Part shown: positions 1 through 64,000 of the stretch, piece by piece | How positions within the stretch are numbered: the stretch's first letter is position 1 | Layout of the letters: each line of letters begins with the position of its first letter | Assembly: GCA_029945445.1 (NCBI GenBank) | Contig: JAQSCO010000060.1 | Coordinates: 494,361-558,360 of the forward strand | Direction: 5' to 3' | Length of the DNA stretch: 64,000 bases | Source of the DNA: Lacunisphaera sp. | GTDB taxonomy: Bacteria > Verrucomicrobiota > Verrucomicrobiia > Opitutales > Opitutaceae | The notes under the pieces: model-generated | Told to the model about the DNA's origin: nothing | Seen by the model: only the letters and a program-made list of their open reading frames with translations | Database searches by the model: none | Made by a program: the position numbers and the translations under genes

Positions 1-216
1 GACCACGAGCATAAGTTCATCGTGAAAGGCCACGTCGTCATCCACGGGCCCGACATCAACGCCACCGTCGAGTCGGACGAGTGCTACAAGGCCATCGACC
101 TGCTCGTGGACAAGCTCGACCAGGGCCTGCGCAAGCGCCACGGCCTGCACAAGGACAAGCGCAACCACCCGCACGCCGTCGAATTCGAGGGCGTCGAGCT
201 CCCGAAGGCCATCTGA
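1..216 (+). CDS. hpf: Ribosome hibernation promoting factor (HPF/S30AE family), 5' truncated by window edge
   Basis: The reading frame is open from base 1, so only the last 71 codons are present. The visible part (D-I-N-A, then Y-K-A-I-D-L-L-V-D-K-L-D-Q) matches the final strand and helix of the S30AE fold of HPF/YfiA proteins, which bind the 30S decoding region and make idle or dimerised ribosomes. It stops soon after this helix, so it looks like a short-type HPF without the long C-terminal dimerisation domain. A strong terminator follows. In many bacteria this gene lies just after rpoN (sigma-54); that cannot be tested here, but it would matter given the many sigma-54 promoters in the window. 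Confidence 0.8.
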   Translation, partial: DHEHKFIVKGHVVIHGPDINATVESDECYKAIDLLVDKLDQGLRKRHGLHKDKRNHPHAVEFEGVELPKAI

Positions 217-238
217 CCCGCCGCCGACTCCCCCTCCA

Positions 239-264
239 GCCCGCCGCATCCGGCGGGCTTTTTT
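239..264 (+). terminator. Rho-independent terminator of hpf
   Basis: A perfect 8-bp stem (GCCCGCCG / CGGCGGGC) with the 4-nt loop CATC is followed directly by six T residues. It starts 22 nt after the hpf stop codon and is the clearest intrinsic terminator in the window. Confidence 0.9.
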
Positions 265-456
265 ATTTGTCGGGCGACTGGCCCGGATAAACACCGGGCT
301 GGCCGCTCAGCCGCGACGCAGTTCGCGCGACTGATCCCGGGCGCCCAGCCGGCCGCAACAGGAAGCCCGCAACGGTGCTCTCTAGTCCGGAAGCATTAAT
401 CAGCCTGAATTCAGTTTTCAATTCGCGGGCGCCTGCTTTGCTTCCAGCATCATCCC

Positions 457-1995
457 ATGTCCGGAACCCTGCCCCTTTCTGGCCGCAAGCTGACCTTGGC
501 GCGCCTGCGCACCGCCCTCGCCGGCGACCAGCGCCTGACCCTCACGCCCGCCGCGCGCGCGCGCATCCGCGCCTCGCGCCGGATCGTCGACCGCCTGCGC
601 CACGACCCGGCCCCGCACTATGGCATCAATACCGGCTTCGGCATCCTCGCCCACCAGCGCGTGCCGGCCGCCGACATCGAGCAACTCCAGGAGAACCTGA
701 TCCTCAGCCACGCCGTGGGCGTCGGCGACGAGGTGCCGGCCGAGATCGTGCGCCTCATGCTGCTGCTCAAGGTCAACGGCCTCGCCGTCGGCCTGTCGGG
801 CGTGACGCCGCGCGTCGTTGATTACCTGATCCGCTTCTACAACGAGGACGCCCTGCCGATCGTCTATACCAAGGGTTCGCTCGGCGCCTCGGGCGACCTC
901 GCCCCGCTCGCGCACATGGTGCTCCCGTTGCTCGGGCTCGGCGAGATGGACTACCAGGGCCGGCGGCTCACCACCCGCGTCGTGCTGCAGAAGCTCGGCC
1001 TCCAGCCGCTGCGGCTGCAGTCGAAGGAAGGCCTCGGTCTCATCAACGGCACACAGTTCATGGCGGCCTACGCCGTGCACTGCCTCCTGCGCATCCAGAA
1101 CGTCGCCAAGACCGCCGACATCGCCGCCGCCATGACCCTCGAGGCCGCCCGCGGCAGCGCCGCGCCCTACGACGCCCGCATCCACGCCGCCCGCCCGCAT
1201 CCGGGCCAGCAGGACGTTGCGAAAAATCTCCGCCAGTTGCTCCGCGGCTCGAAAATCCTGCCGTCGCACGCTCATTGCGCCAAGGTGCAGGACCCTTACT
1301 CGCTGCGCTGCGTCCCGCAGGTGCATGGCGCCGTGCGGCTCGCCATCACCCACGCCCGCGAGGTGGTCGAGACCGAGATCAACTCCGCCACGGACAACCC
1401 GCTCGTCTTCGAGAACGGCGACGTCCTCAGCGGCGGCAACTTCCACGGCGAGCCGCTGGCGTTTGTCCTCGACTACCTCGCCATCGCCACCGCCGAGATC
1501 GCCTCCATCGCGGAGCGGCGCATCTACATGCTGCTGCACGGCGACACCATCGGCGACCTCAAGGTGCCGCGCCTGCTCATGAAGGACACCGGCCTCAACT
1601 CCGGCTTCATGATCCCGCAATACACCGCCGCCGCGCTCGTCTCCGAGAACAAGATCTTCGCCCACCCCGCCTCCGTCGACTCCATCCCCTCCTCGCTCGG
1701 CCAGGAGGACCATGTTTCCATGGGCTCCATCAGCGCGACCAAGCTCCTCGAGGTCGTCAAGAACACCGAGACCGTCCTCGCCATCGAGTTCATGTGCTCG
1801 GCCCAGGGGCTCGAGTTCCTCCGTCCGCTCCGGTCCGGCCGCGGCGTCGAGGCCGCCTTCACCGAGGTGCGCCGCTACATCCCGTTCGCCCAGGCTGACC
1901 GGCTTTTCCACCACGACGTCCAGACCGCGCTCGCGCTCGTCCGCAGTGAGCAGATTGCCGCGGCCACGGAGAAGGCCGCGGGGCGATTGCTCTGA
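457..1995 (+). CDS. hutH: Histidine ammonia-lyase (histidase)
   Basis: 512 aa, the normal length for the family. It catalyses non-oxidative deamination of L-histidine to trans-urocanate in the cytoplasm, the first step of the hut pathway. The Ala-Ser-Gly triad that cyclises into the MIO electrophile is at residues 144-146 within [11 protein letters not shown]. The upstream H-Y-G-I-N-T-G-F-G motif (about 54-62) and the Q-Y-T-A-A-A-L region are also typical. The chosen ATG gives the standard N-terminus. hutU follows 67 nt downstream, across a 50-bp palindromic repeat. Confidence 0.97.
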
Positions 1996-1999
1996 TCCT

Positions 2000-2049
2000 G
2001 GAGGGCCCGGCTCCCGCTGGGCCGCGGCTCAGCCGGAGCTGAGCCCTCC
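2000..2049. repeat. 50-bp palindromic repeat, copy 1 (hutH-hutU gap)
   Basis: The ends GGAGGGC and GCCCTCC are inverted, and an inner arm (GGCTCAGC / GCTGAGCC) forms a second stem. A second copy at 4648-4697 differs at only two positions. It ends 13 nt before the hutU start codon, so it can fold in the intercistronic mRNA. This is a REP-like dispersed element; any role in mRNA stability or attenuation is inference. Confidence 0.8.
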
Positions 2050-2062
2050 AAAATCCCTCTCG

Positions 2063-3751
2063 ATGCCTCAATCGAAAATCAAGAATCCGAAATCGAAAAT
2101 CCCCGTGGTCCGCGCCCCGCGGGGCAAGCAGCGCACGTGCCGCACGTGGGCCGCCGAGGCCGCGATGCGCATGCTGATGAACAACCTCGACCCCGCGGTC
2201 GCCGAGCGTCCGGCCGATCTCGTCGTCTATGGCGGCCGCGGCAAGGCGGCGCGCAACTGGCCCGCATTCCACGCCATCATCGCCTCGCTGCAGAAGCTCG
2301 CGCCCGATGAGACCCTGCTCGTCCAGTCCGGCAAGCCGGTCGGCATCGTCCGCACGCACGCCGACGCCCCGCGCGTGCTGCTGGCGAACAGCAACCTCGT
2401 GCCCAAGTGGGCGACGCAGGAAATCTTCGACGACTTCGAGAAGCGCGGGCTGATCATGTTCGGCCAGATGACTGCGGGCTCGTGGATCTACATCGGCACC
2501 CAAGGCATCCTGCAGGGCACCTACGAGACCTTCGCCGAGGCGGGCCGGCAGCATTTCGGCGGCACGCTCGCCGGGCGCCTGTGTGTCACCGCCGGTTGCG
2601 GCGGCATGGGCGGCGCCCAGCCCCTCGCCATCACCATGGCCGGCGGCACCTGCCTCATTGCGGATGTCGACAAGTCCCGCCTGCAAAAGCGCGTCCATGA
2701 CCGCTACCTCGATGAGATTGCGCCGTCCCTCGACGCGGCCATCGACCGCGCCATTCTCTACACCGAGCACCGCAAGGCCCTCAGCGTCGGTGTCGTGGCG
2801 AACGCCATCGACCTGCTGGAGCGGTTGCTCGCCCGCAAGATCCAGGTCGACTCGCTCACCGACCAGACCAGCGCGCACGACCCGCTGGTCGGCTACGTGC
2901 CGGTCGGCTACGACCTCAAGGCCGCCGCGGCGCTGCGGAAGAAGGATCCAAAAAAATACCAGAGGCTGTCGCTCGCCTCGATGGCCCGGCACGTGAAAGC
3001 CATGCTCGCGCTGCAGAAGCGCGGCACGCAGACCTTCGATTACGGCAACAATCTCCGGCAGCACGCGCTGAACCAGGGCGTGAAGCGCGCGTTCGATTTT
3101 CCCGGCTTCGTGCCGGCCTACATCCGCCCGCAATTCTGCCTCGGCCGCGGGCCGTTCCGCTGGGTGGCGCTGTCGGGCGACCCGGCGGACATCTTCGCCA
3201 CTGACCGCGCACTGATGGAGCTCTTCCCGCACGACGCCGGCTTGCACCGCTGGCTGAAGATGGCCGGCGAGCGCGTGGCGTTCCAGGGTTTGCCCGCCCG
3301 CATCTGCTGGCTCGGCCTCGGCGAGCGCCACCAGGCCGGGTTGCTCTTCAACCAGATGGTGGCCGACGGCCGCGTGCAGGCGCCGATCGTCATCGGCCGC
3401 GACCACCTAGACTGCGGCTCCGTCGCCAGCCCGAACCGCGAGACCGAGGCGATGAAGGACGGCTCCGACGCGATCAGCGACTGGGCCATCCTCAACGCCA
3501 TGGTCAACATCGCCAGCGGCGCCTCGTGGGTCAGCTTCCACCACGGCGGCGGCGTGGGCATCGGCTACAGCCAGCACGCGGGCCAGGTGATCGTCGCCGA
3601 CGGCACGCCCGAGGCGGCGCGCCGGCTGGAGCGCGTGCTGACGAACGACCCGATGATGGGCGTCTTTCGCCACGCCGACGCCGGCTACGAACTTGCGCAG
3701 GACTGCGCCGACCGGCTGAATGTGCCGGTGCCAATGCGCACGTGGAAATGA
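2063..3751 (+). CDS. hutU: Urocanate hydratase (urocanase)
   Basis: 562 aa, standard for the family. It converts urocanate to 4-imidazolone-5-propanoate using tightly bound NAD+. Family hallmarks include [13 protein letters not shown], the Q-S-G-K-P-V-G segment, the N-terminal Rossmann-type stretch [12 protein letters not shown] (conserved Cys region), and D-Q-T-S-A-H-D-P. The ATG at 2063 is chosen because the frame upstream of it is antisense-like read-through of hutH and the repeat. The first 13 residues ([11 protein letters not shown]) come from a low-complexity AAATC-rich sequence, so a slightly later start is possible. The stop overlaps the hutG start (ATGA). Confidence 0.96.
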
Positions 3752-4629
3752 GCCAGATCACCCCCAACACTTCCGCCCCACCGTGGCCCGGCGACGCCGT
3801 CACCGGGCGTTTCGCGTCGACCATCCGCACCGATTCACCCGACGGCTGCATCGTCGCACTGCTCGGCCTGCCCGACGACACGGGCGTGCGCATGAACCAC
3901 GGCCGGACCGGTGCCGCCGGCGGCCCGAAAGCCTTCCGCGGCGCACTCGCGCGCTACGGCGCGGCGGATTCCGCGGCGGGCACCTTGCCCCGCGTGTTCG
4001 ATGCCGGCGACCTCATGCCCACCGGCTCCCTCGAAAAGACCCACGAGCGCGTCACCGAGGCGACCGCGGCGCTGCTGGAGCTCGGTCTCTTCCCCATCGC
4101 CATCGGCGGCGGGCATGACCTGACCTTTCCCTTCGTCCGGGCCGTCGCCGCGAAATATCCCAGGCTCGCCGGCGTCTATTTCGACGCCCACCTCGACGTC
4201 CGCGAGACCGCGGGCTCGGGCATGGCGTTTCGCCGGCTGGTCGAGGACTGCGGCGTCAGCGCGCTGCACCTGCACGGCTTCCGGCCGCTGGTTAATTCCC
4301 AGGCGCATCTCGCGTGGTTCCGTGACCACGGTGGCCGGACGCAGCCCGAAAACGCGAAGGTCGCGCTGCCCAAGGCGAAGAACCTGTTCGCCAGCTTCGA
4401 TCTCGACGTGCTCGACGCCGCGCATGCGCCCGGCGTCAGCGCCCTGAACCCCGCCGGCTGGTCGGTCCGCGAAGCCGAGGCCTGGGTGCGCGCCTGCGGC
4501 GCCGACCCGCGCGTGCGCTGCTTCGACCTGATGGAATTGAATCCGGCGCAGGATCCGGACGGCCGCACGGCCAGGGTTGCCTGCCACCTGTTTCTCTCTT
4601 TCCTGAGCGGCTTCGCCTCGCGAACATGA
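3748..4629 (+). CDS. hutG: Formimidoylglutamase (ureohydrolase family)
   Basis: 293 aa. Arginase/agmatinase-fold enzyme expected to hydrolyse N-formimidoyl-L-glutamate to glutamate and formamide. The three metal-ligand motifs are visible: G-G-G-H-D-L near residue 117, D-A-H-L-D-V-R near 143, and S-F-D-L-D-V-L-D-A near 219 followed by P-G-V-S-A-L-N-P. The start overlaps the hutU stop as ATGA, indicating translational coupling. The assignment to HutG rather than agmatinase rests on its place between hutU and hutI. The alternative, a HutF/formylglutamate deformylase route, is less likely because no second enzyme is nearby. Confidence 0.9.
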
Positions 4630-4647
4630 ATTAATGCTCCTGCCTGT

Positions 4648-4697
4648 GGAGGGCCCAGCTCCCGCTGGGCCGCGGCTCAGCAGGAGCTGAGCCCTCC
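4648..4697. repeat. 50-bp palindromic repeat, copy 2 (hutG-hutI gap)
   Basis: Matches 48 of 50 positions of the repeat at 2000-2049 in the same orientation, and ends 11 nt before the hutI start codon. Two copies at the same place relative to hut start codons suggest either a preferred insertion site or a retained function. Confidence 0.8.
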
Positions 4698-4708
4698 AGA
4701 TTCCCAAA

Positions 4709-5914
4709 ATGTCCCTTCTTATCCGCAACGCCCGCATCCTCACCCTCGCCCAAGGCGCCCGCCCGCGCCGCGGCAAGGAACTCGGCGACCTCGGCATCAT
4801 TCCCAGCGGCGCCGTGCTCGTCGCCGACGGCAAGATCGTGGCCGCCGGCGACAAGGTGGAGGCGCCGGCCGACGCGGAGATCATCGACGCCCAGGGCCGC
4901 GTGCTAATGCCGGGCTTTGTCGACTGCCACACCCATGCCTGCTGGGCCGGCGACCGGCTCGACGAATGGGAGATGAAGCTGCGCGGCGTGCCCTACTTGG
5001 AAATCCTGAAAAAGGGCGGCGGCATCCACGCCACCGTCAAGGCCGTGCGCGAGGCGACCCAGAAGCAGCTGGCCGCGAGCCTGCGCGACCGCCTGGGCGT
5101 CATGCTGCGCGAAGGCACGACCACCGTGGAGGTGAAGAGCGGCTACGGCCTGAATACGGAGAATGAGATGAAGATGCTGCGCGCCATCCGCCGCGCCGCC
5201 GCCGAGTGGCCCGGCACCGTGGCCGCCACCGCCCTGATCGGGCACGCTTTCGAGGGCGAACTGGAGGAATACGTCCGCATGGTCGTGAAGGACATGCTGC
5301 CCGAGGTAGCCAAGGAATTCCCGGACATCGCCGTCGACGCCTACTGCGAGGAAGGCGCGTGGTCGGTCGAGGCCTGCGTGCGGCTGTTCGAGAAGGCGCG
5401 CAAGCACCACCCCATCCGCGTGCACGCCGACCAGTTCAACTCGCTCGGCATGGTTCCGGAGGCCGTGCGGCTGCATGCCCGCAGCGTCGACCACCTCGAG
5501 GCGTCGACGAAGAAGGACCTGATCCTGCTCGCGCAGTCGCCGACCTGCGGCGTCATCCTGCCCTGCACCGGCCTGCACACCGACCAGCGCTTCACCCGCT
5601 CGCGCCTCTTCATCCAGGAAGGCGGCGCGCTGGCGCTCGCCACCAATTGCAACCCCGGGACGTCGCCCACCCACTCCATGCCGCTGGCCATTGCCACGGC
5701 CGTGCGCTTCTGCGGCCTGACGCCCGCCGAGGCCATCACGGCCGCCACCGTCAACGGGGCCGCCGTGCTCGGACTGACTGACCGCGGCACGATCGCGCCC
5801 GGCCAGCGCGCCGACCTGATCCTCCTGCACCACAAGGACGAACGCACCCTCGCCTACGAACTGGGCGGCAACCCCGTGGACACCGTCATCTGCGGCGGCC
5901 AGAAAATCGCCTAG
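4709..5914 (+). CDS. hutI: Imidazolonepropionase
   Basis: 401 aa, an amidohydrolase-superfamily TIM barrel that opens 4-imidazolone-5-propanoate to N-formimidoyl-L-glutamate. The metal-binding H-x-H is in G-F-V-D-C-H-T-H-A near residue 73. The family segment following it (A-G-D-R-L-D-E-W-E-M) and the later V-H-A-D-Q-F-N and N-C-N-P-G-T-S motifs are all present. It completes a hutHUGI set on one strand that converts histidine to glutamate. No hutC-type repressor lies in the window. Confidence 0.96.
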   Translation: MSLLIRNARILTLAQGARPRRGKELGDLGIIPSGAVLVADGKIVAAGDKVEAPADAEIIDAQGRVLMPGFVDCHTHACWAGDRLDEWEMKLRGVPYLEILKKGGGIHATVKAVREATQKQLAASLRDRLGVMLREGTTTVEVKSGYGLNTENEMKMLRAIRRAAAEWPGTVAATALIGHAFEGELEEYVRMVVKDMLPEVAKEFPDIAVDAYCEEGAWSVEACVRLFEKARKHHPIRVHADQFNSLGMVPEAVRLHARSVDHLEASTKKDLILLAQSPTCGVILPCTGLHTDQRFTRSRLFIQEGGALALATNCNPGTSPTHSMPLAIATAVRFCGLTPAEAITAATVNGAAVLGLTDRGTIAPGQRADLILLHHKDERTLAYELGGNPVDTVICGGQKIA

Positions 5915-5923
5915 CCTTTGGGC

Positions 5924-5945
5924 GGGCCCAGCTTGCGCTGGGTCC
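5924..5945. terminator. Hairpin between convergent hutI and hydratase gene
   Basis: A 9-bp stem with one mismatch (GGGCCCAGC / GCTGGGTCC) around the loop TTGC lies between convergent stop codons. It resembles the left half of the 50-bp hut repeat. It has no T-tract, so a bidirectional terminator role is only possible. Confidence 0.4.
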
Positions 5946-5949
5946 TCCT

Positions 5950-6471
5950 TCAATACCCCGCCGCCTCGTAAGGTCCCTGGCCGCGGCCGTAGATCAAGAT
6001 GCTGCGCTCGAAGGTGCACACGATCCGGCCGTCAGGCGTGCGAGCCGTCGTCCGCACGAGAATGATGCCCTGCCCCGGCCGCGATTTGGACTCGCGCTTC
6101 TCCAGCACGGTGGACTCCGCATAGACGGTGTCGCCCGCGCGGACCGGCTCGAGGAACTTCACGTTCTTCCACGCGAGGTTGGCGACGATCTTGGAAAACG
6201 TCTTGGTCATCATGCCGGTCAGCACGGCGAGGACGTGCAGCGGATTGATGGTCAGCGGGCCGCCGACGGCCTGCCCGTGAAAATATTCGTCGGAAAATTC
6301 CGGCGTCTGGTCGAGTGCCCGCAACGCGTGCGCGGTGCTTTCCGCGGCGAGGAAAGTCTTGCCCGGCCGGTGCTCGTAGGTCTCGCCCACCGCGATGTCC
6401 TCGAAGAACAGGCCCATCCGTTCCCGGAAGACGCCGGGGGAAATTTCCACATGGGACGCGTGCCGGTTCAT
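5950..6471 (-). CDS. MaoC-family dehydratase/enoyl-CoA hydratase (first)
   Basis: 173 aa, one hot-dog fold of the MaoC/R-hydratase family. The segment F-F-E-D-I-A-V-G-E-T-Y-E-H-R-P-G-K-T is the family N-terminus; H-G-Q-A-V-G-G-P-L-T-I-N-P-L-H covers the catalytic Asp/His hydratase region; and V-R-A-G-D-T-V-Y-A-E-S is the usual C-terminal strand. It is three bases downstream of a second, paralogous MaoC protein on the same strand and probably pairs with it. Likely substrate: a 2-enoyl- or mesaconyl-type CoA ester (inference from the CitE-type lyase in the operon). Confidence 0.8.
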   Translation of the reverse strand: MNRHASHVEISPGVFRERMGLFFEDIAVGETYEHRPGKTFLAAESTAHALRALDQTPEFSDEYFHGQAVGGPLTINPLHVLAVLTGMMTKTFSKIVANLAWKNVKFLEPVRAGDTVYAESTVLEKRESKSRPGQGIILVRTTARTPDGRIVCTFERSILIYGRGQGPYEAAGY

Positions 6472-6474
6472 GGT

Positions 6475-6996
6475 TCAGTAATTGGCCCGCTGGAATAAAT
6501 CGTGCCCGGCCCGGGCGACGAGCATGTCGTGCACGAGCCTGGCCACGACCTCGCCGCGCTGGTTCACCCCCTGTGTGCCGACTTTCAGCCGGCCCAGCTT
6601 CCCATCCTCGGGCCAGTCGGCTTTCTCGAGAATCTCCGACTCGGCGTAGATCGTATCGCCGCCGAACACGGGCTTGGTCAGCGTGATCTCGTCGAAGCCG
6701 AGCAGCCGGGTGCGCTTGGCGAAGGTTTTCCACGTCATGCCGCTGACGACCTTGGTCGTGAGCGTGGAATCCATCAGGCACTTCTTCCACTCCGTGTGCG
6801 CGGCGAACTGCCCGTCGAAATGCAGCATCTGCTGGTTCAGCGTGTCGAGGCACTCGTCGCGGCTGTCCTGCTGCGAGAGCGTCAACCCCGGCCGGTGCTG
6901 GAACTTCTGGCCGGTGGCGAACTGCTCGAAATCCAGCCCGAAGCGCTCGCGGTAGCGCTTTTCCCCGACCGGCACATAGGCGGTGAATTCAGGCAT
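6475..6996 (-). CDS. MaoC-family dehydratase/enoyl-CoA hydratase (second)
   Basis: 173 aa, paralogous to the gene downstream (F-G-L-D-F-E-Q-F-A-T-G-Q-K-F-Q-H-R-P-G and P-V-F-G-G-D-T-I-Y-A-E-S). The catalytic region reads H-F-D-G-Q-F-A-A-H-T-E-W rather than the G-G-P-L pattern, so this copy may be a non-catalytic or differently specific partner in a heterodimer, as in two-domain mesaconyl-CoA hydratases. The ATG at 6996 is used because it follows the stop of the upstream lyase gene (6999) by two bases. Confidence 0.78.
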   Translation of the reverse strand: MPEFTAYVPVGEKRYRERFGLDFEQFATGQKFQHRPGLTLSQQDSRDECLDTLNQQMLHFDGQFAAHTEWKKCLMDSTLTTKVVSGMTWKTFAKRTRLLGFDEITLTKPVFGGDTIYAESEILEKADWPEDGKLGRLKVGTQGVNQRGEVVARLVHDMLVARAGHDLFQRANY

Positions 6997-6998
6997 GG

Positions 6999-7844
6999 TC
7001 ACTGGTCCGCCCGCCGCAGCACACGCTGCGCGGAGCGGTAGATGGGCACGTCGATCATCTGGCCGTCGACATTGACCACGTTGCCCTGGGCGGCGTCGTA
7101 GGCGGCGACGATTTTCCGCGCGCGGGCGACCTGCCCGGCGGTCGGCGCGTAGCTGCGCCGGATGATGTCGACCTGGGCCGGATGAATCGCGAGCTTGCCC
7201 GCGAAGCCCAGCGGACGCGTCTGCACGCACTCCTGCTCCAGCCCGGCGGCGTTGGCGAAATCGATGTAAGGCTGGTCGAGCGCCAGGAGGCCGACGGCCG
7301 CGCAGGCGTGCACCATGGCGGTGCGCGGCCAGAGCAGCGCGTCCCAGGTCGGCTCGCCGCCGGTCTCTGCGGAAAGGTCCAGCCCGCCAAACGCCAGCGC
7401 CGCCACCCGCGGCGAGGCCTCGGCGATCGACGCGCAGCGGCGGACGCCCTGCACGGTCTCGATCAGGCAGAGGAGGCGGACGCTCTCCGGCAGCTTGCGC
7501 GCGGCCAGTTGCACCTCGGCGGCCGACTCGACCTTCGCAAGCATGACCGCATCGGGCCGGCAGCCCGCGGCGTTGAGGGCGTCGAGATCCGCGAGGCCGT
7601 GCGGACTGCGCAGATGGTTGATCCGGATCGCGCTCGTGAACGGCCGGTCAGCGGCCACGCGCCCGTGCTCCTTGAAATACGCGACGACCTCGGTCCGCAC
7701 GCGGTCCTTGTCCGCCAGCCCGATGGCATCCTCCAAATCCACGATGACGCCGTCCGCGCCGCTGGCCACGGCCTTGGGCAGGCGGTCCAGGCGCGAGCCG
7801 GGGGTGAAAAGCAAGGTGGTGAGTCTGAGGGGAGCAGACGGCAT
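6999..7844 (-). CDS. HpcH/HpaI aldolase / CitE-like CoA-ester lyase
   Basis: 281 aa. TIM-barrel lyase of the citrate lyase beta / malyl-CoA lyase family. Visible signatures are L-F-T-P-G-S-R near the N-terminus, V-I-V-D-L-E-D-A-I (Mg-binding Glu/Asp), R-I-N near residue 75, L-C-L-I-E-T-V-Q-G-V (second acidic ligand), F-G-G-L-D-L-S and G-K-L-A-I-H-P-A-Q. With the two MaoC genes it suggests a hydration-then-cleavage module such as mesaconyl-CoA to beta-methylmalyl-CoA to glyoxylate plus propionyl-CoA, or a citramalyl-CoA variant. The exact substrate is inference. Confidence 0.85.
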   Translation of the reverse strand: MPSAPLRLTTLLFTPGSRLDRLPKAVASGADGVIVDLEDAIGLADKDRVRTEVVAYFKEHGRVAADRPFTSAIRINHLRSPHGLADLDALNAAGCRPDAVMLAKVESAAEVQLAARKLPESVRLLCLIETVQGVRRCASIAEASPRVAALAFGGLDLSAETGGEPTWDALLWPRTAMVHACAAVGLLALDQPYIDFANAAGLEQECVQTRPLGFAGKLAIHPAQVDIIRRSYAPTAGQVARARKIVAAYDAAQGNVVNVDGQMIDVPIYRSAQRVLRRADQ

Positions 7845-7902
7845 GCGGACAGTGAAGCCGCTTTAACCGGTCCGGGAAACTAAAAACCACGCCGGGGAAA
7901 TC

Positions 7903-8064
7903 CTAGAACTGCGTCCAGTCGGGCTCGGGCAGATCCGGAAGGCCGCGGCCCATCACCCCTGTCGCCGCATGCGGCAGGGAGCCGGCCAGCGCCACGCCGG
8001 CCTGCCGGCACCGGGTTCGGCGCAACGCGGTCAGGCCCAGCAACAGCATCAGCAGGACGATCAC
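7903..8064 (-). CDS. Small putative membrane protein coupled to dps-like gene
   Basis: 53 codons from a GTG start that overlaps the upstream dps stop (GTGA). The product starts with a hydrophobic helix (I-V-L-L-M-L-L-L-G-L-T-A-L) followed by R-R-T-R-C-R, as expected for a small membrane-anchored peptide, and ends D-W-T-Q-F. I do not recognise a family. Support rests on the overlap and the membrane helix only; it could be chance. Confidence 0.4.
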   Translation of the reverse strand: MIVLLMLLLGLTALRRTRCRQAGVALAGSLPHAATGVMGRGLPDLPEPDWTQF

Positions 8065-8567
8065 CGCGCGGCCACTCCCTGGAGATTTTCCCGCACGACG
8101 CGCAGCTGCCGGGCGGCTTTCCCATGCTTGAGCAGCAGAACGGTGAGGAAATCCGCGGTGCCGGTATCGCGCCAGACCTGCAGGCATGTGCCGGCATCCC
8201 GGCGCAGCTGCCCGAGCATGGCTTCATGCAGTTCAATCACGCCGTCGATCATTTCGCCGGCCGACAGATTGGTGCCTGACCTGGGCGACAGGCGGGCGGT
8301 CTTGATCAACTCGGACCAGCCGCCCTCGGCCCAGGTATTCATCTGGCGGGCCCGCTCAGCCAGCAATTCGGTCCATTCCTCCAACTGCCGGTATTGCTCC
8401 TCAAACAGCTCGGGCGGGCTGTCGAATTCCATGCCGGTGAAGTTCCAGTGGCACTCGCGCGTGGCGACGTAGATGATGAACTCGTCCGCCAGCAGCAGAT
8501 TGAGCATCCGCCCAACGGTCTGGGGGCTCTGGCCGGCTGCTTCGGGCTGCAGGGCATGGTGCTTCAT
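8061..8567 (-). CDS. dps: Dps-like ferritin-fold protein
   Basis: 168 aa, the usual Dps length. The segment R-E-C-H-W-N-F-T-G-M, followed about ten residues later by F-E-E-Q-Y-R-Q-L-E-E-W, matches the Dps ferroxidase motif (H-W-N and downstream Asp/Glu, here E-E-Q-Y). Dps dodecamers oxidise and store iron and protect DNA in stationary phase or oxidative stress. The ATG at 8567 puts the first helix about 20 residues in, as in Dps proteins. An F-R-R-P-T-G extension upstream in frame is not used because it would run into the GC-rich intergenic hairpins. Confidence 0.75.
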   Translation of the reverse strand: MKHHALQPEAAGQSPQTVGRMLNLLLADEFIIYVATRECHWNFTGMEFDSPPELFEEQYRQLEEWTELLAERARQMNTWAEGGWSELIKTARLSPRSGTNLSAGEMIDGVIELHEAMLGQLRRDAGTCLQVWRDTGTADFLTVLLLKHGKAARQLRVVRENLQGVAAR

Positions 8568-8692
8568 CGCAGGCAGAATAACGCGGGCGGGCAGCTCCCG
8601 ATATGGGGTCTTCCCAGTAGGCCGCCGGAATCCGGCCACGCCGGGGCGGCGATTACGCCAAAGGGAGCCGGGGGCCCCTCCCCCGCAAGGCC

Positions 8693-9085
8693 CTACTGGG
8701 CCGAAACCGCGGTGCGACGGAGCAACTCCATCGACCGAATGGTGGTGGTGCGGTGGATCATGATGCCGTCCTGCGAGACGTATTCGAGGTTCCCGCCGCA
8801 GAACAGCACGCCGGGCTTGATGCTGCTCGACTTGCCGAAGGTGCAGCCGTTCACGCGCACGCGGCCGCTGGGGCGCTTCTTCCCGCGATTGCTGGCGAGT
8901 TCGGCGGTGCCATCCGCGTGCCAGAGGAATGCGTAGCGCGAATTGATCGTCTGGACCATCAGCACGTCGCCCTCCGCCAGGCGGTGCAGGTCGATTTCCG
9001 GCATGCCCTTTCCGGTCTGGCCGGCCAGGAACTGCAGCCAGTCGGGCGGGCTTGGTTCTGCCGGGGGTGTGCCTTCTTCCATCAT
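8693..9085 (-). CDS. Small uncharacterised protein downstream of PP2C phosphatase
   Basis: 130 aa. The ATG at 9085 lies four bases after the PP2C stop (the next codon is also ATG), so it is almost certainly the last gene of the kinase operon. The product is rich in predicted strands (G-D-V-L-M-V-Q-T-I, Y-A-F-L-W-H-A-D-G-T-A, R-V-R-V-N-G-C-T-F-G-K) and has no signal peptide or membrane segment. The N-G-x-x-F-G-K-S and I-K-P-G patterns loosely recall an FHA-like beta sandwich, but I cannot confirm this. Function unknown; a role with kinases and phosphatase is suggested by position. Confidence 0.7.
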   Translation of the reverse strand: MMEEGTPPAEPSPPDWLQFLAGQTGKGMPEIDLHRLAEGDVLMVQTINSRYAFLWHADGTAELASNRGKKRPSGRVRVNGCTFGKSSSIKPGVLFCGGNLEYVSQDGIMIHRTTTIRSMELLRRTAVSAQ

Positions 9086-9089
9086 GGCC

Positions 9090-9893
9090 CTATACCGGCA
9101 GCAAGCGTGCCAGCACCACGGTGATGTTGTCCGGACCGCCGGCGGCGTTGGCCGCCGCCACGAGGTTCGCCGCCGCGTCCGGCAACGCGCCGCGCAATTC
9201 CGCGAGCAGCCGCGGCTGGAGTCCGTCGCCCAACGGACCGTAGAGCCCGTCGCTGCACAGGGCAAAGGCATCGCCCGCGACCCAGTCCATCACCAGCACC
9301 TGCGGGTCGATCGGGGTGCCGTCGGCACCCATCGCCTGCTCGAGCAGCGAACGGAATTTCATCCGGGTGGCCGCCACGGCGGTGATTTCGCCCCGGCGCA
9401 ACATGCTGGCCCCGAGGCTGTGATCCTCGCTCAATTGCTCCAGCGTGCCGGCCCGGCTGCGGTAAATGCGGCTGTCGCCGATGTGCCCGAGCACGGCCCG
9501 GCCCCCGGGACGCAGCCAGAGGACGGACAGGGTGGCCCCCATGCCGTGCCATTCCTCGTTGCTGTCGGCGCGCCGCACCAGCGCCTCGTGCGTGGCGACG
9601 AAGGCCTCGTGCATCGCCTTGGCGGCATCGGGCTCGTCCCGCCGCGCGCTGAGCTCGGCGGTCAGGTGCTCGACGCAAAAACTGCTGGCGATCTCGCCGC
9701 CAAGGGCGCCGCCCATGCCGTCGCTCATGATCAACAGCGCACCCGTCCCGTCCAGCGCCACCGGCGCGGCGGCCAGCGGCTCCGGCTTGGCGCCCGGACG
9801 CAAGGCGCCCCACGAGTCCTCGTTGTTCTTCCGCCGCTGCCCGAGATCGGAAAGCGCAGCCCAGTCGAGGGAGAGTTTTCCGGCAAAATCCAT
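9090..9893 (-). CDS. PP2C-type Ser/Thr protein phosphatase
   Basis: 267 aa, a single PPM/PP2C domain. The metal-coordinating motifs are R-K-N-N-E-D-S near residue 21, S-D-G-M-G-G near 57, G-H-I-G-D-S-R-I-Y near 140, S-E-D-H-S-L, C-S-D-G-L-Y-G near 217 and G-G-P-D-N-I-T-V-V at the end. It is cytosolic, with no membrane segment. It begins 12 bases after the stop of a membrane kinase gene and so is probably cotranscribed with three kinases, which it would be expected to dephosphorylate, resetting the pathway. Confidence 0.93.
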   Translation of the reverse strand: MDFAGKLSLDWAALSDLGQRRKNNEDSWGALRPGAKPEPLAAAPVALDGTGALLIMSDGMGGALGGEIASSFCVEHLTAELSARRDEPDAAKAMHEAFVATHEALVRRADSNEEWHGMGATLSVLWLRPGGRAVLGHIGDSRIYRSRAGTLEQLSEDHSLGASMLRRGEITAVAATRMKFRSLLEQAMGADGTPIDPQVLVMDWVAGDAFALCSDGLYGPLGDGLQPRLLAELRGALPDAAANLVAAANAAGGPDNITVVLARLLPV

Positions 9894-9905
9894 GGTCGGG
9901 GCGGT

Positions 9906-12900
9906 TCAGATGAGCCGTTCCGGAATAACGAGCACATCGCCCTCCAACAGCACGGTGCTCGCGCCTTCCCTGGTCTCCAGATTGATGAGCCGATCCACCT
10001 TATCGCCGGACAGGCCAAGGCGGGTCAGTTTCACTTTCCGCTTGTCGGCAATTCTTGTCAGCCCGCCGGCCTGCTTGATGGCTTCCCCCACCAGCGTGCC
10101 CTGAGCGACGGTGAGATCCCCCGGCTGCGCCACTTCGCCCGTCACGTGGACGGTAATTTTTCCTGCTCGGGCCCGGGAAACTTCCGCGCGAAGCTCCTGC
10201 GATTGGTCCGCCAAGTTTGACAGCATGCCCCCCAATGCTGGCGGGCGGGACGACGCGTCCTGGCTGGCTGGCACCGGATTGTCATAGGGCACGGCGGAAA
10301 TTTCGATGGTCGACTCAAACGTCGCGGTTGTCTCCGAATTGGTCGCCACGGGCGCGACGGGCTTCACCGCGAGTAAACCAGCGCTTAAACCATATGCGAC
10401 CACAGTTCTCTTTTTCGCCCTCGCGTCAGTGCTCGCGTCAGTGCTCGTGAGCGAAGTCGAGCGGACCAGGCTGCGTCCGCTCCAATTCACCGCCGCATGG
10501 CTCACATAGCCGCCGGCGACCTCGACGCGCAGGCGCAGTGTGCCGCGAACGGAGCCCGAACTGGTCATGGTGGTGTCAGCGGGAATATTCCGGTTCGCCA
10601 GTGCGATGTCCCCTGCAAGATCGAAACTGTATTCCAAGTCCGCCCACGGCAACGCGGCATCGTGATCGAAGCTGACCACGCGACCCCGGATGGAGCCCTG
10701 CGGATTTTGAAACCGCAAGCCGGGCAGCAATGCCGGGACCGCGCGGAGCGGCACATCCCAGGTTGCCCCGGCATCCGCCTCCCCTCGTGGCCAGACATCC
10801 GCGCTCAGCCACATCGCGGCATAGCTGGGGGTGAGCACCAGTGGGGGTTGAGCGGGCTTCACGTAGCCACCATCCACAAATTGTCCCGACCATTCGTCGT
10901 TGTTCCCGCGTTGAAAGCTGACGCTGGTCTCCGGTTTGAGCTGATAGGGCTCCGGGATGCTCCCGGTCTGCTGTTCAATGTGGCTCAATGCTCTGTTCCA
11001 TTGGCCGTCATGACCCGGAGCCGACATCTCGTAGATGGTCACCGCTCCATACTCGTAGGACGTGGGGTTTGCCGTCGTCGTCGTGCCCCCCGTGCGGGTC
11101 TCGCCCCTGGCCTGATAGTTGGCTTGCTTCGTGACGCGCAGGCGGGCCGGACCCTTCGTGAAATCCGGCTTCAGCGGAAGATCCGGCCGCAGCACGGCCT
11201 CCCAGGTTTGCGGATGATCGGCGTCCGGGATGGTGAGGGTGCGCTTTTCGGGGCGGTAGCCGGCCAGCCTCACCACCAGGTCGATGGGTTGGTCGAAGCC
11301 CAGATCACCCAGCGTGAACGGCGTCTGGCCAATGGGCACCACGCCCCGAAAGACCGTGGCCCCGGCCGGGGTGGAATGGACCGTGAATTGCCCGCCGCGC
11401 ACATCGGCGTCGAGGGCAACCGCCGCGCCGCGCCGGATTGTGATTTTCTCGATCACTGCCCGGCCGGCCCCGGACCGGGCCGACCTCACCTGCACTTCGT
11501 AGCGCCCGGTGGGCAGCAGCAGATCGTCTCCGGGGAGCCCGCCCCTGCGCACCGGCTGGGCGCTCTTTTCACCGAGATCGTTGAGCGAAAAAATCTCGTA
11601 GGCCGCCTCCGCCGGGGTGGTCGCGATCTTCAGCGTCCCGGTTGAGCGCACCAGCGGCAGGGTCCATTCGGTCTGGCCTTTTTCCGTGACCACGATGATT
11701 TGCTCGAGGTCGTCATAACCCGCCAGCCGGGCCACCAGCTTGTGCTCGCCGAGCGGCAGCGGCAGGCCGGCCACCGGTGACAGACCCCGCGTCAGGCCAT
11801 CCAGGAGGATTTCCGCGCCCGCCGGATTGGTCCGCAGTGACATGGACACGCGCAGGCCCGCCAGCCGGGCGAGCTCCGCCTGCCGCTCCGCCTCCGTCTT
11901 GCGGGCGGCCTCCGCGGTGCGCTCCTGCTCCGCCTTCAGGTCTGCGGCGCGCTGCCGCACGGTCGCCAACCGGGCCGACTGCTCATTCGCGAGGCGCTGC
12001 TGCTCCGGCGCGTAAAGGCCGAAGTAATAGCCGAGGCCCGCGAGCAGCAGCACGGCACAAGCGATGATCGCATAAACCATCCCCTTGGATTTCCTGGCCG
12101 CGGGCGTCACCGGCGCGGCGGACTTCGGCTTGGGCTTCGGAGCCGCCGGCGAAACGGAGAACGGGGTGTTGGTCTCCGCGCCGCTCAAGCCGAGCGCCCG
12201 GGCGACGTCGCGGGCCCGCGTGGGGCGGTCCCCGGCGTTCTTGGCCAGGCAGGCGGCGACCGTCTGCTCCCACTCGGCCGGGACGGAAGTGGCGGCGGTT
12301 TCAACCTCCTCCGGATTCAACTCGCGCCGCCGCTCCCTCATGGGCGGCGGCGTCTTGGCCTGCACCTGCGCGAGAATGTTGCCGGAATGGAATGGGGGCT
12401 TGCTCGTCAGCAGGTCATAAAGCGTGGCGCCGAGCGCGTAGATGTCGTCGGTCACCGCCGGCCTTTCGCCCATCATCTGCTGCGGCGACATGTAGACAGG
12501 CGTGCCGCTGCTGCCGGCTTTCGCGCTGACGCGCGAGACGGAGTCGCTCACACTGGCCGCGATGCCGAAGTCGGCGATCTTCAGGTTGCCGCGGGCATCG
12601 ATCATGAGGTTGGCGGGCTTGAGGTCGCGGTGGACGACCTGCGCCTGGCTGTGCGCGTAGTCGAGCGCCTCGCACAGCTGCCCCACCCACTTGGCGATCT
12701 GCTCCGGATTGTAGTGCTGGTCGGGCTGGTCGGTCTTGAGGGCCGCGAGGGTGTCGCCGGCCACGTATTCCATCGAGATGGCCGCCGCCCGGCCGTCCTG
12801 CACGAAATCGTAGATGCGCACGATGTGGGGGTGCGTCAGCTCGAGGCTGCGGCGCGTCTCGCGCTTCAGCTCGAGGACGGACTGCTTGTCCATCGCCACG

Positions 12901-13070
12901 ACCTCGGGCAGGAACTTCATCGCGACCTCGCGCTCCAGCTCCTCATCGTGGGCCAGCCAGACGACCCCCATGCCGCCGCGGCCGAGGATTTTCTTCAGCG
13001 TGTAGCGGCTGAAAACCTTCTGCCCGGCGGAGAAGCCCTTGAGCGTGGAGCCTAGATCAAGATCGTCCAT
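9906..13070 (-). CDS. Membrane Ser/Thr kinase with PEGA repeats and C-terminal SLBB domain (kinase 1)
   Basis: 1054 aa. Kinase domain about 23-290: G-R-G-G-M-G at 30-35, catalytic Lys52, H-R-D-L-K-P-A-N with Asp149, DFG at 167-169, and an activation segment reading V-Y-M-S-P-Q-Q. A Pro/Lys linker precedes one membrane helix at about 330-352, then a short coiled coil, then PEGA-type beta repeats at about 408-475 and 556-622. The last 90 residues (V-H-V-T-G-E-V-A-Q-P-G-D, then A-I-K-Q-A-G-G-L) are an SLBB beta-grasp domain, as found in polysaccharide export proteins. The kinase faces the cytoplasm and the rest the periplasm. It is followed by the PP2C gene. Confidence 0.92.
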   Translation of the reverse strand: MDDLDLGSTLKGFSAGQKVFSRYTLKKILGRGGMGVVWLAHDEELEREVAMKFLPEVVAMDKQSVLELKRETRRSLELTHPHIVRIYDFVQDGRAAAISMEYVAGDTLAALKTDQPDQHYNPEQIAKWVGQLCEALDYAHSQAQVVHRDLKPANLMIDARGNLKIADFGIAASVSDSVSRVSAKAGSSGTPVYMSPQQMMGERPAVTDDIYALGATLYDLLTSKPPFHSGNILAQVQAKTPPPMRERRRELNPEEVETAATSVPAEWEQTVAACLAKNAGDRPTRARDVARALGLSGAETNTPFSVSPAAPKPKPKSAAPVTPAARKSKGMVYAIIACAVLLLAGLGYYFGLYAPEQQRLANEQSARLATVRQRAADLKAEQERTAEAARKTEAERQAELARLAGLRVSMSLRTNPAGAEILLDGLTRGLSPVAGLPLPLGEHKLVARLAGYDDLEQIIVVTEKGQTEWTLPLVRSTGTLKIATTPAEAAYEIFSLNDLGEKSAQPVRRGGLPGDDLLLPTGRYEVQVRSARSGAGRAVIEKITIRRGAAVALDADVRGGQFTVHSTPAGATVFRGVVPIGQTPFTLGDLGFDQPIDLVVRLAGYRPEKRTLTIPDADHPQTWEAVLRPDLPLKPDFTKGPARLRVTKQANYQARGETRTGGTTTTANPTSYEYGAVTIYEMSAPGHDGQWNRALSHIEQQTGSIPEPYQLKPETSVSFQRGNNDEWSGQFVDGGYVKPAQPPLVLTPSYAAMWLSADVWPRGEADAGATWDVPLRAVPALLPGLRFQNPQGSIRGRVVSFDHDAALPWADLEYSFDLAGDIALANRNIPADTTMTSSGSVRGTLRLRVEVAGGYVSHAAVNWSGRSLVRSTSLTSTDASTDARAKKRTVVAYGLSAGLLAVKPVAPVATNSETTATFESTIEISAVPYDNPVPASQDASSRPPALGGMLSNLADQSQELRAEVSRARAGKITVHVTGEVAQPGDLTVAQGTLVGEAIKQAGGLTRIADKRKVKLTRLGLSGDKVDRLINLETREGASTVLLEGDVLVIPERLI

Positions 13071-13074
13071 TGCG

Positions 13075-14697
13075 TCAGTTCAGCTTAAAAGTGAAAGTTT
13101 GCATGGTGCGAACGCCCACTGCGGCACCATTCTTGATTCCGGGCCTGAATTTCCATTTCTGCAATGCCGTCCTTGCGGCCTGGTCGAACGCGTCGTTGGT
13201 TGAACTCCGTGTCTGCACATTCTCCAACTCTCCATTGGCATTGATTGTGAAATCCAACAGCACCTGACCCTCGATATCCGCCCGCTGCATGGCCGCGGGA
13301 TACAAGGGTTCGACTCGTTGCAGGACGGAAAACTTCTGGTCCAAGTCGCCCACGGAGTAGACTCGGGGCAACAACTGTTCCGACTGCCTACCGGCCGTAT
13401 TTTCAACCGTGGCCTCGGACTCCTTCTGCTGGGCCGCCACCCGGTCTTCTGGATCCTGCTTCGCCTTATTCTCTCGTTCGCGTCGCGCTTGACTCTCCGT
13501 CAATCGCTTTTGCTCGGCCAGCTTGGCCGCTTCCACCGCCTTGCTTTGCTCATCCGCGATCCGCCGCTCCTCCGCCAGGCGGGTCGCCTCCTTCTGCCGG
13601 GCCTGCTCCAACGCGAGACGCTCCTGCTCCGGCGCATACGAGCCGAAATACCAGCCGAGCCCGGCAAGCAACAGGACGCCGGCGGCCATGGCGGCATAGA
13701 GCGGGGTTTTAGAGGTGGAGCGCGCTGACCCCAGCGCGTTGGCTTGCGCCGCGGAAATCGTCTTGGGGTCAAGCCGCTCCACCCCGGCCGGACTTGGGCG
13801 CTGGGTGCTGGGGCCGGCACTGGCCAGTCCCAGCCGCTCCGCGACCTCGGCCGCGCTCTGCGGCCGGTCCTGCGGCTCCTTGGCCAGCAGCGCCATGACG
13901 GTTTTTTCCCACACCGCCGGCACCGGCGGCAGGCCGGCCTTGGCCCGGCGCTCGTTGAGCGGCAGCGGCGGCTCGTTCAACACCTGGTGCATCAGGGCCG
14001 CGGGCTGCGGCGACTTGAACGGCGGCTGGCCCGCGAGCAACTCATAGAGCGTGGCGCCCACCGCGTAGAGATCGTCACTGGCCGTGGGATCCACGCCGCG
14101 CCACTGCTGCGGGCTCATGTAAACGGGAGAACCGGACGTCGCGGCGCGGTTCGACACCCGGGACACCGACTCGGACAGCGAGGCGGCGATGCCGAAATCC
14201 ATCACCTTCAGCCGGCCGGAACTGTCGACCATGAGGTTCGCGGGCTTCAGGTCGCGGTGCACCACCCGGGCATCGTCATGGGCATAGGTGAGCGCCGCAC
14301 AGAGCTGGCGGACCAGGGGCGTCAGTTTCTCGACGGAAAAAACCTCGCCCGGCTGCTCGTGGCGGAGGGAGGCCAGCGTGGCCCCGTCAATCAGCTCCAT
14401 GCTGATGCCGCCCAGCCCGCCGCCGGCGACAAAATCGTAGATGCGGAGAATGTTCGGGTGGCCGAGCTGCTGGCTGCGTGCCGTCTCCCGCTTCAAGTCC
14501 CGGATGGCGGAGGGATCATTGGCCACCATTTCGGGCAGCATCTTGATGGCGATGTCGCGCTCCATCTCCTCGTCGCGGACGCGCCACACGACGCCCATGC
14601 CGCCCCGGCCAAGGATCTTGCCGAGCTTATAGCGCCCGAAGACTTTCTGGCCGGGCACAAAGCCGCGGATCGTGGAACCGAGGTCGAGGTCTTCCAT
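13075..14697 (-). CDS. Membrane Ser/Thr kinase with TonB-type C-terminal domain (kinase 2)
   Basis: 540 aa. Kinase domain 23-290 (G-R-G-G-M-G 30-35, I-K at 51-52, HRDLKPAN 147-154, DFG 167-169). Membrane helix about 333-353; charged coiled coil about 358-430. The C-terminal 85 residues (V-E-P-L-Y-P-A-A-M, then G-Q-V-L-L-D-F-T-I-N-A-N-G and A-L-Q-K-W-K-F-R-P) form a TonB C-terminal domain, normally periplasmic and used to contact outer-membrane proteins. The juxtamembrane linker is encoded by a palindromic repeat (13714-13783). Four bases separate it from kinase 1. Confidence 0.92.
   Translation of the reverse strand: MEDLDLGSTIRGFVPGQKVFGRYKLGKILGRGGMGVVWRVRDEEMERDIAIKMLPEMVANDPSAIRDLKRETARSQQLGHPNILRIYDFVAGGGLGGISMELIDGATLASLRHEQPGEVFSVEKLTPLVRQLCAALTYAHDDARVVHRDLKPANLMVDSSGRLKVMDFGIAASLSESVSRVSNRAATSGSPVYMSPQQWRGVDPTASDDLYAVGATLYELLAGQPPFKSPQPAALMHQVLNEPPLPLNERRAKAGLPPVPAVWEKTVMALLAKEPQDRPQSAAEVAERLGLASAGPSTQRPSPAGVERLDPKTISAAQANALGSARSTSKTPLYAAMAAGVLLLAGLGWYFGSYAPEQERLALEQARQKEATRLAEERRIADEQSKAVEAAKLAEQKRLTESQARRERENKAKQDPEDRVAAQQKESEATVENTAGRQSEQLLPRVYSVGDLDQKFSVLQRVEPLYPAAMQRADIEGQVLLDFTINANGELENVQTRSSTNDAFDQAARTALQKWKFRPGIKNGAAVGVRTMQTFTFKLN
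13714..13783. repeat. Palindromic repeat embedded in frame in kinase 2
   Basis: Inverted arms 13714-13734 and 13763-13783 match at 18 of 21 positions (GGTGGAGCG ... CGCTCCACC ends). The element encodes part of the linker between kinase domain and membrane helix (V-E-R-L-D-P-K ... N-A-L-G-S-A-R-S-T). A related palindrome sits at the same protein position in kinase 8. Confidence 0.75.
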
Positions 14698-14752
14698 GTT
14701 CAGGAATGGGGTTCAGGGCGTGAGGTTGGGAACATGCGGTCGGCGGGAGTGC

Positions 14753-17635
14753 TCACTTCTCCCAGGTCAGGCCCCGGGTCGTGAGTTCCTTCTGCGAGTC
14801 GGCGTTGCCGAGTTTGGCCGAGCGTTTCCAGAAATTCACCGCCTCCGCGTCATCCTTCGTTACTCCGCGGCCGTAGGCATAGGCCCAGCCGAGGTTGTGG
14901 ATGGCCAGGGGAAAATCCGCCGCGGCCGCCTTTCGCCACCAGAGCAACGCCTCGGTGTCATTCTGCGCCACCCCCTTGCCGCTGGAGTAGGCGTTGCCAA
15001 TGCTGACCTGGGCTGACGGGTTGCCCATGTCTGCCGCCCGGCGATACCACTCCAGCGCCGCGGCATCATCCGACGTCACGCCACGACCGTTCCGATAGGC
15101 CCACCCGAGATTGTAGATGGCGTCAGGGTTGCCCATGTCCGCCGCTTTCCGCCACCAGGCTATCGCCGCAGCATCATCCTTCGTCACGCCAAGGCCGTTG
15201 GCGTAGAAAAAGCCGAGCGAAACGAGGGCGTAACTGTTGCCCAGGTCGGCCGCCTCGTGCTCCCATTTCAGCGCCGCGGCCTCGTCCTTGGGCACGCCTT
15301 TGCCGTTGGCGTAGGCCTGCCCCAGCGACCGCATCGCCCCGGCATCACCGGCCTCGGTTCCTTTCTGCAACCAACCGACTGCCGCGGCCTCGTCCTTGGG
15401 CACGCCGCGCCCTTCGCTGTAGGCATAGGCCAGGGTTCTCAGCGCGGACTTGTTGCCGGCCTCGACCGCGGCGCGAATCCACTTCAGCCCCTCGGCCGGA
15501 TTCAAACCGGTCCGTCCGCCGAAATAATGCACCGCGAGAACCTGCATTGCCACGCCATCCCCCTGCTCCGCCGCCTGGGTCATCGCCCGCACCGCGGCTT
15601 CCACCTTCGGTTCGGGGATCGGCTCGCCCGCCCACCCCAAGCTCAGCCTTTGGTGCCAGTCCAGCACCGCCACCGGATCACCGGCCCGCACTCCTTCCAT
15701 CAGCCAGCGTACCGGATCCCCGGACGCCTTGACGCCAATGCCGGATTTCGCCGCCAGCAAAGCCAACCGGCCGGGCGCCGAGGCGGAACCGGCGGCGGCG
15801 GCGCGCTGATACCATTTCAAGGCCTCGGGATAATTCACCTTCCCACTCAGCCCAAAGAGGTGGTGGTCACCCGTCCGGATCTGCGCCTCCAGCCAGCCCG
15901 TCTCCGCCGCGGCGGTCAGCTCCGACGTCGACGCATGGAAGAGCCAGTTCGCCGGACGGTTGGCGTCCGCATAGCTTTCCTCGACCGTCTCCGCGCCGCC
16001 GCGCGCCACGGAAATCTTCCGGGTCCGATCGCTCCAACCAGCGCGTTTGAAAACCAATGCATACCTGCCGGTCGGCAGCGTCAGGGTCTGCGGCGGCCGG
16101 ATCCGCTGGGCGGCGCCGTCCTTGTCTTCGGGCGTGATGTCCACGTTTACCCCGGCGGCACCGGTGGCGATCTGCAACTTTCCGGTGGAGCGCACGAGGT
16201 GCGCATAGACCTCGGCAAATTCGTTTTCCTTCACCTCGACCTCGCCACTCCAATCGTCATAGCCCGGCAGCCGGGCCTTTACGGGATATTTTCCGAGCCG
16301 CACCTCCTTCAATGTCAGGGGCGCGGAGCCATGTTCCAGGGCCCCCACCGTGACTTCCGCGTCGGCCGGCTCCGCGCGAACAATAATGCCGCCGCGGGCG
16401 GCCAGCAGGCGCTCGGCGGCCACGCGTGCCTGCTCGGCCCGGACCTTTGACTCCGCGGCAACTTGCTCCTGGGTCGTGCGGAGCTTCGTGGCCTCAACCT
16501 CCAAGCGCTGCTTCTCCGCCGCGTCGGCGGATATCTTTTGCTGCAGTTCCAGCCGGGCGACCTCCGTGAGGCGCTTTTGCTCGGGCGCATAGGAACCGAA
16601 ATACCAGCCGGCCGCCGCGAGGCCGGCGATGGCCGTGGCCAGCCCCAGATAGAGCGCCGTCCGCGATTTGACCGGCGCCGCGACCGGGGCAATCGTTCGC
16701 GCCGCCGTCGCGGGGTTTGAGCCGGAACTTTTGCTGGCAAAGGGGGCGGTGCTCGGGCCCGAACCAGAGCCAAGCCGGTGCACAACTTCGCGGGCGGACT
16801 GCGGGCGGTCCTTCGCCTCCTTCGCCAGGCAGTCCGCAATGGTCTGTTCCCATTCCGCCGGCACGGGTTCGCCGCTGATCCCGAATTCCGCGCGGCGTGC
16901 GTTCAACCGCGGGGCCTCCTTGCCCTGCACCTGCGCGAGGATGTTGCCCGAGAAAAATGGCGGCTTGCCGCTCAGCAGGTCGTAGAGCGTCGCCCCGACC
17001 GAATAGATGTCGTCGGTCACGGCGGGCTTGTCGCCCATCATCTGCTGCGGTGACATGTAGACGGGCGTGCCGCTGCTGCCGGCCTGGACGCTGACGCGCG
17101 ACACGGAGTCGCTCACGCTGGCGGCGATGCCAAAGTCGGCGATCTTCAGGTCGCCGCGGGCGTCCACCATGAGGTTGGCGGGCTTGAGGTCGCGGTGGAC
17201 GATCTGCGCCTTGTGGTGCGCATAATCGAGGGCCGAGCAAAGCTGCCGCACCCACTCCTGCAGGCGGCCGGGCGCAAACACGTGGTCGGGCTGCTCGAGG
17301 ACGAGCTTCGCCAGCGAGTCCCCCGCGACGTATTCCATGGCGATGGCCGCCGTCTGGTTGTCGTCGATGAAATCGTGGATGCGGACGATGTGCGGATGCG
17401 TCAGCTCGAGCGCCCGGCGGGTTTCCCGCTTCAGGTCCAGCACGGCGCGGGCATCGAGGGCCACGACCTCGGGCAGGAACTTGAGCGCGATCTCGCGCTC
17501 GAGCTTCTCGTCGCGGGCCAGCCACACGACGCCCATGCCGCCCCGGCCGAGGATTTTCTTCAGCGTATAGCGGCCGAAAACCTTCTGCCCGGCGGCAAAA
17601 CCTTTGACGGTGGAACCTAGATCGAGGTCGTCCAT
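14753..17635 (-). CDS. Membrane Ser/Thr kinase with PEGA and Sel1 repeats (kinase 3)
   Basis: 960 aa. Kinase domain 23-290 with G-R-G-G-M-G, HRDLKPAN and DFG intact. Membrane helix about 334-352 (L-G-L-A-T-A-I-A-G-L-A-A-A), coiled coil to about 430, one PEGA repeat about 433-500. From about residue 610 to the end there are roughly seven or eight Sel1-like repeats (pattern A-x-x-W-x-x-x-A-A-D-x-G-N-x-x-A ... G-x-G-V-x-x-D). Sel1/TPR-like arrays usually bind proteins, so this kinase may sense or scaffold a periplasmic partner. It lies 24 bases after the SPFH gene. Confidence 0.92.
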   Translation of the reverse strand: MDDLDLGSTVKGFAAGQKVFGRYTLKKILGRGGMGVVWLARDEKLEREIALKFLPEVVALDARAVLDLKRETRRALELTHPHIVRIHDFIDDNQTAAIAMEYVAGDSLAKLVLEQPDHVFAPGRLQEWVRQLCSALDYAHHKAQIVHRDLKPANLMVDARGDLKIADFGIAASVSDSVSRVSVQAGSSGTPVYMSPQQMMGDKPAVTDDIYSVGATLYDLLSGKPPFFSGNILAQVQGKEAPRLNARRAEFGISGEPVPAEWEQTIADCLAKEAKDRPQSAREVVHRLGSGSGPSTAPFASKSSGSNPATAARTIAPVAAPVKSRTALYLGLATAIAGLAAAGWYFGSYAPEQKRLTEVARLELQQKISADAAEKQRLEVEATKLRTTQEQVAAESKVRAEQARVAAERLLAARGGIIVRAEPADAEVTVGALEHGSAPLTLKEVRLGKYPVKARLPGYDDWSGEVEVKENEFAEVYAHLVRSTGKLQIATGAAGVNVDITPEDKDGAAQRIRPPQTLTLPTGRYALVFKRAGWSDRTRKISVARGGAETVEESYADANRPANWLFHASTSELTAAAETGWLEAQIRTGDHHLFGLSGKVNYPEALKWYQRAAAAGSASAPGRLALLAAKSGIGVKASGDPVRWLMEGVRAGDPVAVLDWHQRLSLGWAGEPIPEPKVEAAVRAMTQAAEQGDGVAMQVLAVHYFGGRTGLNPAEGLKWIRAAVEAGNKSALRTLAYAYSEGRGVPKDEAAAVGWLQKGTEAGDAGAMRSLGQAYANGKGVPKDEAAALKWEHEAADLGNSYALVSLGFFYANGLGVTKDDAAAIAWWRKAADMGNPDAIYNLGWAYRNGRGVTSDDAAALEWYRRAADMGNPSAQVSIGNAYSSGKGVAQNDTEALLWWRKAAAADFPLAIHNLGWAYAYGRGVTKDDAEAVNFWKRSAKLGNADSQKELTTRGLTWEK

Positions 17636-17659
17636 GTCCGAAGGGCCGGGGGCGGACGG

Positions 17660-19216
17660 CTATTCCTTGGAGGCGGTGCCGTCGGGCTGGCCCTTGGTGT
17701 ATTTGGCCCGCATCGCCTCCGCGATCGCGGGGGCGATCTCCGGGGATTTCTCGGCGACCATGGCCATCGCCTGCTCGACGGAAAGTCCCTTGCGCATCTC
17801 GAGCTCGGCCAGCTTCAGCACGCGGTCGGCCTGCTCGCCGCCCAAGGTGGCGAGGAGGGCCTGCAGGGAGGCGTTGCCGCGGAGCTTCAGCCGCTCGGCC
17901 TCGAGGTGAAGGTCCTGGGCGTCCTCCTGCTTGCGGCCTTCGAGCTTGGCCTGCTTGACGAGCTTGAGGGCCTCGATCCCCTGCCGGGCAATCTCGAGGT
18001 CGGTCTTGGACTGCTCAACCTGCTGGCCCTGCGCGGCGCGAAAGCGCTCGTGCTGCTGCCGCATGTCCTCGGCGAACTCCGCCCGGCGCAGCTCGATGCT
18101 GTTCATGGCGTCGGCGATCTCCGACTGGTGGCGGAGCTTCTGCTCGTCGAGCCGGTTGACGATCTCCGCGCGCCGGGACTCGTAGTCGAGCCGCAGGCCC
18201 TCGAGCGTCGTCTTCTGCTGCAGGGCTTGGGCGAACTGCTTGTGGTCCTCCTCGCGCGCGACGACGTTGAGCCCCATCTCGTGCGTAATGCGGTCGAGGC
18301 TGTCCTTGAGCTGCTGCTCGTCCCGGTAGGCGTCGATCTTGCCCTCGCGCACGGCGTCCTGCAGCCGGCGGTTGGCCTCGAGTTCGCGGGTGAGCCGGTC
18401 GATGTCGCCGAATTTCTTGCGCAGGTCGTCGACGGCGGGGCCGCCGAATTCCGCGAGCCGCACGCCTTCCAGCGCGAGGCCGAAGGGCGCGAGCGCGGCC
18501 TGCAGGCGGCTGGTCAGGTCGCTCTCGATCAGTTCGCGCGCGCTGGCCGCCGAGAGGACGGCGTCGAGCGAATGCTCCTGCGCCGCGGCCTGCATGGCCG
18601 TGCGGACGTCGCCCTGGAACCGCGTGGTCAGGTCGCTGGTGCGGAAATCACTCGCGCCGGCGAGCATGCGCTCGGCGAAAAGCTTGGGGTCGCGCACCTG
18701 GAACAGGAGCCGCAGCCGGGCGTCGACCGCCACCTGGTTCTTGAGGCGGATGTCCTCGAGCATGAAGTCCACCTCGGCGGCGCGGGTGTCGATCAGGATG
18801 GCGTGCGCCTCCTTGCCCTTGTCGAAGCCGAGCAGGCGCGACACGAAGTTGTCGAAGGTGTGGTAGCCGGGCTCGAGCAGGCCGTTGAACTTGCCGTTCT
18901 GGAAGACGAGGCCGACGGTGCCCTCGTCGACCTGCAGGCCGCGGTGGAGCGTGGCGGCGGGGGTCTTGACCTCGACGCGCACGGCGAACTCGTCGGCCGA
19001 GCGGTGCCAGCGGTCGCCGTAGAATTGCTTCTTCTTGCTTGGATCCTGCTCGGTGCCGCACTTCCAGCAGAACTTGGATTCGGCGCCGACCGCGGAGCCG
19101 CACTTGTGGCAGCTGCTCCAGGAATTGGCCGTGGGGCAGCCGCAGGCGTTGCAGTATTCGGCGTCCTTCGAGACGGCCTTGCTGCAGTTCGGGCAGCGTT
19201 GGTTGTAGAAGCCCAT
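17660..19216 (-). CDS. Zinc-ribbon SPFH/band-7 protein
   Basis: 518 aa. The N-terminus has paired zinc ribbons: C-P-N-C ... C-N-A-C and C-H-K-C ... C-W-K-C within the first 55 residues. A SPFH/prohibitin-like region follows (V-D-E-G-T-V-G-L-V-F-Q-N-G-K ... L-E-P-G-Y-H-T-F, about 95-300), then a long charged coiled coil (about 300-430). No N-terminal signal peptide or membrane helix is visible, unlike flotillins. SPFH proteins oligomerise at membranes as scaffolds. It lies in the middle of the kinase operon, so it may organise these kinases at the membrane (inference). Confidence 0.85.
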   Translation of the reverse strand: MGFYNQRCPNCSKAVSKDAEYCNACGCPTANSWSSCHKCGSAVGAESKFCWKCGTEQDPSKKKQFYGDRWHRSADEFAVRVEVKTPAATLHRGLQVDEGTVGLVFQNGKFNGLLEPGYHTFDNFVSRLLGFDKGKEAHAILIDTRAAEVDFMLEDIRLKNQVAVDARLRLLFQVRDPKLFAERMLAGASDFRTSDLTTRFQGDVRTAMQAAAQEHSLDAVLSAASARELIESDLTSRLQAALAPFGLALEGVRLAEFGGPAVDDLRKKFGDIDRLTRELEANRRLQDAVREGKIDAYRDEQQLKDSLDRITHEMGLNVVAREEDHKQFAQALQQKTTLEGLRLDYESRRAEIVNRLDEQKLRHQSEIADAMNSIELRRAEFAEDMRQQHERFRAAQGQQVEQSKTDLEIARQGIEALKLVKQAKLEGRKQEDAQDLHLEAERLKLRGNASLQALLATLGGEQADRVLKLAELEMRKGLSVEQAMAMVAEKSPEIAPAIAEAMRAKYTKGQPDGTASKE

Positions 19217-19231
19217 GGTGATTGTCTCCGG

Positions 19232-19468
19232 TTAGCCCTTCGGCTGGTCGATGCGTTGGTCAGGATTCTTGTGGCTGAGGCTGGACTCGCCCTCCGGCAC
19301 GTTCTTCTGCGGAATCGGCGCGGGCGCGGGCTCCGTGCCCTGGATGATGGGCTTGGCGTTCGGGTCCGTCGGGACCACCGGGCCTTCATCCACGGTGGTG
19401 CAGCCGGTGAGCGCGACGAGGGCCGTGGCGGCGATGAGGGCAAGGAAGCGGGGCGCGGTGTGTTTCAT
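19232..19468 (-). CDS. Small lipoprotein
   Basis: 78 aa with a lipoprotein signal peptide (M-K-H-T-A-P-R-F, hydrophobic stretch, lipobox A-L-T-G-C with Cys23). The mature part is short, Pro-rich and polar, with no recognisable domain. It is the second gene after the sigma-54 promoter at 20076-20091. Probably a small envelope-anchored component of the same system; function unknown. Confidence 0.8.
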   Translation of the reverse strand: MKHTAPRFLALIAATALVALTGCTTVDEGPVVPTDPNAKPIIQGTEPAPAPIPQKNVPEGESSLSHKNPDQRIDQPKG

Positions 19469-19478
19469 GGCAGGATCC

Positions 19479-20024
19479 TCAGTTGGTGACGGAAATCAGG
19501 TAGGGCGAGGCCTTGACGGCGGCCTGGATGCGCGCCTCGGAAGCGGTGTCCTTGGGGTTGTAGCCATCACTATCCAGCCAGCGGTGCTCCACCACCCCGC
19601 CGACGGTGTCGCCGATGCCGACGGCCTTCAGGAAATACGTGCGGGCAAACCCGTTCTTCTCCACGACCAGTTGCACGACGCCGCGCGCCTCCATGGGCAG
19701 GTAGAACGAAAGCTCACGCTTACCCTCGCCCGGGGCGAAGTTCCCGCGATAGACCTCGAGCACCTGGCCGAGGCGCATTTGGACCTGCCGGGCTCCGGCG
19801 GGGAGCGCTCCGGCGGCACCCGGGTCGTATTCGGCGCCTTGGAAGACATCCTTCTTGCCCGCGTAGGATTTGGACTCGGGCGCCGGCGCGAGTTCATGCT
19901 TCCGGTCGCCCATGGCGGTCGCCGGCTGGTTGATCGCGGGTGACGGGCCTTGGTCGGAGTCACAGGCGGCCAGCAACAAGGCCGCGACAATGGAACAGAT
20001 GAGGGAGGCAGGGTGCTTTTTCAT
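19479..20024 (-). CDS. Lipoprotein, first gene of kinase operon
   Basis: 181 aa from the ATG at 20024. It has a lysine-rich n-region, a hydrophobic core and lipobox L-L-A-A-C (Cys21). The mature part has strands such as V-Q-M-R-L-G-Q-V-L-E-V-Y and G-V-V-Q-L-V-V-E-K-N-G-F-A. It ends just before the second lipoprotein. A longer in-frame start upstream is rejected because it would extend through the sigma-54 promoter. I do not recognise a named family. Confidence 0.85.
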   Translation of the reverse strand: MKKHPASLICSIVAALLLAACDSDQGPSPAINQPATAMGDRKHELAPAPESKSYAGKKDVFQGAEYDPGAAGALPAGARQVQMRLGQVLEVYRGNFAPGEGKRELSFYLPMEARGVVQLVVEKNGFARTYFLKAVGIGDTVGGVVEHRWLDSDGYNPKDTASEARIQAAVKASPYLISVTN

Positions 20025-20075
20025 GGAAAGGGAAATCACGAGGGGCAGCGGGTGGCGGACAGTGGCTCCGGTTAT

Positions 20076-20091
20076 GGCAAAGCCCGTGCCA
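20076..20091 (-). promoter_or_regulatory. Sigma-54 (-24/-12) promoter of the lipoprotein-SPFH-kinase-PP2C operon
   Basis: On the minus strand it reads TGGCACGGGCTTTGCC, a full match to TGGCACG-N4-TTGC. It lies 51 nt upstream of the lipoprotein ATG and should drive the eight-gene run down to 8693. It sits between that operon and the divergent sigma-54 activator gene. Confidence 0.85.
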
Positions 20092-20263
20092 AACTCGCGG
20101 ATATTCTGCCGCAACGCGGCTGGGGCCGGGGGATGTCCACTCCGCTAATTCACTATTCGGCACGGCCTTCAGCAACCCCGAAATAGCCTCCGCGCGCGTT
20201 ATTTTCGCCGAAAACTCTTCCGTCCCCGGCACCGCTCCTCTTTCATGCCGCCACTCGCCGCGC

Positions 20264-21913
20264 ATGCTCCGTGCCGTCAACAATCCCACCCTCGTCCTGA
20301 TCGCGCCCGGCCAGCCCCGCGCCACTTTCGCGCTCGCCGGGGGCGTGACGACCATCGGCCGGGCGCCGGAAAACATCGTCGTCCTCAACGACGCCTCCGT
20401 CTCGCGCCGCCATGCCGAGATCGAGGTGAGCCCCGACCGCGTGACGCTGCGCGACAACAAGAGCCGCAACGGCGTGCAGGTGAACGGCGTCCCCCGCCGC
20501 GAGGCCGTGCTCTCGCCCGGCGACAGGCTGCTCATCGGCCAGGTCCAGCTCGAGTTCGCCGCGGGCTTTGTCCGGGCCTCCGCCCCGCCCCTGCCGCCCA
20601 AGCCGGGCGACCCGGCTGCCGTCGCGGAAACCCGGCACCACCGCGCCGCCCTCCCCGACCAGCAGCAGGACCGCCATCTCGCCGCGCTCTACCACCTGTG
20701 CTTCCGCGCGACCGACCGCACCGGCGACGCGGAGCAGCAACTGCTCGAACTCCTGCTCGACGCCCTCCGCTCCAAGCTCGCCCAATACTACACCGCCGAT
20801 TGCAAGCTGGCCTTCACCGCCGCCGAGGAGAAGGTCCGCACCACGCCGAAATTCGCGCCCTACCTGCTCGAGAAATTCCAGCAGCTCCCCGAGTCCGCCG
20901 CCTACACGCCGGCCGATCTCGCCCGCTTCCAGCAAAAGCTCGGCGACTGGCACTTCCTCGTCGCGCCGCTCCGCCCCGCGGGCGGCCCGCCCGGCGACGC
21001 CGTGCCGGTCGTCGTGCTGCTGCGTCCGGCCGACTGGCAGGAATTTTCCGCCGGCGACCGCACGCTCCTTAACGCCGCCGCCCGGCTCTGGCCGCGCGGG
21101 CGCGACGCCGGGACCGCGCCGGCCAAGTCCGCCACGCCGGCGAAAGCAACCGCATCGGATTTGCCCGGCCTCATGGGCGACAGCACCGTGATGCAAGCAC
21201 TGCGCATCCGGCTCGACCGCATTGCCGCGACCAAGGCTACCGTGCTCATCACCGGCGAGACCGGTAGCGGCAAGGAGGTCGTCGCCCAATACCTGCACGA
21301 CCACAGCCCGCGCACGAAGGCACCGTTCATCAAGGTCAACTGCGCCGCCATCCCCGCCGCGCTGATGGAGAGCGAACTCTTCGGCCACGCGAAGGGCGCG
21401 TTCACCGACGCCCGCAGTGACCGGCAGGGCAAGTTTCAGCTCGCGCACGGTGGCACGATTTTTCTCGACGAGATCGGCGAGTTGCCCCTCCCCGTGCAGT
21501 CGAAGCTCCTGCGCGTCCTCGAGAGCGGCGAGGTGGAGAAGCTCGGCAGCGAGCGCGCCAGCAAGGTCGACGTGCGCATCCTCGCCGCCACGAACCGCGA
21601 CCTGCGCGCCGAGGTGAAGGCCGGCAGCTTCCGCGAGGACCTGCTCTACCGGCTGGAAGTCGCCAGTGCCCCCGTGCCGCCGCTGCGCGAGCACGCCGCC
21701 GACATCCCGAGCTTGGCAGGGCATTTCCTAAAAACCTTCTGCGCAGAGAACGGCCTCACCCCGCCCGAGTTCGAATCCGCCGCGCTGACCGCCCTGCAAA
21801 AGCACGCCTGGCCCGGCAACGTCCGCGAGCTAAGAAACGTGATCCAGCGCCTCGCGATGGACGCCGACGGATCGATCCTTACCGCCGCCGCCGTGAAGCG
21901 CGCGCTGAACTAG
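20264..21913 (+). CDS. Sigma-54-dependent activator with FHA and GAF-like sensor domains, no HTH
   Basis: 549 aa. FHA domain about 20-95 (T-I-G-R-A-P, then [19 protein letters not shown]), which binds phosphothreonine. A GAF-like helical/sheet region lies at about 130-285. AAA+ domain about 300-535: Walker A G-E-T-G-S-G-K-E, sigma-54-contact loop G-A-F-T-D-A (canonical G-A-F-T-G-A), Walker [13 protein letters not shown] arginine-finger region and W-P-G-N-V-R-E-L. The protein ends at V-K-R-A-L-N, directly after the AAA+ lid, so the usual Fis-type DNA-binding domain is missing. Divergent from the sigma-54-driven kinase operon, it is the likely reader of kinase output. Confidence 0.93.
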
Positions 21914-21914
21914 A

Positions 21915-22053
21915 GTCCTGTCAGGTAAGTTCGTTCATATTGTAGGAGCCTGCTTGCAGGCGATGGCTGCTCCTAATCGCCTGCAAGCAGGCTCCTACAT
22001 CAGTTAACGTGTGAATTGGGCGAATTTTCAGCGGCGAGCTTACCTGACAGGAC
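21915..22053. repeat. Nested palindromic (MITE/REPIN-like) element
   Basis: Perfect 15-bp terminal inverted repeats (21915-21929 and 22039-22053, GTCCTGTCAGGTAAG and its complement) enclose a second perfect 24-bp inverted pair (21941-21964 and 21976-21999) around an 11-nt loop. The inner arm begins TGTAGGAGCCTGCTTGCAGG, in the style of REP sequences. It starts just after the activator stop codon and may also end its transcript. No transposase is nearby. Confidence 0.8.
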
Positions 22054-22379
22054 ACTACGGAATGTTTGCAAAATAGTCTTTCGCACAAGCAAGCCCAGGT
22101 AGGCTGCCCGCTGGCGGGCGCGGTTGGAGCGCGAGCAAGCTCGCTGGCCCACCAAAAAGCGATTTTGCAAGCGCACCTTAGAGCGGTTTAAATTGAATTG
22201 TCGCCGTTTGATTGCCCCCAAAAACCGGGCGCGCACAAGGCGCGCCCCTACGATGGGGCATGTAGGGGCGTGGCTCGCCCGCGCCCGATTCGGCCACGAC
22301 ATTTTTTAAACCGCTCTAAATTGAGTCGCTGAGGTTCGCCGGGCGAGCAGCGAAGGGCCCCGGCGCGACCGAGGCGGAA
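22054..22379. repeat. Gene-free stretch with second palindromic element (22178-22320)
   Basis: No convincing gene. Arms at 22178-22193 and 22305-22320 match at 15 of 16 positions (AGAGCGGTTTAAA inverted). Between them a GC-rich imperfect palindrome is centred near 22250 (GGCGCGCCCCTAC ... GTAGGGGCG). A further short palindrome, GCGAGCAAGCTCGC, is near 22130. The stretch separates the convergent activator gene and hicA and looks like stacked repeat insertions. Confidence 0.65.
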
Positions 22380-22592
22380 TCACAACAACGCTCGGAATTG
22401 TTCCGGCGTCAGGCCGGCCACCTTCGCGATGTAGCCCATGGTGTAGGCGTTGATGACGGTGTGCCGGGGCACCTGCACCAGCACCGCCCCGTTTGAGAGG
22501 GTGATGTGTTTGCCTTGGCGCAGGATCCGAAAGCCGCGCTTCTCCAACACCCGCACCGCATCCTTCTGGCCGATGCCGGGCAGCTTAGGCAT
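22380..22592 (-). CDS. hicA: HicA-type toxin (YcfA/HicA mRNA interferase family)
   Basis: 70 aa, a small double-stranded-RNA-binding-like fold. Family features are K-L-P-G-I-G-Q-K-D-A-V-R-V-L-E-K-R-G-F at the start, the catalytic-His region R-Q-G-K-H-I-T-L, V-P-R-H-T at the middle strand and the C-terminal I-A-K-V-A-G-L-T-P-E-Q-F helix. HicA proteins cleave mRNA and are neutralised by HicB. It starts three bases after hicB and is the last gene of the retroelement string. HicB-before-HicA order occurs in some loci. Confidence 0.88.
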   Translation of the reverse strand: MPKLPGIGQKDAVRVLEKRGFRILRQGKHITLSNGAVLVQVPRHTVINAYTMGYIAKVAGLTPEQFRALL

Positions 22593-22595
22593 AGC

Positions 22596-22805
22596 TCAAA
22601 CCGTCACCGTTTCATGCTGCACGGAACGCACGCCGGCCTCGGCCTCGCTCACGGCGGATTTGGCCTCCTGATACTCGGCGATGGCGTCGCGAATGTTGGC
22701 GAGGGCTTCCTCCCGGGTGGCGCCCTGGGAGCAGCAGCCCGGCAGGCTGTCGCACCACACGGCCCAGCCCTCGTCGGATTCCACCAGCGTGACGCCATAT
22801 CTCAT
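22596..22805 (-). CDS. hicB: HicB-type antitoxin (short form)
   Basis: 69 aa. It has the partial RNase-H-like HicB core: Y-G-V-T-L-V-E-S-D-E-G-W-A-V-W-C-D-S-L-P-G-C, then G-A-T-R-E-E-A-L-A-N-I-R-D-A-I. It lacks the C-terminal helix-turn-helix/RHH DNA-binding domain of longer HicB proteins, so it may not autorepress. Its ATG overlaps the reverse-transcriptase stop codon (ATGA at 22802-22805), which couples its translation to the DGR enzyme. Confidence 0.88.
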   Translation of the reverse strand: MRYGVTLVESDEGWAVWCDSLPGCCSQGATREEALANIRDAIAEYQEAKSAVSEAEAGVRSVQHETVTV

Positions 22806-23860
22806 GCCGGGAACTTAGCGGCCGACCGCGCGGCGTCAAGCGGGGCGGCGAGGCGCCCCCGCGCCGCATGGCCGCGCGCCAGCCCACGAGTGTTGCCCTC
22901 GCGCGCAAACGAGTGCCAGGCCCGCCAGGCGGCCACCCAATCCTGCGGCACCCCGCTCCGCGCCAATCGCCGCCACCGGCGTTCGAACCGCCGCTTGGTC
23001 GCGCCGAGCACTCGCGGCCGCAGCCCGGGCAGAAACCGAAACCCGCAGAACGGCACGCCCTCCCGCGTCGCCAGCAGCCGGCTTTTCGGCTCGGCCAGTT
23101 GCATGCGCAGTTTGTCCATCTCCGCCCGCACCTTTCCGTGCAAGGCCCACAACCGCGCCTTGTCATCCCCGAAAAGCAGCATGTCGTCCGTATAGCGCAG
23201 ATAAGCGCCGTGACCCTCCGCTTCCGCGATCCGGTGGTCAAGGTCATCCAGCAGGAAGTTGCCCCACAGCTGGCTCGTCAGATTGCCGATGGGCAGACCG
23301 CGCGGAAGAGTCGCGGCATCATCCGCAGTCCGAAAGCTGTCGAGGATCCGCCCGATCAATTCCCGCGCGCCCGGACAGGCCACTTCGGCCGCCAGTTTCC
23401 GGCGCAGGATCTCATGGTCGATGGTGGGGAAAAACTTCCGCACGTCGCACTTGAGCACGAAGCGGTGCCGGTTAGTCAACCGGCGGCAGCACTCCCGTGC
23501 CGCCGTCGTGCCTTTGCCGGCTTGGCAGGAGTAGCTGCGGGCGAGGAACCGCCGTTCCAGCACCGGCTGGAGCACGTTGCACAGCGCATGATGCACCACG
23601 CGGTCGCGGTAGGGCGCGGCGGCGATCATCCGTCGCTTGGGTTCGTGGATCTCAAAAAAATGATACGGTCCCGGCCGCCACTCGCCGGCGAGCAGTTCCT
23701 CGCGCAGTTGCACCAGCTCACTCTCACGGCGCAGTTCGAAGGCCTCGACGTCTGGCCGCCGGCTCTTCCGTCGGCGGGCCTTGACGGCGGCCCGCCAGAG
23801 ATTTTCCGGGTCCGCGATGGCTTCCAGGGTGCAGACCTTGCGCCGTTGGCGGGGATTCAT
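22802..23860 (-). CDS. Diversity-generating retroelement reverse transcriptase
   Basis: 352 aa. The RT fingers/palm region runs about 65-280. Catalytic Asp139 is in K-C-D-V-R-K-F-F-P-T-I-D, and the Y-T-D-D box is at 223-226. The diagnostic DGR motif is P-I-G-N-L-T-S-Q at 190-197, where most other bacterial RTs have Q-G-x-x-x-S-P. With Avd, DGR RTs copy the template RNA into cDNA with errors at adenines. The ATG at 23860 overlaps the avd stop (ATGA), which fixes the start; the longer in-frame N-terminus lies inside avd. The C-terminal thumb is Arg-rich (R-R-F-E-R-R-W-R-R). Confidence 0.95.
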   Translation of the reverse strand: MNPRQRRKVCTLEAIADPENLWRAAVKARRRKSRRPDVEAFELRRESELVQLREELLAGEWRPGPYHFFEIHEPKRRMIAAAPYRDRVVHHALCNVLQPVLERRFLARSYSCQAGKGTTAARECCRRLTNRHRFVLKCDVRKFFPTIDHEILRRKLAAEVACPGARELIGRILDSFRTADDAATLPRGLPIGNLTSQLWGNFLLDDLDHRIAEAEGHGAYLRYTDDMLLFGDDKARLWALHGKVRAEMDKLRMQLAEPKSRLLATREGVPFCGFRFLPGLRPRVLGATKRRFERRWRRLARSGVPQDWVAAWRAWHSFAREGNTRGLARGHAARGRLAAPLDAARSAAKFPA

Positions 23861-24210
23861 CGCGCCCCGGCTGACTGTTTCAACCAGCCGCCGGTCATGC
23901 GGCCGGCCTCGTCGAGCCGGGCGCAGGCATGGAAAAGTTGCTGGCGGCTGATCCACGAGCGGGCATGCACCAGCCGCCACAGTGTGCGCATCTCCTCCAG
24001 CTTCAGGTTAAGCGTCTCCAGCGGCGCCCGCTTTTTTTCGGCCGAGGCATAGCGGGCGCGCACGGCGAGCAGCAGGGCGTCGAGCGCCGCGCCGTCGAGC
24101 CGCTGGCCGAAGGTGAACCGCTGGCTCTTCGGGATGGCGGCCGTGCGGTCGAGTGTCCAGCCGGCGATTTCTTCAAGCACGGTGCAGAGAGGTGGAGGAG
24201 GGGTGTTCAT
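23857..24210 (-). CDS. avd: DGR accessory variability determinant (Avd-like four-helix bundle)
   Basis: 117 aa, mostly helical and rich in Arg/Lys. The I-P-K-S-Q-R-F-T-F-G-Q-R-L segment near residue 26 matches the conserved P-K-S-x-R-F-x-x-G-x-R motif of Avd/bAvd and S23-like bundle proteins. Avd forms a pentameric barrel that binds the RT and template RNA and is needed for cDNA synthesis and mutagenic homing. It lies between the template repeat and RT, 184 nt downstream of the template, and overlaps the RT start by four bases. Confidence 0.92.
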   Translation of the reverse strand: MNTPPPPLCTVLEEIAGWTLDRTAAIPKSQRFTFGQRLDGAALDALLLAVRARYASAEKKRAPLETLNLKLEEMRTLWRLVHARSWISRQQLFHACARLDEAGRMTGGWLKQSAGAR

Positions 24211-24394
24211 GGGAAAAAATGCCCGCCGGGACTTTCGTGCCGTGGCCCCGGCATTACCGGCCCCGGCGGGCGCCGCGTATTTTCCCCGTCACCGGGGCGC
24301 AGGGCGGACGGTTAGGTGGCCTCTTGGCTCCGGCCGGACAGGCGGGCGCCCGCCCGGCATCACGCCAGTTCTTCGGTGCGGCTTCAGGCACCTT

Positions 24395-24524
24395 GCGCGC
24401 CGACCCGACGGCGCACACCACGCGAAAACCGATGTTGTTGTTGCGGTTGTCGTTGGTGTTACGGTTGGAGGAAGCGAGGTTGTCACGCTCGTTGTTGTTG
24501 AACGAAGCCCCCCGCAGGCCGGAT
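24395..24524 (-). repeat. DGR template repeat (TR)
   Basis: 130 bp, aligned without gaps to 24670-24799 (constant offset of 275). The two differ at 15 positions, and every one is an adenine on the TR minus strand (5 A-to-G, 9 A-to-T, 1 A-to-C in the variable copy). The TR has 28 adenines on that strand, grouped in AAC codons, so its virtual translation is Asn-rich (F-N-N-N-E-R-D-N, then N-R-N-N-N-I). The last 38 bp on the coding strand (24395-24432) are identical in both copies and lack adenines, as expected of an initiation-of-mutagenic-homing region. Confidence 0.97.
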
Positions 24525-24595
24525 CGGCCGCCCATCCTGCTTCGCTGGCCGGGGGAGACGTGGTCACGCATCCCGGACGCAGCAAATTTTTAATT

Positions 24596-24613
24596 GGCGC
24601 GCTGCCGCGCGCC
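24596..24613 (-). promoter_or_regulatory. GC hairpin with G-R-N-A-type loop downstream of the variable repeat
   Basis: A perfect 7-bp stem GGCGCGC / GCGCGCC has the 4-nt loop GGCA on the coding (minus) strand. Characterised DGRs carry a similar DNA hairpin with a short stem and G-R-N-A tetraloop shortly after the variable repeat, used in target recognition. Here it lies 56 nt past the VR end, farther than in the phage BPP-1 element. No T-run follows on the minus strand, so an intrinsic terminator is less likely. Confidence 0.55.
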
Positions 24614-24666
24614 CCGAAAGGGAAAAGGAAAAAGAACAAAAGGGTAAAGCGTAAGTCGTGCCACCT

Positions 24667-27042
24667 TCAGCGCGCCGACCCGACGGCGCACACCACGCGA
24701 AAACCGACGTAGTTGCTGCGGAAGTCGCGGGTGCCACGGTAGGAGGAAGCGAGGTTGACACGCACGATGTAGATGAACGAAGCCCCCCGCAGGCCGGATG
24801 AACGGTCGCCTACACGCTCCCAGACATTGCCCCCGAGGTCGTAAATGCCGTAACGGTTGGCCGTGAAGCTGCCGACCGGCGCGGTGCGGGCAAATCCGTC
24901 ATTATACCCGTCAATCGTGGCCCAACCCGAATTCCAATCGGCATCCCGAGCCTCGCTGCCCGCATAGTTGCCTGCTCCCCGCGGCGGCGGCCAGTCCCTG
25001 CCCCACGGAAACTCATCCGGGCCCACGGCGGCGTCCCACTCGGCGTCGGTCGGCAGGCGGTATTCCTGATCGGCCGCCAGCCGGCCCTCGCGCCTTTCCT
25101 TCTGGGTCAGCCACGCGCAAAACGCTTTGGCGTCGGCTTCGTTCATTCCCACCACCGGATGCGTCGGTCCTTGGGAAAAACCTGGACTCTTCCAACTGTC
25201 ACCTTGCTGGGCCCAATTGCCGCGCCGCAGGGAATACATGCCCTGCGTGGCGTCATGGCCGGTTTCCTTCACAAAGACCTCAAAATCCTGCACGCGCGCC
25301 TCCCAGATGCAGAAGAGCACACCCGTCCCCGGCACCGGCACGAACTTCTGGCCGAGGGTGTTTTCCCACGGCTGGCCGGGTTGGGGGAAAGTCTGTTTCT
25401 CCAGCTCGGCCGACAGCCGCAGCTCGGTGTTGCGCGCCACCACACCCGAAACCTCGGCTGATTTGTAGCCCTTTTGCTGGAGCGTAAGCCGGTAGCTGCC
25501 CAACTGGGTGCGACCGGTGAAAGGCGTGCGGCCGATTTCCTTGCCGTCCTGCAGGATCGCCGCGCCGGCCGGCGTGCTCGTGATGACCAAGGTCCCCATG
25601 CTGCGCACGAGCGTCACGTCGAGGTCGGCAAAGTCGTTCTCCCTCACCTCCACCTCACCCGTCCACTCTTCGTAGCCGTCGAGCCGGACGCGCACCGGAT
25701 ACTTGCCGAGCTTCTGGTCCTTCAAGGTCAGCGGGGATTTGTCCAACGCGAGCGCACCCACGCGGACCTCGGCGCCGGCGGGATTCGTGCGAATGACGAG
25801 GCCGCCCCGGGCGGCGGCGAGATGCTCGGCGGCCTGCCGCTCCCGCTCCTGCTTCGCCTTGGCCTCGACGGCGGCCTGCTCCTGGACCGTGCGCAACTTG
25901 GCCGCCTCGATTTCCAAGCGCTGTTTCTCCGCCGTGTCTGCGGCGGCCTTCTGCTGCAGCTCCAACCGGGCGACCTCGGCTTTGCGCGCTTGCTCGGGAG
26001 CGTAGGAACCAAAGTAGTAGCCGAGGGCGGCGAGCGCGATGACGCCGGCGGCGAGGGCGGCGTAGAGCGGGGTTTTGGATTTTGGATTTTCGGTTTTAGA
26101 TTTGGCCAGCGGCTCAGCGGGGCGATTCGCCCTACCTGGATCAGCCTTCGTGCTCTTCGTGTCCTTCGTGGTTAATCCCAGCCGCTCCGCCACCTCGCCG
26201 GCGGTTTGCGGGCGGTCCTTGGTCTCCTTTGCGAGGCAGGCGGCGATCGTGGCCTCCCAGGCGGCCGGCACCGGCTCGCCGGCAATCTCGTTCGCCAGCC
26301 TCCGCTCGTTCACCGACACCGGCACCTTGGTCTGCACCTGAGCCAGAATGTTGCCCGTGTGGAACGGCGGCTTGCCGGTCAATAATTCGTAGAGCACCGC
26401 GCCGAGGGAATAGATGTCGTCCGTCACCGCCGGGTCCTCGCCCATCATCTGCTGCGGGCTCATGTAGAGCGGCGTGCCGCTGCTGCCCGCCTGTTTCGAG
26501 ACGCGGGAGACGCTGTCGCTCACGCTGGCGGCAATGCCGAAGTCGGCCACCTTCAGGTCGCCGCGGGCGTCGATCATGAGGTTGGCCGGCTTGAGGTCGC
26601 GGTGAACGATCTGCGCCTTGCCGTGCGCGTAATCGAGCGCCTCGCAAAGTTGCTTCGTCCACACGCCCAACTCCGCCACATCGAAACAACCGCGAGGCTG
26701 CTCGAGCTTGTGCGCCGTCAGCGTGGACCCGGCGATATACTCCATGGAGATGGCGACCGTGCGGGCATCCTGAATAAAGTCGTGGATCCGGATGATGTTC
26801 GAATGCGTCAGGTCGAGACTGCGGCGCGTCTCGCGCTTCATGTCGCGCACGGCCTCGGGATCGAGGGCCACGACCTCGGGCAGGAATTTCATGGCAATGT
26901 CGCGCTCCAACTCGTCGTCGCGCGCGAGCCACACCACCCCCATGCCGCCGCGGCCGAGAATTTTCTTCAGCGTGTAGCGATTGAAAATTTTCTGGCCGGG
27001 CGAGAAGCCTTTGATGGTCGCGCCGAGATCGAGGTCGTCCAT
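24667..27042 (-). CDS. DGR target: membrane Ser/Thr kinase with PEGA repeats and hypervariable FGE/C-type-lectin domain (kinase 4)
   Basis: 791 aa. Kinase domain 23-290: G-R-G-G-M-G 30-35, Lys52, HRDLKPAN 147-154, DFG 167-169, Y-M-S-P-Q-Q 193-198. Membrane helix about 325-345, coiled coil about 350-410, PEGA repeats about 415-480 and 484-548. An FGE-sulfatase/SUMF1-type C-type-lectin domain spans about 560-791 (Y-R-L-P-T-D-A-E-W at 661-669, G-G-N-V-W-E 737-742, G-L-R-G-A-S-F 750-756, G-F-R-V 780-783). Its final 44 codons are the VR. The likely topology puts the variable surface outside the cytoplasm. The ATG at 27042 is chosen because the upstream in-frame ATG lies inside the sigma-54 promoter. 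Confidence 0.96.
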   Translation of the reverse strand: MDDLDLGATIKGFSPGQKIFNRYTLKKILGRGGMGVVWLARDDELERDIAMKFLPEVVALDPEAVRDMKRETRRSLDLTHSNIIRIHDFIQDARTVAISMEYIAGSTLTAHKLEQPRGCFDVAELGVWTKQLCEALDYAHGKAQIVHRDLKPANLMIDARGDLKVADFGIAASVSDSVSRVSKQAGSSGTPLYMSPQQMMGEDPAVTDDIYSLGAVLYELLTGKPPFHTGNILAQVQTKVPVSVNERRLANEIAGEPVPAAWEATIAACLAKETKDRPQTAGEVAERLGLTTKDTKSTKADPGRANRPAEPLAKSKTENPKSKTPLYAALAAGVIALAALGYYFGSYAPEQARKAEVARLELQQKAAADTAEKQRLEIEAAKLRTVQEQAAVEAKAKQERERQAAEHLAAARGGLVIRTNPAGAEVRVGALALDKSPLTLKDQKLGKYPVRVRLDGYEEWTGEVEVRENDFADLDVTLVRSMGTLVITSTPAGAAILQDGKEIGRTPFTGRTQLGSYRLTLQQKGYKSAEVSGVVARNTELRLSAELEKQTFPQPGQPWENTLGQKFVPVPGTGVLFCIWEARVQDFEVFVKETGHDATQGMYSLRRGNWAQQGDSWKSPGFSQGPTHPVVGMNEADAKAFCAWLTQKERREGRLAADQEYRLPTDAEWDAAVGPDEFPWGRDWPPPRGAGNYAGSEARDADWNSGWATIDGYNDGFARTAPVGSFTANRYGIYDLGGNVWERVGDRSSGLRGASFIYIVRVNLASSYRGTRDFRSNYVGFRVVCAVGSAR
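24670..24799 (-). repeat. DGR variable repeat (VR), 3' end of kinase 4
   Basis: Covers the last 44 codons of the target (about residues 748-791), ending next to its TGA. Compared with the TR, 12 residues are changed: 757, 758, 759, 760, 762, 768, 770, 772, 774, 776, 778 and 779. Asn codons of the TR became Ile, Tyr, Ile, Tyr, Gly, Arg, Phe, Ser and Tyr; Glu and Asp became Val; Ile became Val. The scaffold residues (S-G-L-R-G-A-S-F, L-A-S-S, G-F-R-V-V-C-A-V) are unchanged. Confidence 0.97.
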
Positions 27043-27067
27043 GAGTGGGTGGGTGCGCAGATCAAGA

Positions 27068-27083
27068 GGCAAAACCCGTGCCA
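27068..27083 (-). promoter_or_regulatory. Sigma-54 promoter of kinase 4 and probably the DGR
   Basis: Minus strand TGGCACGGGTTTTGCC, a full match to the -24/-12 consensus, 25 nt upstream of the kinase 4 ATG. It could drive target, TR, avd, RT and hicBA as one transcript, since no obvious terminator separates them. Confidence 0.85.
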
Positions 27084-27113
27084 TGGCACGCCGAAAGAGC
27101 CGGACACGGCCGC

Positions 27114-29411
27114 TTAGGGTTGCAGGCTGGTCGGAAGCCTGTCTGCCAGTTTCAACCGCGATAGTGCGTTTTGGGCCGTAGCTTCGTCCACAATCCGTAA
27201 GTGGTAATCAAATCCGATGTCCAAAAACACATAGACCGTCTGGCCCATTGCAAATGACACATTCAGTTTCTTATCCCCCACCCCTAAGTCATAGACTCCA
27301 ACCGGCAGCGCGACTCTCCAATAGAAACCGTTAGGGAGGAGACCAGTCACTTGGCCGTTGATCAGCATTTCGAAACCCCCTCCGTCTGAACTCATAGCTA
27401 AACGCCACGGCCGATAGACCACGAGCGTTCCAACCCGCAGGACACTCTTGGTCAAGAGCACATCGACTTTCATGTTGTTCTCGGCCGTCACATTACGCTC
27501 CGCCGCGTCGTAGCCTTCGCGGGTAAAGGTGACGCGATACTCGCCGGGCACCTGATCGGTCAGACTCAGCGGCGTCAGCCCCGCGGGCTTGCCGTTCAAG
27601 GCTACCTGTGCGCCGGTCGGAGTGGAGTTGATCGTCAGACCGACGCCATGCAGGTCCGCGGCCAGCGGCGCATCTTCATTGCGCTTCACCGTCAGGGGTT
27701 TCACGACCGGGCGCCAGTCCGCGCGCTGAAAGGTCACACGGTATTCGCCCGGCGGAATCTGCGCCTGCTTGAAGGGCGTGACGCCCTCGAAGTGTCGGCT
27801 GTTGCCATCGAGTGATACTTTCGCCCCGGCCGGCAGGCTAGTGACGACTACGCTGCCCGTGGTGGCCAGCAACCGCACACGCTCAGCCCGGTGCTCGGTC
27901 CCCGGTTTGATGACATACGGGAAATCCTGTGATTCGTAACCCTCCTTCTCCACGCGGAAACTGACCTCACCGGGCTTGATCTCCTTGAACACCGCCGGGC
28001 TGGTCTTGCGCTCATTGCCTGGATAAAGCGTGACCGCCGCGCCCGCCGGCTCGGTCTCAATGGCGAGCGAGCCCGGCCGGTGCGCCGCCTCAAAGGCCAG
28101 CCAGGCGGTGCGGCGCTTGCCCAGCGCCTGCTCCATTCCGGCCGTAAGTCGGTCCGGCGCCGTGCCGAGATAGGTCTGCACGACCCTCTCCATGGCCTCG
28201 AACTCGGTGCGCGGAGCGTCGTCATGCACCGCGGCGATTTGCGCCAGAATGCCGGTAAATTCCACCTGCTCGCGTTCCGTCCGGGCCTTAGCCTCGGCGG
28301 CGGCCTCCTTCTCCGTCCGCTCCCGTGCCAGTTGCTGCGCCTTGCTCTCCTGTTCCGCGGCGAGCCGGACCTGTTCTTCCATCTGGCGTCTTTGTGCCGG
28401 CACCTGAACCCCAAAATAGTAGCCGGCACCTGCCAGCAGCAGGACCGCGGACGCAATACCGGCATAGAGTAGATTTTTGGTGGAACCTGACCTCCGGGCA
28501 GGTTCTGCGCGCGCCACCTTCAGCGCGGGAGCGCCGTCCAGCCGCGCGGCGAACTCGCGCATCGACTGCGGACGGTCCTGCGGTTCCTTGGCCAAGCACG
28601 CGGCGATGGTCGACTCCCACGCGGCAGGAATGGACGCACCGCCGTTACCTAATTCCTGGCGGCGCTCGGTCACGGATGGCGGCACCACGTGCTGGATTTG
28701 ATGGATGATCGCCGCCATGCCGCCCGAGTGGAACGGCGGCTTGCCGGTCAGCAACTCGTAGAGCGTGGCGCCGACGGCGTAGATGTCGTCCGTCACCTTC
28801 GGCGCGAGGCCGTTGAGCTGTTGCGGGCTCATATACGGCGGTGAGCCGGAGGTGCCGGCGTTCGCCGAGACCCGCGACACGCTGTCGGCGATGCTGCGCG
28901 CGATGCCAAAGTCCGTGACCTTGAGGTCGCCGTCCCGCCCGACCATGAGGTTGGCGGGCTTGAGGTCGCGGTGGACGATCTTCGCCTTTTCGTGCGCGTA
29001 GGCGAGCGCATCGCACAATTGCGCGAGCCACGGCTTCAATTCCTCCGGCGTGAACACGCCGTCCGGCCGCTCCACCCCGAGCTTGGAGAGCGTGTGGCCG
29101 TCGACGAATTCCATGGCGATGGCCGCGCTGCCGGGATCGTCGACAAAATCATAGATGCGGACGATGTGCGCGTGCGTGATCTGAAGGTTGCGTTTCGCCT
29201 CGCGCTTGAGCTCGTCCATCGCCTTCGGGTCGAGCACCACGACCTCGGGCAGGAACTTGAGCGCCACCGGCGTGTCGAGCTTGCCGTCCTCCGCCAGCCA
29301 GACGACGCCCATGCCGCCGCGGCCGAGAATCTTCTTCAGCGTGTAGCGCCCAAATAACTTTTGCCCGGGAGTGAAGCCGCGCACGGTGGCGCCAAAATCG
29401 AGGTCACTCAT
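27114..29411 (-). CDS. Membrane Ser/Thr kinase with PEGA repeats and DUF2846-like C-terminus (kinase 5)
   Basis: 765 aa from M-S-D-L-D-F-G. Kinase domain 23-290 with all catalytic motifs. Membrane helix about 314-337 and a charged coiled coil to about 440. About three PEGA repeats occupy 450-650 (repeated P-G-E-Y-R-V-T-F). The C-terminal 100 residues (G-T-L-V-V-Y-R-P-W-R, then L-I-N-G-Q-V-T-G-L-L-P-N-G-F-Y-W) resemble DUF2846, a beta domain of envelope lipoproteins. A 182-bp block (27613-27794) is identical to part of kinase 10. The start follows a weaker -24/-12 site at 29437-29452. Confidence 0.92.
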   Translation of the reverse strand: MSDLDFGATVRGFTPGQKLFGRYTLKKILGRGGMGVVWLAEDGKLDTPVALKFLPEVVVLDPKAMDELKREAKRNLQITHAHIVRIYDFVDDPGSAAIAMEFVDGHTLSKLGVERPDGVFTPEELKPWLAQLCDALAYAHEKAKIVHRDLKPANLMVGRDGDLKVTDFGIARSIADSVSRVSANAGTSGSPPYMSPQQLNGLAPKVTDDIYAVGATLYELLTGKPPFHSGGMAAIIHQIQHVVPPSVTERRQELGNGGASIPAAWESTIAACLAKEPQDRPQSMREFAARLDGAPALKVARAEPARRSGSTKNLLYAGIASAVLLLAGAGYYFGVQVPAQRRQMEEQVRLAAEQESKAQQLARERTEKEAAAEAKARTEREQVEFTGILAQIAAVHDDAPRTEFEAMERVVQTYLGTAPDRLTAGMEQALGKRRTAWLAFEAAHRPGSLAIETEPAGAAVTLYPGNERKTSPAVFKEIKPGEVSFRVEKEGYESQDFPYVIKPGTEHRAERVRLLATTGSVVVTSLPAGAKVSLDGNSRHFEGVTPFKQAQIPPGEYRVTFQRADWRPVVKPLTVKRNEDAPLAADLHGVGLTINSTPTGAQVALNGKPAGLTPLSLTDQVPGEYRVTFTREGYDAAERNVTAENNMKVDVLLTKSVLRVGTLVVYRPWRLAMSSDGGGFEMLINGQVTGLLPNGFYWRVALPVGVYDLGVGDKKLNVSFAMGQTVYVFLDIGFDYHLRIVDEATAQNALSRLKLADRLPTSLQP

Positions 29412-29436
29412 GCAGAGGTGGGTTGCACCGAGTAAA

Positions 29437-29452
29437 GGCATTCCCCATGCCA
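29437..29452 (-). promoter_or_regulatory. Degenerate sigma-54 promoter of kinase 5
   Basis: Minus strand TGGCATGGGGAATGCC: good -24 box, -12 box ATGC instead of TTGC. It has the same 25-nt distance to the ATG as kinase 4, and the CCGACTTTCGG palindrome (29460-29470) lies 7 nt beyond the -24 side. Confidence 0.6.
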
Positions 29453-29511
29453 TGGCACGCCGAAAGTCGGCGGCCAAGCCATCTTGGGACCCGCCGGACA
29501 AGGCCGGGCGG

Positions 29512-31986
29512 CTACTTCATCCTGGGCTTGCCAAGCAATCCCTTCGCAGTGACCGGCGGAGTTGTTCCCGCCGCGTCAGTCCGCCGGTAGAGGTAATCCA
29601 GGGTCTTGCCACTGTAGACCCATACCACGCGCACACTGTCCTCATCGACGATGGTCATCGAGACGGTGCCGGTGTAGAACGGAAACGCGGACGTGGTCTG
29701 GCCAAGAGTGGTCGATAGCGTCCGCGTGGCCTCGTTATAGGAATTCACCTGCCCACCGTCGGTCGCCACCGGGGCCAGCGGAATCTTGTGGGTGCCGGTG
29801 ATGCGCCCGGTGAGGTCAAAGGCAAGCTCGGCGTAGCCCCAACCGTTGTCGTAACGGTAGGTGTGGCCGACGACCAGCCGCAGGGCCCGACGAAGCGGCG
29901 GCTCCCGCAGGGTGAGTGAAACCGTTTCGTCCTTTTTGGCCGAGTAATTCAAGGTGGCTCCGTCATACCCCTCCAGGCTGGCCGCCAGCTGATAGGTCCG
30001 CGGCTCCAGGGCGGCGAGTCGCAGCGGGGTCACGCCCGCCGGACGGCCGTCCACCGTCAGCATCGCACCGGCCGGCTCGGAACGGATCTCCAGATTCACG
30101 CCGCGCAGCTCGGCGAAAACCTGCGCGTCCTTGCCGCGCTCAACCACCAGCTGTTTCTCCTGCGGCTGCCAGGCTTCGCGCTGGAAGGTGACCCGGTAGG
30201 CGCCCGCCGGCAGCGACGACTGGGTGAAGGGCGTGATGCCCTCGTGACGCCGGCCGCTGCCCTCCACGACCACGCGGAGACCGGAAGGGTCGCTGGTGAC
30301 GGCCACGCTCCCGAAGAGCGGCGCCAGGCGCACGGTCTCGGGTTTGTTTTCCTGGCCGGGCTTGATGGCGAAGGGCGTGTCCTGCGACTCGTAGCCCTCT
30401 TTTTCCACGCGGAAGCTGACCTCGCCGGGCTTGAGGTCCCGGAAGACCGCGGGGCTGGTCCGGCGCTCATTGCGCGGGTAAAGGATCACCGTCGCGCCGG
30501 CGGGCTCCGTCTCGACCAGCAGCGTGCCGGGGCGGTTGGCCGCCTCGTAGGCCTGCCACGCGGTGCGGCGGCGCTCCCAGGATTTTTCCGCGTCGGCCTT
30601 GAGCCGCGCGGGCGCCGCAGCCAGATACGCGCGCACCTGCGAGTCGAGTTCGTCGTAACTGGCGCGCGGGGCGTTGTCCGCCAGCCGCTCGATCGCGACG
30701 GCGATCAGCTGGTAGGATTGCTGCTCGGCCGACTCGCGCTGCCGTTGCGTTTCCTGCAGCCGGTCGCGCGCCAGCTGGCTGCGGGGCGACGACTCGCGCG
30801 CGATCGCTTCCAACTCGGCGACCGGGACCGCATTCGCCTGGATCCGGCTGCGCAGTTCCTCGGTGGCGCGGGCGGTCTGGGCCTTGGCCTGCTCATCCGC
30901 CTGGCGGCGGGCAGCCTGCTCGGCCTCCGCGCGCTGCTGCGGCACCATGACCATGAAATAATACCCGAAGCCGGCCCCCGCCAGCACCGCGGCGGCCCCC
31001 ACCGCATAAAGCCAGGTCCGGCGGGCGGGCGGTGCGACCGCTTTCACCGCCACCGGCTTGGGCTTGGCCGGCTCCGGCTGGACCTCGAAGGGCGCGCTCG
31101 TCGGTCCGGAACTCACCAGCCCGAGGCGCTGCGCCACCGCGTGGGCGCTGGCGGGACGCTGGGCGGCGTCCTTCGCCAGGCAGGCCGCGATCGTGTCCTC
31201 CCATTCGGCCGGGATCGTCGCCCCGGAAAGTTCCAACTCGTGGCGCCGGTCGGTGATCGCCGGCGGCACCTTGTTCTGCACCTGCAGCAGCACGTTGCCC
31301 GTATAGAAGGGCGGCTTGCCCGTGAGCAGCTCGTAGAGGGTCGCGCCCAAGGCGTAGATGTCGTCGGTGACGGCGGGTTTCTCGCCCATCATCTGCTGCG
31401 GGCTCATGTAGACCGGCGTGCCCGACGAGCCGGCTTGCGCGGAGATGCGCGAGACACTGTCCGAGATGCTGCGCGCGATGCCGAAGTCCGCGATCTTCAG
31501 GTCGCCGTGCGCGTCGAGGAGGAGATTGGCCGGCTTGAGATCGCGGTGGACGATGCGGGCCTTGCCGTGTGCGTAGGCCAGCGCGTCGCACAGCTGCCGG
31601 GTCACACGCCGGAGGCTGGCCGCCTCGAAAATCCGGCCGGGCTGGTCCATCCGGGAATTGGCCAGGGTGTCACCGGACACAAACTCCATCGAGATCGCCG
31701 CGGCGGCGGCATCCTCGACGAAATCGTAGATGCGCACGATATTGGAATGGGTGAGCTCGAGCGCCCGCCGGGTCTCGTGCTTCAATTCCTCCATCGCCGA
31801 GCGGTCGGACATCACCACCTCCGGCAGGAACTTCAGGGCCACATCCCGGTCCAGCTTGTCATCCCGCGCGAGCCACACGACGCCCATGCCGCCGCGCCCG
31901 AGGATTTTCTTCAGCGTGTAGCGCGCGAAGACCTTCTGGCCGGAGGAGAGGCCCTTGATGGTCGCACCGAAATCCAGGTCACTCAT
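29512..31986 (-). CDS. Membrane Ser/Thr kinase with PEGA repeats (kinase 6)
   Basis: 824 aa from M-S-D-L-D-F-G. Kinase domain 23-290 (H-R-D-L-K-P-A-N-L-L, DFG, V-Y-M-S-P-Q-Q). Membrane helix about 320-347 (Y-A-V-G-A-A-A-V-L-A-G-A-G-F), coiled coil to about 480. Three PEGA repeats lie at about 490-695 (P-G-E-V-S-F-R-V-E-K-E-G-Y, then L-P-A-G-A-Y-R-V-T-F). The last 120 residues form a strand-rich domain I do not recognise (L-V-V-G-H-T-Y-R-Y-D, then L-S-T-T-L-G-Q-T-T). A start 14 codons earlier is rejected because it lies beyond the promoter. Confidence 0.9.
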   Translation of the reverse strand: MSDLDFGATIKGLSSGQKVFARYTLKKILGRGGMGVVWLARDDKLDRDVALKFLPEVVMSDRSAMEELKHETRRALELTHSNIVRIYDFVEDAAAAAISMEFVSGDTLANSRMDQPGRIFEAASLRRVTRQLCDALAYAHGKARIVHRDLKPANLLLDAHGDLKIADFGIARSISDSVSRISAQAGSSGTPVYMSPQQMMGEKPAVTDDIYALGATLYELLTGKPPFYTGNVLLQVQNKVPPAITDRRHELELSGATIPAEWEDTIAACLAKDAAQRPASAHAVAQRLGLVSSGPTSAPFEVQPEPAKPKPVAVKAVAPPARRTWLYAVGAAAVLAGAGFGYYFMVMVPQQRAEAEQAARRQADEQAKAQTARATEELRSRIQANAVPVAELEAIARESSPRSQLARDRLQETQRQRESAEQQSYQLIAVAIERLADNAPRASYDELDSQVRAYLAAAPARLKADAEKSWERRRTAWQAYEAANRPGTLLVETEPAGATVILYPRNERRTSPAVFRDLKPGEVSFRVEKEGYESQDTPFAIKPGQENKPETVRLAPLFGSVAVTSDPSGLRVVVEGSGRRHEGITPFTQSSLPAGAYRVTFQREAWQPQEKQLVVERGKDAQVFAELRGVNLEIRSEPAGAMLTVDGRPAGVTPLRLAALEPRTYQLAASLEGYDGATLNYSAKKDETVSLTLREPPLRRALRLVVGHTYRYDNGWGYAELAFDLTGRITGTHKIPLAPVATDGGQVNSYNEATRTLSTTLGQTTSAFPFYTGTVSMTIVDEDSVRVVWVYSGKTLDYLYRRTDAAGTTPPVTAKGLLGKPRMK

Positions 31987-32011
31987 GAGCGCGGGGTTGG
32001 GCGTCATTAAG

Positions 32012-32027
32012 ACCAAACCCCCGGCCA
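32012..32027 (-). promoter_or_regulatory. Degenerate sigma-54 promoter of kinase 6
   Basis: Minus strand TGGCCGGGGGTTTGGT keeps TGGC and TTG but loses the final GC of the -12 box. It is recognised by position (25 nt from the ATG) and by the palindrome CCGACTTTCGG at 32035-32045, 7 nt away. It may be weak or inactive. Confidence 0.45.
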
Positions 32028-32067
32028 TAGCACGCCGAAAGTCGGCCCGCCGGCCGGCGGGAGGGAC

Positions 32068-33738
32068 TCACCAGTTCTGCCAGGCGGGCAGTTTGGCGAC
32101 GACCACAATGGTGATCACGATTAAGACAACGACGCCCGCGATCAGCCGCCAGCGCGGCGGCGCGCCCGCGGCCGGGAATCCGCGGAGACCGAGCACCAGC
32201 CGCACGAGATACAGCCAAGTGAGCGAGCCCATGACCACCCATGGCGGCCAGGAGTTCAGCACGACCGAATGATGGATGAACGATGGCAAAACCGGAAGCT
32301 TCGTGGCCATGGCCGCCACCACCCCGAGACCAAGCCCCAGCAGCAGTTCGACCGCGACTCCGGCCACCGACCGTGGCCGCGCCCCGACGAAGCAGGTCAT
32401 CCCGCCCAGCGCCAGCAACATTCCCATGACCGGGGGGCCGAGATGATTAACAAAGGCAGGCTGATCGACATTGGAACCATTGAGGGCCGCGTTCCCCAAT
32501 TCACTGAAACCGATATTCAACGTGACCAGCATCACCCCGAGCCCCAGCCAGGACCCCAGAGCAATTTCCCGCGGCAAGGCGCGCCGGACCAGGGCGATCG
32601 ACCCCGTTGTCCAGGCCACGAGCATGGAATATTCCACCCACCGCCACATCCCCTCCCAAGCCTCACCATTCCAATTGCTCGCCCAGCGCCAGCAAAGCAT
32701 CAGACCGCAGCCCCCGAGCGCAAGGAGCAGCGCGGAGCCACCCAGCGTCTTTACCTTGCGCCGCAGGCTGGATATCAGCGGCGTAACCCCGACCGGCGTC
32801 ACGACAGGAACCGAGACATCTGCCGCACCCGCGACGAGTGCCGGCACAGGCGAAGCAACCGACGTGGGTTCGCTTAATCTCCGCCAGAGATCCATGGCAT
32901 CGGCCGGACGGTCCTTCGGCTCCTTGGCGAGGCAGGCGGCGACCGCCGCCTCCCACTCCGCCGGAATCGGCTCGCCCTCGACGCCCAGTTCCTTCCGCCG
33001 CTCCGTCATCGGCGGCGGCACCTTGTTCTGTACCTGCATCATCACGTTGCCCGAATGGAACGGCGGCTTGGCCGTCAGCAATTCGTAGATCGTGGCGCCG
33101 AGCGCGTAGAGGTCGTCGGTCACGGCGGGCTTCTCCCCCATCATCTGCTGGGGCGACATGTAGACCGGAGTGCCCGAGCTGCCGACCTGCGCGCTCACCC
33201 GCGAGACGCTGTCGGAGATGGAGGCCGCGATGCCGAAATCCAGGATCTTAAGTTTCCCGCGGCCATCGACCATCAGGTTGGCTGGCTTGAGGTCGCGGTG
33301 CACGACCTCGGCATCCGCATGCGCGTATTCGAGGGCCTGGCAAAGTTGCCGGACCCACGGCGTGAGTTTCGCGAGCGGCAGGATGCGCGACGGTTCATCG
33401 ACGCGCAGGGAGGAGAGCGTGCTGCCGGCCACATACTCCATCGAGACGGCGGCGGTGCGGCCGTCGGTGACGAAGTCGTGGATCTTCACGATGTGGGGAT
33501 GCGCCAGCCCGATGGCGCGCCGCACCTCGCGCTTCATGTCGTCGATGCTCGCGCGGTCCGCCGCCACGACCTCGGGCAAAAACTTCAGCGCCGTCTCGCG
33601 GCCCAGTTCGTCGTCGCTCGCGAGCCACACCACCCCCATGCCGCCGCGGCCGAGGATCTTTTTCAGCGTATAGCGACCAAAGACCTTCTGCCCCGATGTG
33701 AAGCCCTTGAGTGTCGCGCCGAGATCGAGGTCGTCCAT
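32068..33738 (-). CDS. Ser/Thr kinase with polytopic membrane domain (kinase 7)
   Basis: 556 aa. Kinase domain 23-290 with G-R-G-G-M-G, HRDLKPAN and DFG. In place of a single helix and ectodomain, the C-terminal half has about six hydrophobic segments from residue 331 on (G-G-S-A-L-L-L-A-L-G-G-C-G-L-M-L, V-M-L-V-T-L-N-I-G-F, M-G-M-L-L-A-L-G-G-M, L-I-A-G-V-V-V-L-I-V-I-T-I-V-V-V). It may sense membrane state or partner with membrane proteins. Similar polytopic tails occur in kinase 14. Confidence 0.92.
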   Translation of the reverse strand: MDDLDLGATLKGFTSGQKVFGRYTLKKILGRGGMGVVWLASDDELGRETALKFLPEVVAADRASIDDMKREVRRAIGLAHPHIVKIHDFVTDGRTAAVSMEYVAGSTLSSLRVDEPSRILPLAKLTPWVRQLCQALEYAHADAEVVHRDLKPANLMVDGRGKLKILDFGIAASISDSVSRVSAQVGSSGTPVYMSPQQMMGEKPAVTDDLYALGATIYELLTAKPPFHSGNVMMQVQNKVPPPMTERRKELGVEGEPIPAEWEAAVAACLAKEPKDRPADAMDLWRRLSEPTSVASPVPALVAGAADVSVPVVTPVGVTPLISSLRRKVKTLGGSALLLALGGCGLMLCWRWASNWNGEAWEGMWRWVEYSMLVAWTTGSIALVRRALPREIALGSWLGLGVMLVTLNIGFSELGNAALNGSNVDQPAFVNHLGPPVMGMLLALGGMTCFVGARPRSVAGVAVELLLGLGLGVVAAMATKLPVLPSFIHHSVVLNSWPPWVVMGSLTWLYLVRLVLGLRGFPAAGAPPRWRLIAGVVVLIVITIVVVAKLPAWQNW

Positions 33739-33759
33739 GGTGGGGTGCGCGGATGAAGA

Positions 33760-33775
33760 GGCAAAACCCGCGCCA
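33760..33775 (-). promoter_or_regulatory. Sigma-54 promoter of kinase 7
   Basis: Minus strand TGGCGCGGGTTTTGCC, one mismatch in the -24 box, 21 nt upstream of the ATG. The palindrome CCGACTTTCGG is at 33783-33793, with the same 7-nt spacing as at kinases 5, 6 and 8. Confidence 0.75.
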
Positions 33776-33826
33776 TGGCACGCCGAAAGTCGGGAACGTG
33801 AAAACGCGGGCGAACGCCGCCCCGTG

Positions 33827-36800
33827 TTACCTACCCGCCGATGCCAGCTGCTTCTTCTCGAGCTTGAGATACAGGATGATGTTCAGTGCCATCGTCCGCG
33901 CCTCACCCGGCGCCGCGGCGTCCACCAGCGCGTCGTAATCATCCTCCGCCGTCGCCCGCAGCCGGGTCATCATGATGCTCCCGGCCGCGGCGTTGCGCCA
34001 GATGCTGGCCTTGATCTGGGGCAGCAATTTTTCCGCCTCCTCCAGCCGGCCCAGGCTGCAAAGCAGCGGGATAAGCTGGAAACCGACGAACATGTCGCTG
34101 GCCTGCTCGCGGCCAGCCCCGGTGTTTAACTGCAGCGCCCGGTTGTAGGAGTTCAGGTCGCCGATGCTGTAGAACATCAGGGCGTGGTAGCTCCAGAGGT
34201 GCACCTTCTCCTTCTCGAACGGATTGGCGACCGACTGCGCGATTTGCCGGGCCCGGGCGAGGTCGCCCACTGCCACCAGCACCGGCACCGCCATCTGCTT
34301 GCCGAAGCCCCATTGCTCGTTGCCGAAGCTCCGGATCTGCGCCGCCGCCGCCCGCGCCTGGTCCTTGCGCCCGAGACGCAGGTAATATTCCGCCAGGGAC
34401 CGGTAGGCATCGCTGCGCGCGGCTGAGTCGCCGGCATCGGCCTGCGCCGCCGCCACGCTTTCGGCGAAGCCGGAGTTGTGATGCATCAGCGCGTAGGTGA
34501 CCAGCAATCCGGGAAAATGCGGGGTGAACTGGCTCTCCAGCACCCGGGCCAGCTGGCGGGCCGTGTCGACGTCGCCGGCCTTGATGAACCTGCCCGCCAG
34601 GTCCACGGTGGTGCCGTAGTCGAGCGGTGCCACCAACGCCGCCGCTTGCTTGCGGGCCGCCGCTACATCCCCCTTCAGCAGGTTCCGCTGGATCGGCTCG
34701 AGCCGCCGCTGGTCGGAGGCCGTGCGCAGGTAACCGTCGATGCTGTCCTTGCGGTAGGGCCCGTTGGCCCGCGCGGCGGTGGTCCGCGCCCGCTCGGCGT
34801 TGCCGAAGCGCTGGTGCAGCTTGGCCACACTGGCCAGCCAGACCCAGTCGTCGTCGTTGCCCGCGAACCACGACTCCATCGTCGTCGCGGCCTGGTCGGC
34901 GATCGTCGGGAACATCCAGAATCGTTCCATCCAGGTTATCGCGACCGTCCGGTCGTCCTTGGTGGTGATGCGCGACACCTGGGCCACGGCCTGCTCCGTC
35001 CAGCGCCGGGCGAGTTCCTCGTCGACCTGGGGCACATAGTCCATGGCCATCGCGAGGGTCGACAGTTGCTTGCCCGGTTCGGGAATCGCGCAGATCGCCT
35101 CGAATTGCCGGGCCAGGATCGGTTTCAGGCGTTCATTGGGCACGCCCCCGAGTTGCAGGAGCGTCGACACGATGCCGCCCAGGCTGCCGGCCCGCAGTTC
35201 CGGATCTGCATCGGGATTTCTGGCCATTTCCTCCAGCACGCTCTCCGCCAGTTCCCAGGGATCGTCAAATCCACCCTTCTTAAGCGTCGCTGACAACGCG
35301 AGCGTCTGCCCGGTCGTCACGGTGTCCGTCATCTTTTGGCGCGCGTGGCCTTTGGCGCGGACGGTCAGGTCCACGCTGCCCGCGGCAAACGGTGTGAGCG
35401 TCAACGGCGTTACGCCGAGAAGCTTCTCGCCCGCCCGCACCTCCGCCCCGGCCGGCTCCGAAGACACCTTGAGCGTCCCGTAGTCGAACCGCACGTCGAG
35501 CGACGCGACTGCGCGCCGCGCCACGGCGACCTCGCGGGTCACATCCGCCAAGCCGGGGAACCGCGCCGTGACCGTATAGGTGCCGGTCGGCAGGCCTTCG
35601 AGCGTTGCCGGCAAAGTGCCCGTCTTGCCAAAGCCCTCGCCGCCACGCTGCCGCAGCGAAAACCCCGCGCCGGCCGGATCGCCCGCCAGCTGGAGTCCGC
35701 CCGTGCTGCGCACCAGCCGGATCGGCTCCGGGTCGGCAAATTCGTTTTCCTTCACCTCGAGTTCGCTGCGCGCCTCCTCGTAGCCGTCGGCGCGAACGAG
35801 CACCGGGTATTTGCCGAGGCGGACATCGCGGACGGTGACGGGGCTTTTCTCGAGGGCGAGGCTGCCGATCTGCACTTCCGCGCCCTCGGGCACGGTGCGC
35901 ACGCGGAGGCCGCCGCGGGCGAGGCTCAGCCGGTTGGTCTCCCACCCCGCGCTGCGCTTGGCCCAGCGGGCCTCGGCTTCAGACTTGTAGCGGGCCGGGG
36001 CCGTGGCGAGGTAGGTCTTCACCGCCTGGTCGGTCGCGGCCTGCTGCGTCGCCGGCGCACCGTCGAGCACGGCGTCGATCTTCGCCGCCATGACCGCAAA
36101 GGCCTGCTGGTCGGTGTCGGCTTTTTCCTTCGCCGCCACATCGGCCTTTTCCTGGGCGTTGCGCAACTTGGCCGCCTCGACGGCCTGCCCGGCCTCCTGC
36201 AGCCGCTTGATCTCGGCGAGGCGCTTCTGCTCCGGCACGTAGGAACCGAAATAGTAGCCCGCGCCGGCGAGAACCACCACCGCGGCAGCGAGGGCGGCGT
36301 AGAGCGGTTTCCTGGATGTGGAACGCGCTGACCCCAGTGCGTTGGGTTGCGCTTGGGCAAGCGCGCTGGGGTCAGCGCGCTCCACCTTCGGGCCGTTGGC
36401 GGCACCGGCCCCTGCTTTTTTCGTGTCCTTCGTGGCGCCAACCAATCCCAGTCTCTCCGCGACCTCCGCCACGCTCAGCGGGCGGTCCGCGGCCTCCTTC
36501 GCCAGACAGGCCGCGACAGTTTCCTCCCACGCGGCGGGCACCGGCCCGGCGGCCATGCCATTCACCCGGCGGCGCTCGTTCACGGGCATCGGCACCTTGG
36601 TCTGCACCTGCGCCATGATGTTGCCCGAGTGGAACGGCGGCTTACCGGTCAGCAATTCGTAGAGTGTCGCCCCGACGGAGTAAATGTCGTCCGCCACCGC
36701 CGGGTCCTCGCCCATCATCTGCTGCGGGCTCATGTAGAGCGGCGTGCCGCTGCTGCCGGCCTGCTTGGAGACGCGCGAGACGCTGTCGCTCACGCTGGCG

Positions 36801-37312
36801 GAGATACCGAAGTCGGCCACCTTCAGGTCGCCGCGGGCGTCGATCATGAGATTGGCCGGCTTGAGATCGCGGTGCACGATCTCCGCCTTGGTGTGGGCGT
36901 AGTCGAGCGCCTCACAGAGCTGCTTCGCCCAGGTCCCCAGCTCCGCCGCGGTAAAGCACCCGCCGGGCTGGTCGAGCTTGCGCGCCGTGAAGGTGGAACC
37001 GGAGACGTATTCCATCGAGATGGCGGCGGTGCGGCCGTCCTGCACAAAATCGTGGATGCGGATGATGTTCGGGTGCGTCAGCTCGAGGCTGCGGCGGGTC
37101 TCGCGCTTCATGTCGCGCACGGCCTCGGGATCGAGCGCTACGACCTCCGGCAGGAACTTCAGCGCAACATCGCGCTCGAGCTCGCCGTCGCGCGCCAGCC
37201 AGACGACGCCCATGCCGCCGCGGCCGAGGATCTTTTTCAGCTCATACCGGTTGAAAATCCTTTGGCCGGCCGAGAACCCCTTGATCGTCGCGCCTAAGTC
37301 GAGGTCGTCCAT
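33827..37312 (-). CDS. Membrane Ser/Thr kinase with PEGA repeats and helical-repeat C-terminus (kinase 8)
   Basis: 1161 aa from M-D-D-L-D-L-G. Kinase domain 23-290; a linker containing an in-frame palindromic repeat (36318-36385); membrane helix about 334-358; coiled coil; about three PEGA-like repeats 465-675. The C-terminal 480 residues are alpha-helical in TPR style (W-V-W-L-A-S-V-A-K-L-H-Q-R-F-G-N-A-E-R-A, S-L-A-E-Y-Y-L-R-L-G-R-K-D-Q-A-R-A-A-A-A). Such arrays bind proteins or peptides. Kinase 12 has a similar tail. Confidence 0.92.
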   Translation of the reverse strand: MDDLDLGATIKGFSAGQRIFNRYELKKILGRGGMGVVWLARDGELERDVALKFLPEVVALDPEAVRDMKRETRRSLELTHPNIIRIHDFVQDGRTAAISMEYVSGSTFTARKLDQPGGCFTAAELGTWAKQLCEALDYAHTKAEIVHRDLKPANLMIDARGDLKVADFGISASVSDSVSRVSKQAGSSGTPLYMSPQQMMGEDPAVADDIYSVGATLYELLTGKPPFHSGNIMAQVQTKVPMPVNERRRVNGMAAGPVPAAWEETVAACLAKEAADRPLSVAEVAERLGLVGATKDTKKAGAGAANGPKVERADPSALAQAQPNALGSARSTSRKPLYAALAAAVVVLAGAGYYFGSYVPEQKRLAEIKRLQEAGQAVEAAKLRNAQEKADVAAKEKADTDQQAFAVMAAKIDAVLDGAPATQQAATDQAVKTYLATAPARYKSEAEARWAKRSAGWETNRLSLARGGLRVRTVPEGAEVQIGSLALEKSPVTVRDVRLGKYPVLVRADGYEEARSELEVKENEFADPEPIRLVRSTGGLQLAGDPAGAGFSLRQRGGEGFGKTGTLPATLEGLPTGTYTVTARFPGLADVTREVAVARRAVASLDVRFDYGTLKVSSEPAGAEVRAGEKLLGVTPLTLTPFAAGSVDLTVRAKGHARQKMTDTVTTGQTLALSATLKKGGFDDPWELAESVLEEMARNPDADPELRAGSLGGIVSTLLQLGGVPNERLKPILARQFEAICAIPEPGKQLSTLAMAMDYVPQVDEELARRWTEQAVAQVSRITTKDDRTVAITWMERFWMFPTIADQAATTMESWFAGNDDDWVWLASVAKLHQRFGNAERARTTAARANGPYRKDSIDGYLRTASDQRRLEPIQRNLLKGDVAAARKQAAALVAPLDYGTTVDLAGRFIKAGDVDTARQLARVLESQFTPHFPGLLVTYALMHHNSGFAESVAAAQADAGDSAARSDAYRSLAEYYLRLGRKDQARAAAAQIRSFGNEQWGFGKQMAVPVLVAVGDLARARQIAQSVANPFEKEKVHLWSYHALMFYSIGDLNSYNRALQLNTGAGREQASDMFVGFQLIPLLCSLGRLEEAEKLLPQIKASIWRNAAAGSIMMTRLRATAEDDYDALVDAAAPGEARTMALNIILYLKLEKKQLASAGR
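36318..36385. repeat. Palindromic repeat embedded in frame in kinase 8
   Basis: Arms 36318-36337 and 36366-36385 match at 19 of 20 positions (GTGGAACGCGCTGACCCCAG and the near-complement). It encodes part of the linker before the membrane helix (V-E-R-A-D-P-S-A-L ... A-L-G-S-A-R-S-T-S). It is related to the palindrome in kinase 2. Confidence 0.8.
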
Positions 37313-37327
37313 GGGTGCGGATGAAGA

Positions 37328-37343
37328 GGCAAAACCCATGCCA
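37328..37343 (-). promoter_or_regulatory. Sigma-54 promoter of kinase 8
   Basis: Minus strand TGGCATGGGTTTTGCC, one mismatch in the -24 box, only 15 nt from the ATG, so the leader would be a few bases. The palindrome CCGACTTTCGG is at 37351-37361. Confidence 0.75.
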
Positions 37344-37377
37344 TGGCACGCCGAAAGTCGGTGGGTGCCCAAGACCC

Positions 37378-40059
37378 TCAGCGCACCGGGGCCAGCGCGA
37401 GCCGGAAGCCGACCCCGCTGCTCACCATGCCGCCGCCGTCCGATTGGCGGAACGGATAAAAGTAATACGTCTCGTGCCCGCCCCACCCGCCGCCCCGCTC
37501 AATGTGGGTCAGCCCGGTGGCGGGCCCGGTCGGATCGCTCACCTTTCCTCCGGCATAGTCGCCTTCCCAGTCCCGGCACAGTTCACTGACGTTGCCGAGC
37601 ATGTCGTGCAGGCCCCAGGCGTTCGCCTGCTTCTGCGCAACCGGGTGAACGGCGCCGCCATCATTCGCCCCATACCAAGCAACCGCCCCCAAGTCGGGCG
37701 GCGTGTCCGCAGTCGAGCCGGCGCGGGCCGCGTATTCCCACTGTGCCTCGGTCGGCAGCGTGTATTCATAGCCGGCGGGCAGCCAGTTATTCTCGCGGTG
37801 GGTCTTCGTCAACCGGCGGCAGAACTCCATGGCTTCCTCCCAATCCACGAAATACATCGGATCGTCGTAGCCGGTGCCCGAGCCCATGTCCTCGTTGGCG
37901 TCGGCGATGACCTTGTGCTTTTCCCGCTGCTCCGCCGGCGTGGTGCCCATGATCTCATGCCATTGCGTCTGCGTGATCTCCGTCTGCCCCAGCCAGAACG
38001 GCTGGCTGATGGTCACCTCCGTCAACGGGCGCATGGACGGGTAGCCGGAACTGTCCCGTCCGTCCCAGCCGAAGAAGCGCTGGTCCATGCTGCCCATCGT
38101 GAACGTGCCCGGCGCGATCGGCAGCAGCACGATGCTACTGATCCAGCCGACGGTCCAAGGCTCGCCAACCTTGGGTTGGCGGAGCACCGCGTGATTTCGC
38201 AGTTTGGCGGTGACGGCATCATCCGGCACGAGCGCGAGCCGGAACGACACGTGGAAGGTCGGTTGCACCACCGTAAAGGGGTAGCGCGTGGTCACGCGGT
38301 TTTGCTTCAACTCGTTCAAATATCCGCCGCGCAGCACGGCCGAGCTGTCGTTGACGTAGCCAGTCCAGTCGGACGCCTTGCCGCCGGGATAATGGGTGTA
38401 GTTGTCGAGGCACAATTCCGCGGCGTTGCCAATCATGTCCTGCAGGCCCCAGGCGTTGGCGCGTTTTTGCCCGACCGGATGAATCACCTTGCCGCTGTTG
38501 CCGGCATGCCAGGCCACGGCATCCATGTCCGTCACCGTGTCGGCCGTCGACCCGGCCCGTGCGGCGTATTCCCACTGGGCCTCAGTCGGCAGGGAATAGA
38601 CATAGCCCGCCGGCAGCCGGCCGGCGGCCCGCTCGCGCTCCGTCAGTTTTTTGCAGAAATCAATCATGGCCAGGCCCCAAATATCTGTCACCGGCAGGTC
38701 GTCGCCCTTGACCTTCAGCTCTGCCGGATCCTTGAGCATGATTTCCCGCCACTGCCTTTGCGTGACCTCGGTCCGGCCAAGCCAGAATGGCTTAGTCAGT
38801 GTGACCTCGGTCACGGGCCGCTCCTCATGCTCGCCGCCCGTGGCCGCGCCCAGCGAAAAGGTCCCCGCCGCCAGCGGTATCAGTCTCAGGTCCAGACCGG
38901 GAATCGTCCACGGTTTGCCCGGTGCCGGCGGCTCGGCGGCCGCCGGTGCAACGACGGGCGCGGCGGTGTCAACCGAGGGCGCGGGACGGGACGACGCGGC
39001 GGGTTCCCGATTGCGGTTGAGGACCACGAGGCCCAGCACGAGGAGCCCCACCACCCCGGCCGCCGCGAACAGCAGGTGGCGCTTACCCTTCGCCTCGGGA
39101 GTCTGCACGGCCGGTGCAGGGGCCAGGGGAACCGGAGTCGGTTCGGGTGCCGGCATCACTGGCGCGGCGGGCGGCGTGATCGGTGCCGGCAACTGGCCGG
39201 CCAGCCGCGCGGCGACTTCGCCGGCACTTTGCGGACGCGCGGCCGGGTCCTTCGCGAGGCAGGCGGCGATGGTCTCCTCCCAAGCCACCGGAACCGGCGC
39301 GAGCCCGGCGAGGCGCCGCCGCTCGTTGAGCAGCGGCGCGACCTTGTTCTGCACCTGCAGCAGGATGTTGCCGGCATGGAACGGCGGCTTGCCCGCGAGC
39401 AGTTCGAAGAGCAGGGCGCCCACTGAATAAATGTCGTCGGTCACCTTGGGATCCTCCCCCATCATCTGCTGCGGCGACATGTAGACCGGCGTGCCGGAGG
39501 AACTCCCCTTGTTCGAGACCCGCGAGACGCTGTCCGAGATCGAGGCCGCGATGCCGAAATCCAAAACCTTCAGCCGGCCGCGGGCATCGAGCATCAGGTT
39601 CGTCGGCTTGAGGTCGCGGTGCACGATCTGCGCGTCGTGGTGCGCGTAATCCAGCGCCGCGCAGAGCTGCGCGACCCAAGGACCGAGCTTTTCCACGGAG
39701 AAGATCTGGCCCGGCTCGTCGAGCCGCCGCGAGGACAAGGTCTCGCCGGCGATGTGCTCCATGGAGACGGCGGCGGTGCGGCCGTCAGTCACGAAATCGT
39801 GGATCTTCACGATATGCGGATGCGCCAGGTCAATGGCGCGCCGCACCTCGCGCTTCATGTCCGCAATGGCGGCGCGGTCGGCGGCCACGACCTCGGGCAG
39901 AAACTTGAGCGCCGTGGCGCGCTCCAGTTCCTCGTCGTGCGCGAGCCACACCACGCCCATGCCGCCGCGGCCGAGGATTTTTTTCAGCGTATAGCGACCA
40001 AAGACCTTCTGCCCGGCCGTGAAGCCCTTGATCGTGGCGCCGAGATCGAGATCATCCAT
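37378..40059 (-). CDS. Membrane Ser/Thr kinase with two FGE/SUMF1-type domains (kinase 9)
   Basis: 893 aa from M-D-D-L-D-L-G. Kinase domain 23-285 (H-R-D-L-K-P-T-N-L-M, DFG). Membrane helix about 328-348 (L-L-F-A-A-A-G-V-V-G-L-L-V-L-G-L-V-V-L). Two FGE-sulfatase/C-type-lectin domains follow, about 385-620 and 640-893, each with the L-P-T-E-A-Q-W-E-Y-A motif and a final G-F-R-L or S-F-R-L strand. They lie after the membrane helix, as in the DGR target, but neither C-terminus matches the template repeat. Confidence 0.92.
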   Translation of the reverse strand: MDDLDLGATIKGFTAGQKVFGRYTLKKILGRGGMGVVWLAHDEELERATALKFLPEVVAADRAAIADMKREVRRAIDLAHPHIVKIHDFVTDGRTAAVSMEHIAGETLSSRRLDEPGQIFSVEKLGPWVAQLCAALDYAHHDAQIVHRDLKPTNLMLDARGRLKVLDFGIAASISDSVSRVSNKGSSSGTPVYMSPQQMMGEDPKVTDDIYSVGALLFELLAGKPPFHAGNILLQVQNKVAPLLNERRRLAGLAPVPVAWEETIAACLAKDPAARPQSAGEVAARLAGQLPAPITPPAAPVMPAPEPTPVPLAPAPAVQTPEAKGKRHLLFAAAGVVGLLVLGLVVLNRNREPAASSRPAPSVDTAAPVVAPAAAEPPAPGKPWTIPGLDLRLIPLAAGTFSLGAATGGEHEERPVTEVTLTKPFWLGRTEVTQRQWREIMLKDPAELKVKGDDLPVTDIWGLAMIDFCKKLTERERAAGRLPAGYVYSLPTEAQWEYAARAGSTADTVTDMDAVAWHAGNSGKVIHPVGQKRANAWGLQDMIGNAAELCLDNYTHYPGGKASDWTGYVNDSSAVLRGGYLNELKQNRVTTRYPFTVVQPTFHVSFRLALVPDDAVTAKLRNHAVLRQPKVGEPWTVGWISSIVLLPIAPGTFTMGSMDQRFFGWDGRDSSGYPSMRPLTEVTISQPFWLGQTEITQTQWHEIMGTTPAEQREKHKVIADANEDMGSGTGYDDPMYFVDWEEAMEFCRRLTKTHRENNWLPAGYEYTLPTEAQWEYAARAGSTADTPPDLGAVAWYGANDGGAVHPVAQKQANAWGLHDMLGNVSELCRDWEGDYAGGKVSDPTGPATGLTHIERGGGWGGHETYYFYPFRQSDGGGMVSSGVGFRLALAPVR

Positions 40060-40075
40060 GGGTGAGCGCAGAATG

Positions 40076-40091
40076 GGCAAACCCCGGGCCA
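40076..40091 (-). promoter_or_regulatory. Sigma-54 promoter of kinase 9
   Basis: Minus strand TGGCCCGGGGTTTGCC (one -24 mismatch, perfect -12), 16 nt from the ATG. The upstream palindrome is degraded here (ATAGTCGAG instead of AAAGTCGG on the plus strand). Confidence 0.7.
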
Positions 40092-40119
40092 GAGCACGTC
40101 GATAGTCGAGAAACTGGGC

Positions 40120-42498
40120 CTAAAATCGTGGTTTGGATGGTTTCGTCTCCCCGGATTGTTGGCTGGCGGCAGCGGGTCTTATTGGCTGCAAAGATGCGAT
40201 TATTTTACGGGCGACGCTCTCCGGTGTCAGATGCAAAGCAAAATTCCCGACAACTGTCTCCACCATGACATAGGTTGTCTGCCCTGCCGGCAGTTGCACT
40301 TTCATCACCACATCAGCCTGCCAGCCAGGTCTGACGGATATATCATATCCCCCGACCGGCAGCTCCGCGGACCAATAGGAACCGCTGCCTAACACACCAA
40401 CGGGCTGACCATTGATTTTTAGATCCGGCTTTAAAGCACTACCCATGAATTTCGACTCACGAAATACCACCAAGGTCCCGACCTGGGGTATCGTCTTGTT
40501 CAGAGGCACATCAACCTTCGTGTCGCTCTCGGCCATCAAGGTCCTCTCCTCGGCATCGTAGCCATCATGGGAAACAGTCGCCCGGTATTGCCCCGGCGCC
40601 TGATCGGTCAAGTTCAAGGGAGTCAGCCCTGCCGCCTTACCATTCAGCGTCACCTGTGCACCGGTCGGAGTGGAGTTGATCGTCAGACCGACGCCATGCA
40701 GGTCCGCGGCCAGCGGCGCATCTTCATTGCGCTTCACCGTCAGGGGTTTCACGACCGGGCGCCAGTCCGCGCGCTGAAAGGTCACACGGTATTCGCCCGG
40801 CGGAATCTGCGCCTGCTTGAAGGGCGTGACGCCCTCGAAGTGCCGGCTGTTGCCGTCGATCGATACCTTGGCTCCGGCCGGGGCGCTGGTGATCACCGCC
40901 GTGCCGGTGAGCGAGATCAGCTTCACCAGGCCGGCCTTCGCGTCGCTGCCCGGCTTGATCGCGTAGGTGATGTCCTGCGCCTCGTAGCCCTCCTGCTCCA
41001 CCCGGAAGCTCACTTCTCCGGGCTTGATGTCCTTGAACAGTGCGGGGCTGGTCTTGCGCTCATTGCGTGGATAAAGAATGACCGTTGCTCCCGCCGGCTC
41101 GGTCTCGATGGCGAGCGAGCCCGGCCGGTGCGCCGCCTCATTGGCCGCCCACGCGTCGCGACGGCGAGCCAGCGCCTGCTGGGTCCCGGCCTTGAAACGG
41201 TCCGGAGATTTCGCGAGATACTCCTGCACCACCCGTTCCATCGCCTCCAACTCGGCGCGTGGGGCATCGTCGTGCACCGCGGCGATCTGCGCCGCGATGG
41301 CCGCGTATTCCTCCTGCTCGCGGTCCGCCTTCGCCTTGGCTTCCGTGTCGGCCTTGGCCGCGGCCTCCGCCCGTCGCTGTTGCGTCTGCTCCACTTGCAA
41401 GCGCCCCGCTTCTTCCGCGCTGCGCTTTTGCGCCGGCACCATGATGCCGAAATAATAACCGGCGGAAGCGAGGATCAGCGCCGCGGCGGCCAGACCGGCA
41501 TAAAGGCCCTGGCGGGATGGGCGGACCGGCGGCGCGGACGCCACCGCCGCGCGCACATCGCGCACCGTGCTCGCCTCATCGAGGTTCGTCCGCGGCGGTT
41601 TCAGCGGCGGCGCGGGCGGAGCATCCGCCAGCCCCAACCGGTGCGCCACCTCCGCGACACTCGGCGGCCGGTCCTTGGCGTCCTTGGCCAGACAGGCGGC
41701 GACGACCCGCTCCCACTCCTGCGGAATCTCCTCGCCCGCGACCCCCAATTCCTTGCGGCGCTCCGTCATGCTCGGCGGCACCTTGTTCTGCACCTGCATC
41801 AGGACATTGCCGGTGTGGAACGGCGGCCGGCCCGTCAGCAGTTCATAAAGGGTCGCGCCCAAGGCGTAGACGTCATCGGTCACCGACGCCGGATCGCCCA
41901 TCATCTGCTGCGGGCTCATGTAGACCGGGGTGCCGCTCGTGCCCGCCTGGTTGGAAACGCGGCTCACCGAATCAGACACACTGCGGGCGATGCCGAAGTC
42001 GGCCACCTTGAGTTCGCCCCCGGCGGTGACCATGAGGTTGGCGGGCTTCAGATCGCGATGCACGACTTTCGCCCGGGCATGCGCATAATCGAGGGCCTCG
42101 CAAAGCTGCTTCACCCACGGCCGCAAGTGCGCCACCGTGAAAACCTCGCCGGGCTGATCGAGTCGCAGGGCCGTGAGCGTGCCGCCCTCGACGAGTTCCA
42201 TCGTGATGCCACACAGGCCGGCGCCCTCGGCGAAATCATAGATGCGCAGGATGTGCGCATGGCTGAGCTGCTGGCAGCGGCTGGTCTCGCGTTTCAGGTC
42301 GCGGACGGCCGCGGGGTCGGTCGCGACGAGTTCCGGCAGCAGCTTGATCGCGATATCGCGTTCCAAAGATTCGTCCCGCGCCAGCCAGACCACCCCCATG
42401 CCGCCGCGGCCGAGGATCTTCTTCAGCGTGTAGCGGCCAAAAATTTTCTGACCGGCCGCAAAGCCGCGGATCGTCGCGCCGAGGTCGAGTTCACTCAT
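40120..42498 (-). CDS. Membrane Ser/Thr kinase with PEGA repeats and DUF2846-like C-terminus (kinase 10)
   Basis: 792 aa from M-S-E-L-D-L-G. Kinase domain 23-290; membrane helix about 327-352; Glu/Lys/Ala coiled coil to about 440; three PEGA repeats about 463-663 (P-P-G-E-Y-R-V-T-F-Q-R-A-D-W); DUF2846-like segment about 663-750 (L-V-V-F-R-E-S-K-F-M-G-S-A, then P-V-G-V-L-G-S-G-S-Y). Blocks are identical with kinase 5 (182 bp) and kinase 11 (269 bp). The earlier in-frame ATG at 42540 abuts the sigma-54 promoter and is rejected. Confidence 0.92.
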   Translation of the reverse strand: MSELDLGATIRGFAAGQKIFGRYTLKKILGRGGMGVVWLARDESLERDIAIKLLPELVATDPAAVRDLKRETSRCQQLSHAHILRIYDFAEGAGLCGITMELVEGGTLTALRLDQPGEVFTVAHLRPWVKQLCEALDYAHARAKVVHRDLKPANLMVTAGGELKVADFGIARSVSDSVSRVSNQAGTSGTPVYMSPQQMMGDPASVTDDVYALGATLYELLTGRPPFHTGNVLMQVQNKVPPSMTERRKELGVAGEEIPQEWERVVAACLAKDAKDRPPSVAEVAHRLGLADAPPAPPLKPPRTNLDEASTVRDVRAAVASAPPVRPSRQGLYAGLAAAALILASAGYYFGIMVPAQKRSAEEAGRLQVEQTQQRRAEAAAKADTEAKAKADREQEEYAAIAAQIAAVHDDAPRAELEAMERVVQEYLAKSPDRFKAGTQQALARRRDAWAANEAAHRPGSLAIETEPAGATVILYPRNERKTSPALFKDIKPGEVSFRVEQEGYEAQDITYAIKPGSDAKAGLVKLISLTGTAVITSAPAGAKVSIDGNSRHFEGVTPFKQAQIPPGEYRVTFQRADWRPVVKPLTVKRNEDAPLAADLHGVGLTINSTPTGAQVTLNGKAAGLTPLNLTDQAPGQYRATVSHDGYDAEERTLMAESDTKVDVPLNKTIPQVGTLVVFRESKFMGSALKPDLKINGQPVGVLGSGSYWSAELPVGGYDISVRPGWQADVVMKVQLPAGQTTYVMVETVVGNFALHLTPESVARKIIASLQPIRPAAASQQSGETKPSKPRF

Positions 42499-42523
42499 CG
42501 TGTTGTGGGTGCGCGAATGAAGA

Positions 42524-42539
42524 GGCAAAACCCGGGCCA
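42524..42539 (-). promoter_or_regulatory. Sigma-54 promoter of kinase 10
   Basis: Minus strand TGGCCCGGGTTTTGCC, one -24 mismatch and a perfect -12 box, 25 nt from the ATG as at kinases 4, 5 and 6. Confidence 0.75.
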
Positions 42540-42567
42540 TGGCACGCCGAAAGGACCGGCGGCGCGC

Positions 42568-45000
42568 CTACCTGCTAAACACGGCCCGAGGTTTCTCTTC
42601 CGGCTGCTGCCGTGCCGCCTCCGCCGCAGTGAAGTGTTTGGCCGGCCTCAATTTCGAAATAATGCTCTTGGCCGTCCCTTCGGATGTGGGCCGCATGCCC
42701 CAAGTGCCCGAGAACCCTGAGGTCATAGGGGCAACCGCAATATAGGCTGTCTTCCCCGTCTGCACTTGGACCTGGCTGCCTACTTCGGAGATGCCCCAGC
42801 TCTTCAGCCCTATTTCGTGTTCCCCGATCGGCAACTCGATCGCGAACCAAGTGCCATTGCCCAATTCCCCAACGAGCTGCCCGTCGATCTTGATATCCGG
42901 GCTCGAACCTCCGCCCGTAAAATGCGACTCACGGTAAAGCACTAATGTCCCGACCTGGGCGACACTCTTGGCCAGGGGCACCTCAACTGTCGTGTTGCTC
43001 TCGGCGGCCACGGTCCGCTCCGTCGCATCGTAGCCTTCGTGGGTGACCGTGACCCGGTATTCCCCCGGCGCCTGGTCGGTGAGACTCAGCGGCGTCTGGC
43101 CCGCCGCCTTGCCGTTCAAGGTCACTTGCGCACCCGTCGGAGTGGATCTGATTGTCAGGCCGACGCCCCGCAGGTCCGCGGTGAGGGCTGCCTCCTCGCT
43201 GCGCCTTACGGTCACGGCCTTCACGACCGGCCGCCAGTCCGCGCGCTGATAGGTGACTCGGTATTCGCCCGGTGGAATCGAGGACTGCTTGAAGGGCGTG
43301 ACACCCTCGAAGTGCCGGCTGTTGCCATCCAGCGCGACCTTCGCGCCGGTCGGCTGGCTGGTGACGGCCACGCTGCCCGTGGTGGACAGGAGCCGCACGC
43401 GTTCGGCCCGATGCTCGGTGCCCGGCTTGATCACGTAGGTGAAGTCCTGCGCCTCGTAGCCCTCCTGCTCCACGCGGAAACTGATTTCGCCGGGCTTGAT
43501 GTCCTTGAACACCGCGGGGCTGGTCTTGCGCTCATTGCGCGGATAAAGCGTGACCGTGGCGCCGGCCGGCTCGGTCTCGATGGCGAGCGAACCTGCCCGG
43601 TGCGCGGCCTCGTAAGCCACCCACGCGTCGCGACGGCGAGCGAGTGCCTGCTGGGCCCCGGCCTTGAAACGGTCCGGCGCTTTCTGGAGGTATTCCTGCA
43701 CCACCCGTTCCATCGCCTCCAACTCGGCGCGCGGGGCGTCGTCGTGCACCGCGGCGATCTGCGCCATGATGGCCGTGTAGTCGTCCTGCTCGCGCTCCGC
43801 CTTCGCCTTGGCTTCCGTGGCGGCCTTGGCCGCGGCCTCCGCCTCCGCCTGTCGCTGCCGTTCGCGTTCCTGCGCCTGCCGCGCCTGTTCCGCCTGCAAC
43901 TGCGCCTGCTCGTCCGCGCGCCGCTTCTGCGCCGGCACCTGGATGCCGAAATAATAACCGACACCCGCCAGCAGCAGGACGCTCGCGATCAATCCGGCAT
44001 AAAGCCCCGTGCGGGACTTGCGCACCGTCGGGGCATTCTGGGCCGACGCCGACGGCAGGCCACGCAGGGTGTGCCCCGCGTCCAAGTCGGCCCGCGGCGG
44101 CTTCACCCGCGGGGCGGGCGGCGCGTCGGCCAGCCCGAGCAGATGGGCGACCTCCGCGACGCTCCGCGGCCGATCACCCGCCTCCTTGGCGAGGCACGCG
44201 GCAATGGTCCGCTCCCACTCGGGCGGCAAGGCCTCGCCGGTCACCTGCAATTCCTTGCGGCGCTCCGTCATGCTTGGCGGCACCTTGTTCTGCACCTGCG
44301 TCACGACGTTGCCGGTGTAGAACGGCGGCCGGCCCGTCAGCAGTTCATAAAGGGTCGCGCCCAAGGCGTAGACGTCATCGGTCACCGACGCCGGATCGCC
44401 CATCATCTGCTGCGGGCTCATGTAGACCGGGGTGCCGCTCGTGCCCGCCTGGTTGGAAACGCGGCTCACCGAATCAGACACACTGCGGGCGATGCCGAAG
44501 TCGGCCACCTTGAGTTCGCCCCCGGCGGTGACCATGAGGTTGGCGGGCTTCAGATCGCGATGCACGACTTTCGCCCGGGCATGCGCATACTCGAGGGCCT
44601 CGCAGAGCTGCTGCACCCAAGGCCGCAGTTGCTCCACCGTGAAAATTTCGCCGGGCTGGTCGAGCCGCAGGGCCGTGAGGGTGCCGCCGTCGACGAGCTC
44701 CATCGTGATGCCGCACAGGCCGGCGCCCTCGCTGAAATCATAGATGCGCAGGATGTGCGGATGGCTGAGCTGCTGGCAACGGCTGGTCTCCCGCTTCAGG
44801 TCGCGCACGGCCGCGGGGTCGGTCGCGACGAGTTCCGGCAGCATCTTGATGGCGAGATCGCGCTCCAGCGACTCGTCCCGCGCCAGCCAGACGACCCCCA
44901 TGCCGCCGCGGCCGAGGATTTTCTTCAGCGTGTAACGCCCGAAAATCCTCTGCCCGGCGGTGAAGCCGCGGATCGTCGCGCCGAGGTCGAGGTTGTCCAT
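42568..45000 (-). CDS. Membrane Ser/Thr kinase with PEGA repeats and DUF2846-like C-terminus (kinase 11)
   Basis: 810 aa from M-D-N-L-D-L-G. Closest paralogue of kinase 10. Kinase domain 23-290, membrane helix about 327-353, a longer Arg/Gln/Glu coiled coil, three PEGA repeats about 477-680, and a DUF2846-like tail (L-V-L-Y-R-E-S-H-F-T-G, then L-V-G-E-L-G-N-G-T-W-F). It has no sigma-54 site of its own and starts 16 bases after the kinase 12 stop, so it is probably cotranscribed with kinases 12 and 13. Confidence 0.92.
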   Translation of the reverse strand: MDNLDLGATIRGFTAGQRIFGRYTLKKILGRGGMGVVWLARDESLERDLAIKMLPELVATDPAAVRDLKRETSRCQQLSHPHILRIYDFSEGAGLCGITMELVDGGTLTALRLDQPGEIFTVEQLRPWVQQLCEALEYAHARAKVVHRDLKPANLMVTAGGELKVADFGIARSVSDSVSRVSNQAGTSGTPVYMSPQQMMGDPASVTDDVYALGATLYELLTGRPPFYTGNVVTQVQNKVPPSMTERRKELQVTGEALPPEWERTIAACLAKEAGDRPRSVAEVAHLLGLADAPPAPRVKPPRADLDAGHTLRGLPSASAQNAPTVRKSRTGLYAGLIASVLLLAGVGYYFGIQVPAQKRRADEQAQLQAEQARQAQERERQRQAEAEAAAKAATEAKAKAEREQDDYTAIMAQIAAVHDDAPRAELEAMERVVQEYLQKAPDRFKAGAQQALARRRDAWVAYEAAHRAGSLAIETEPAGATVTLYPRNERKTSPAVFKDIKPGEISFRVEQEGYEAQDFTYVIKPGTEHRAERVRLLSTTGSVAVTSQPTGAKVALDGNSRHFEGVTPFKQSSIPPGEYRVTYQRADWRPVVKAVTVRRSEEAALTADLRGVGLTIRSTPTGAQVTLNGKAAGQTPLSLTDQAPGEYRVTVTHEGYDATERTVAAESNTTVEVPLAKSVAQVGTLVLYRESHFTGGGSSPDIKIDGQLVGELGNGTWFAIELPIGEHEIGLKSWGISEVGSQVQVQTGKTAYIAVAPMTSGFSGTWGMRPTSEGTAKSIISKLRPAKHFTAAEAARQQPEEKPRAVFSR

Positions 45001-45016
45001 GGGAGGGCGGGTTGAA

Positions 45017-48000
45017 TCAGTTCTGCCGCACAGGCAGGCCGAGCTGCGCAAGTAAGTGTTTATGTCCCATTTCACCGAGCCAGCCCACCAGCAACCCGGC
45101 CCGGATCTCACCGACCGGCAGGCTTTCGACCCAGCCGGCGAAGTCGTCCAACCCGGAGGTCGCCGCGATTTTAGCGCCCACTCCCTCGTAGGCATAAATA
45201 CGGTTATCTCCCGCCGGAATTTTGCCGCACATGTCCAAGGCCTCTTGGCGACGATTCAAGTAGGCATAACCGGAAGAGCAGGCAAAATAGAACGCGCCGC
45301 GATTGCTCACCGTATCGGCCGCAAAAAAGGTTTCCTGCCTTTCCAATCCGATCATGTCACCAAGCAGGACGAAATCCGTCGCGTCAGATGGGCTGCCCTT
45401 GGTCGGCGCGTCGCCGCGAAACGCCGGGTTGAGGGCCGCGGCTTGGCGGGCCTTTTCCTTTTCCCCGATCAGGCTCCACATGCCAGCAAAGAAGGATGTG
45501 GATCCGGATCCCACCCCTTCGATATTGATCGCGGCCGAGCGTGCCTCGCGCCGCAAGCCGTGGTCGGCATAGTAAAGGGCGAGGTTTCGCCAGTTGATCT
45601 CGCGAGCCGATTTATCCTCAAGCCGGCGGATATATTCAGCCGCCAGGTCCGGGCGGTCGTAAAGCCTGGCGGCCGAAGCCAACCAGTCCAACGTATCCTT
45701 CTTGCGATAATTCTCAGTCCCGTGATTTGCGGCCAATTGGGCCAAATCAAACTCCCCAAGGCGACTAAAGCCATAGATCAGATCAATACAGGGAGAATAA
45801 TGGATTTCGGCTGGCAATTTCTCCATGATGGCCCGGGCCCCCACCCGGTCGCCCTTTCTCACCAGATCCATGGCCGTGCGCCCCTGTCGCCAGGCCCAGC
45901 CTCGGGCAAAGGGTTCCTCGGCTGATTTCGCGTCAGGCGCAGCACTGGACTGACTGGGCAGCGCCCGTCCATCGGACGCCAGACCGTAGCGCGCATAGAG
46001 TTCGGGCAGATTGGAAACCTCGTAGTTATGCCGATCATCCCGAGCCATCCGGCTGTATTCCTCCAGATACTTGAGACCCAACTCAGGTTCAGACCAGGCC
46101 TCCATCACCACATAGCGGGCCATGGACAGGCGCCGCTCGGGATCCGCAATAAGTTTCATGGCGTCGAAAGCCTCGGTCAGGCTCCGTCGAGTCAGATTGG
46201 AGTCGAGCGCGGTGATATAGCTCACGCCATTACGCAGCCAGTTGGCTCGGTCGAAAGGGTCCGCGATCTTCCGCGCAGCCTGGAACCTGAGTTCATGCAA
46301 CCTGAGAAGTTCATCCTTGCCCGAGCTGCGCTCACGCTCCACGGCGGAGCAAAGCGAATGCAGCAGTGTGGTCCGGACTACGGGATCACTGACTTTCTCG
46401 ATATTTTCCAGGACCTGCTGGATCACATAACCGGCATCATCTAGTTTCGCGGTCGGCAACGTCGCGCTCAGTTTCAAAGCCTGCCCGCGCGCCACCGTGC
46501 CGGTGGCGGTCTGTCCGCGCAGTCCCTTCTTTTTAAAATCCACCGTGTAGCTGCCGGTCGGCAGGCCATCGAGGCGCGCGGGCGTCACACCCTCGCGCCG
46601 GGCGCCTTCCGCACCCGCCGCCTGCAACACGAACGCCACGCCAGCCGGCTCACTCGCGAGCTCCACGCTGCCGGTGCTGCGCACGAGGCTGATGTCGAGG
46701 TTGGCGAATTTGTTCTCCTCCACGACTACCTCGCCTTTCCAGTCCTCGTGGTCCGGCGCCCGCGCCACCACGGGATACTTGCCCAGCCGGACCTCCTTCA
46801 AAGTCGCCGCCGGACCGTGCTCCAAAGCAAAACCCCCGATCTGCACCTCCGTATTTGCCGGCGTCGTGCGGATGACCAGGCCGCCGCGCGCGTTGGCGAG
46901 ACGCAGTTCCTCGGCGCGCTGCTTCGCCTCCAGATTGCGCTGGGCCTGCAGCTGCTGCGCCGCGAGCTCCCGCTTGGCCTGCTCTTGCCGGGCCTGCTCG
47001 GGAACCACGACGCCAAAATAGTAACCGGCGGCGCCAAGCAGCAGAACCGCCGCCACCAGGCCGGCCAGCAACGGTCCGCGGGACTTCTGGCCGCCCGCAT
47101 GCGGCGCGGTGGCCGACGCAGCCGCCACCGGCACAGAACGAGGCCCGGCAGGTTTGGAGGACGCGTTCAACCGTTCCAGGATTTCGCGAGCAGACTGCGG
47201 TCGGGCCGCGGGATCCTTCGCGAGGCAGGCCGCGATGGTTTCCTCCCAGGCCTCATTGATGAACGGCGACCGCAGCTCCGCGTCGTCGTGGCCGAGTTCC
47301 GCGCGGCGTGCGGCAACGGAGGGCGGCACTTTGTTCTGCACCTGCATCATCACGTTGCCCGAATGAAACGGCGGCTTGCCGGTGAGCAACTCGTAGAGGG
47401 TCGCGCCGAACGCGTAGATGTCGTCGGTGATGGCGGGCTTCTCGCCCATCATCTGCTGCGGGCTCATGAAGACGGGCGTGCCCGAACTGCCCGCCGCCAC
47501 ACTCACCCGCGAGACGCTGTCGCTCACGCTGGCGGAGATGCCGAAGTCGGCGACCTTCAGGTCACCGTTCTTCGCGAGCATGAGGTTGGCGGGCTTCAGG
47601 TCGCGGTGGACGACCTGCGCCTTCTGGTGCGCATACTGGAGCGCGTCGCACAGCTGGCCGACCCACGGCAGGAGCTGCGCGGGGGTGAACGTCTCGGTCG
47701 GCTGCGCCAGCCGGCGCGCGGCCAGCGTGCCGCCCTCGACCAGTTCCATGCTGATGCCGTAGAGCCCGCCGCCCTCGACGAAATCGTGCACCTTGAGGAT
47801 GTGCGGATGGGCGAGCGCCTGGCAGCGCCGCGTCTCGCGCTTGAGGTCGCGGATGGCCGCGGGGTCGTTGGCCACGATCTCGGGCAGCATTTTAAGGGCG
47901 ACGTCCTGCTCGAGCGACTCGTCGCGCGCGCGCCAGACCACGCCCATGCCGCCGCGGCCGAGCATGGCCTGCAGCGTGTAGCGGCCGAAAATCTTCTGGC

Positions 48001-48046
48001 CCGCAGCAAAGCCGCGAATCGTCGCGCCGAGGTCGAGGTCGTCCAT
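45017..48046 (-). CDS. Membrane Ser/Thr kinase with PEGA and helical-repeat C-terminus (kinase 12)
   Basis: 1009 aa. Kinase domain 23-290 with G-R-G-G-M-G, HRDLKPAN and DFG. Membrane helix about 320-345 (L-L-A-G-L-V-A-A-V-L-L-L-G-A-A-G), short coiled coil, PEGA-like repeats about 390-520. A helical C-terminus of nearly 490 residues (V-I-Q-Q-V-L-E-N-I-E-K-V-S-D at its start) resembles kinase 8. The end is locally less GC-rich than its neighbours. It begins nine bases after a small membrane-protein gene. Confidence 0.9.
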   Translation of the reverse strand: MDDLDLGATIRGFAAGQKIFGRYTLQAMLGRGGMGVVWRARDESLEQDVALKMLPEIVANDPAAIRDLKRETRRCQALAHPHILKVHDFVEGGGLYGISMELVEGGTLAARRLAQPTETFTPAQLLPWVGQLCDALQYAHQKAQVVHRDLKPANLMLAKNGDLKVADFGISASVSDSVSRVSVAAGSSGTPVFMSPQQMMGEKPAITDDIYAFGATLYELLTGKPPFHSGNVMMQVQNKVPPSVAARRAELGHDDAELRSPFINEAWEETIAACLAKDPAARPQSAREILERLNASSKPAGPRSVPVAAASATAPHAGGQKSRGPLLAGLVAAVLLLGAAGYYFGVVVPEQARQEQAKRELAAQQLQAQRNLEAKQRAEELRLANARGGLVIRTTPANTEVQIGGFALEHGPAATLKEVRLGKYPVVARAPDHEDWKGEVVVEENKFANLDISLVRSTGSVELASEPAGVAFVLQAAGAEGARREGVTPARLDGLPTGSYTVDFKKKGLRGQTATGTVARGQALKLSATLPTAKLDDAGYVIQQVLENIEKVSDPVVRTTLLHSLCSAVERERSSGKDELLRLHELRFQAARKIADPFDRANWLRNGVSYITALDSNLTRRSLTEAFDAMKLIADPERRLSMARYVVMEAWSEPELGLKYLEEYSRMARDDRHNYEVSNLPELYARYGLASDGRALPSQSSAAPDAKSAEEPFARGWAWRQGRTAMDLVRKGDRVGARAIMEKLPAEIHYSPCIDLIYGFSRLGEFDLAQLAANHGTENYRKKDTLDWLASAARLYDRPDLAAEYIRRLEDKSAREINWRNLALYYADHGLRREARSAAINIEGVGSGSTSFFAGMWSLIGEKEKARQAAALNPAFRGDAPTKGSPSDATDFVLLGDMIGLERQETFFAADTVSNRGAFYFACSSGYAYLNRRQEALDMCGKIPAGDNRIYAYEGVGAKIAATSGLDDFAGWVESLPVGEIRAGLLVGWLGEMGHKHLLAQLGLPVRQN

Positions 48047-48055
48047 GGGGGTGGT

Positions 48056-48451
48056 TCAGCGTTGGGCCTTCAGGCGCTTTTCGTGGCGGTAAATGAACAC
48101 GCCGCCGAGGATGATGCCCGGCAGGGCGCCGAGCCCGAAGCCGAGGAGGCGCTCGGCCGACCCGAGCCGGCTCGAGGTTTCAAACATGTGCTGGAAGGAG
48201 AACATGCCGCCGAAGTTCAGCAGCGCGGCCGCAACCATGGCCTGCAGGCGCAGCGGCGGCGTCTTGCCCACAAGCCAGCCACCCAGTCCGCCCCCGGCGG
48301 CGGAGATGAAGCAAATGGCCAGCAGCGGGATGGCACGGAGGAATTCCGATACGCCGCGATACTGCCAGTAGCTTTCCGCGAGGATGATGCCGGAGACGAC
48401 GATCAGGCCCATGCCGATCTTTTCGCGCCAGGTGGTGGTGTCTGTGCTCAT
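48056..48451 (-). CDS. Small integral membrane protein
   Basis: 131 aa with about four hydrophobic segments (G-M-G-L-I-V-V-S-G-I-I-L-A, A-I-P-L-L-A-I-C-F-I-S-A, L-Q-A-M-V-A-A-A-L-L-N-F-G-G-M, L-G-A-L-P-G-I-I-L-G-G-V-F-I-Y) and a basic C-terminus. No family recognised. It lies between two kinase genes with short gaps, so it is probably in the operon from the promoter at 53041. Confidence 0.8.
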   Translation of the reverse strand: MSTDTTTWREKIGMGLIVVSGIILAESYWQYRGVSEFLRAIPLLAICFISAAGGGLGGWLVGKTPPLRLQAMVAAALLNFGGMFSFQHMFETSSRLGSAERLLGFGLGALPGIILGGVFIYRHEKRLKAQR

Positions 48452-48490
48452 GGGTTGGAGTTGAGTTGAAGGAAAATCACGAACGACCGA

Positions 48491-51400
48491 TCATTTGCCG
48501 GGGCGCTCGACGGATTCGAGTGTGACGTCGACCACCGCGCCCGCCTCCGCGTTGCTCCCCGCCGGCAGAAACTGCGCGCTGCCGAGATGGGGCGGGATGA
48601 GCAGGCGGATACGACCGCCGGGTTGCAGGAGCTTGAGCCCTTCCTCGAGACCGCCCTTCAAGGCCGGATCCAATCGCTCGGTGCCGCGGCTGGACTCGGT
48701 CAACTGCTTGCCCGCCCGGTCGCTGACCGCGTAGCGGTAATGCACAATGTCACCGTCCTCGGGCGCCCCGCCCGTCCCCTCTGCCAGCATGTGGTAGCCC
48801 AGCGCGGTTTCCGAGAAGGTCATGCCGGTTTCCTCGGCAAACGCCCCAAACAGGATCCGGTTCACGGTCGGGAGCCGATCGAGCCGGAGGATGGCGCCGG
48901 TGGATTGGTCGGTCGCGAAGAGTGAATTTTCGTAGAAGACCAGGCCGCCGATGCGGCCGAAGGTTCCCTCGGGGACCGGCAGGGCCGTCAATTGCCCGCC
49001 GTCGATCGGGCCATACCAGATTTTGTTGCCGGCCCCGGGATCGGCGATGAACACCAGCTCACCGTCGGTCGCCACGGCGCTGGGCGCGACCAGCGGCGCC
49101 CCGCTGTAGCGGGTTTCCAGACCCTCGGCCGTGTGATGCAGCAAGGCCGGCGCGATCACGCCGGCCTTGCCGGTGTCGAGGATCAGGACCCCGCCCGAAC
49201 CGTCGCTCTCGGCCAGATTTAGATGCTCGGTGGCAAAGCCGCCCTCGTAGCGCGCGGCCACCACGGACGTCAGGCCCGTGCCATCCGGGGCGAGCCGGGT
49301 GAGTCCGCCGCCGACCTCGTCGACCGCGTAGAGAAATTCCCCCTCGGCGGTCAGGCCGCTGCCATCGACAATGGGCTGGCCGGACTTTGAGCCGGTGTAG
49401 ATGGCCTCAGGCTTGCCGCTACCGTCCTTGGGCGCCTTCCAGATTTGCGTGTCGCTCACGGGGCCGGAATTCGGATCAATCCAATAGATGTGGTCCCCGA
49501 GCACGGCGACCGCGTTGGGATTGTAGGCCGGATATAACCGGGTCGGCTCCCCGCCCGCGCTGGCGATGCGCACAATCGCCTGGGTGCCATCCTTCATCGA
49601 CGCGCTCGCAAAGAGATGTTCGCCGTCGGACGTGATGTTGCGCGGGCTTTGCGCGATGCTGCCCGGCGCCAACACCGTGGTGATGGTCGGGCGAAACTCC
49701 TCCGCCGCGGCGTCGGGCGATTTTTCAAAGGGTGCCGCGGGCGGCGTCCGCTGCTGGACCGCCTCGGTCAGCCGGGCCAGGCGCTCCCGCAGTTGCTGGA
49801 TCTCGCTCTCCTCGGCCCCGAGTTCCCGGTAACGCTCGAGCCGTCCGGCAATGTCGCTGAGCTGCCCCGCCGTGATCGTGTCGGGCTGGGCCAGCACAAT
49901 GTTGTCGTCCGCGCGCATGCGCTCGAGTTCCTCGCTCCGGTGCCCGTCCTTGCCGTTCGACCACATGATCACGGCGGCGCCCAGCAACAGCGCGCCGATG
50001 AAAGCCAGCAGGATGAACCGCTCCTTGCCGCTCGGCTGGCCGGAACCGGCGGCCAGCGGCGCCGCCGTTGCACTGCTCGCCGGAGCGGCGGCGGGAACAT
50101 CGGCCGGCACCGGCGGGGTGCCGAGGGCCGGGGCCAAGGCGACGCGAAAGCCCGTGTGGCTGGCGGGCACGGTGAGATTGCTCCAGTTGCGGCAGGCCGC
50201 GCGGCAGTCCCGCGCTTTGCCGTTCCAGGCACCGCCGCGGCTGATCCTTGACGTGCCGGTACCCGGGCCCGCCGGGTCGGCCACCGGCGTGCCGGCATAT
50301 TTTCCGTAGCAGTCGAAGCACCATTCCCAGACGTTGCCGAGCATGTCGTGCAGGCCCCACGCGTTTGGCTGGCGCGTCCCCACGGCGCGCGGGCCGGCAT
50401 TCCCGCCCGGATACTGCTTGTCGGCCCAGTCCGTGGTGTTCCACCCGCGGCCGTTGTAACCCACGCTGCTGTTCCCGCCATACCACGCGATCGCATCGAG
50501 CACCGGGGCGTTGTGCTCGCCGTGGATTTCCATCGGCCCGCCATAGGTGGCCTGGTCCGTGCCCGCCCGGCAGGCGTATTCCCACTGCGCCTCGGTGGGC
50601 AGCGCATACTCATAACCCGCGGGCAGGCGGCCGGCCGCTTTTTCCAGGGCGGTGAGTTTCTTGGCAAAGCGGATCCCGTCCTCCCACGTGACGAAATGCA
50701 CCGGCAGGAAATCCTCCTCGCCGCCCAGCCGGCTGCCGGGATCCGCATCCTTGGTGGAGCCCCAGTAGTCGCGCAAAGTCTGGTCCTTGCCGCCCAGCCG
50801 GTAAAGCCGGTCATCCTGCAGAGCGCGCCGGACCAGGTCGCGGAGCGAGGTCTTCATGACGGCGCGCCACTGGCCGTAAGTCACCGGCGTGCGGCCCAGC
50901 CAAAAACCGCGCGTGATTGTCACCGGCGTGCGCGGGCCCTCCTCGTCATAGCCGCCCGGCTCGCCCTCGGGGCTGCCCATCGTGAACTCCCCGGGCTTGA
51001 GCCACACCAGCGGCAGCCCCGCGCCGGACGGCAGCGCGGCGCGCCAAGGTGCGTCCGGCGTCGGCGCGGCCGGATAGGAAGTTTCGTCCCCGGCCACCTG
51101 CGCCGCGGCCGCGGCATCGCCCGCCGGCACGTTGACGATGGGGGTCAGGCCGACGCGAAAGCCAAAGGCGTTGCGCCGGGCCCCGGGCGCGTTCTGGTTG
51201 CGGCCGGCAGTGCGGCAATCGCGGGCCTTGCAGTTCCAGCCGCCGCCGCGCACGACGCGGGTGCTGCCCATGGTGCCGCCGATCGGGTCGGTCACCGCGC
51301 CGCCGGGATATTTCGCGTAGAGATCGAGGCACCACTCCCAGAGATTGCCGAGCATGTCGTGCAGGCCCCACGGGTTGGCGCCCTTGAGCCCCACATTGCG

Positions 51401-52990
51401 CTGGCCGGCCTGGCCGCCCGGATACTGCTTTTCCTTCCACGCCGCCGTGTCCCAGCCCTTGCCGGCGAAACGCACGCTGCTGTTCCCGCCATACCACGCG
51501 ATGGCGTCCAGCACGGGGGCGTTGTGCTCGCCGCGAATCTCCATTGGCCCGGCGTAGGTGGCGCCGCGCGTGCCGGCCCGGCAGCCGTATTCCCACTGGG
51601 CCTCGGTGGGCAGGTTGAACTCGAAGCCTTCGGGCAGCCGGCCGGCGGCCCTTTCCTGCTCCGTCAGCCTGCGACAGAATTCCCGCGCTTCCGCCCAGCA
51701 GACGTAATACATCGGCGCGTCATCGCCGGCCGGACCGACCATGACCGCGGGATCGGAGCCGCGCTCGACGCCCCAGGCGGAGCGCAGGGTCTGCATCTTG
51801 CCGTCCATTTCGTATTCCGTGTCATCCTCGATCCCGAGCCGGGCCTGGTCGGCGAGCGACGTGCCCATGACCGCGCGCCACTGGGCATGCGTCACGAGTT
51901 TGCGTCCCAGCCAGAAATCGCGGCTGAACGCCACGCGGGTGCGCGGGCTCTCATCCGTATAGCGCCCGGGCTCGTCGTCGGGGCTGCCCATCAGGAATTC
52001 GCCGGCCGGAATGGCCGCCAGCTCGAGCCGCAGGCCGCCCGGCAGCTCGACCACGCGCACCTCGCCGCTCGCCTTCGCCACCGGCAGGTCCTTTTCCACC
52101 GACGGCGCGACGCTCGCTCCGCCGATCCGCTGGGCCACCTCGCGGGTGCTTTGCGGCCGCTGCGCGGGATTCTTCGCCAGACAGGCGGCGAGCAACTGCT
52201 CCCACGCCTCGGGGATCGGTGCGCCGGTCACCTCCAGGTCGCGGCGGCGGCTCGCCAGGCTCGGGGGCGTGACCGTCTGCACCTGCACGACCAGGTTGCC
52301 GGTGTGGAACGGCGGCCGGCCCGTCAGCAATTCGTAGAAGGTCGCCCCGAGGGCGTAGATGTCGTCCGTCACCGCCGGTTTTTCACCCAGCATCTGCTGC
52401 GGGCTCATGTAGGCCGGCGTGCCCGAGCTGCCGCCGCCCTTGGCCGAAACGCGGGAGATGCTGTCGCTGATGCTCCGGGCGATGCCGAAATCCGTGATCT
52501 TCACGCGGCCGTGCCCATCGAGCATGATGTTGGCCGGCTTCAGGTCGTGGTGCACGACCCGCGCCTGGTTGTGCGCATAGTCGAGCGCCGTGCACAGCTG
52601 CGCCAGCCAGTCGGTCACATCCGCCGCCTCGAAACAACGCTCCGGCCGGTCCACGCGCAGCTGCGCCAGCGTCACGCCGTCCACCGCCTCCATCGCGATC
52701 GCGGCCATCAGGTGGTCCTCGAGGAAATCGTGGATGCGGACGATGCCCGGATGGGTGAGCTTGCGCGCGCGCTTGGTCTCGCGCTTCAGGTCGTCGAGCG
52801 CCGTGGCGTCGAGCTTCACGATCTCGGGCAGGAATTTCAGCGCGAGTTCCTCGTCGAGCTTCTCGTCGTGGGCGAGCCACACCACGCCCATGCCGCCGCG
52901 GCCGAGGACTTTTTTCAACAGGTAACGGCCGAAGACCTTCTGGCCCGGGGAGAAACCCTTGATCGTCGCGCCTAGGTCGAGGTCGTCCAT
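48491..52990 (-). CDS. Giant Ser/Thr kinase with two FGE domains, beta-propeller and FKBP domain (kinase 13)
   Basis: 1499 aa, the largest gene. Kinase domain 23-290, but with H-H-D-L-K-P-A-N in place of H-R-D; DFG is intact. Two FGE-type domains lie at about 308-620 and 660-955 (each with L-P-T-E-A-Q-W-E-Y and D-M-L-G-N-L/V-W-E-W-C). The only membrane helix is at about 988-1008, after the FGE domains. A coiled coil, a beta-propeller-like region (about 1100-1390, D-H-I-Y-W-I-D-P-N) and an FKBP-type prolyl isomerase domain (about 1397-1499) follow. The FGE domains would be cytoplasmic here, unlike in kinases 4 and 9. Confidence 0.9.
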   Translation of the reverse strand: MDDLDLGATIKGFSPGQKVFGRYLLKKVLGRGGMGVVWLAHDEKLDEELALKFLPEIVKLDATALDDLKRETKRARKLTHPGIVRIHDFLEDHLMAAIAMEAVDGVTLAQLRVDRPERCFEAADVTDWLAQLCTALDYAHNQARVVHHDLKPANIMLDGHGRVKITDFGIARSISDSISRVSAKGGGSSGTPAYMSPQQMLGEKPAVTDDIYALGATFYELLTGRPPFHTGNLVVQVQTVTPPSLASRRRDLEVTGAPIPEAWEQLLAACLAKNPAQRPQSTREVAQRIGGASVAPSVEKDLPVAKASGEVRVVELPGGLRLELAAIPAGEFLMGSPDDEPGRYTDESPRTRVAFSRDFWLGRKLVTHAQWRAVMGTSLADQARLGIEDDTEYEMDGKMQTLRSAWGVERGSDPAVMVGPAGDDAPMYYVCWAEAREFCRRLTEQERAAGRLPEGFEFNLPTEAQWEYGCRAGTRGATYAGPMEIRGEHNAPVLDAIAWYGGNSSVRFAGKGWDTAAWKEKQYPGGQAGQRNVGLKGANPWGLHDMLGNLWEWCLDLYAKYPGGAVTDPIGGTMGSTRVVRGGGWNCKARDCRTAGRNQNAPGARRNAFGFRVGLTPIVNVPAGDAAAAAQVAGDETSYPAAPTPDAPWRAALPSGAGLPLVWLKPGEFTMGSPEGEPGGYDEEGPRTPVTITRGFWLGRTPVTYGQWRAVMKTSLRDLVRRALQDDRLYRLGGKDQTLRDYWGSTKDADPGSRLGGEEDFLPVHFVTWEDGIRFAKKLTALEKAAGRLPAGYEYALPTEAQWEYACRAGTDQATYGGPMEIHGEHNAPVLDAIAWYGGNSSVGYNGRGWNTTDWADKQYPGGNAGPRAVGTRQPNAWGLHDMLGNVWEWCFDCYGKYAGTPVADPAGPGTGTSRISRGGAWNGKARDCRAACRNWSNLTVPASHTGFRVALAPALGTPPVPADVPAAAPASSATAAPLAAGSGQPSGKERFILLAFIGALLLGAAVIMWSNGKDGHRSEELERMRADDNIVLAQPDTITAGQLSDIAGRLERYRELGAEESEIQQLRERLARLTEAVQQRTPPAAPFEKSPDAAAEEFRPTITTVLAPGSIAQSPRNITSDGEHLFASASMKDGTQAIVRIASAGGEPTRLYPAYNPNAVAVLGDHIYWIDPNSGPVSDTQIWKAPKDGSGKPEAIYTGSKSGQPIVDGSGLTAEGEFLYAVDEVGGGLTRLAPDGTGLTSVVAARYEGGFATEHLNLAESDGSGGVLILDTGKAGVIAPALLHHTAEGLETRYSGAPLVAPSAVATDGELVFIADPGAGNKIWYGPIDGGQLTALPVPEGTFGRIGGLVFYENSLFATDQSTGAILRLDRLPTVNRILFGAFAEETGMTFSETALGYHMLAEGTGGAPEDGDIVHYRYAVSDRAGKQLTESSRGTERLDPALKGGLEEGLKLLQPGGRIRLLIPPHLGSAQFLPAGSNAEAGAVVDVTLESVERPGK

Positions 52991-53040
52991 GAGGTAAGGT
53001 GGCGGGCCGCATCTAAACCGCGGCCCGGCGCCTTCTCAAG

Positions 53041-53056
53041 GGCAAATCCCGTGCCA
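53041..53056 (-). promoter_or_regulatory. Sigma-54 promoter of kinases 13-12-11 group
   Basis: Minus strand TGGCACGGGATTTGCC, a full consensus match, 50 nt upstream of kinase 13 and just past the stop of the preceding gene. No further site is seen before kinase 11, suggesting a 10-kb transcript. Confidence 0.8.
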
Positions 53057-53057
53057 G

Positions 53058-53357
53058 TCAGCCCAGCCAGCTGCGCAGGGCGGAGATGATCGCGAGAATG
53101 ATGACAGCGGCCAGGACCAGCGCCCCCAGCATCAGCATCCAGTGCGGCCCGAAGCCGGTGAACTTGGGTGGCGGCGGCGCCTTGGGCGGGACCTTCGGCC
53201 AGAACGGCAGCGAGGCCAGCAGGAGGAAAAACCCGGCGAAGACCACGAAGAGCCATTGGCCACCCTCCTCCTCCGCCCGGGCCGTCAGCCAAGCCATGTA
53301 ACCCGACGCGGCGGCGAGCAGCAGGAACACCACGGACAGAAACCACTTGAGTTTCAT
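53058..53357 (-). CDS. Small membrane protein
   Basis: 99 aa. Three hydrophobic segments: K-W-F-L-S-V-V-F-L-L-L-A-A-A at the N-terminus, W-L-F-V-V-F-A-G-F-F-L-L-L-A, and W-M-L-M-L-G-A-L-V-L-A-A-V-I-I-L near the end, with a Pro/Lys loop between. The ATG at 53357 precedes the first helix directly; upstream in-frame codons are not hydrophobic or conserved-looking. It is the last gene of the operon starting at 60966. Confidence 0.75.
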   Translation of the reverse strand: MKLKWFLSVVFLLLAAASGYMAWLTARAEEEGGQWLFVVFAGFFLLLASLPFWPKVPPKAPPPPKFTGFGPHWMLMLGALVLAAVIILAIISALRSWLG

Positions 53358-53416
53358 GCGGGGAAGCTGCGTCGGCCGAGACAGGGAGTCAATGCCGTGC
53401 GCCGCGCGGCAGCGGC

Positions 53417-56227
53417 TCAGTTGGTCACGGGCAGCAGCTTGCCGTCGCTCATGTTGCCCGCCTCGATCCGGGGAGAGACATCTTTCGCGTTCCACCAAAT
53501 GCCGGTGCCGCGGTTGCCCGCGGAGACATTGCCGCGCAGGATCGGATGGCCCCAGCTCAGCCAGATGCCGCCGTAATTGTTAGCCGTCGCGCTGTTGCCG
53601 GAAAGGCGGTTGTTGATCAGGCTGACGCCGTCTCCGCCGATGACGGAAATGCCGGTATTGCCATTGTCGCGCAGAGTGTTGTTGGTGACGGCCAGCCGGA
53701 CGACCTCCTTCACCAGGTAGAGGCCGGTGCCGGTGTTGCGGGAGATTTCGTTGCCCGAGATTTCCCCGCTGGAGCCCTCATAGACCGTGAGACCGTTCCA
53801 GCGCGCGCCACTGATGATGTTTTCGCGGACCACGCAGTTTTCCGCCTTGTTCAGATCAATGCCATGGCCGTCGGCACTCACCACGGCATTGTTTTCAAAA
53901 ATCACGTCCTTCGCGCGGATGCTGACCGCGCTGAAGCGCCGGTCGCCCTCCGTGGTGCTCGTATGGCGGAAAGTGAAGCCGGAGATGGTGACGCCGGGGG
54001 TGTCGGCATAGACTACCGTGCTGGATGCGTCGTGCTCCACGGTCACGACATCACGGCCCTCGCCCAGCAGCTTGATCCCGGCCCGCATCACGAAACCCTC
54101 CTGGTAAGACCCCGCCGCGACCTGAACGACATTGCCCGGCACGGCCTCGTTCAGCGCCGCCTGGATCGAACTGAATTCCTGCGGGACGAGCAGCCGCCCG
54201 CCCTGTCTGCCCTCGTCGCTCGCGCGCATCAGCGACCGCAGCTGGGCGCCGTCCCAAGTGGGATTGGCCAGCATCAGCTGCGCGAGCTCCGCCTGGTGTG
54301 CAGGGGTGGGCTCGCGATCGAAAACCATGCGGTAGGCCGCCCCGGCTGTCGTCTCGGCCTGCTTCAGGCGCGCCGCGTGTTCCTTCTCGTCCTTGGCCTT
54401 CTTCTCAGCCAGCTCCTGGGCGATCCGCACGTCCTCCTTCTGTTTTTGTTCGGCGGCGATGCGCTTCTGCTCCTGCCCCAGCCGGTATTCCACGAGCTGC
54501 ACGTCATTGGGCAGCGAAACAAACAGGTAATAGCCGGCGGCGAGCACGGCCACGGCGACCGCGGCCGCGACCAGGCCGCCATTGCGCCCGAAGGCCGGGC
54601 GCTCCTTGAACAGCTGATGGTGGGCGACCGCCCCGCCCAGCCCCCAGACGACCGCTGCGGCCAGGCCGGCGGCCAGCAAATCGCCTCCGCCCAGTTCCAT
54701 GCTCCCCGGCAGCATGATCCCGGCCGCGTAGGCGCACGCGCTGAGCACGGCGCCGGTCGCGGCAAAATAGAGCACGTAGTCCCGGAAGCCGCGCGCCTTG
54801 CGGACCAGCAGGAAGAGCTGGAGCAGGGCGAACAGCACCGCGTAGACCGGCCACGCCAGCGCCGCCCCGGCCAGCAACTCGCCCATTCGTACCGTATCCG
54901 AGTCGAGGCTGAAACTATGATAGAATGGCCAGGCATTCAACGCCACGCAGGGCATGAACGACCCTGTCACCGCGGCGCGCACCCAGGGCAGTCCCGGCGG
55001 CTTCGGCGGCACCACCGGCGGCGCCTTGATGCCGAACACCGCGCGCCAGATCACCATCAGCACCCAGAGGCCAAACCAGGTCAGCAAGCCCACCGTAAAA
55101 TCGGCGATCGTGATCAAGAGGAAAATCTCCCCCAAATTATTCGAGCCGGAATTGGTTGCGATGACGAGGACCAGCACATCCACGATCGCGGCCAGCACCA
55201 CGGTGAGCTTGAGTGCGCGCTTCGAAAGCTGCGCGTTAGTCGCCTGGGGCGGCCGGGCCGGAGCGGCCACCGGCAGCGGCACCGCAGGCGGCAACGGAAC
55301 CATCGGGGGCGGCGCGGGGGTCGCCAGCCGTGGCGCCAGCCGCGGCGCGCTGCCGGCGGCCAGCAGGCCGAGCCGCTCGGCCACCTCGCCGGCGCTCTGC
55401 GGGCGCGACGCGGGATCCTTGGCCAGGCAGGCCGCGATGGTCGCCTCCCACTCCGCGGGCACCGGCTCGAGGCCGGCGGCGCGGCGGCGGTCGTTGAGCA
55501 ACGGCGCCACCTTGTTCTGCACCTGCACGAGGATGTTGCCCGCATGGAACGGCGGCTTGCCGGCCAGCAGCTCGAAGAGCGTCGCGCCGAGGGCGTAGAC
55601 GTCGTCCGTCACCGCCGGCTCCTCGCCCATCATCTGCTGTGGCGACATGTAGATCGGCGTGCCCGAACTGCTGGCCTTGTTCGACACGCGCGAGACGCTG
55701 TCGGAGATCGAGGCGGCGATGCCGAAGTCGAGGACCTTCAGCTTGCCCTTCGCGTCGATCATCAGGTTGCTCGGCTTCAGGTCGCGGTGCACCACCTCCG
55801 CATCCTGGTGCGCATAGTCCAGCGCCGAGCAGAGCTGCACCACCCAGGTGCTGATCGCCGCGGGGGTGAAGACCTGCCCCGGCTGGTCCACGCGCCGCGA
55901 GGAAAGCGTGTCACCCGACACATATTCCATCGAGATGGCCGAGGTCCGGCTGTCGGCGATGAAATCATGGATCTTCACGATGTTCGGGTGCGCCAGGTCG
56001 ATCGCCCGCCGCACCTCGCGCTTGAGGTCCGAGATGGCCGCCCGGTCGAGCGTGAGCATTTCCGGCAGGAACTTCAGGGCCGTCTCGCGGCCGAGCTCCT
56101 CATCCTTGGCGAGCCACACGACGCCCATGCCGCCGCGACCCAGCATCTTCAGCAGCACATAGCGGTTCACGACCTTCTGGCCGGCGCTCATGCCCCGGAT
56201 GGTGGAGCCTTGATCTAGTTCTTCCAT
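53417..56227 (-). CDS. Ser/Thr kinase with polytopic membrane region and right-handed beta-helix (kinase 14)
   Basis: 936 aa from M-E-E-L-D-Q-G. Kinase domain 23-290 with intact motifs (H-R-D-L-K-P-S-N-L-M). Several hydrophobic segments lie between about 329 and 572, then a charged coiled coil (about 582-625). From about 675 to the end is a parallel beta-helix of the NosD/pectate-lyase type (F-S-S-I-Q-A-A-L-N-E-A, then repeats such as I-S-G-A-R-W-N-G-L-T-V-Y, I-S-R-N-T-G-T-G-L-Y-L). Beta-helices commonly bind polysaccharides. The ATG at 56227 is 17 bases after the stop of kinase 15; a longer start would overlap it. Confidence 0.92.
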   Translation of the reverse strand: MEELDQGSTIRGMSAGQKVVNRYVLLKMLGRGGMGVVWLAKDEELGRETALKFLPEMLTLDRAAISDLKREVRRAIDLAHPNIVKIHDFIADSRTSAISMEYVSGDTLSSRRVDQPGQVFTPAAISTWVVQLCSALDYAHQDAEVVHRDLKPSNLMIDAKGKLKVLDFGIAASISDSVSRVSNKASSSGTPIYMSPQQMMGEEPAVTDDVYALGATLFELLAGKPPFHAGNILVQVQNKVAPLLNDRRRAAGLEPVPAEWEATIAACLAKDPASRPQSAGEVAERLGLLAAGSAPRLAPRLATPAPPPMVPLPPAVPLPVAAPARPPQATNAQLSKRALKLTVVLAAIVDVLVLVIATNSGSNNLGEIFLLITIADFTVGLLTWFGLWVLMVIWRAVFGIKAPPVVPPKPPGLPWVRAAVTGSFMPCVALNAWPFYHSFSLDSDTVRMGELLAGAALAWPVYAVLFALLQLFLLVRKARGFRDYVLYFAATGAVLSACAYAAGIMLPGSMELGGGDLLAAGLAAAVVWGLGGAVAHHQLFKERPAFGRNGGLVAAAVAVAVLAAGYYLFVSLPNDVQLVEYRLGQEQKRIAAEQKQKEDVRIAQELAEKKAKDEKEHAARLKQAETTAGAAYRMVFDREPTPAHQAELAQLMLANPTWDGAQLRSLMRASDEGRQGGRLLVPQEFSSIQAALNEAVPGNVVQVAAGSYQEGFVMRAGIKLLGEGRDVVTVEHDASSTVVYADTPGVTISGFTFRHTSTTEGDRRFSAVSIRAKDVIFENNAVVSADGHGIDLNKAENCVVRENIISGARWNGLTVYEGSSGEISGNEISRNTGTGLYLVKEVVRLAVTNNTLRDNGNTGISVIGGDGVSLINNRLSGNSATANNYGGIWLSWGHPILRGNVSAGNRGTGIWWNAKDVSPRIEAGNMSDGKLLPVTN

Positions 56228-56244
56228 GGAATGGGACGCGGGCC

Positions 56245-59200
56245 TCAGGGCCGGGCGGGCAAACCGAGGGTTGAGCGCACGCGGGTTTCCAATTCCGGCA
56301 GATTGCCCGGCGCGATCCCGGCGGCGAGCCACAATTGCGCCAGGCCCCAGCGCCGGTCCGCGGCGTCCGCCGCGGGCACCGCCTTCGCCGTCAGCCGCTT
56401 CTCGAGCACCCCAAAGGTGGCCGGCAGGAGCGGCGCCAGCAGCTGGCCCGGGTCCGCCGCGATCCGCTGGCCCAAGTCCTGGGCGAGCCACGCGGAAACC
56501 TGGCTGGCCGCGGGATACTGCGCGGCCGCGACGGGCACTCCGCGCGCGGCATTGCCCACCACCTCGACGGTCTGATGCGGGTAGACGGAGCTCCAGTTCA
56601 ACGCCGGGGCGAGCGACCGGCCGGCTTGCTCGATATTCAGGGCAAGGGCGGCGGAGTAACTCACGTTGTGCGTGATTTCCTGGTAGTTCTCGTTGGCATA
56701 GACCGGCCGGCGCACGGTCTCGCGGGTGTTGGCCAGCTGCTCGCGCAACTGCTCCAGCTGGTTGCGGGCCTTGTTCACCTCATACTGGCTGACGCCCGAC
56801 GCCACCCCGGTGAGCGCGGCGGCCAGGCCGCTCAAGCCGCCGCTGCGCGCGAGGGATTGGGCCTGGGCCTGTGTGGACCGGTTCGACTCGGCCATCTTCT
56901 CGTAACGCTCCTCGGCATTCTCGACCTGCGAGGTCAGGGACGCGTGCTGGGGATTGGCTTCTTCCGACCAACCGCTCTGGTAGCGGACTGCCTTGGTGGC
57001 CTCGCGGCGGGCGTCGCTCGACTCGATGCCGCGCAGGTTGGTGCCCAGCTCGAAGGTGCCATCCGGTTTTCCGGCCGCCTCTTCCCTGACCGCGGCCCAG
57101 CTCCCCACGCGGCGGGTCAGCAGGGCGGCCAGCTGCTGCCGCGCGGCATCACGCACGCCCCCGGCATTGTCCCCGGTGGCCACGGTGGGCTTCAGCACAA
57201 AGGCAAAACCGAAATCCGTGGCGAGCTGCGCGCGCGCCTGCGTCTCGAGCGCGGCGTCCAGCGCGGCATTGTCCCGGCGGGCGCGCGCCGCGAGATAGAG
57301 GGCGAACCCGGGCTTGTTCGCGGCCAGCTGTTCCGCGGCCCATTCCGCGTAGCCCTGGGCGAGGAAGCGCGCCACCTCGGCGGGCTGGTCGAAGCGCGCG
57401 CGGAGACTCTCCACGAGCACGAGGTCCATCCGGCTGGTGCGCGGGCTGCCCGCGGCGGGCCGGATCTGCAGTTCCTCCAAGGCGCCGAGAAAACCGGCCA
57501 GGTTTTTCTGGCCCGCCAGTTGCTCCGCCGTCACGGTGAATTTCTGGCCGGTGAATCCGCCGAGATCGTCGAGGGCCGCCTGGGTGCCGGCCCGGTCGCC
57601 GGCGAGCACCGCCGCCGCCAGCCGGTTGATGGTCTGCAGCCGCGCGGCCTGTTTCACCTGCTCGCGGGCCTGGGCCACCTCCGGCTCGAGCAACCCGCGT
57701 TTCGCCGTCGCGTCGAGGCGCGCGAAGGCCGCCTTGAAATCGCCGCTCCCGGCGGCCTGCACGCCGGCCTGCAGTTCCGCGCGCACCTCGGCCTGCTGCA
57801 CCTCGCGGCGCGCGCCGGCCAGTTCCGGCAGCAGCGCGCTGAATTCCTGGAGGCCGTCGAGCGTCGCATACGCCTCGGTGAATTTCGCCGCCGCCGCCTG
57901 CGCCGTCGCCGCGGCCAGCTGCTCGCCCAGTTGCGCGCGCAATTTTTCCCGCACGCCGTCGGCATAATGCTGGTAGTTCGCGGCCACGGCGCCTTCCAGC
58001 AAGCGGGCCAGCTCGGCGGGTCCGGCCTGCAGCGCGCGGTAGGCCGCGGCGGGGGCCAGGCTGGCCTGCTCCTGCGTGAGCCCGCGGAACCATTCCTCCT
58101 GCGCCTCGTTGAAATCGCGCTGGTAGGTGAAATCACTTTTCCGCCCCTGCGTGGCGGACTGCAACGCCGGCAAGGCTGCCGCCCAGTTGCCGGCCGCCTT
58201 CGCGGCCAGGCCCTGCGTGTGGGCTTCGCTCGCTTTCATGCGGCCGCCGAAATCCCCCAGCCAGTAGACCAGTGCCGCGACCACGAACGCGGAGCCGACG
58301 GCCGTCCAGCGGTAGGCCGGCACCTGCCACCACGGCGTGGCCGGGATCGCCGGCGCGCTCGGCGCAGCCGCGACCACGGGCGCGGGCGCCGGTTCGACCG
58401 GGCGCGGCGCGAGGGCCGGCGGCGCGGAAGTTTTCGCCACCGCCCGGCCGGTTTCCAATTGCGTGATGATATCGCCCGCCTTGGCCGGGCGGTCCTTCGG
58501 CTCCTTGGCCAGACAGGACGCGACAATCTGGTCCCAGATTTCCGGCAGCGGCTCCAATCCAGCCGCCTTGCGGCAGGCATTGAGCGAAGGAGCCGCCTGG
58601 TTCTGCACCTGCGCGACAATGTTGCCGGCGTTGAACGGCGGCCGGCCCGCCAGCAATTCGTGCAGCGACGCGCCGAGGGAGTAGATGTCGTCGGACGGGG
58701 CCGGGTCCTCCCCCATCAGTTGCTGCGGCGACATGTAGGACGGCGGCCCGGCAACATCGAGGCGCGAGACGCGGCTCACGCTCTCGGTGATCGACGCGGC
58801 GATGCCGAAATCCAGCAGCTTCACCCGCCCGCGCGTATCGACCATCACGTTCGCCGGCTTCAGGTCGCGGTGCACGACCCGGGCGTCGTCATGCGCGTAG
58901 TCGAGCGCCGCGCAGAGCTGGCGCAGCCACGGCAGCAATTTCTCCACCGGGAAAACCTCGCCCGGCTCGCCTGCGCGCAGTTTCGCCAGCGAGGCGCCGT
59001 CGACAAATTCCATGGACACGGCGGCAGCGCGGCCATCCGTCACCAGGTCATGCACCTTGACGATGTGGGGATGGGCCAGCTCGGTCACGCGGCGCACCTC
59101 ATTCTTGAGGTCGATGACCGAGGCGCGGTCGAGTGTGACGAGTTCCGGCAGGAACTTCAGCGCGGTGTCGCGGGCGAGTTCCTCGTCCCGCACCAGCCAC

Positions 59201-59310
59201 ACCACGCCCAGCCCGCCGCGGCCGAGGATTTTCCCGAGCGTGTAGCGGCCAAAGACTTTCTGCCCGGGCGAGAAGCCCTTGATCGTCGCGCCGAGGTCAA
59301 GGTCGTCCAT
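56245..59310 (-). CDS. Membrane Ser/Thr kinase with long helical C-terminus (kinase 15)
   Basis: 1021 aa. Kinase domain 23-285; the glycine loop reads G-R-G-G-L-G, HRDLKPAN and DFG are present. A Pro/Ala linker leads to a membrane helix about 330-350 (A-V-G-S-A-F-V-V-A-A-L-V-Y-W-L-G). The remaining 670 residues are mainly Ala/Gln/Leu-rich helices with coiled-coil stretches (about 370-600 and 800-870), with no PEGA repeats. It starts 21 bases after the stop of the CsgG-like gene. Confidence 0.9.
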   Translation of the reverse strand: MDDLDLGATIKGFSPGQKVFGRYTLGKILGRGGLGVVWLVRDEELARDTALKFLPELVTLDRASVIDLKNEVRRVTELAHPHIVKVHDLVTDGRAAAVSMEFVDGASLAKLRAGEPGEVFPVEKLLPWLRQLCAALDYAHDDARVVHRDLKPANVMVDTRGRVKLLDFGIAASITESVSRVSRLDVAGPPSYMSPQQLMGEDPAPSDDIYSLGASLHELLAGRPPFNAGNIVAQVQNQAAPSLNACRKAAGLEPLPEIWDQIVASCLAKEPKDRPAKAGDIITQLETGRAVAKTSAPPALAPRPVEPAPAPVVAAAPSAPAIPATPWWQVPAYRWTAVGSAFVVAALVYWLGDFGGRMKASEAHTQGLAAKAAGNWAAALPALQSATQGRKSDFTYQRDFNEAQEEWFRGLTQEQASLAPAAAYRALQAGPAELARLLEGAVAANYQHYADGVREKLRAQLGEQLAAATAQAAAAKFTEAYATLDGLQEFSALLPELAGARREVQQAEVRAELQAGVQAAGSGDFKAAFARLDATAKRGLLEPEVAQAREQVKQAARLQTINRLAAAVLAGDRAGTQAALDDLGGFTGQKFTVTAEQLAGQKNLAGFLGALEELQIRPAAGSPRTSRMDLVLVESLRARFDQPAEVARFLAQGYAEWAAEQLAANKPGFALYLAARARRDNAALDAALETQARAQLATDFGFAFVLKPTVATGDNAGGVRDAARQQLAALLTRRVGSWAAVREEAAGKPDGTFELGTNLRGIESSDARREATKAVRYQSGWSEEANPQHASLTSQVENAEERYEKMAESNRSTQAQAQSLARSGGLSGLAAALTGVASGVSQYEVNKARNQLEQLREQLANTRETVRRPVYANENYQEITHNVSYSAALALNIEQAGRSLAPALNWSSVYPHQTVEVVGNAARGVPVAAAQYPAASQVSAWLAQDLGQRIAADPGQLLAPLLPATFGVLEKRLTAKAVPAADAADRRWGLAQLWLAAGIAPGNLPELETRVRSTLGLPARP

Positions 59311-59331
59311 GACAGCAGACGGCGGGCCGGC

Positions 59332-60105
59332 TTACCGGGGACGGTTGGCCGCCCCGAGGGCGCGGAAGATCAGCAGGAGAACGACGAGCCCGGCGAAGCC
59401 CGCCACGCCGTAAAGGATCCACTGCCGCTTGGTGCCGGGCACCACGAGGCTGTCGTCCGGCAGCATGACGGCGGCGACTTTTTCGGCGCCCCAGAGCAGG
59501 CGGCCGGTTTCAATTTCGTAGGCCTGCAGCGAAATGCGGACTTGGAGCATCTTGGCGTCATCCGCCATGCGGACCGCATTCTTGCTGGGCGCGGCGCCGA
59601 CATAGACGCCGGTGATGCGGCCGCGGATCCCGCCCTGCACGCCGTTCTGGCGGCCCCATTCCTGGATGGTGCCCTTCTGCATGGTGTCGCCGACCTGGTC
59701 GCCCAGCTTGATCTCGTTCTCGACGATCTTGTCCCACTCGGGATCCTCGCGGGTGTAGAGGCTGTATTCGGTGCCCAGCGCGCGATTGGCGAACTCCGTC
59801 TTCACCTGGGTGGTGAAGTAGTGGTCGTCGAGGTCGGCGCCCAGCGGGAAGACCGCGTAGCGTTTCGAGGGGAAAGTCTTGGTGACGAAATCCCCCACCC
59901 ACTCGGCGATCGCCCGGGAGCCGGCCTGCCGGGCGTATTCGGTCATCGTCGGGTCGGCCTTCCAATCGATGGGCTTGAAGGCCGGCGACGCGTCGACCGA
60001 GGGCACGACCACCGCCGGGGCGGTGGCGCTGGCCGGGGTGGCGGTCTGGGCGGCGAGCACGCCGGCGCCGGCGAGCGAAATGAGGAGGAGGCGGAAAATT
60101 TTCAT
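59332..60105 (-). CDS. CsgG/LpoB-like secreted protein with C-terminal membrane helix
   Basis: 257 aa. N-terminal signal peptide (M-K-I-F-R-L-L-L-I-S-L-A-G-A-G-V-L-A-A-Q). The central segment has the features of CsgG/LpoB-type curli/penicillin-binding-protein activators: R-Y-A-V-F-P-L-G-A-D-L-D, G-G-I-R-G-R-I-T-G-V-Y-V, and L-Q-A-Y-E-I-E-T-G-R-L-L-W. It ends with a membrane helix (W-I-L-Y-G-V-A-G-F-A-G-L-V-V-L-L-L-I-F). Family placement is moderate. It precedes kinase 15 in an operon with the following CsgG-like gene. Confidence 0.75.
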   Translation of the reverse strand: MKIFRLLLISLAGAGVLAAQTATPASATAPAVVVPSVDASPAFKPIDWKADPTMTEYARQAGSRAIAEWVGDFVTKTFPSKRYAVFPLGADLDDHYFTTQVKTEFANRALGTEYSLYTREDPEWDKIVENEIKLGDQVGDTMQKGTIQEWGRQNGVQGGIRGRITGVYVGAAPSKNAVRMADDAKMLQVRISLQAYEIETGRLLWGAEKVAAVMLPDDSLVVPGTKRQWILYGVAGFAGLVVLLLIFRALGAANRPR

Positions 60106-60129
60106 GGTGGGGTGAAAGGCTCGGAGTGG

Positions 60130-60966
60130 TTATTGGGAGGGCGGCTGGAACCAGGCGGGGTATTTGTTGTGCAGCGCGCCGTTGGGCGTCACCTGCACGT
60201 TGACCTTGGTCTTCGGCATCTTCTCCAGATAGGCGCGCCAGTAGGTCTCGGAGCGCGGCGAGCCGATGATCTCGAGGAGCGCCTCGTTGGTCTTGCGGTC
60301 AAAGGACAGACGGCGGACGTGGTAGACGCCCTCCATCTTGCCGATGTATTCCATGATCGCGAGCAGGCCGCCGTCGCTGAAGACATTCACGACGACCGCC
60401 TCGTGCACGAGCACCTTGTGGGCCTTGGCGAGGCTGCCCTCGATGGCCTGGTGCGCCGCCTCGATGACGGCGTTGGCGCGGGCGGTGCGCTTCGCGTTCA
60501 CCACGTCGGTCGTGCGCTTGCCATCGGTGATGACTTCCTTGGTGACGAGCAGTTCGCCGGAAACCCGGCTGTAGATCTGGACCGTGGCGGTGCCTTCATA
60601 AATCACGAAGTCCCCTTTCGAGGCTTTCTGGCGATCCGTGACCGTGGCGAACACCACCAGGTCGGCATTCGCCTTCTCGCCGGCCGCGCGCATCTCGTCC
60701 GACGTGGTGCGGCTGCCGGTCATGACGGCGCTCGGGAAGACCCGGTAGTCCACATCGGTGAACTGCTGGGCGAGCCGGTTTTCCAGGTCGCTCATGTTGG
60801 CATCAATGAAGAGCAGCGTGCGCATGCAGCCCAGCTCGGTGATCTGCACCCGGACCTGCTGGTCGGCGGACGCCATCTGGGCGACCGCGAGGTTGGCGGT
60901 GACGGCGAGCAGCCCGGCCAAAAACGTGACGAAACCTGACTGAAGGGAGAAGCGGGGTATAGTCAT
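60130..60966 (-). CDS. CsgG-family-like secreted protein, first gene of kinase 14-15 operon
   Basis: 278 aa from the ATG at 60966, which puts a signal peptide at the start (F-V-T-F-L-A-G-L-L-A-V-T-A-N-L-A-V-A). The mature part has A-D-L-V-V-F-A-T-V-T-D, V-Q-I-Y-S-R-V-S-G-E-L-L and R-A-N-A-V-I-E-A-A-H-Q-A, as in CsgG/LpoB-type lipoproteins that vary in fold but share the two-layer sandwich. A sigma-54 promoter lies 14 nt upstream. The longer in-frame extension would cross that promoter. Confidence 0.75.
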   Translation of the reverse strand: MTIPRFSLQSGFVTFLAGLLAVTANLAVAQMASADQQVRVQITELGCMRTLLFIDANMSDLENRLAQQFTDVDYRVFPSAVMTGSRTTSDEMRAAGEKANADLVVFATVTDRQKASKGDFVIYEGTATVQIYSRVSGELLVTKEVITDGKRTTDVVNAKRTARANAVIEAAHQAIEGSLAKAHKVLVHEAVVVNVFSDGGLLAIMEYIGKMEGVYHVRRLSFDRKTNEALLEIIGSPRSETYWRAYLEKMPKTKVNVQVTPNGALHNKYPAWFQPPSQ

Positions 60967-60980
60967 TGTGCAAATGTATC

Positions 60981-60996
60981 GGCAAACCCCGTGCCA
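60981..60996 (-). promoter_or_regulatory. Sigma-54 promoter of the CsgG-like/kinase 15/kinase 14 operon
   Basis: Minus strand TGGCACGGGGTTTGCC, a full consensus match, 14 nt from the ATG. A nearly leaderless mRNA is predicted. Confidence 0.82.
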
Positions 60997-61052
60997 ACCG
61001 CCAGCCGAATTTATCATAGAATGCATATGCTTCTGGAAAAAGACGCCGCATC

Positions 61053-61068
61053 TGGTATGCAACCTGCC
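61053..61068 (+). promoter_or_regulatory. Possible weak sigma-54 site before the FHA gene
   Basis: Plus strand TGGTATGCAACCTGCC keeps TGG and TGC at the right spacing but has three mismatches. It ends 11 nt before the ATG at 61080. Confidence 0.25.
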
Positions 61069-61079
61069 GAATCAAACTC

Positions 61080-62771
61080 ATGCCCCGGGCCTGCCCTACC
61101 TGCCAAAGCGCCGTTTCCCCGCGCAGCCGTTTCTGCCCTACGTGCGGTGGCGCGCTGCCCGCCAGCGAGGAAACCTCCGTCGCCACCGCGCTGTCCAATC
61201 CTTCTTCTGCCGGCGGGCCCCAGTCCATTTCCACCCCCGCGCCGCTTCCGGCCACCGCGTCCGTTTCCTCCGTCGCCGCGCCGTCCTCTTCCGCGCCGGC
61301 GCCGTCCGTCTCTTCGGCCAGCCCCGTCTCCGCTCCGCCGGTGGCCGCCTCGCTCTCGTCCGCCCCGGTCTCGACCGCCCCGCTGCCCAAGGAAAAGTCC
61401 GCGTCGCCCTTCGCCCCGCGCCGCACCCGCGCCCCGTTCGGACCGGAGCTCTGCCCCATCGAGGTGGCGGTGAATTTCTCCCGCATGCTCGTGGCCGGCC
61501 ACGCCACCACCATGGAATTGCGCGTGGGCAACACCGAGCCGCAATCGCTGGAGCACCTGGAGATCAGCCTCGAGTCCCGCGGTTTCAGCGACCCGGCGAC
61601 CGCCACCTGGCGGCGGCTCGTGCCGGGCCAGCCGCCCGCCAAGATCATCGAGGTCGAGCCGGCCCGCGCCGGAAATTTCGTCCTGCAGGTGGCCGCCACC
61701 TGGGAAAGCGGCGGGCAGCGCTTCGCCTACCGCGGCCAGCGCGCCATGCGCGTGCTGCAGGCCCCGGAGTCCGGCAACATCCAGATCAGCATCGGTGACA
61801 TCCAGGGCAACGCCGGCACGGGCGCCAACCAGGGCCTCGGCGCCGACTACGGCGACGTCAGCATCTCCAATCTCCTCGGCGGCATCAAGACCCTCAACGA
61901 CCTCCTCGAGCTGGAACTGCCCGAAAAATTTCACGCCGTGCCGCTCGAGCTCGACTATGAGGTCAGCCGGAAGGCCTTTGACCTGCACAAGCGGCAGATC
62001 GGCGAGGCCCTGCGCATTCCGCCCGCGTTGCTCGGCACCGTGCAGCCCGGCACGATCTGCACGTTCGAGCCGGCCGACGGTTCCGCCCTGCCCGTCCCCT
62101 TCCGCCTCGTGGCGCGGCCGCAGCTCCGCCTTGGGCGCGCCCGCGCGGAGGCCGACTTCGTCGCCTGGCTGCTCCCGCGCAATCCGGCGAACGACGAGCG
62201 CTCGATGCGCGTGGGCAAGATCCATACGGTGGCCGAGACCCGGCCCGAGGGCCTGCTCATCCGCGACAACGCCAGCGCCAACGGCACGGTGCTCGACGGC
62301 CAGATGCTCGACCAGAGCGGCACGGTGCTGGAGCGCCGCGGCCGGCTCGTCCTCGGCGGCGCGGTGGAGGTGGAGATTGCCCGCTTTGACTCCAGCCGCC
62401 CCGGCGAGCCCCCGATCACCAATGCGCGCAACTGGAACGGGCCGGCCCACCAGGCGCCCCGCCTGCGCGGCGCCGCCCGCTGCGAGGTGCTCGCGACGGA
62501 GCCGCAGCCGCTCAACACCGCCTGGATTTTCACCGACGCCGCCTTCGGCACGAGCCGGTCGAACCCGATCGTGCTCGAGTGGACGGAGCTCGCCGAGATC
62601 CAAGGCCGCTTCCACCACTACCGCGGCTGCTTCTGGCTGGAGAACCTGGCCGAGAACGGCGTCGTGCGCGTGGACAGCCATTCATTGCACCCCGGCGAGA
62701 TCGTCCCGCTCGCCACCGGCCAACACGTCGCCCTCGGCAGCCGCACCTTCCGGCTGAAAGTGGAAACCTGA
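61080..62771 (+). CDS. Zinc-ribbon protein with FHA-like domains
   Basis: 563 aa. The N-terminus is a C-P-T-C ... C-P-T-C zinc ribbon, followed by a Ser/Ala/Pro-rich disordered stretch to about residue 105. A strand-rich middle domain follows (about 120-260), then an FHA-like domain about 345-440 (L-R-L-G-R-A, then L-I-R-D-N-A-S-A-N-G-T-V-L) and a second about 470-563 (H-Y-R-G-C-F-W-L-E-N, then R-V-D-S-H-S-L-H-P-G-E). FHA domains bind phosphothreonine, so it is a plausible cytosolic reader or adaptor of the kinase array. It is divergent from the CsgG-like operon. Confidence 0.85.
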   Translation: MPRACPTCQSAVSPRSRFCPTCGGALPASEETSVATALSNPSSAGGPQSISTPAPLPATASVSSVAAPSSSAPAPSVSSASPVSAPPVAASLSSAPVSTAPLPKEKSASPFAPRRTRAPFGPELCPIEVAVNFSRMLVAGHATTMELRVGNTEPQSLEHLEISLESRGFSDPATATWRRLVPGQPPAKIIEVEPARAGNFVLQVAATWESGGQRFAYRGQRAMRVLQAPESGNIQISIGDIQGNAGTGANQGLGADYGDVSISNLLGGIKTLNDLLELELPEKFHAVPLELDYEVSRKAFDLHKRQIGEALRIPPALLGTVQPGTICTFEPADGSALPVPFRLVARPQLRLGRARAEADFVAWLLPRNPANDERSMRVGKIHTVAETRPEGLLIRDNASANGTVLDGQMLDQSGTVLERRGRLVLGGAVEVEIARFDSSRPGEPPITNARNWNGPAHQAPRLRGAARCEVLATEPQPLNTAWIFTDAAFGTSRSNPIVLEWTELAEIQGRFHHYRGCFWLENLAENGVVRVDSHSLHPGEIVPLATGQHVALGSRTFRLKVET

Positions 62772-62816
62772 ATTTCAGCCTCCGCTCGTGCTTGGCCCGC
62801 CCGGGCGTTGGTCAGC

Positions 62817-64000
62817 TCACGGAACTGAACTGAGGGCGAGGCGGAAGCCGAGGAAGGTGAAGCGGAGGCCCGGCTCATCCCCGCCGCGGCCAGCGGAGCG
62901 GCAGTCGTTGGCGGAGTCGCCCCAACTGCCGCCGCGGAAGACGCGGAAGGCGCCCGAAGCCGCACCAGTGGGGTCGGGCACGCTGCCGCCGGCCAGGTGA
63001 TCTCGATACCAGTCGGCGCACCATTCCCAGACGTTGCCATGCATGTCGGCCAAGCCCCACGCGTTGGCCTGTTTCTGTCCGACCGCGTGCGTGGTCTTGC
63101 CGCTGTTGCTCTCATACCAACCCATGGCATCGAGATTGCCGGCGTAATCGCCCGTCGTGCCGGAGCGGCACGCGTATTCCCACTGCGCCTCCGTCGGCAA
63201 AGTGTAGCCATACCCCTCGGGCAGCCTCCCGGCTGCCCGCTCCCGCGCCGACAGCTTCCGGCAATACTCCATCGCCTCGTCCCAAGACACCTGCTCCACC
63301 GGCCGGTCGTCTCCTTTGAACTCAGAGGGATTACTGCCCATCAAGGCTGCCCACTGTGCCTGCGTCACCTCTGTCTTGCCCAGCCAGTAGGCTTTCGTGA
63401 GAGGGACCTGCGTCACCGGCTTTTCATTAGCGTCGCCATTCGCGCTGCCCATCTGGAACGTTCCCGGCGCGATGGGCTGCATGACGAGAGAAAGGTCGGG
63501 GATCGTCCAAGCCTGGCCAGTCTCGGGGCCGCGGAATTTTTCCAGTTCAGCGGTCAGCCGCAGTTCGGTGTTGCGCGCCACCTCGCCCGAGACCTCGACT
63601 GACTTGTATCCCTTTTGCTGGAGCGTGAACCGGTAGCTGCCCAGCTGCGTGCGGTTGTTGTAGGGCGTGCGGCCGATTTCCTTGCCGTCCTGCAGGATCG
63701 CGGCACCCGCCGGCGAACTCGTGATGACCAATGTGCCCATGCTGCGCACGAGCGTCACATCGAGATCGGCAAAGTCGTTCTCCTTCACCTCGACCTCGCC
63801 CGTCCACTCCTCATAACCCTCGAGCCGCACCCGCACCGGATACTTGCCGAGCTTCTGGTCCTTCAAGGTCAGCGGGGATTTGTCCAACGCGAGCGCGCCC
63901 ACGCGGACCTCGGCCCCGGCGGGATTCGTGCGGACGACGAGGCCGCCGCGCGCGGCGGCGAGCCGCTCGGCCGTCAGCTTTTCTCGTTCCTGCTTCGTCT
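62817..64000 (-). CDS. Kinase-type paralogue, 3' part: PEGA repeats and FGE domain (gene 16, truncated by window edge)
   Basis: The frame stays open to base 64000, so the N-terminal kinase domain, if present, lies outside. The visible part starts in a coiled coil, then PEGA repeats (L-V-V-R-T-N-P-A-G-A-E-V-R-V-G, then T-L-V-I-T-S-S-P-A-G-A-A-I) nearly identical to those of the DGR target, and an FGE-sulfatase domain to the end (F-Q-M-G-S-A, L-P-T-E-A-Q-W-E-Y-A-C, M-H-G-N-V-W-E-W-C, R-G-G-S-W). It is the closest relative of kinase 4 in the window but lacks its VR sequence. Confidence 0.85.
   Translation of the reverse strand, partial: TKQEREKLTAERLAAARGGLVVRTNPAGAEVRVGALALDKSPLTLKDQKLGKYPVRVRLEGYEEWTGEVEVKENDFADLDVTLVRSMGTLVITSSPAGAAILQDGKEIGRTPYNNRTQLGSYRFTLQQKGYKSVEVSGEVARNTELRLTAELEKFRGPETGQAWTIPDLSLVMQPIAPGTFQMGSANGDANEKPVTQVPLTKAYWLGKTEVTQAQWAALMGSNPSEFKGDDRPVEQVSWDEAMEYCRKLSARERAAGRLPEGYGYTLPTEAQWEYACRSGTTGDYAGNLDAMGWYESNSGKTTHAVGQKQANAWGLADMHGNVWEWCADWYRDHLAGGSVPDPTGAASGAFRVFRGGSWGDSANDCRSAGRGGDEPGLRFTFLGFRLALSSVP

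Follow-up and report, generated by a model that had tools for sequence, protein, structure and literature searches.

Our analysis of a 64,000-nt stretch of the genome of a Lacunisphaera sp. (the window) reveals a complete diversity-generating retroelement (DGR) at positions 22380–27084. It comprises a kinase target gene carrying VR, followed by TR, avd, a reverse transcriptase (RT) gene and HicB- and HicA-like ORFs, all on the minus strand (Table 1). The DGR probably rewrites the 3′ end of the kinase gene and so likely alters the binding face of what is predicted to be a sensor kinase spanning the membrane. Since VR terminates one kinase gene of an array, the cell likely keeps altering the binding of one predicted membrane sensor. 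The observation behind an earlier, sequence-only reading of this DNA is thus confirmed, and its interpretation is supported.

Table 1. Features of the DGR and of the second DGR-like trace (positions in the window)
Feature	Position	Strand	Basis or remark
HicA-like ORF	22380–22592	−	HicA_toxin, 27.1 bits (cut-off 27.0)
HicB-like ORF	22596–22805	−	weak Pfam and PHROG matches; ATGA overlap with RT
DGR RT, 352 aa	22802–23860	−	RVT_1, phrog_1423, tree; ATGA overlap with avd
avd, 117 aa	23857–24210	−	Pfam bAvd, E 4e-11; PHROG "Avd protein of DGR", 3e-18
TR	24395–24524	−	direct-repeat partner of VR
Hairpin, 7-bp GC stem, GGCA (GRNA-type) loop	24596–24613	−	56 nt past VR
VR	24670–24799	−	directly 5′ of target stop codon; differs from TR at TR adenines only
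DGR target: Ser/Thr kinase, hydrophobic stretch, two PEGA, FGE/CLec-like end with VR	24667–27084	−	Pfam, motifs, hydropathy
PEGA-FGE gene cut by contig end	62817–63998	−	Pfam; any kinase part would lie beyond the contig
Putative orphan VR	62825–62949	−	adenine bias in comparison with the TRs of G091 and G200

Each of the elements that the sequence-only reading had assigned to one strand (the target VR, a 130-bp TR, avd and an RT with PIGNLTSQ and YTDD motifs) is located in the sequence, and the ATGA overlaps it had claimed are read directly there (avd/RT at 23857–23860, RT/hicB at 22802–22805). A direct-repeat search returns TR and VR as a 130-nt pair of 88% identity. On the gene strand, all 15 mismatches sit on adenines of one copy (A>T 9, A>G 5, A>C 1), which identifies that copy as TR. 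Thus 15 of its 28 adenines are changed, as against none of its 102 other sites (hypergeometric p 2.2e-12), and VR differences at non-adenine sites, which would have told against the sequence-only reading, are absent from the core. A looser scan stretches the pair to 136 nt with 17 adenine and four other mismatches, the extra ones lying beyond the 130-nt core. Twelve VR codons differ from TR, every one of them altering the residue, while the final 38 nt of the two copies are identical. Adenine occurs in 16 of the 43 TR codons, 11 of which are AAC or AAT; none of the 16 can be converted to a stop codon, and about 8.9e15 proteins are reachable. A search of the genome with TR returns TR itself and this one VR.

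The RT and its neighbour are likewise of DGR type. The RT is matched by RVT_1 of Pfam (E 7.7e-20) and by phrog_1423 of PHROG (6.2e-88), and its top match in the PDB is 8ub7 (chain titled "Reverse transcriptase", E 7e-36), which we take to be the BPP-1 RT. The avd product exceeds the Pfam cut-off for bAvd, scores 72.5 bits with the Avd model of NCBIfam (under the cut-off of 80) and finds no real match among PDB sequences. We placed the window RT in a tree built from 90 RTs by a quick method with SH-aLRT as its support measure; genomes supplied 58 of these, viral contigs 20 and phages two, and ten were labelled non-DGR. The window RT falls in a nine-member clade with the RTs of loci L027–L034 (SH-aLRT 99). 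Going by record titles, this clade is verrucomicrobial except for L028 ("Bacteroidetes") and L029 ("Planctomycetota"), both from MAGs. The BPP-1 RT lies on the side of the window RT, and the ten non-DGR-labelled RTs of the same family split off at SH-aLRT 100; their label denotes that no adenine-biased pair was found in the stretches covered, which also holds for some of the other 80. The RT accordingly stands inside the DGR clade, where the sequence-only reading had put it.

These data bear on two other origins of the locus. One reading holds the locus to be no DGR but an RT like those of group II introns next to an ordinary duplicate of the gene end, and the top NCBIfam model for the RT is indeed a group II intron RT, at 120 bits far under its cut-off of 300. 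The adenine-only differences, the tree position of the RT and the adjoining Avd all speak against this reading, which we reject on the mismatches and the tree and to which we attach virtually no probability. A viral origin is also rejected: among the best 80 viral-contig RTs kept, the best reach 31–44% identity to the window RT, as against 59–66% for L027–L034. Consistent with the claim that no phage genes lie nearby, no phage structural protein is present among the window proteins scanned with Pfam (10 + 9), and the contig is 558 kb long.

The target protein combines a kinase with a variable FGE/CLec-like end. Translation likely starts at 27042 (MDDLDLG; 791 aa, the length of record P0121) in preference to 27084; the residue numbers given here follow the 805-aa reading from 27084. 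Pfam assigns Pkinase to residues 37–293, PEGA to two stretches and FGE-sulfatase to residues 599–798, and the kinase motifs GRGGMGVV (44), HRDLKPAN (161) and DFG (181) are present. The last 247 residues, modelled from 29 sequences, are predicted to adopt an FGE fold with a mean pLDDT of 88.5. In a Foldseek search of the PDB with this model, formylglycine-generating enzymes rank first (best E 3.6e-11); variable protein 1 of Treponema denticola (2y3c), presumably itself a DGR product, follows at rank 35 (E 1.1e-7). The latter shares the variable-domain fold with the target and is also recovered by profile (1.1e-28), but no kinase is seen in its matched chain (294 residues). Pfam, the model and Foldseek agree that VR lies in the C-terminal part of the FGE/C-type-lectin-like domain. 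The VR residues 763–798 contain no cysteine, and the catalytic cysteine pair of FGE presumably falls in the corresponding stretch.

The variable residues of homologues coincide with the TR-adenine codons. Across 25 homologues, taken from 120 among the matches listed irrespective of whether they carry a DGR, the 16 codons of VR at which TR has an adenine in the first or second position average 2.94 bits of entropy, as compared with 1.16 bits for the remaining 27 codons of VR (p 1.4e-7) and 0.98 bits for the remainder of the FGE domain.

A hydropathy peak at residues 340–358 (mean 1.82 over 19 residues, a moderate value), preceded by lysines, separates the kinase from the PEGA-FGE part, so the variable end would sit outside the cytoplasm. 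This stretch argues against a wholly cytosolic target whose variable end picks the phosphorylation substrate of the kinase rather than an outside ligand. Such an arrangement has been proposed, in the part of the report available, for cyanobacterial kinase targets, which are mostly predicted to be cytosolic (PMC7517822), and we regard it as unlikely for the target studied here.

By analogy with BPP-1, the RT together with Avd would copy TR RNA, making random errors at its adenines, and the resulting cDNA would take the place of VR at the 3′ end of the kinase gene, as in the mutagenic retrohoming established for BPP-1. If, as its single hydrophobic stretch suggests, the target spans the membrane with its variable end outside the cytoplasm, ligand binding there could be relayed into kinase signalling. 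The DGR may well be active in the source genome at present. It might instead be a genuine DGR that has fallen silent, with VR rewritten in the past and the cassette merely inherited; a scan for sigma-70-like promoters between 22200 and 24900, limited to that promoter type, found none, which would suit such a state. By contrast, every part of the set (TR, VR, avd, RT and target) is open and intact, and old decay would have blurred both the identical final 38 nt and the unchanged non-adenine sites of the repeats. A silent element therefore appears improbable to us. If the DGR is active, it offers a direct route to asking what a self-mutating kinase senses.

Comparison with related loci shows the gene order to be exceptional. 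A scan of genome contigs for relatives of the RT confirmed at least 520, of which the best 80 were kept; L027–L034, the source of the identities given above, belong to these. Among the loci covered, 62 have a pair with at least nine adenine changes near the RT, the window included. Their orders are VR-RT-avd-TR (19), VR-avd-RT-TR (14), VR-avd-TR-RT (10), VR-TR-avd-RT with avd on the opposite strand (five: L027, L028, L030, L033 and L034) and others (13); VR-TR-avd-RT on one strand occurs in the window alone. L027–L034 thus resemble the window in RT sequence and five of them also in order, these five differing from it in the strand of avd; in L029 and L031, TR lies downstream of RT. The sequence-only reading had called the order different from that of BPP-1. 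The NC_005357 record shows VR-avd-TR-RT, so the window order does differ, and it is rarer than had been claimed. BPP-1 likewise carries VR, TR, Avd and RT on one strand; its target, by comparison, is a phage tail protein, and its RT is 33.5% identical to the window RT over 66%.

The targets of 61 related DGRs, the window included, carry FGE (60), NACHT (27), protein kinase (five), caspase (five) and PEGA (three) domains in Pfam, and TIR domains are also present; the targets of L028 and L029 are, like that of the window, kinase-FGE proteins. The presence of FGE in 60 of the 61 targets beside NACHT, kinase and caspase domains indicates that a variable FGE end has been grafted onto many signalling domains. 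The same NACHT, caspase and TIR domains would fit a role in conflict or in defence against phages: the variable end would detect invaders, upon which the kinase, possibly together with HicA, would bring about arrest or death. The accessible portions of two reports propose such systems as conflict systems (PMC10907252, PMC7159879). Two observations weigh against this role, which we consider doubtful: the array kinases, whose partners include FHA, Band 7 and PEGA (Pfam), resemble a family for general signalling, and HicA and HicB matches (phmmer, E up to 0.01) each lie near just four of 94 related RT loci, the window included. Both occur together near three (the window, L069 and L054). The sparseness of these matches makes HicBA likely to be a passenger rather than a working part of the DGR, and we reject it as a DGR component. 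The ATGA overlap of hicB with RT that the sequence-only reading had noted stands; a working role for HicBA is not borne out. The HicB-like ORF itself is weakly matched in Pfam (HicB_lk, 25.9 against a cut-off of 27.0; DUF7387, 28.2 against 27.9), and no link between HicB and DGRs was found in the titles or opening abstract text of the papers that mention both.

DGR targets that join a Ser/Thr kinase to a CLec domain have been published for cyanobacteria, for which ligand-gated autoinhibition or substrate choice is proposed in the available part of the report (PMC7517822), and the window DGR is therefore of a kind already known. As far as that text goes, the cyanobacterial systems share with the window an N-end kinase, VR in a C-terminal CLec-type domain, a cellular DGR and kinase paralogues in the genome. 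The window system differs in that its RT belongs to a mostly verrucomicrobial clade, a hydrophobic stretch and PEGA repeats separate the kinase of its target from the VR domain, and its target gene lies inside a 15-kinase array, while the cyanobacterial targets are reported to be mostly cytosolic. Thiohalocapsa PB-PSB1 also has cellular DGRs with kinase-domain and FGE-type targets, with several DGRs in its one genome, according to the portion seen (PMC10907252), as against one cassette here, and FGE-type DGR domains are described in conflict systems in the excerpted text of PMC7159879. In the available parts of PMC8144416 and PMC10053308, neither kinase nor FGE is mentioned. Literature searches joining diversity-generating retroelement with protein kinase and FGE-sulfatase, or diversity-generating retroelements with Opitut, found no paper. 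Less ordinary are the one-strand order VR-TR-avd-RT, the kinase-array setting, a putative orphan VR and a DGR-less relative.

The kinase array in which the sequence-only reading had embedded the element is real. Searched at E 1e-20 or better, the genome gives 20 matches to the target kinase domain; the window contains 15 of these, the target included, all on the minus strand. The closest copy to the target is 84% identical and belongs to the same array. At 1e-20, RT matches occur in two of 21 genomes of the genus, namely the source genome and G200 (a different RT, 36%), and in 18 of 200 genomes of the family, several of them the RTs labelled non-DGR in the tree; at 1e-80, two of 387 genomes of the phylum have a match, the source genome being counted in all three cases.

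G204, of the same genus, retains flanking genes for an SPFH protein (75%), a lipoprotein-like protein (61%) and an FHA-sigma54 protein (68%), and kinases resume about 220 bp past these genes without one-to-one correspondence to the window kinases. At E 1e-15, neither the 38 kb examined of contig C20 nor the 20 kb of C47 yields a best match to RT, avd or the DGR target, its genome has no RT match at 1e-20, and its target-like kinases align no further than target residue 549 at best. This absence fits either gain in the source genome or loss in G204. A kinase of the array probably gained its DGR-type FGE end jointly with the cassette. Such a history suggests that an existing kinase family can receive grafted sensor ends of DGR type. 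If the DGR is active, the 14 neighbouring kinases would act as fixed internal controls, and G204 would provide a comparison state without the DGR.

The same array may also hold an orphan variable region, a remnant of a second DGR lineage. At the end of the contig, segment 62825–62949 of the truncated PEGA-FGE gene shows an adenine bias against TRs of other loci: its differences from the TR of G091 (L109) fall on 21 of the 27 adenines and on 17 of the 98 remaining sites (p 8e-9), and those from the TR of G200 (L224) on 22 of 29 and 16 of 109 (p 7e-10). When a VR is swapped in for the TR, the bias is weaker, yet not nil (9/14 versus 24/111, p 0.0018). As further controls, the L109 TR differs from the L110 target at 19 of 27 adenines and 35 of 98 other sites (p 0.0013) and from the L224 target at 19 of 27 and 13 of 98 (p 2e-8). 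A TR for this region was sought in its own genome, with no match past stretches of 22 and 26 nt, and the L109 RT used as a query there matches the window RT only. From its sequence, we read the region as an apparent orphan VR from a different DGR lineage; alternatively, the gene may be related to such targets without ever having been served by a cassette in this genome.

Taken with the array, this trace raises the rather remote prospect of a DGR-served receptor repertoire, in which two DGR lineages would have successively hypermutated two sensors, swapping and mutating heads on a shared kinase chassis. Were that so, the array would be the equivalent in bacteria of receptor-kinase families that serve immunity or self-recognition.

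In addition to these elements, a hairpin follows VR. No Rfam model matches the window at the gathering threshold, and three terminator-like sites are found between 22200 and 24900 (3.2 expected). In BPP-1, a hairpin of this type after VR matters, and those of phage DGRs have a GC stem of 7–10 bp and a 4-nt GRNA loop 4–34 bp past VR, according to the part of the report available (PMC3240598). The stem and GGCA loop of the window hairpin fit this description, but its distance from VR does not. It is one of three such GC-rich hairpins over both strands of the window, and a 7-bp hairpin of this kind is absent after all nine VRs of near relatives. Among 67 VRs, GRNA loops occur in the downstream hairpins of only two, and hairpins of at least 7 bp lie downstream of 22, as compared with three of 67 upstream controls and nine of 67 positions after TR.

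The VR-like segment at the C-terminal end of the PEGA-FGE gene (Table) looks like an orphan variable repeat of a DGR lineage other than the one in the window, the relevant template repeats being those of genomes G091 and G200 (the latter from the same genus), a reading that comes from sequence comparison. Neither a TR matching this segment nor a second RT was found in this genome. Elsewhere in the window, a large kinase ORF carries a weak FGE-like match (35%, E 1.5e-6).

The kinase array comprises 15 copies, all on one strand and sharing a common N-terminal motif. Between the DGR and the FHA-sigma54 gene lies a perfect 24-nt inverted repeat, nested in a larger inverted pair, which may be a small dispersed repeat.

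Further features of the window
Feature	Position	Remark
Kinase copies	9906-59313	
Band 7/zinc-ribbon gene	17660-19216	adjoins kinase copies
FHA-sigma54 gene	20264-21913	adjoins kinase copies
Larger inverted pair	21911-21933 / 22035-22057	
Inverted repeat	21941-21999	
Large kinase ORF	48491-52990	FGE-like match, 51323-51796
FHA gene	61080-62771	adjoins kinase copies
PEGA-FGE gene	62817-63998	at contig end; VR-like segment, 62825-62949

Among the eight near relatives of the window RT, six (L027, L028, L030, L032, L033 and L034) carry avd upstream of the RT on the opposite strand, in a head-to-head arrangement. Judged by eye, the start codons of avd and the RT are separated by a few to some 20 nt in L027 and L034, leaving scant space for a promoter between them. 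In four database records of related RTs (P0025, P0034, P0059 and P0119), the frame extends into an N-rich, TR-like C-terminal segment. The TR seems, from these protein sequences, to be translated within the RT frame, and its translation as the C-terminal part of that frame would explain the FGE matches on RT proteins.
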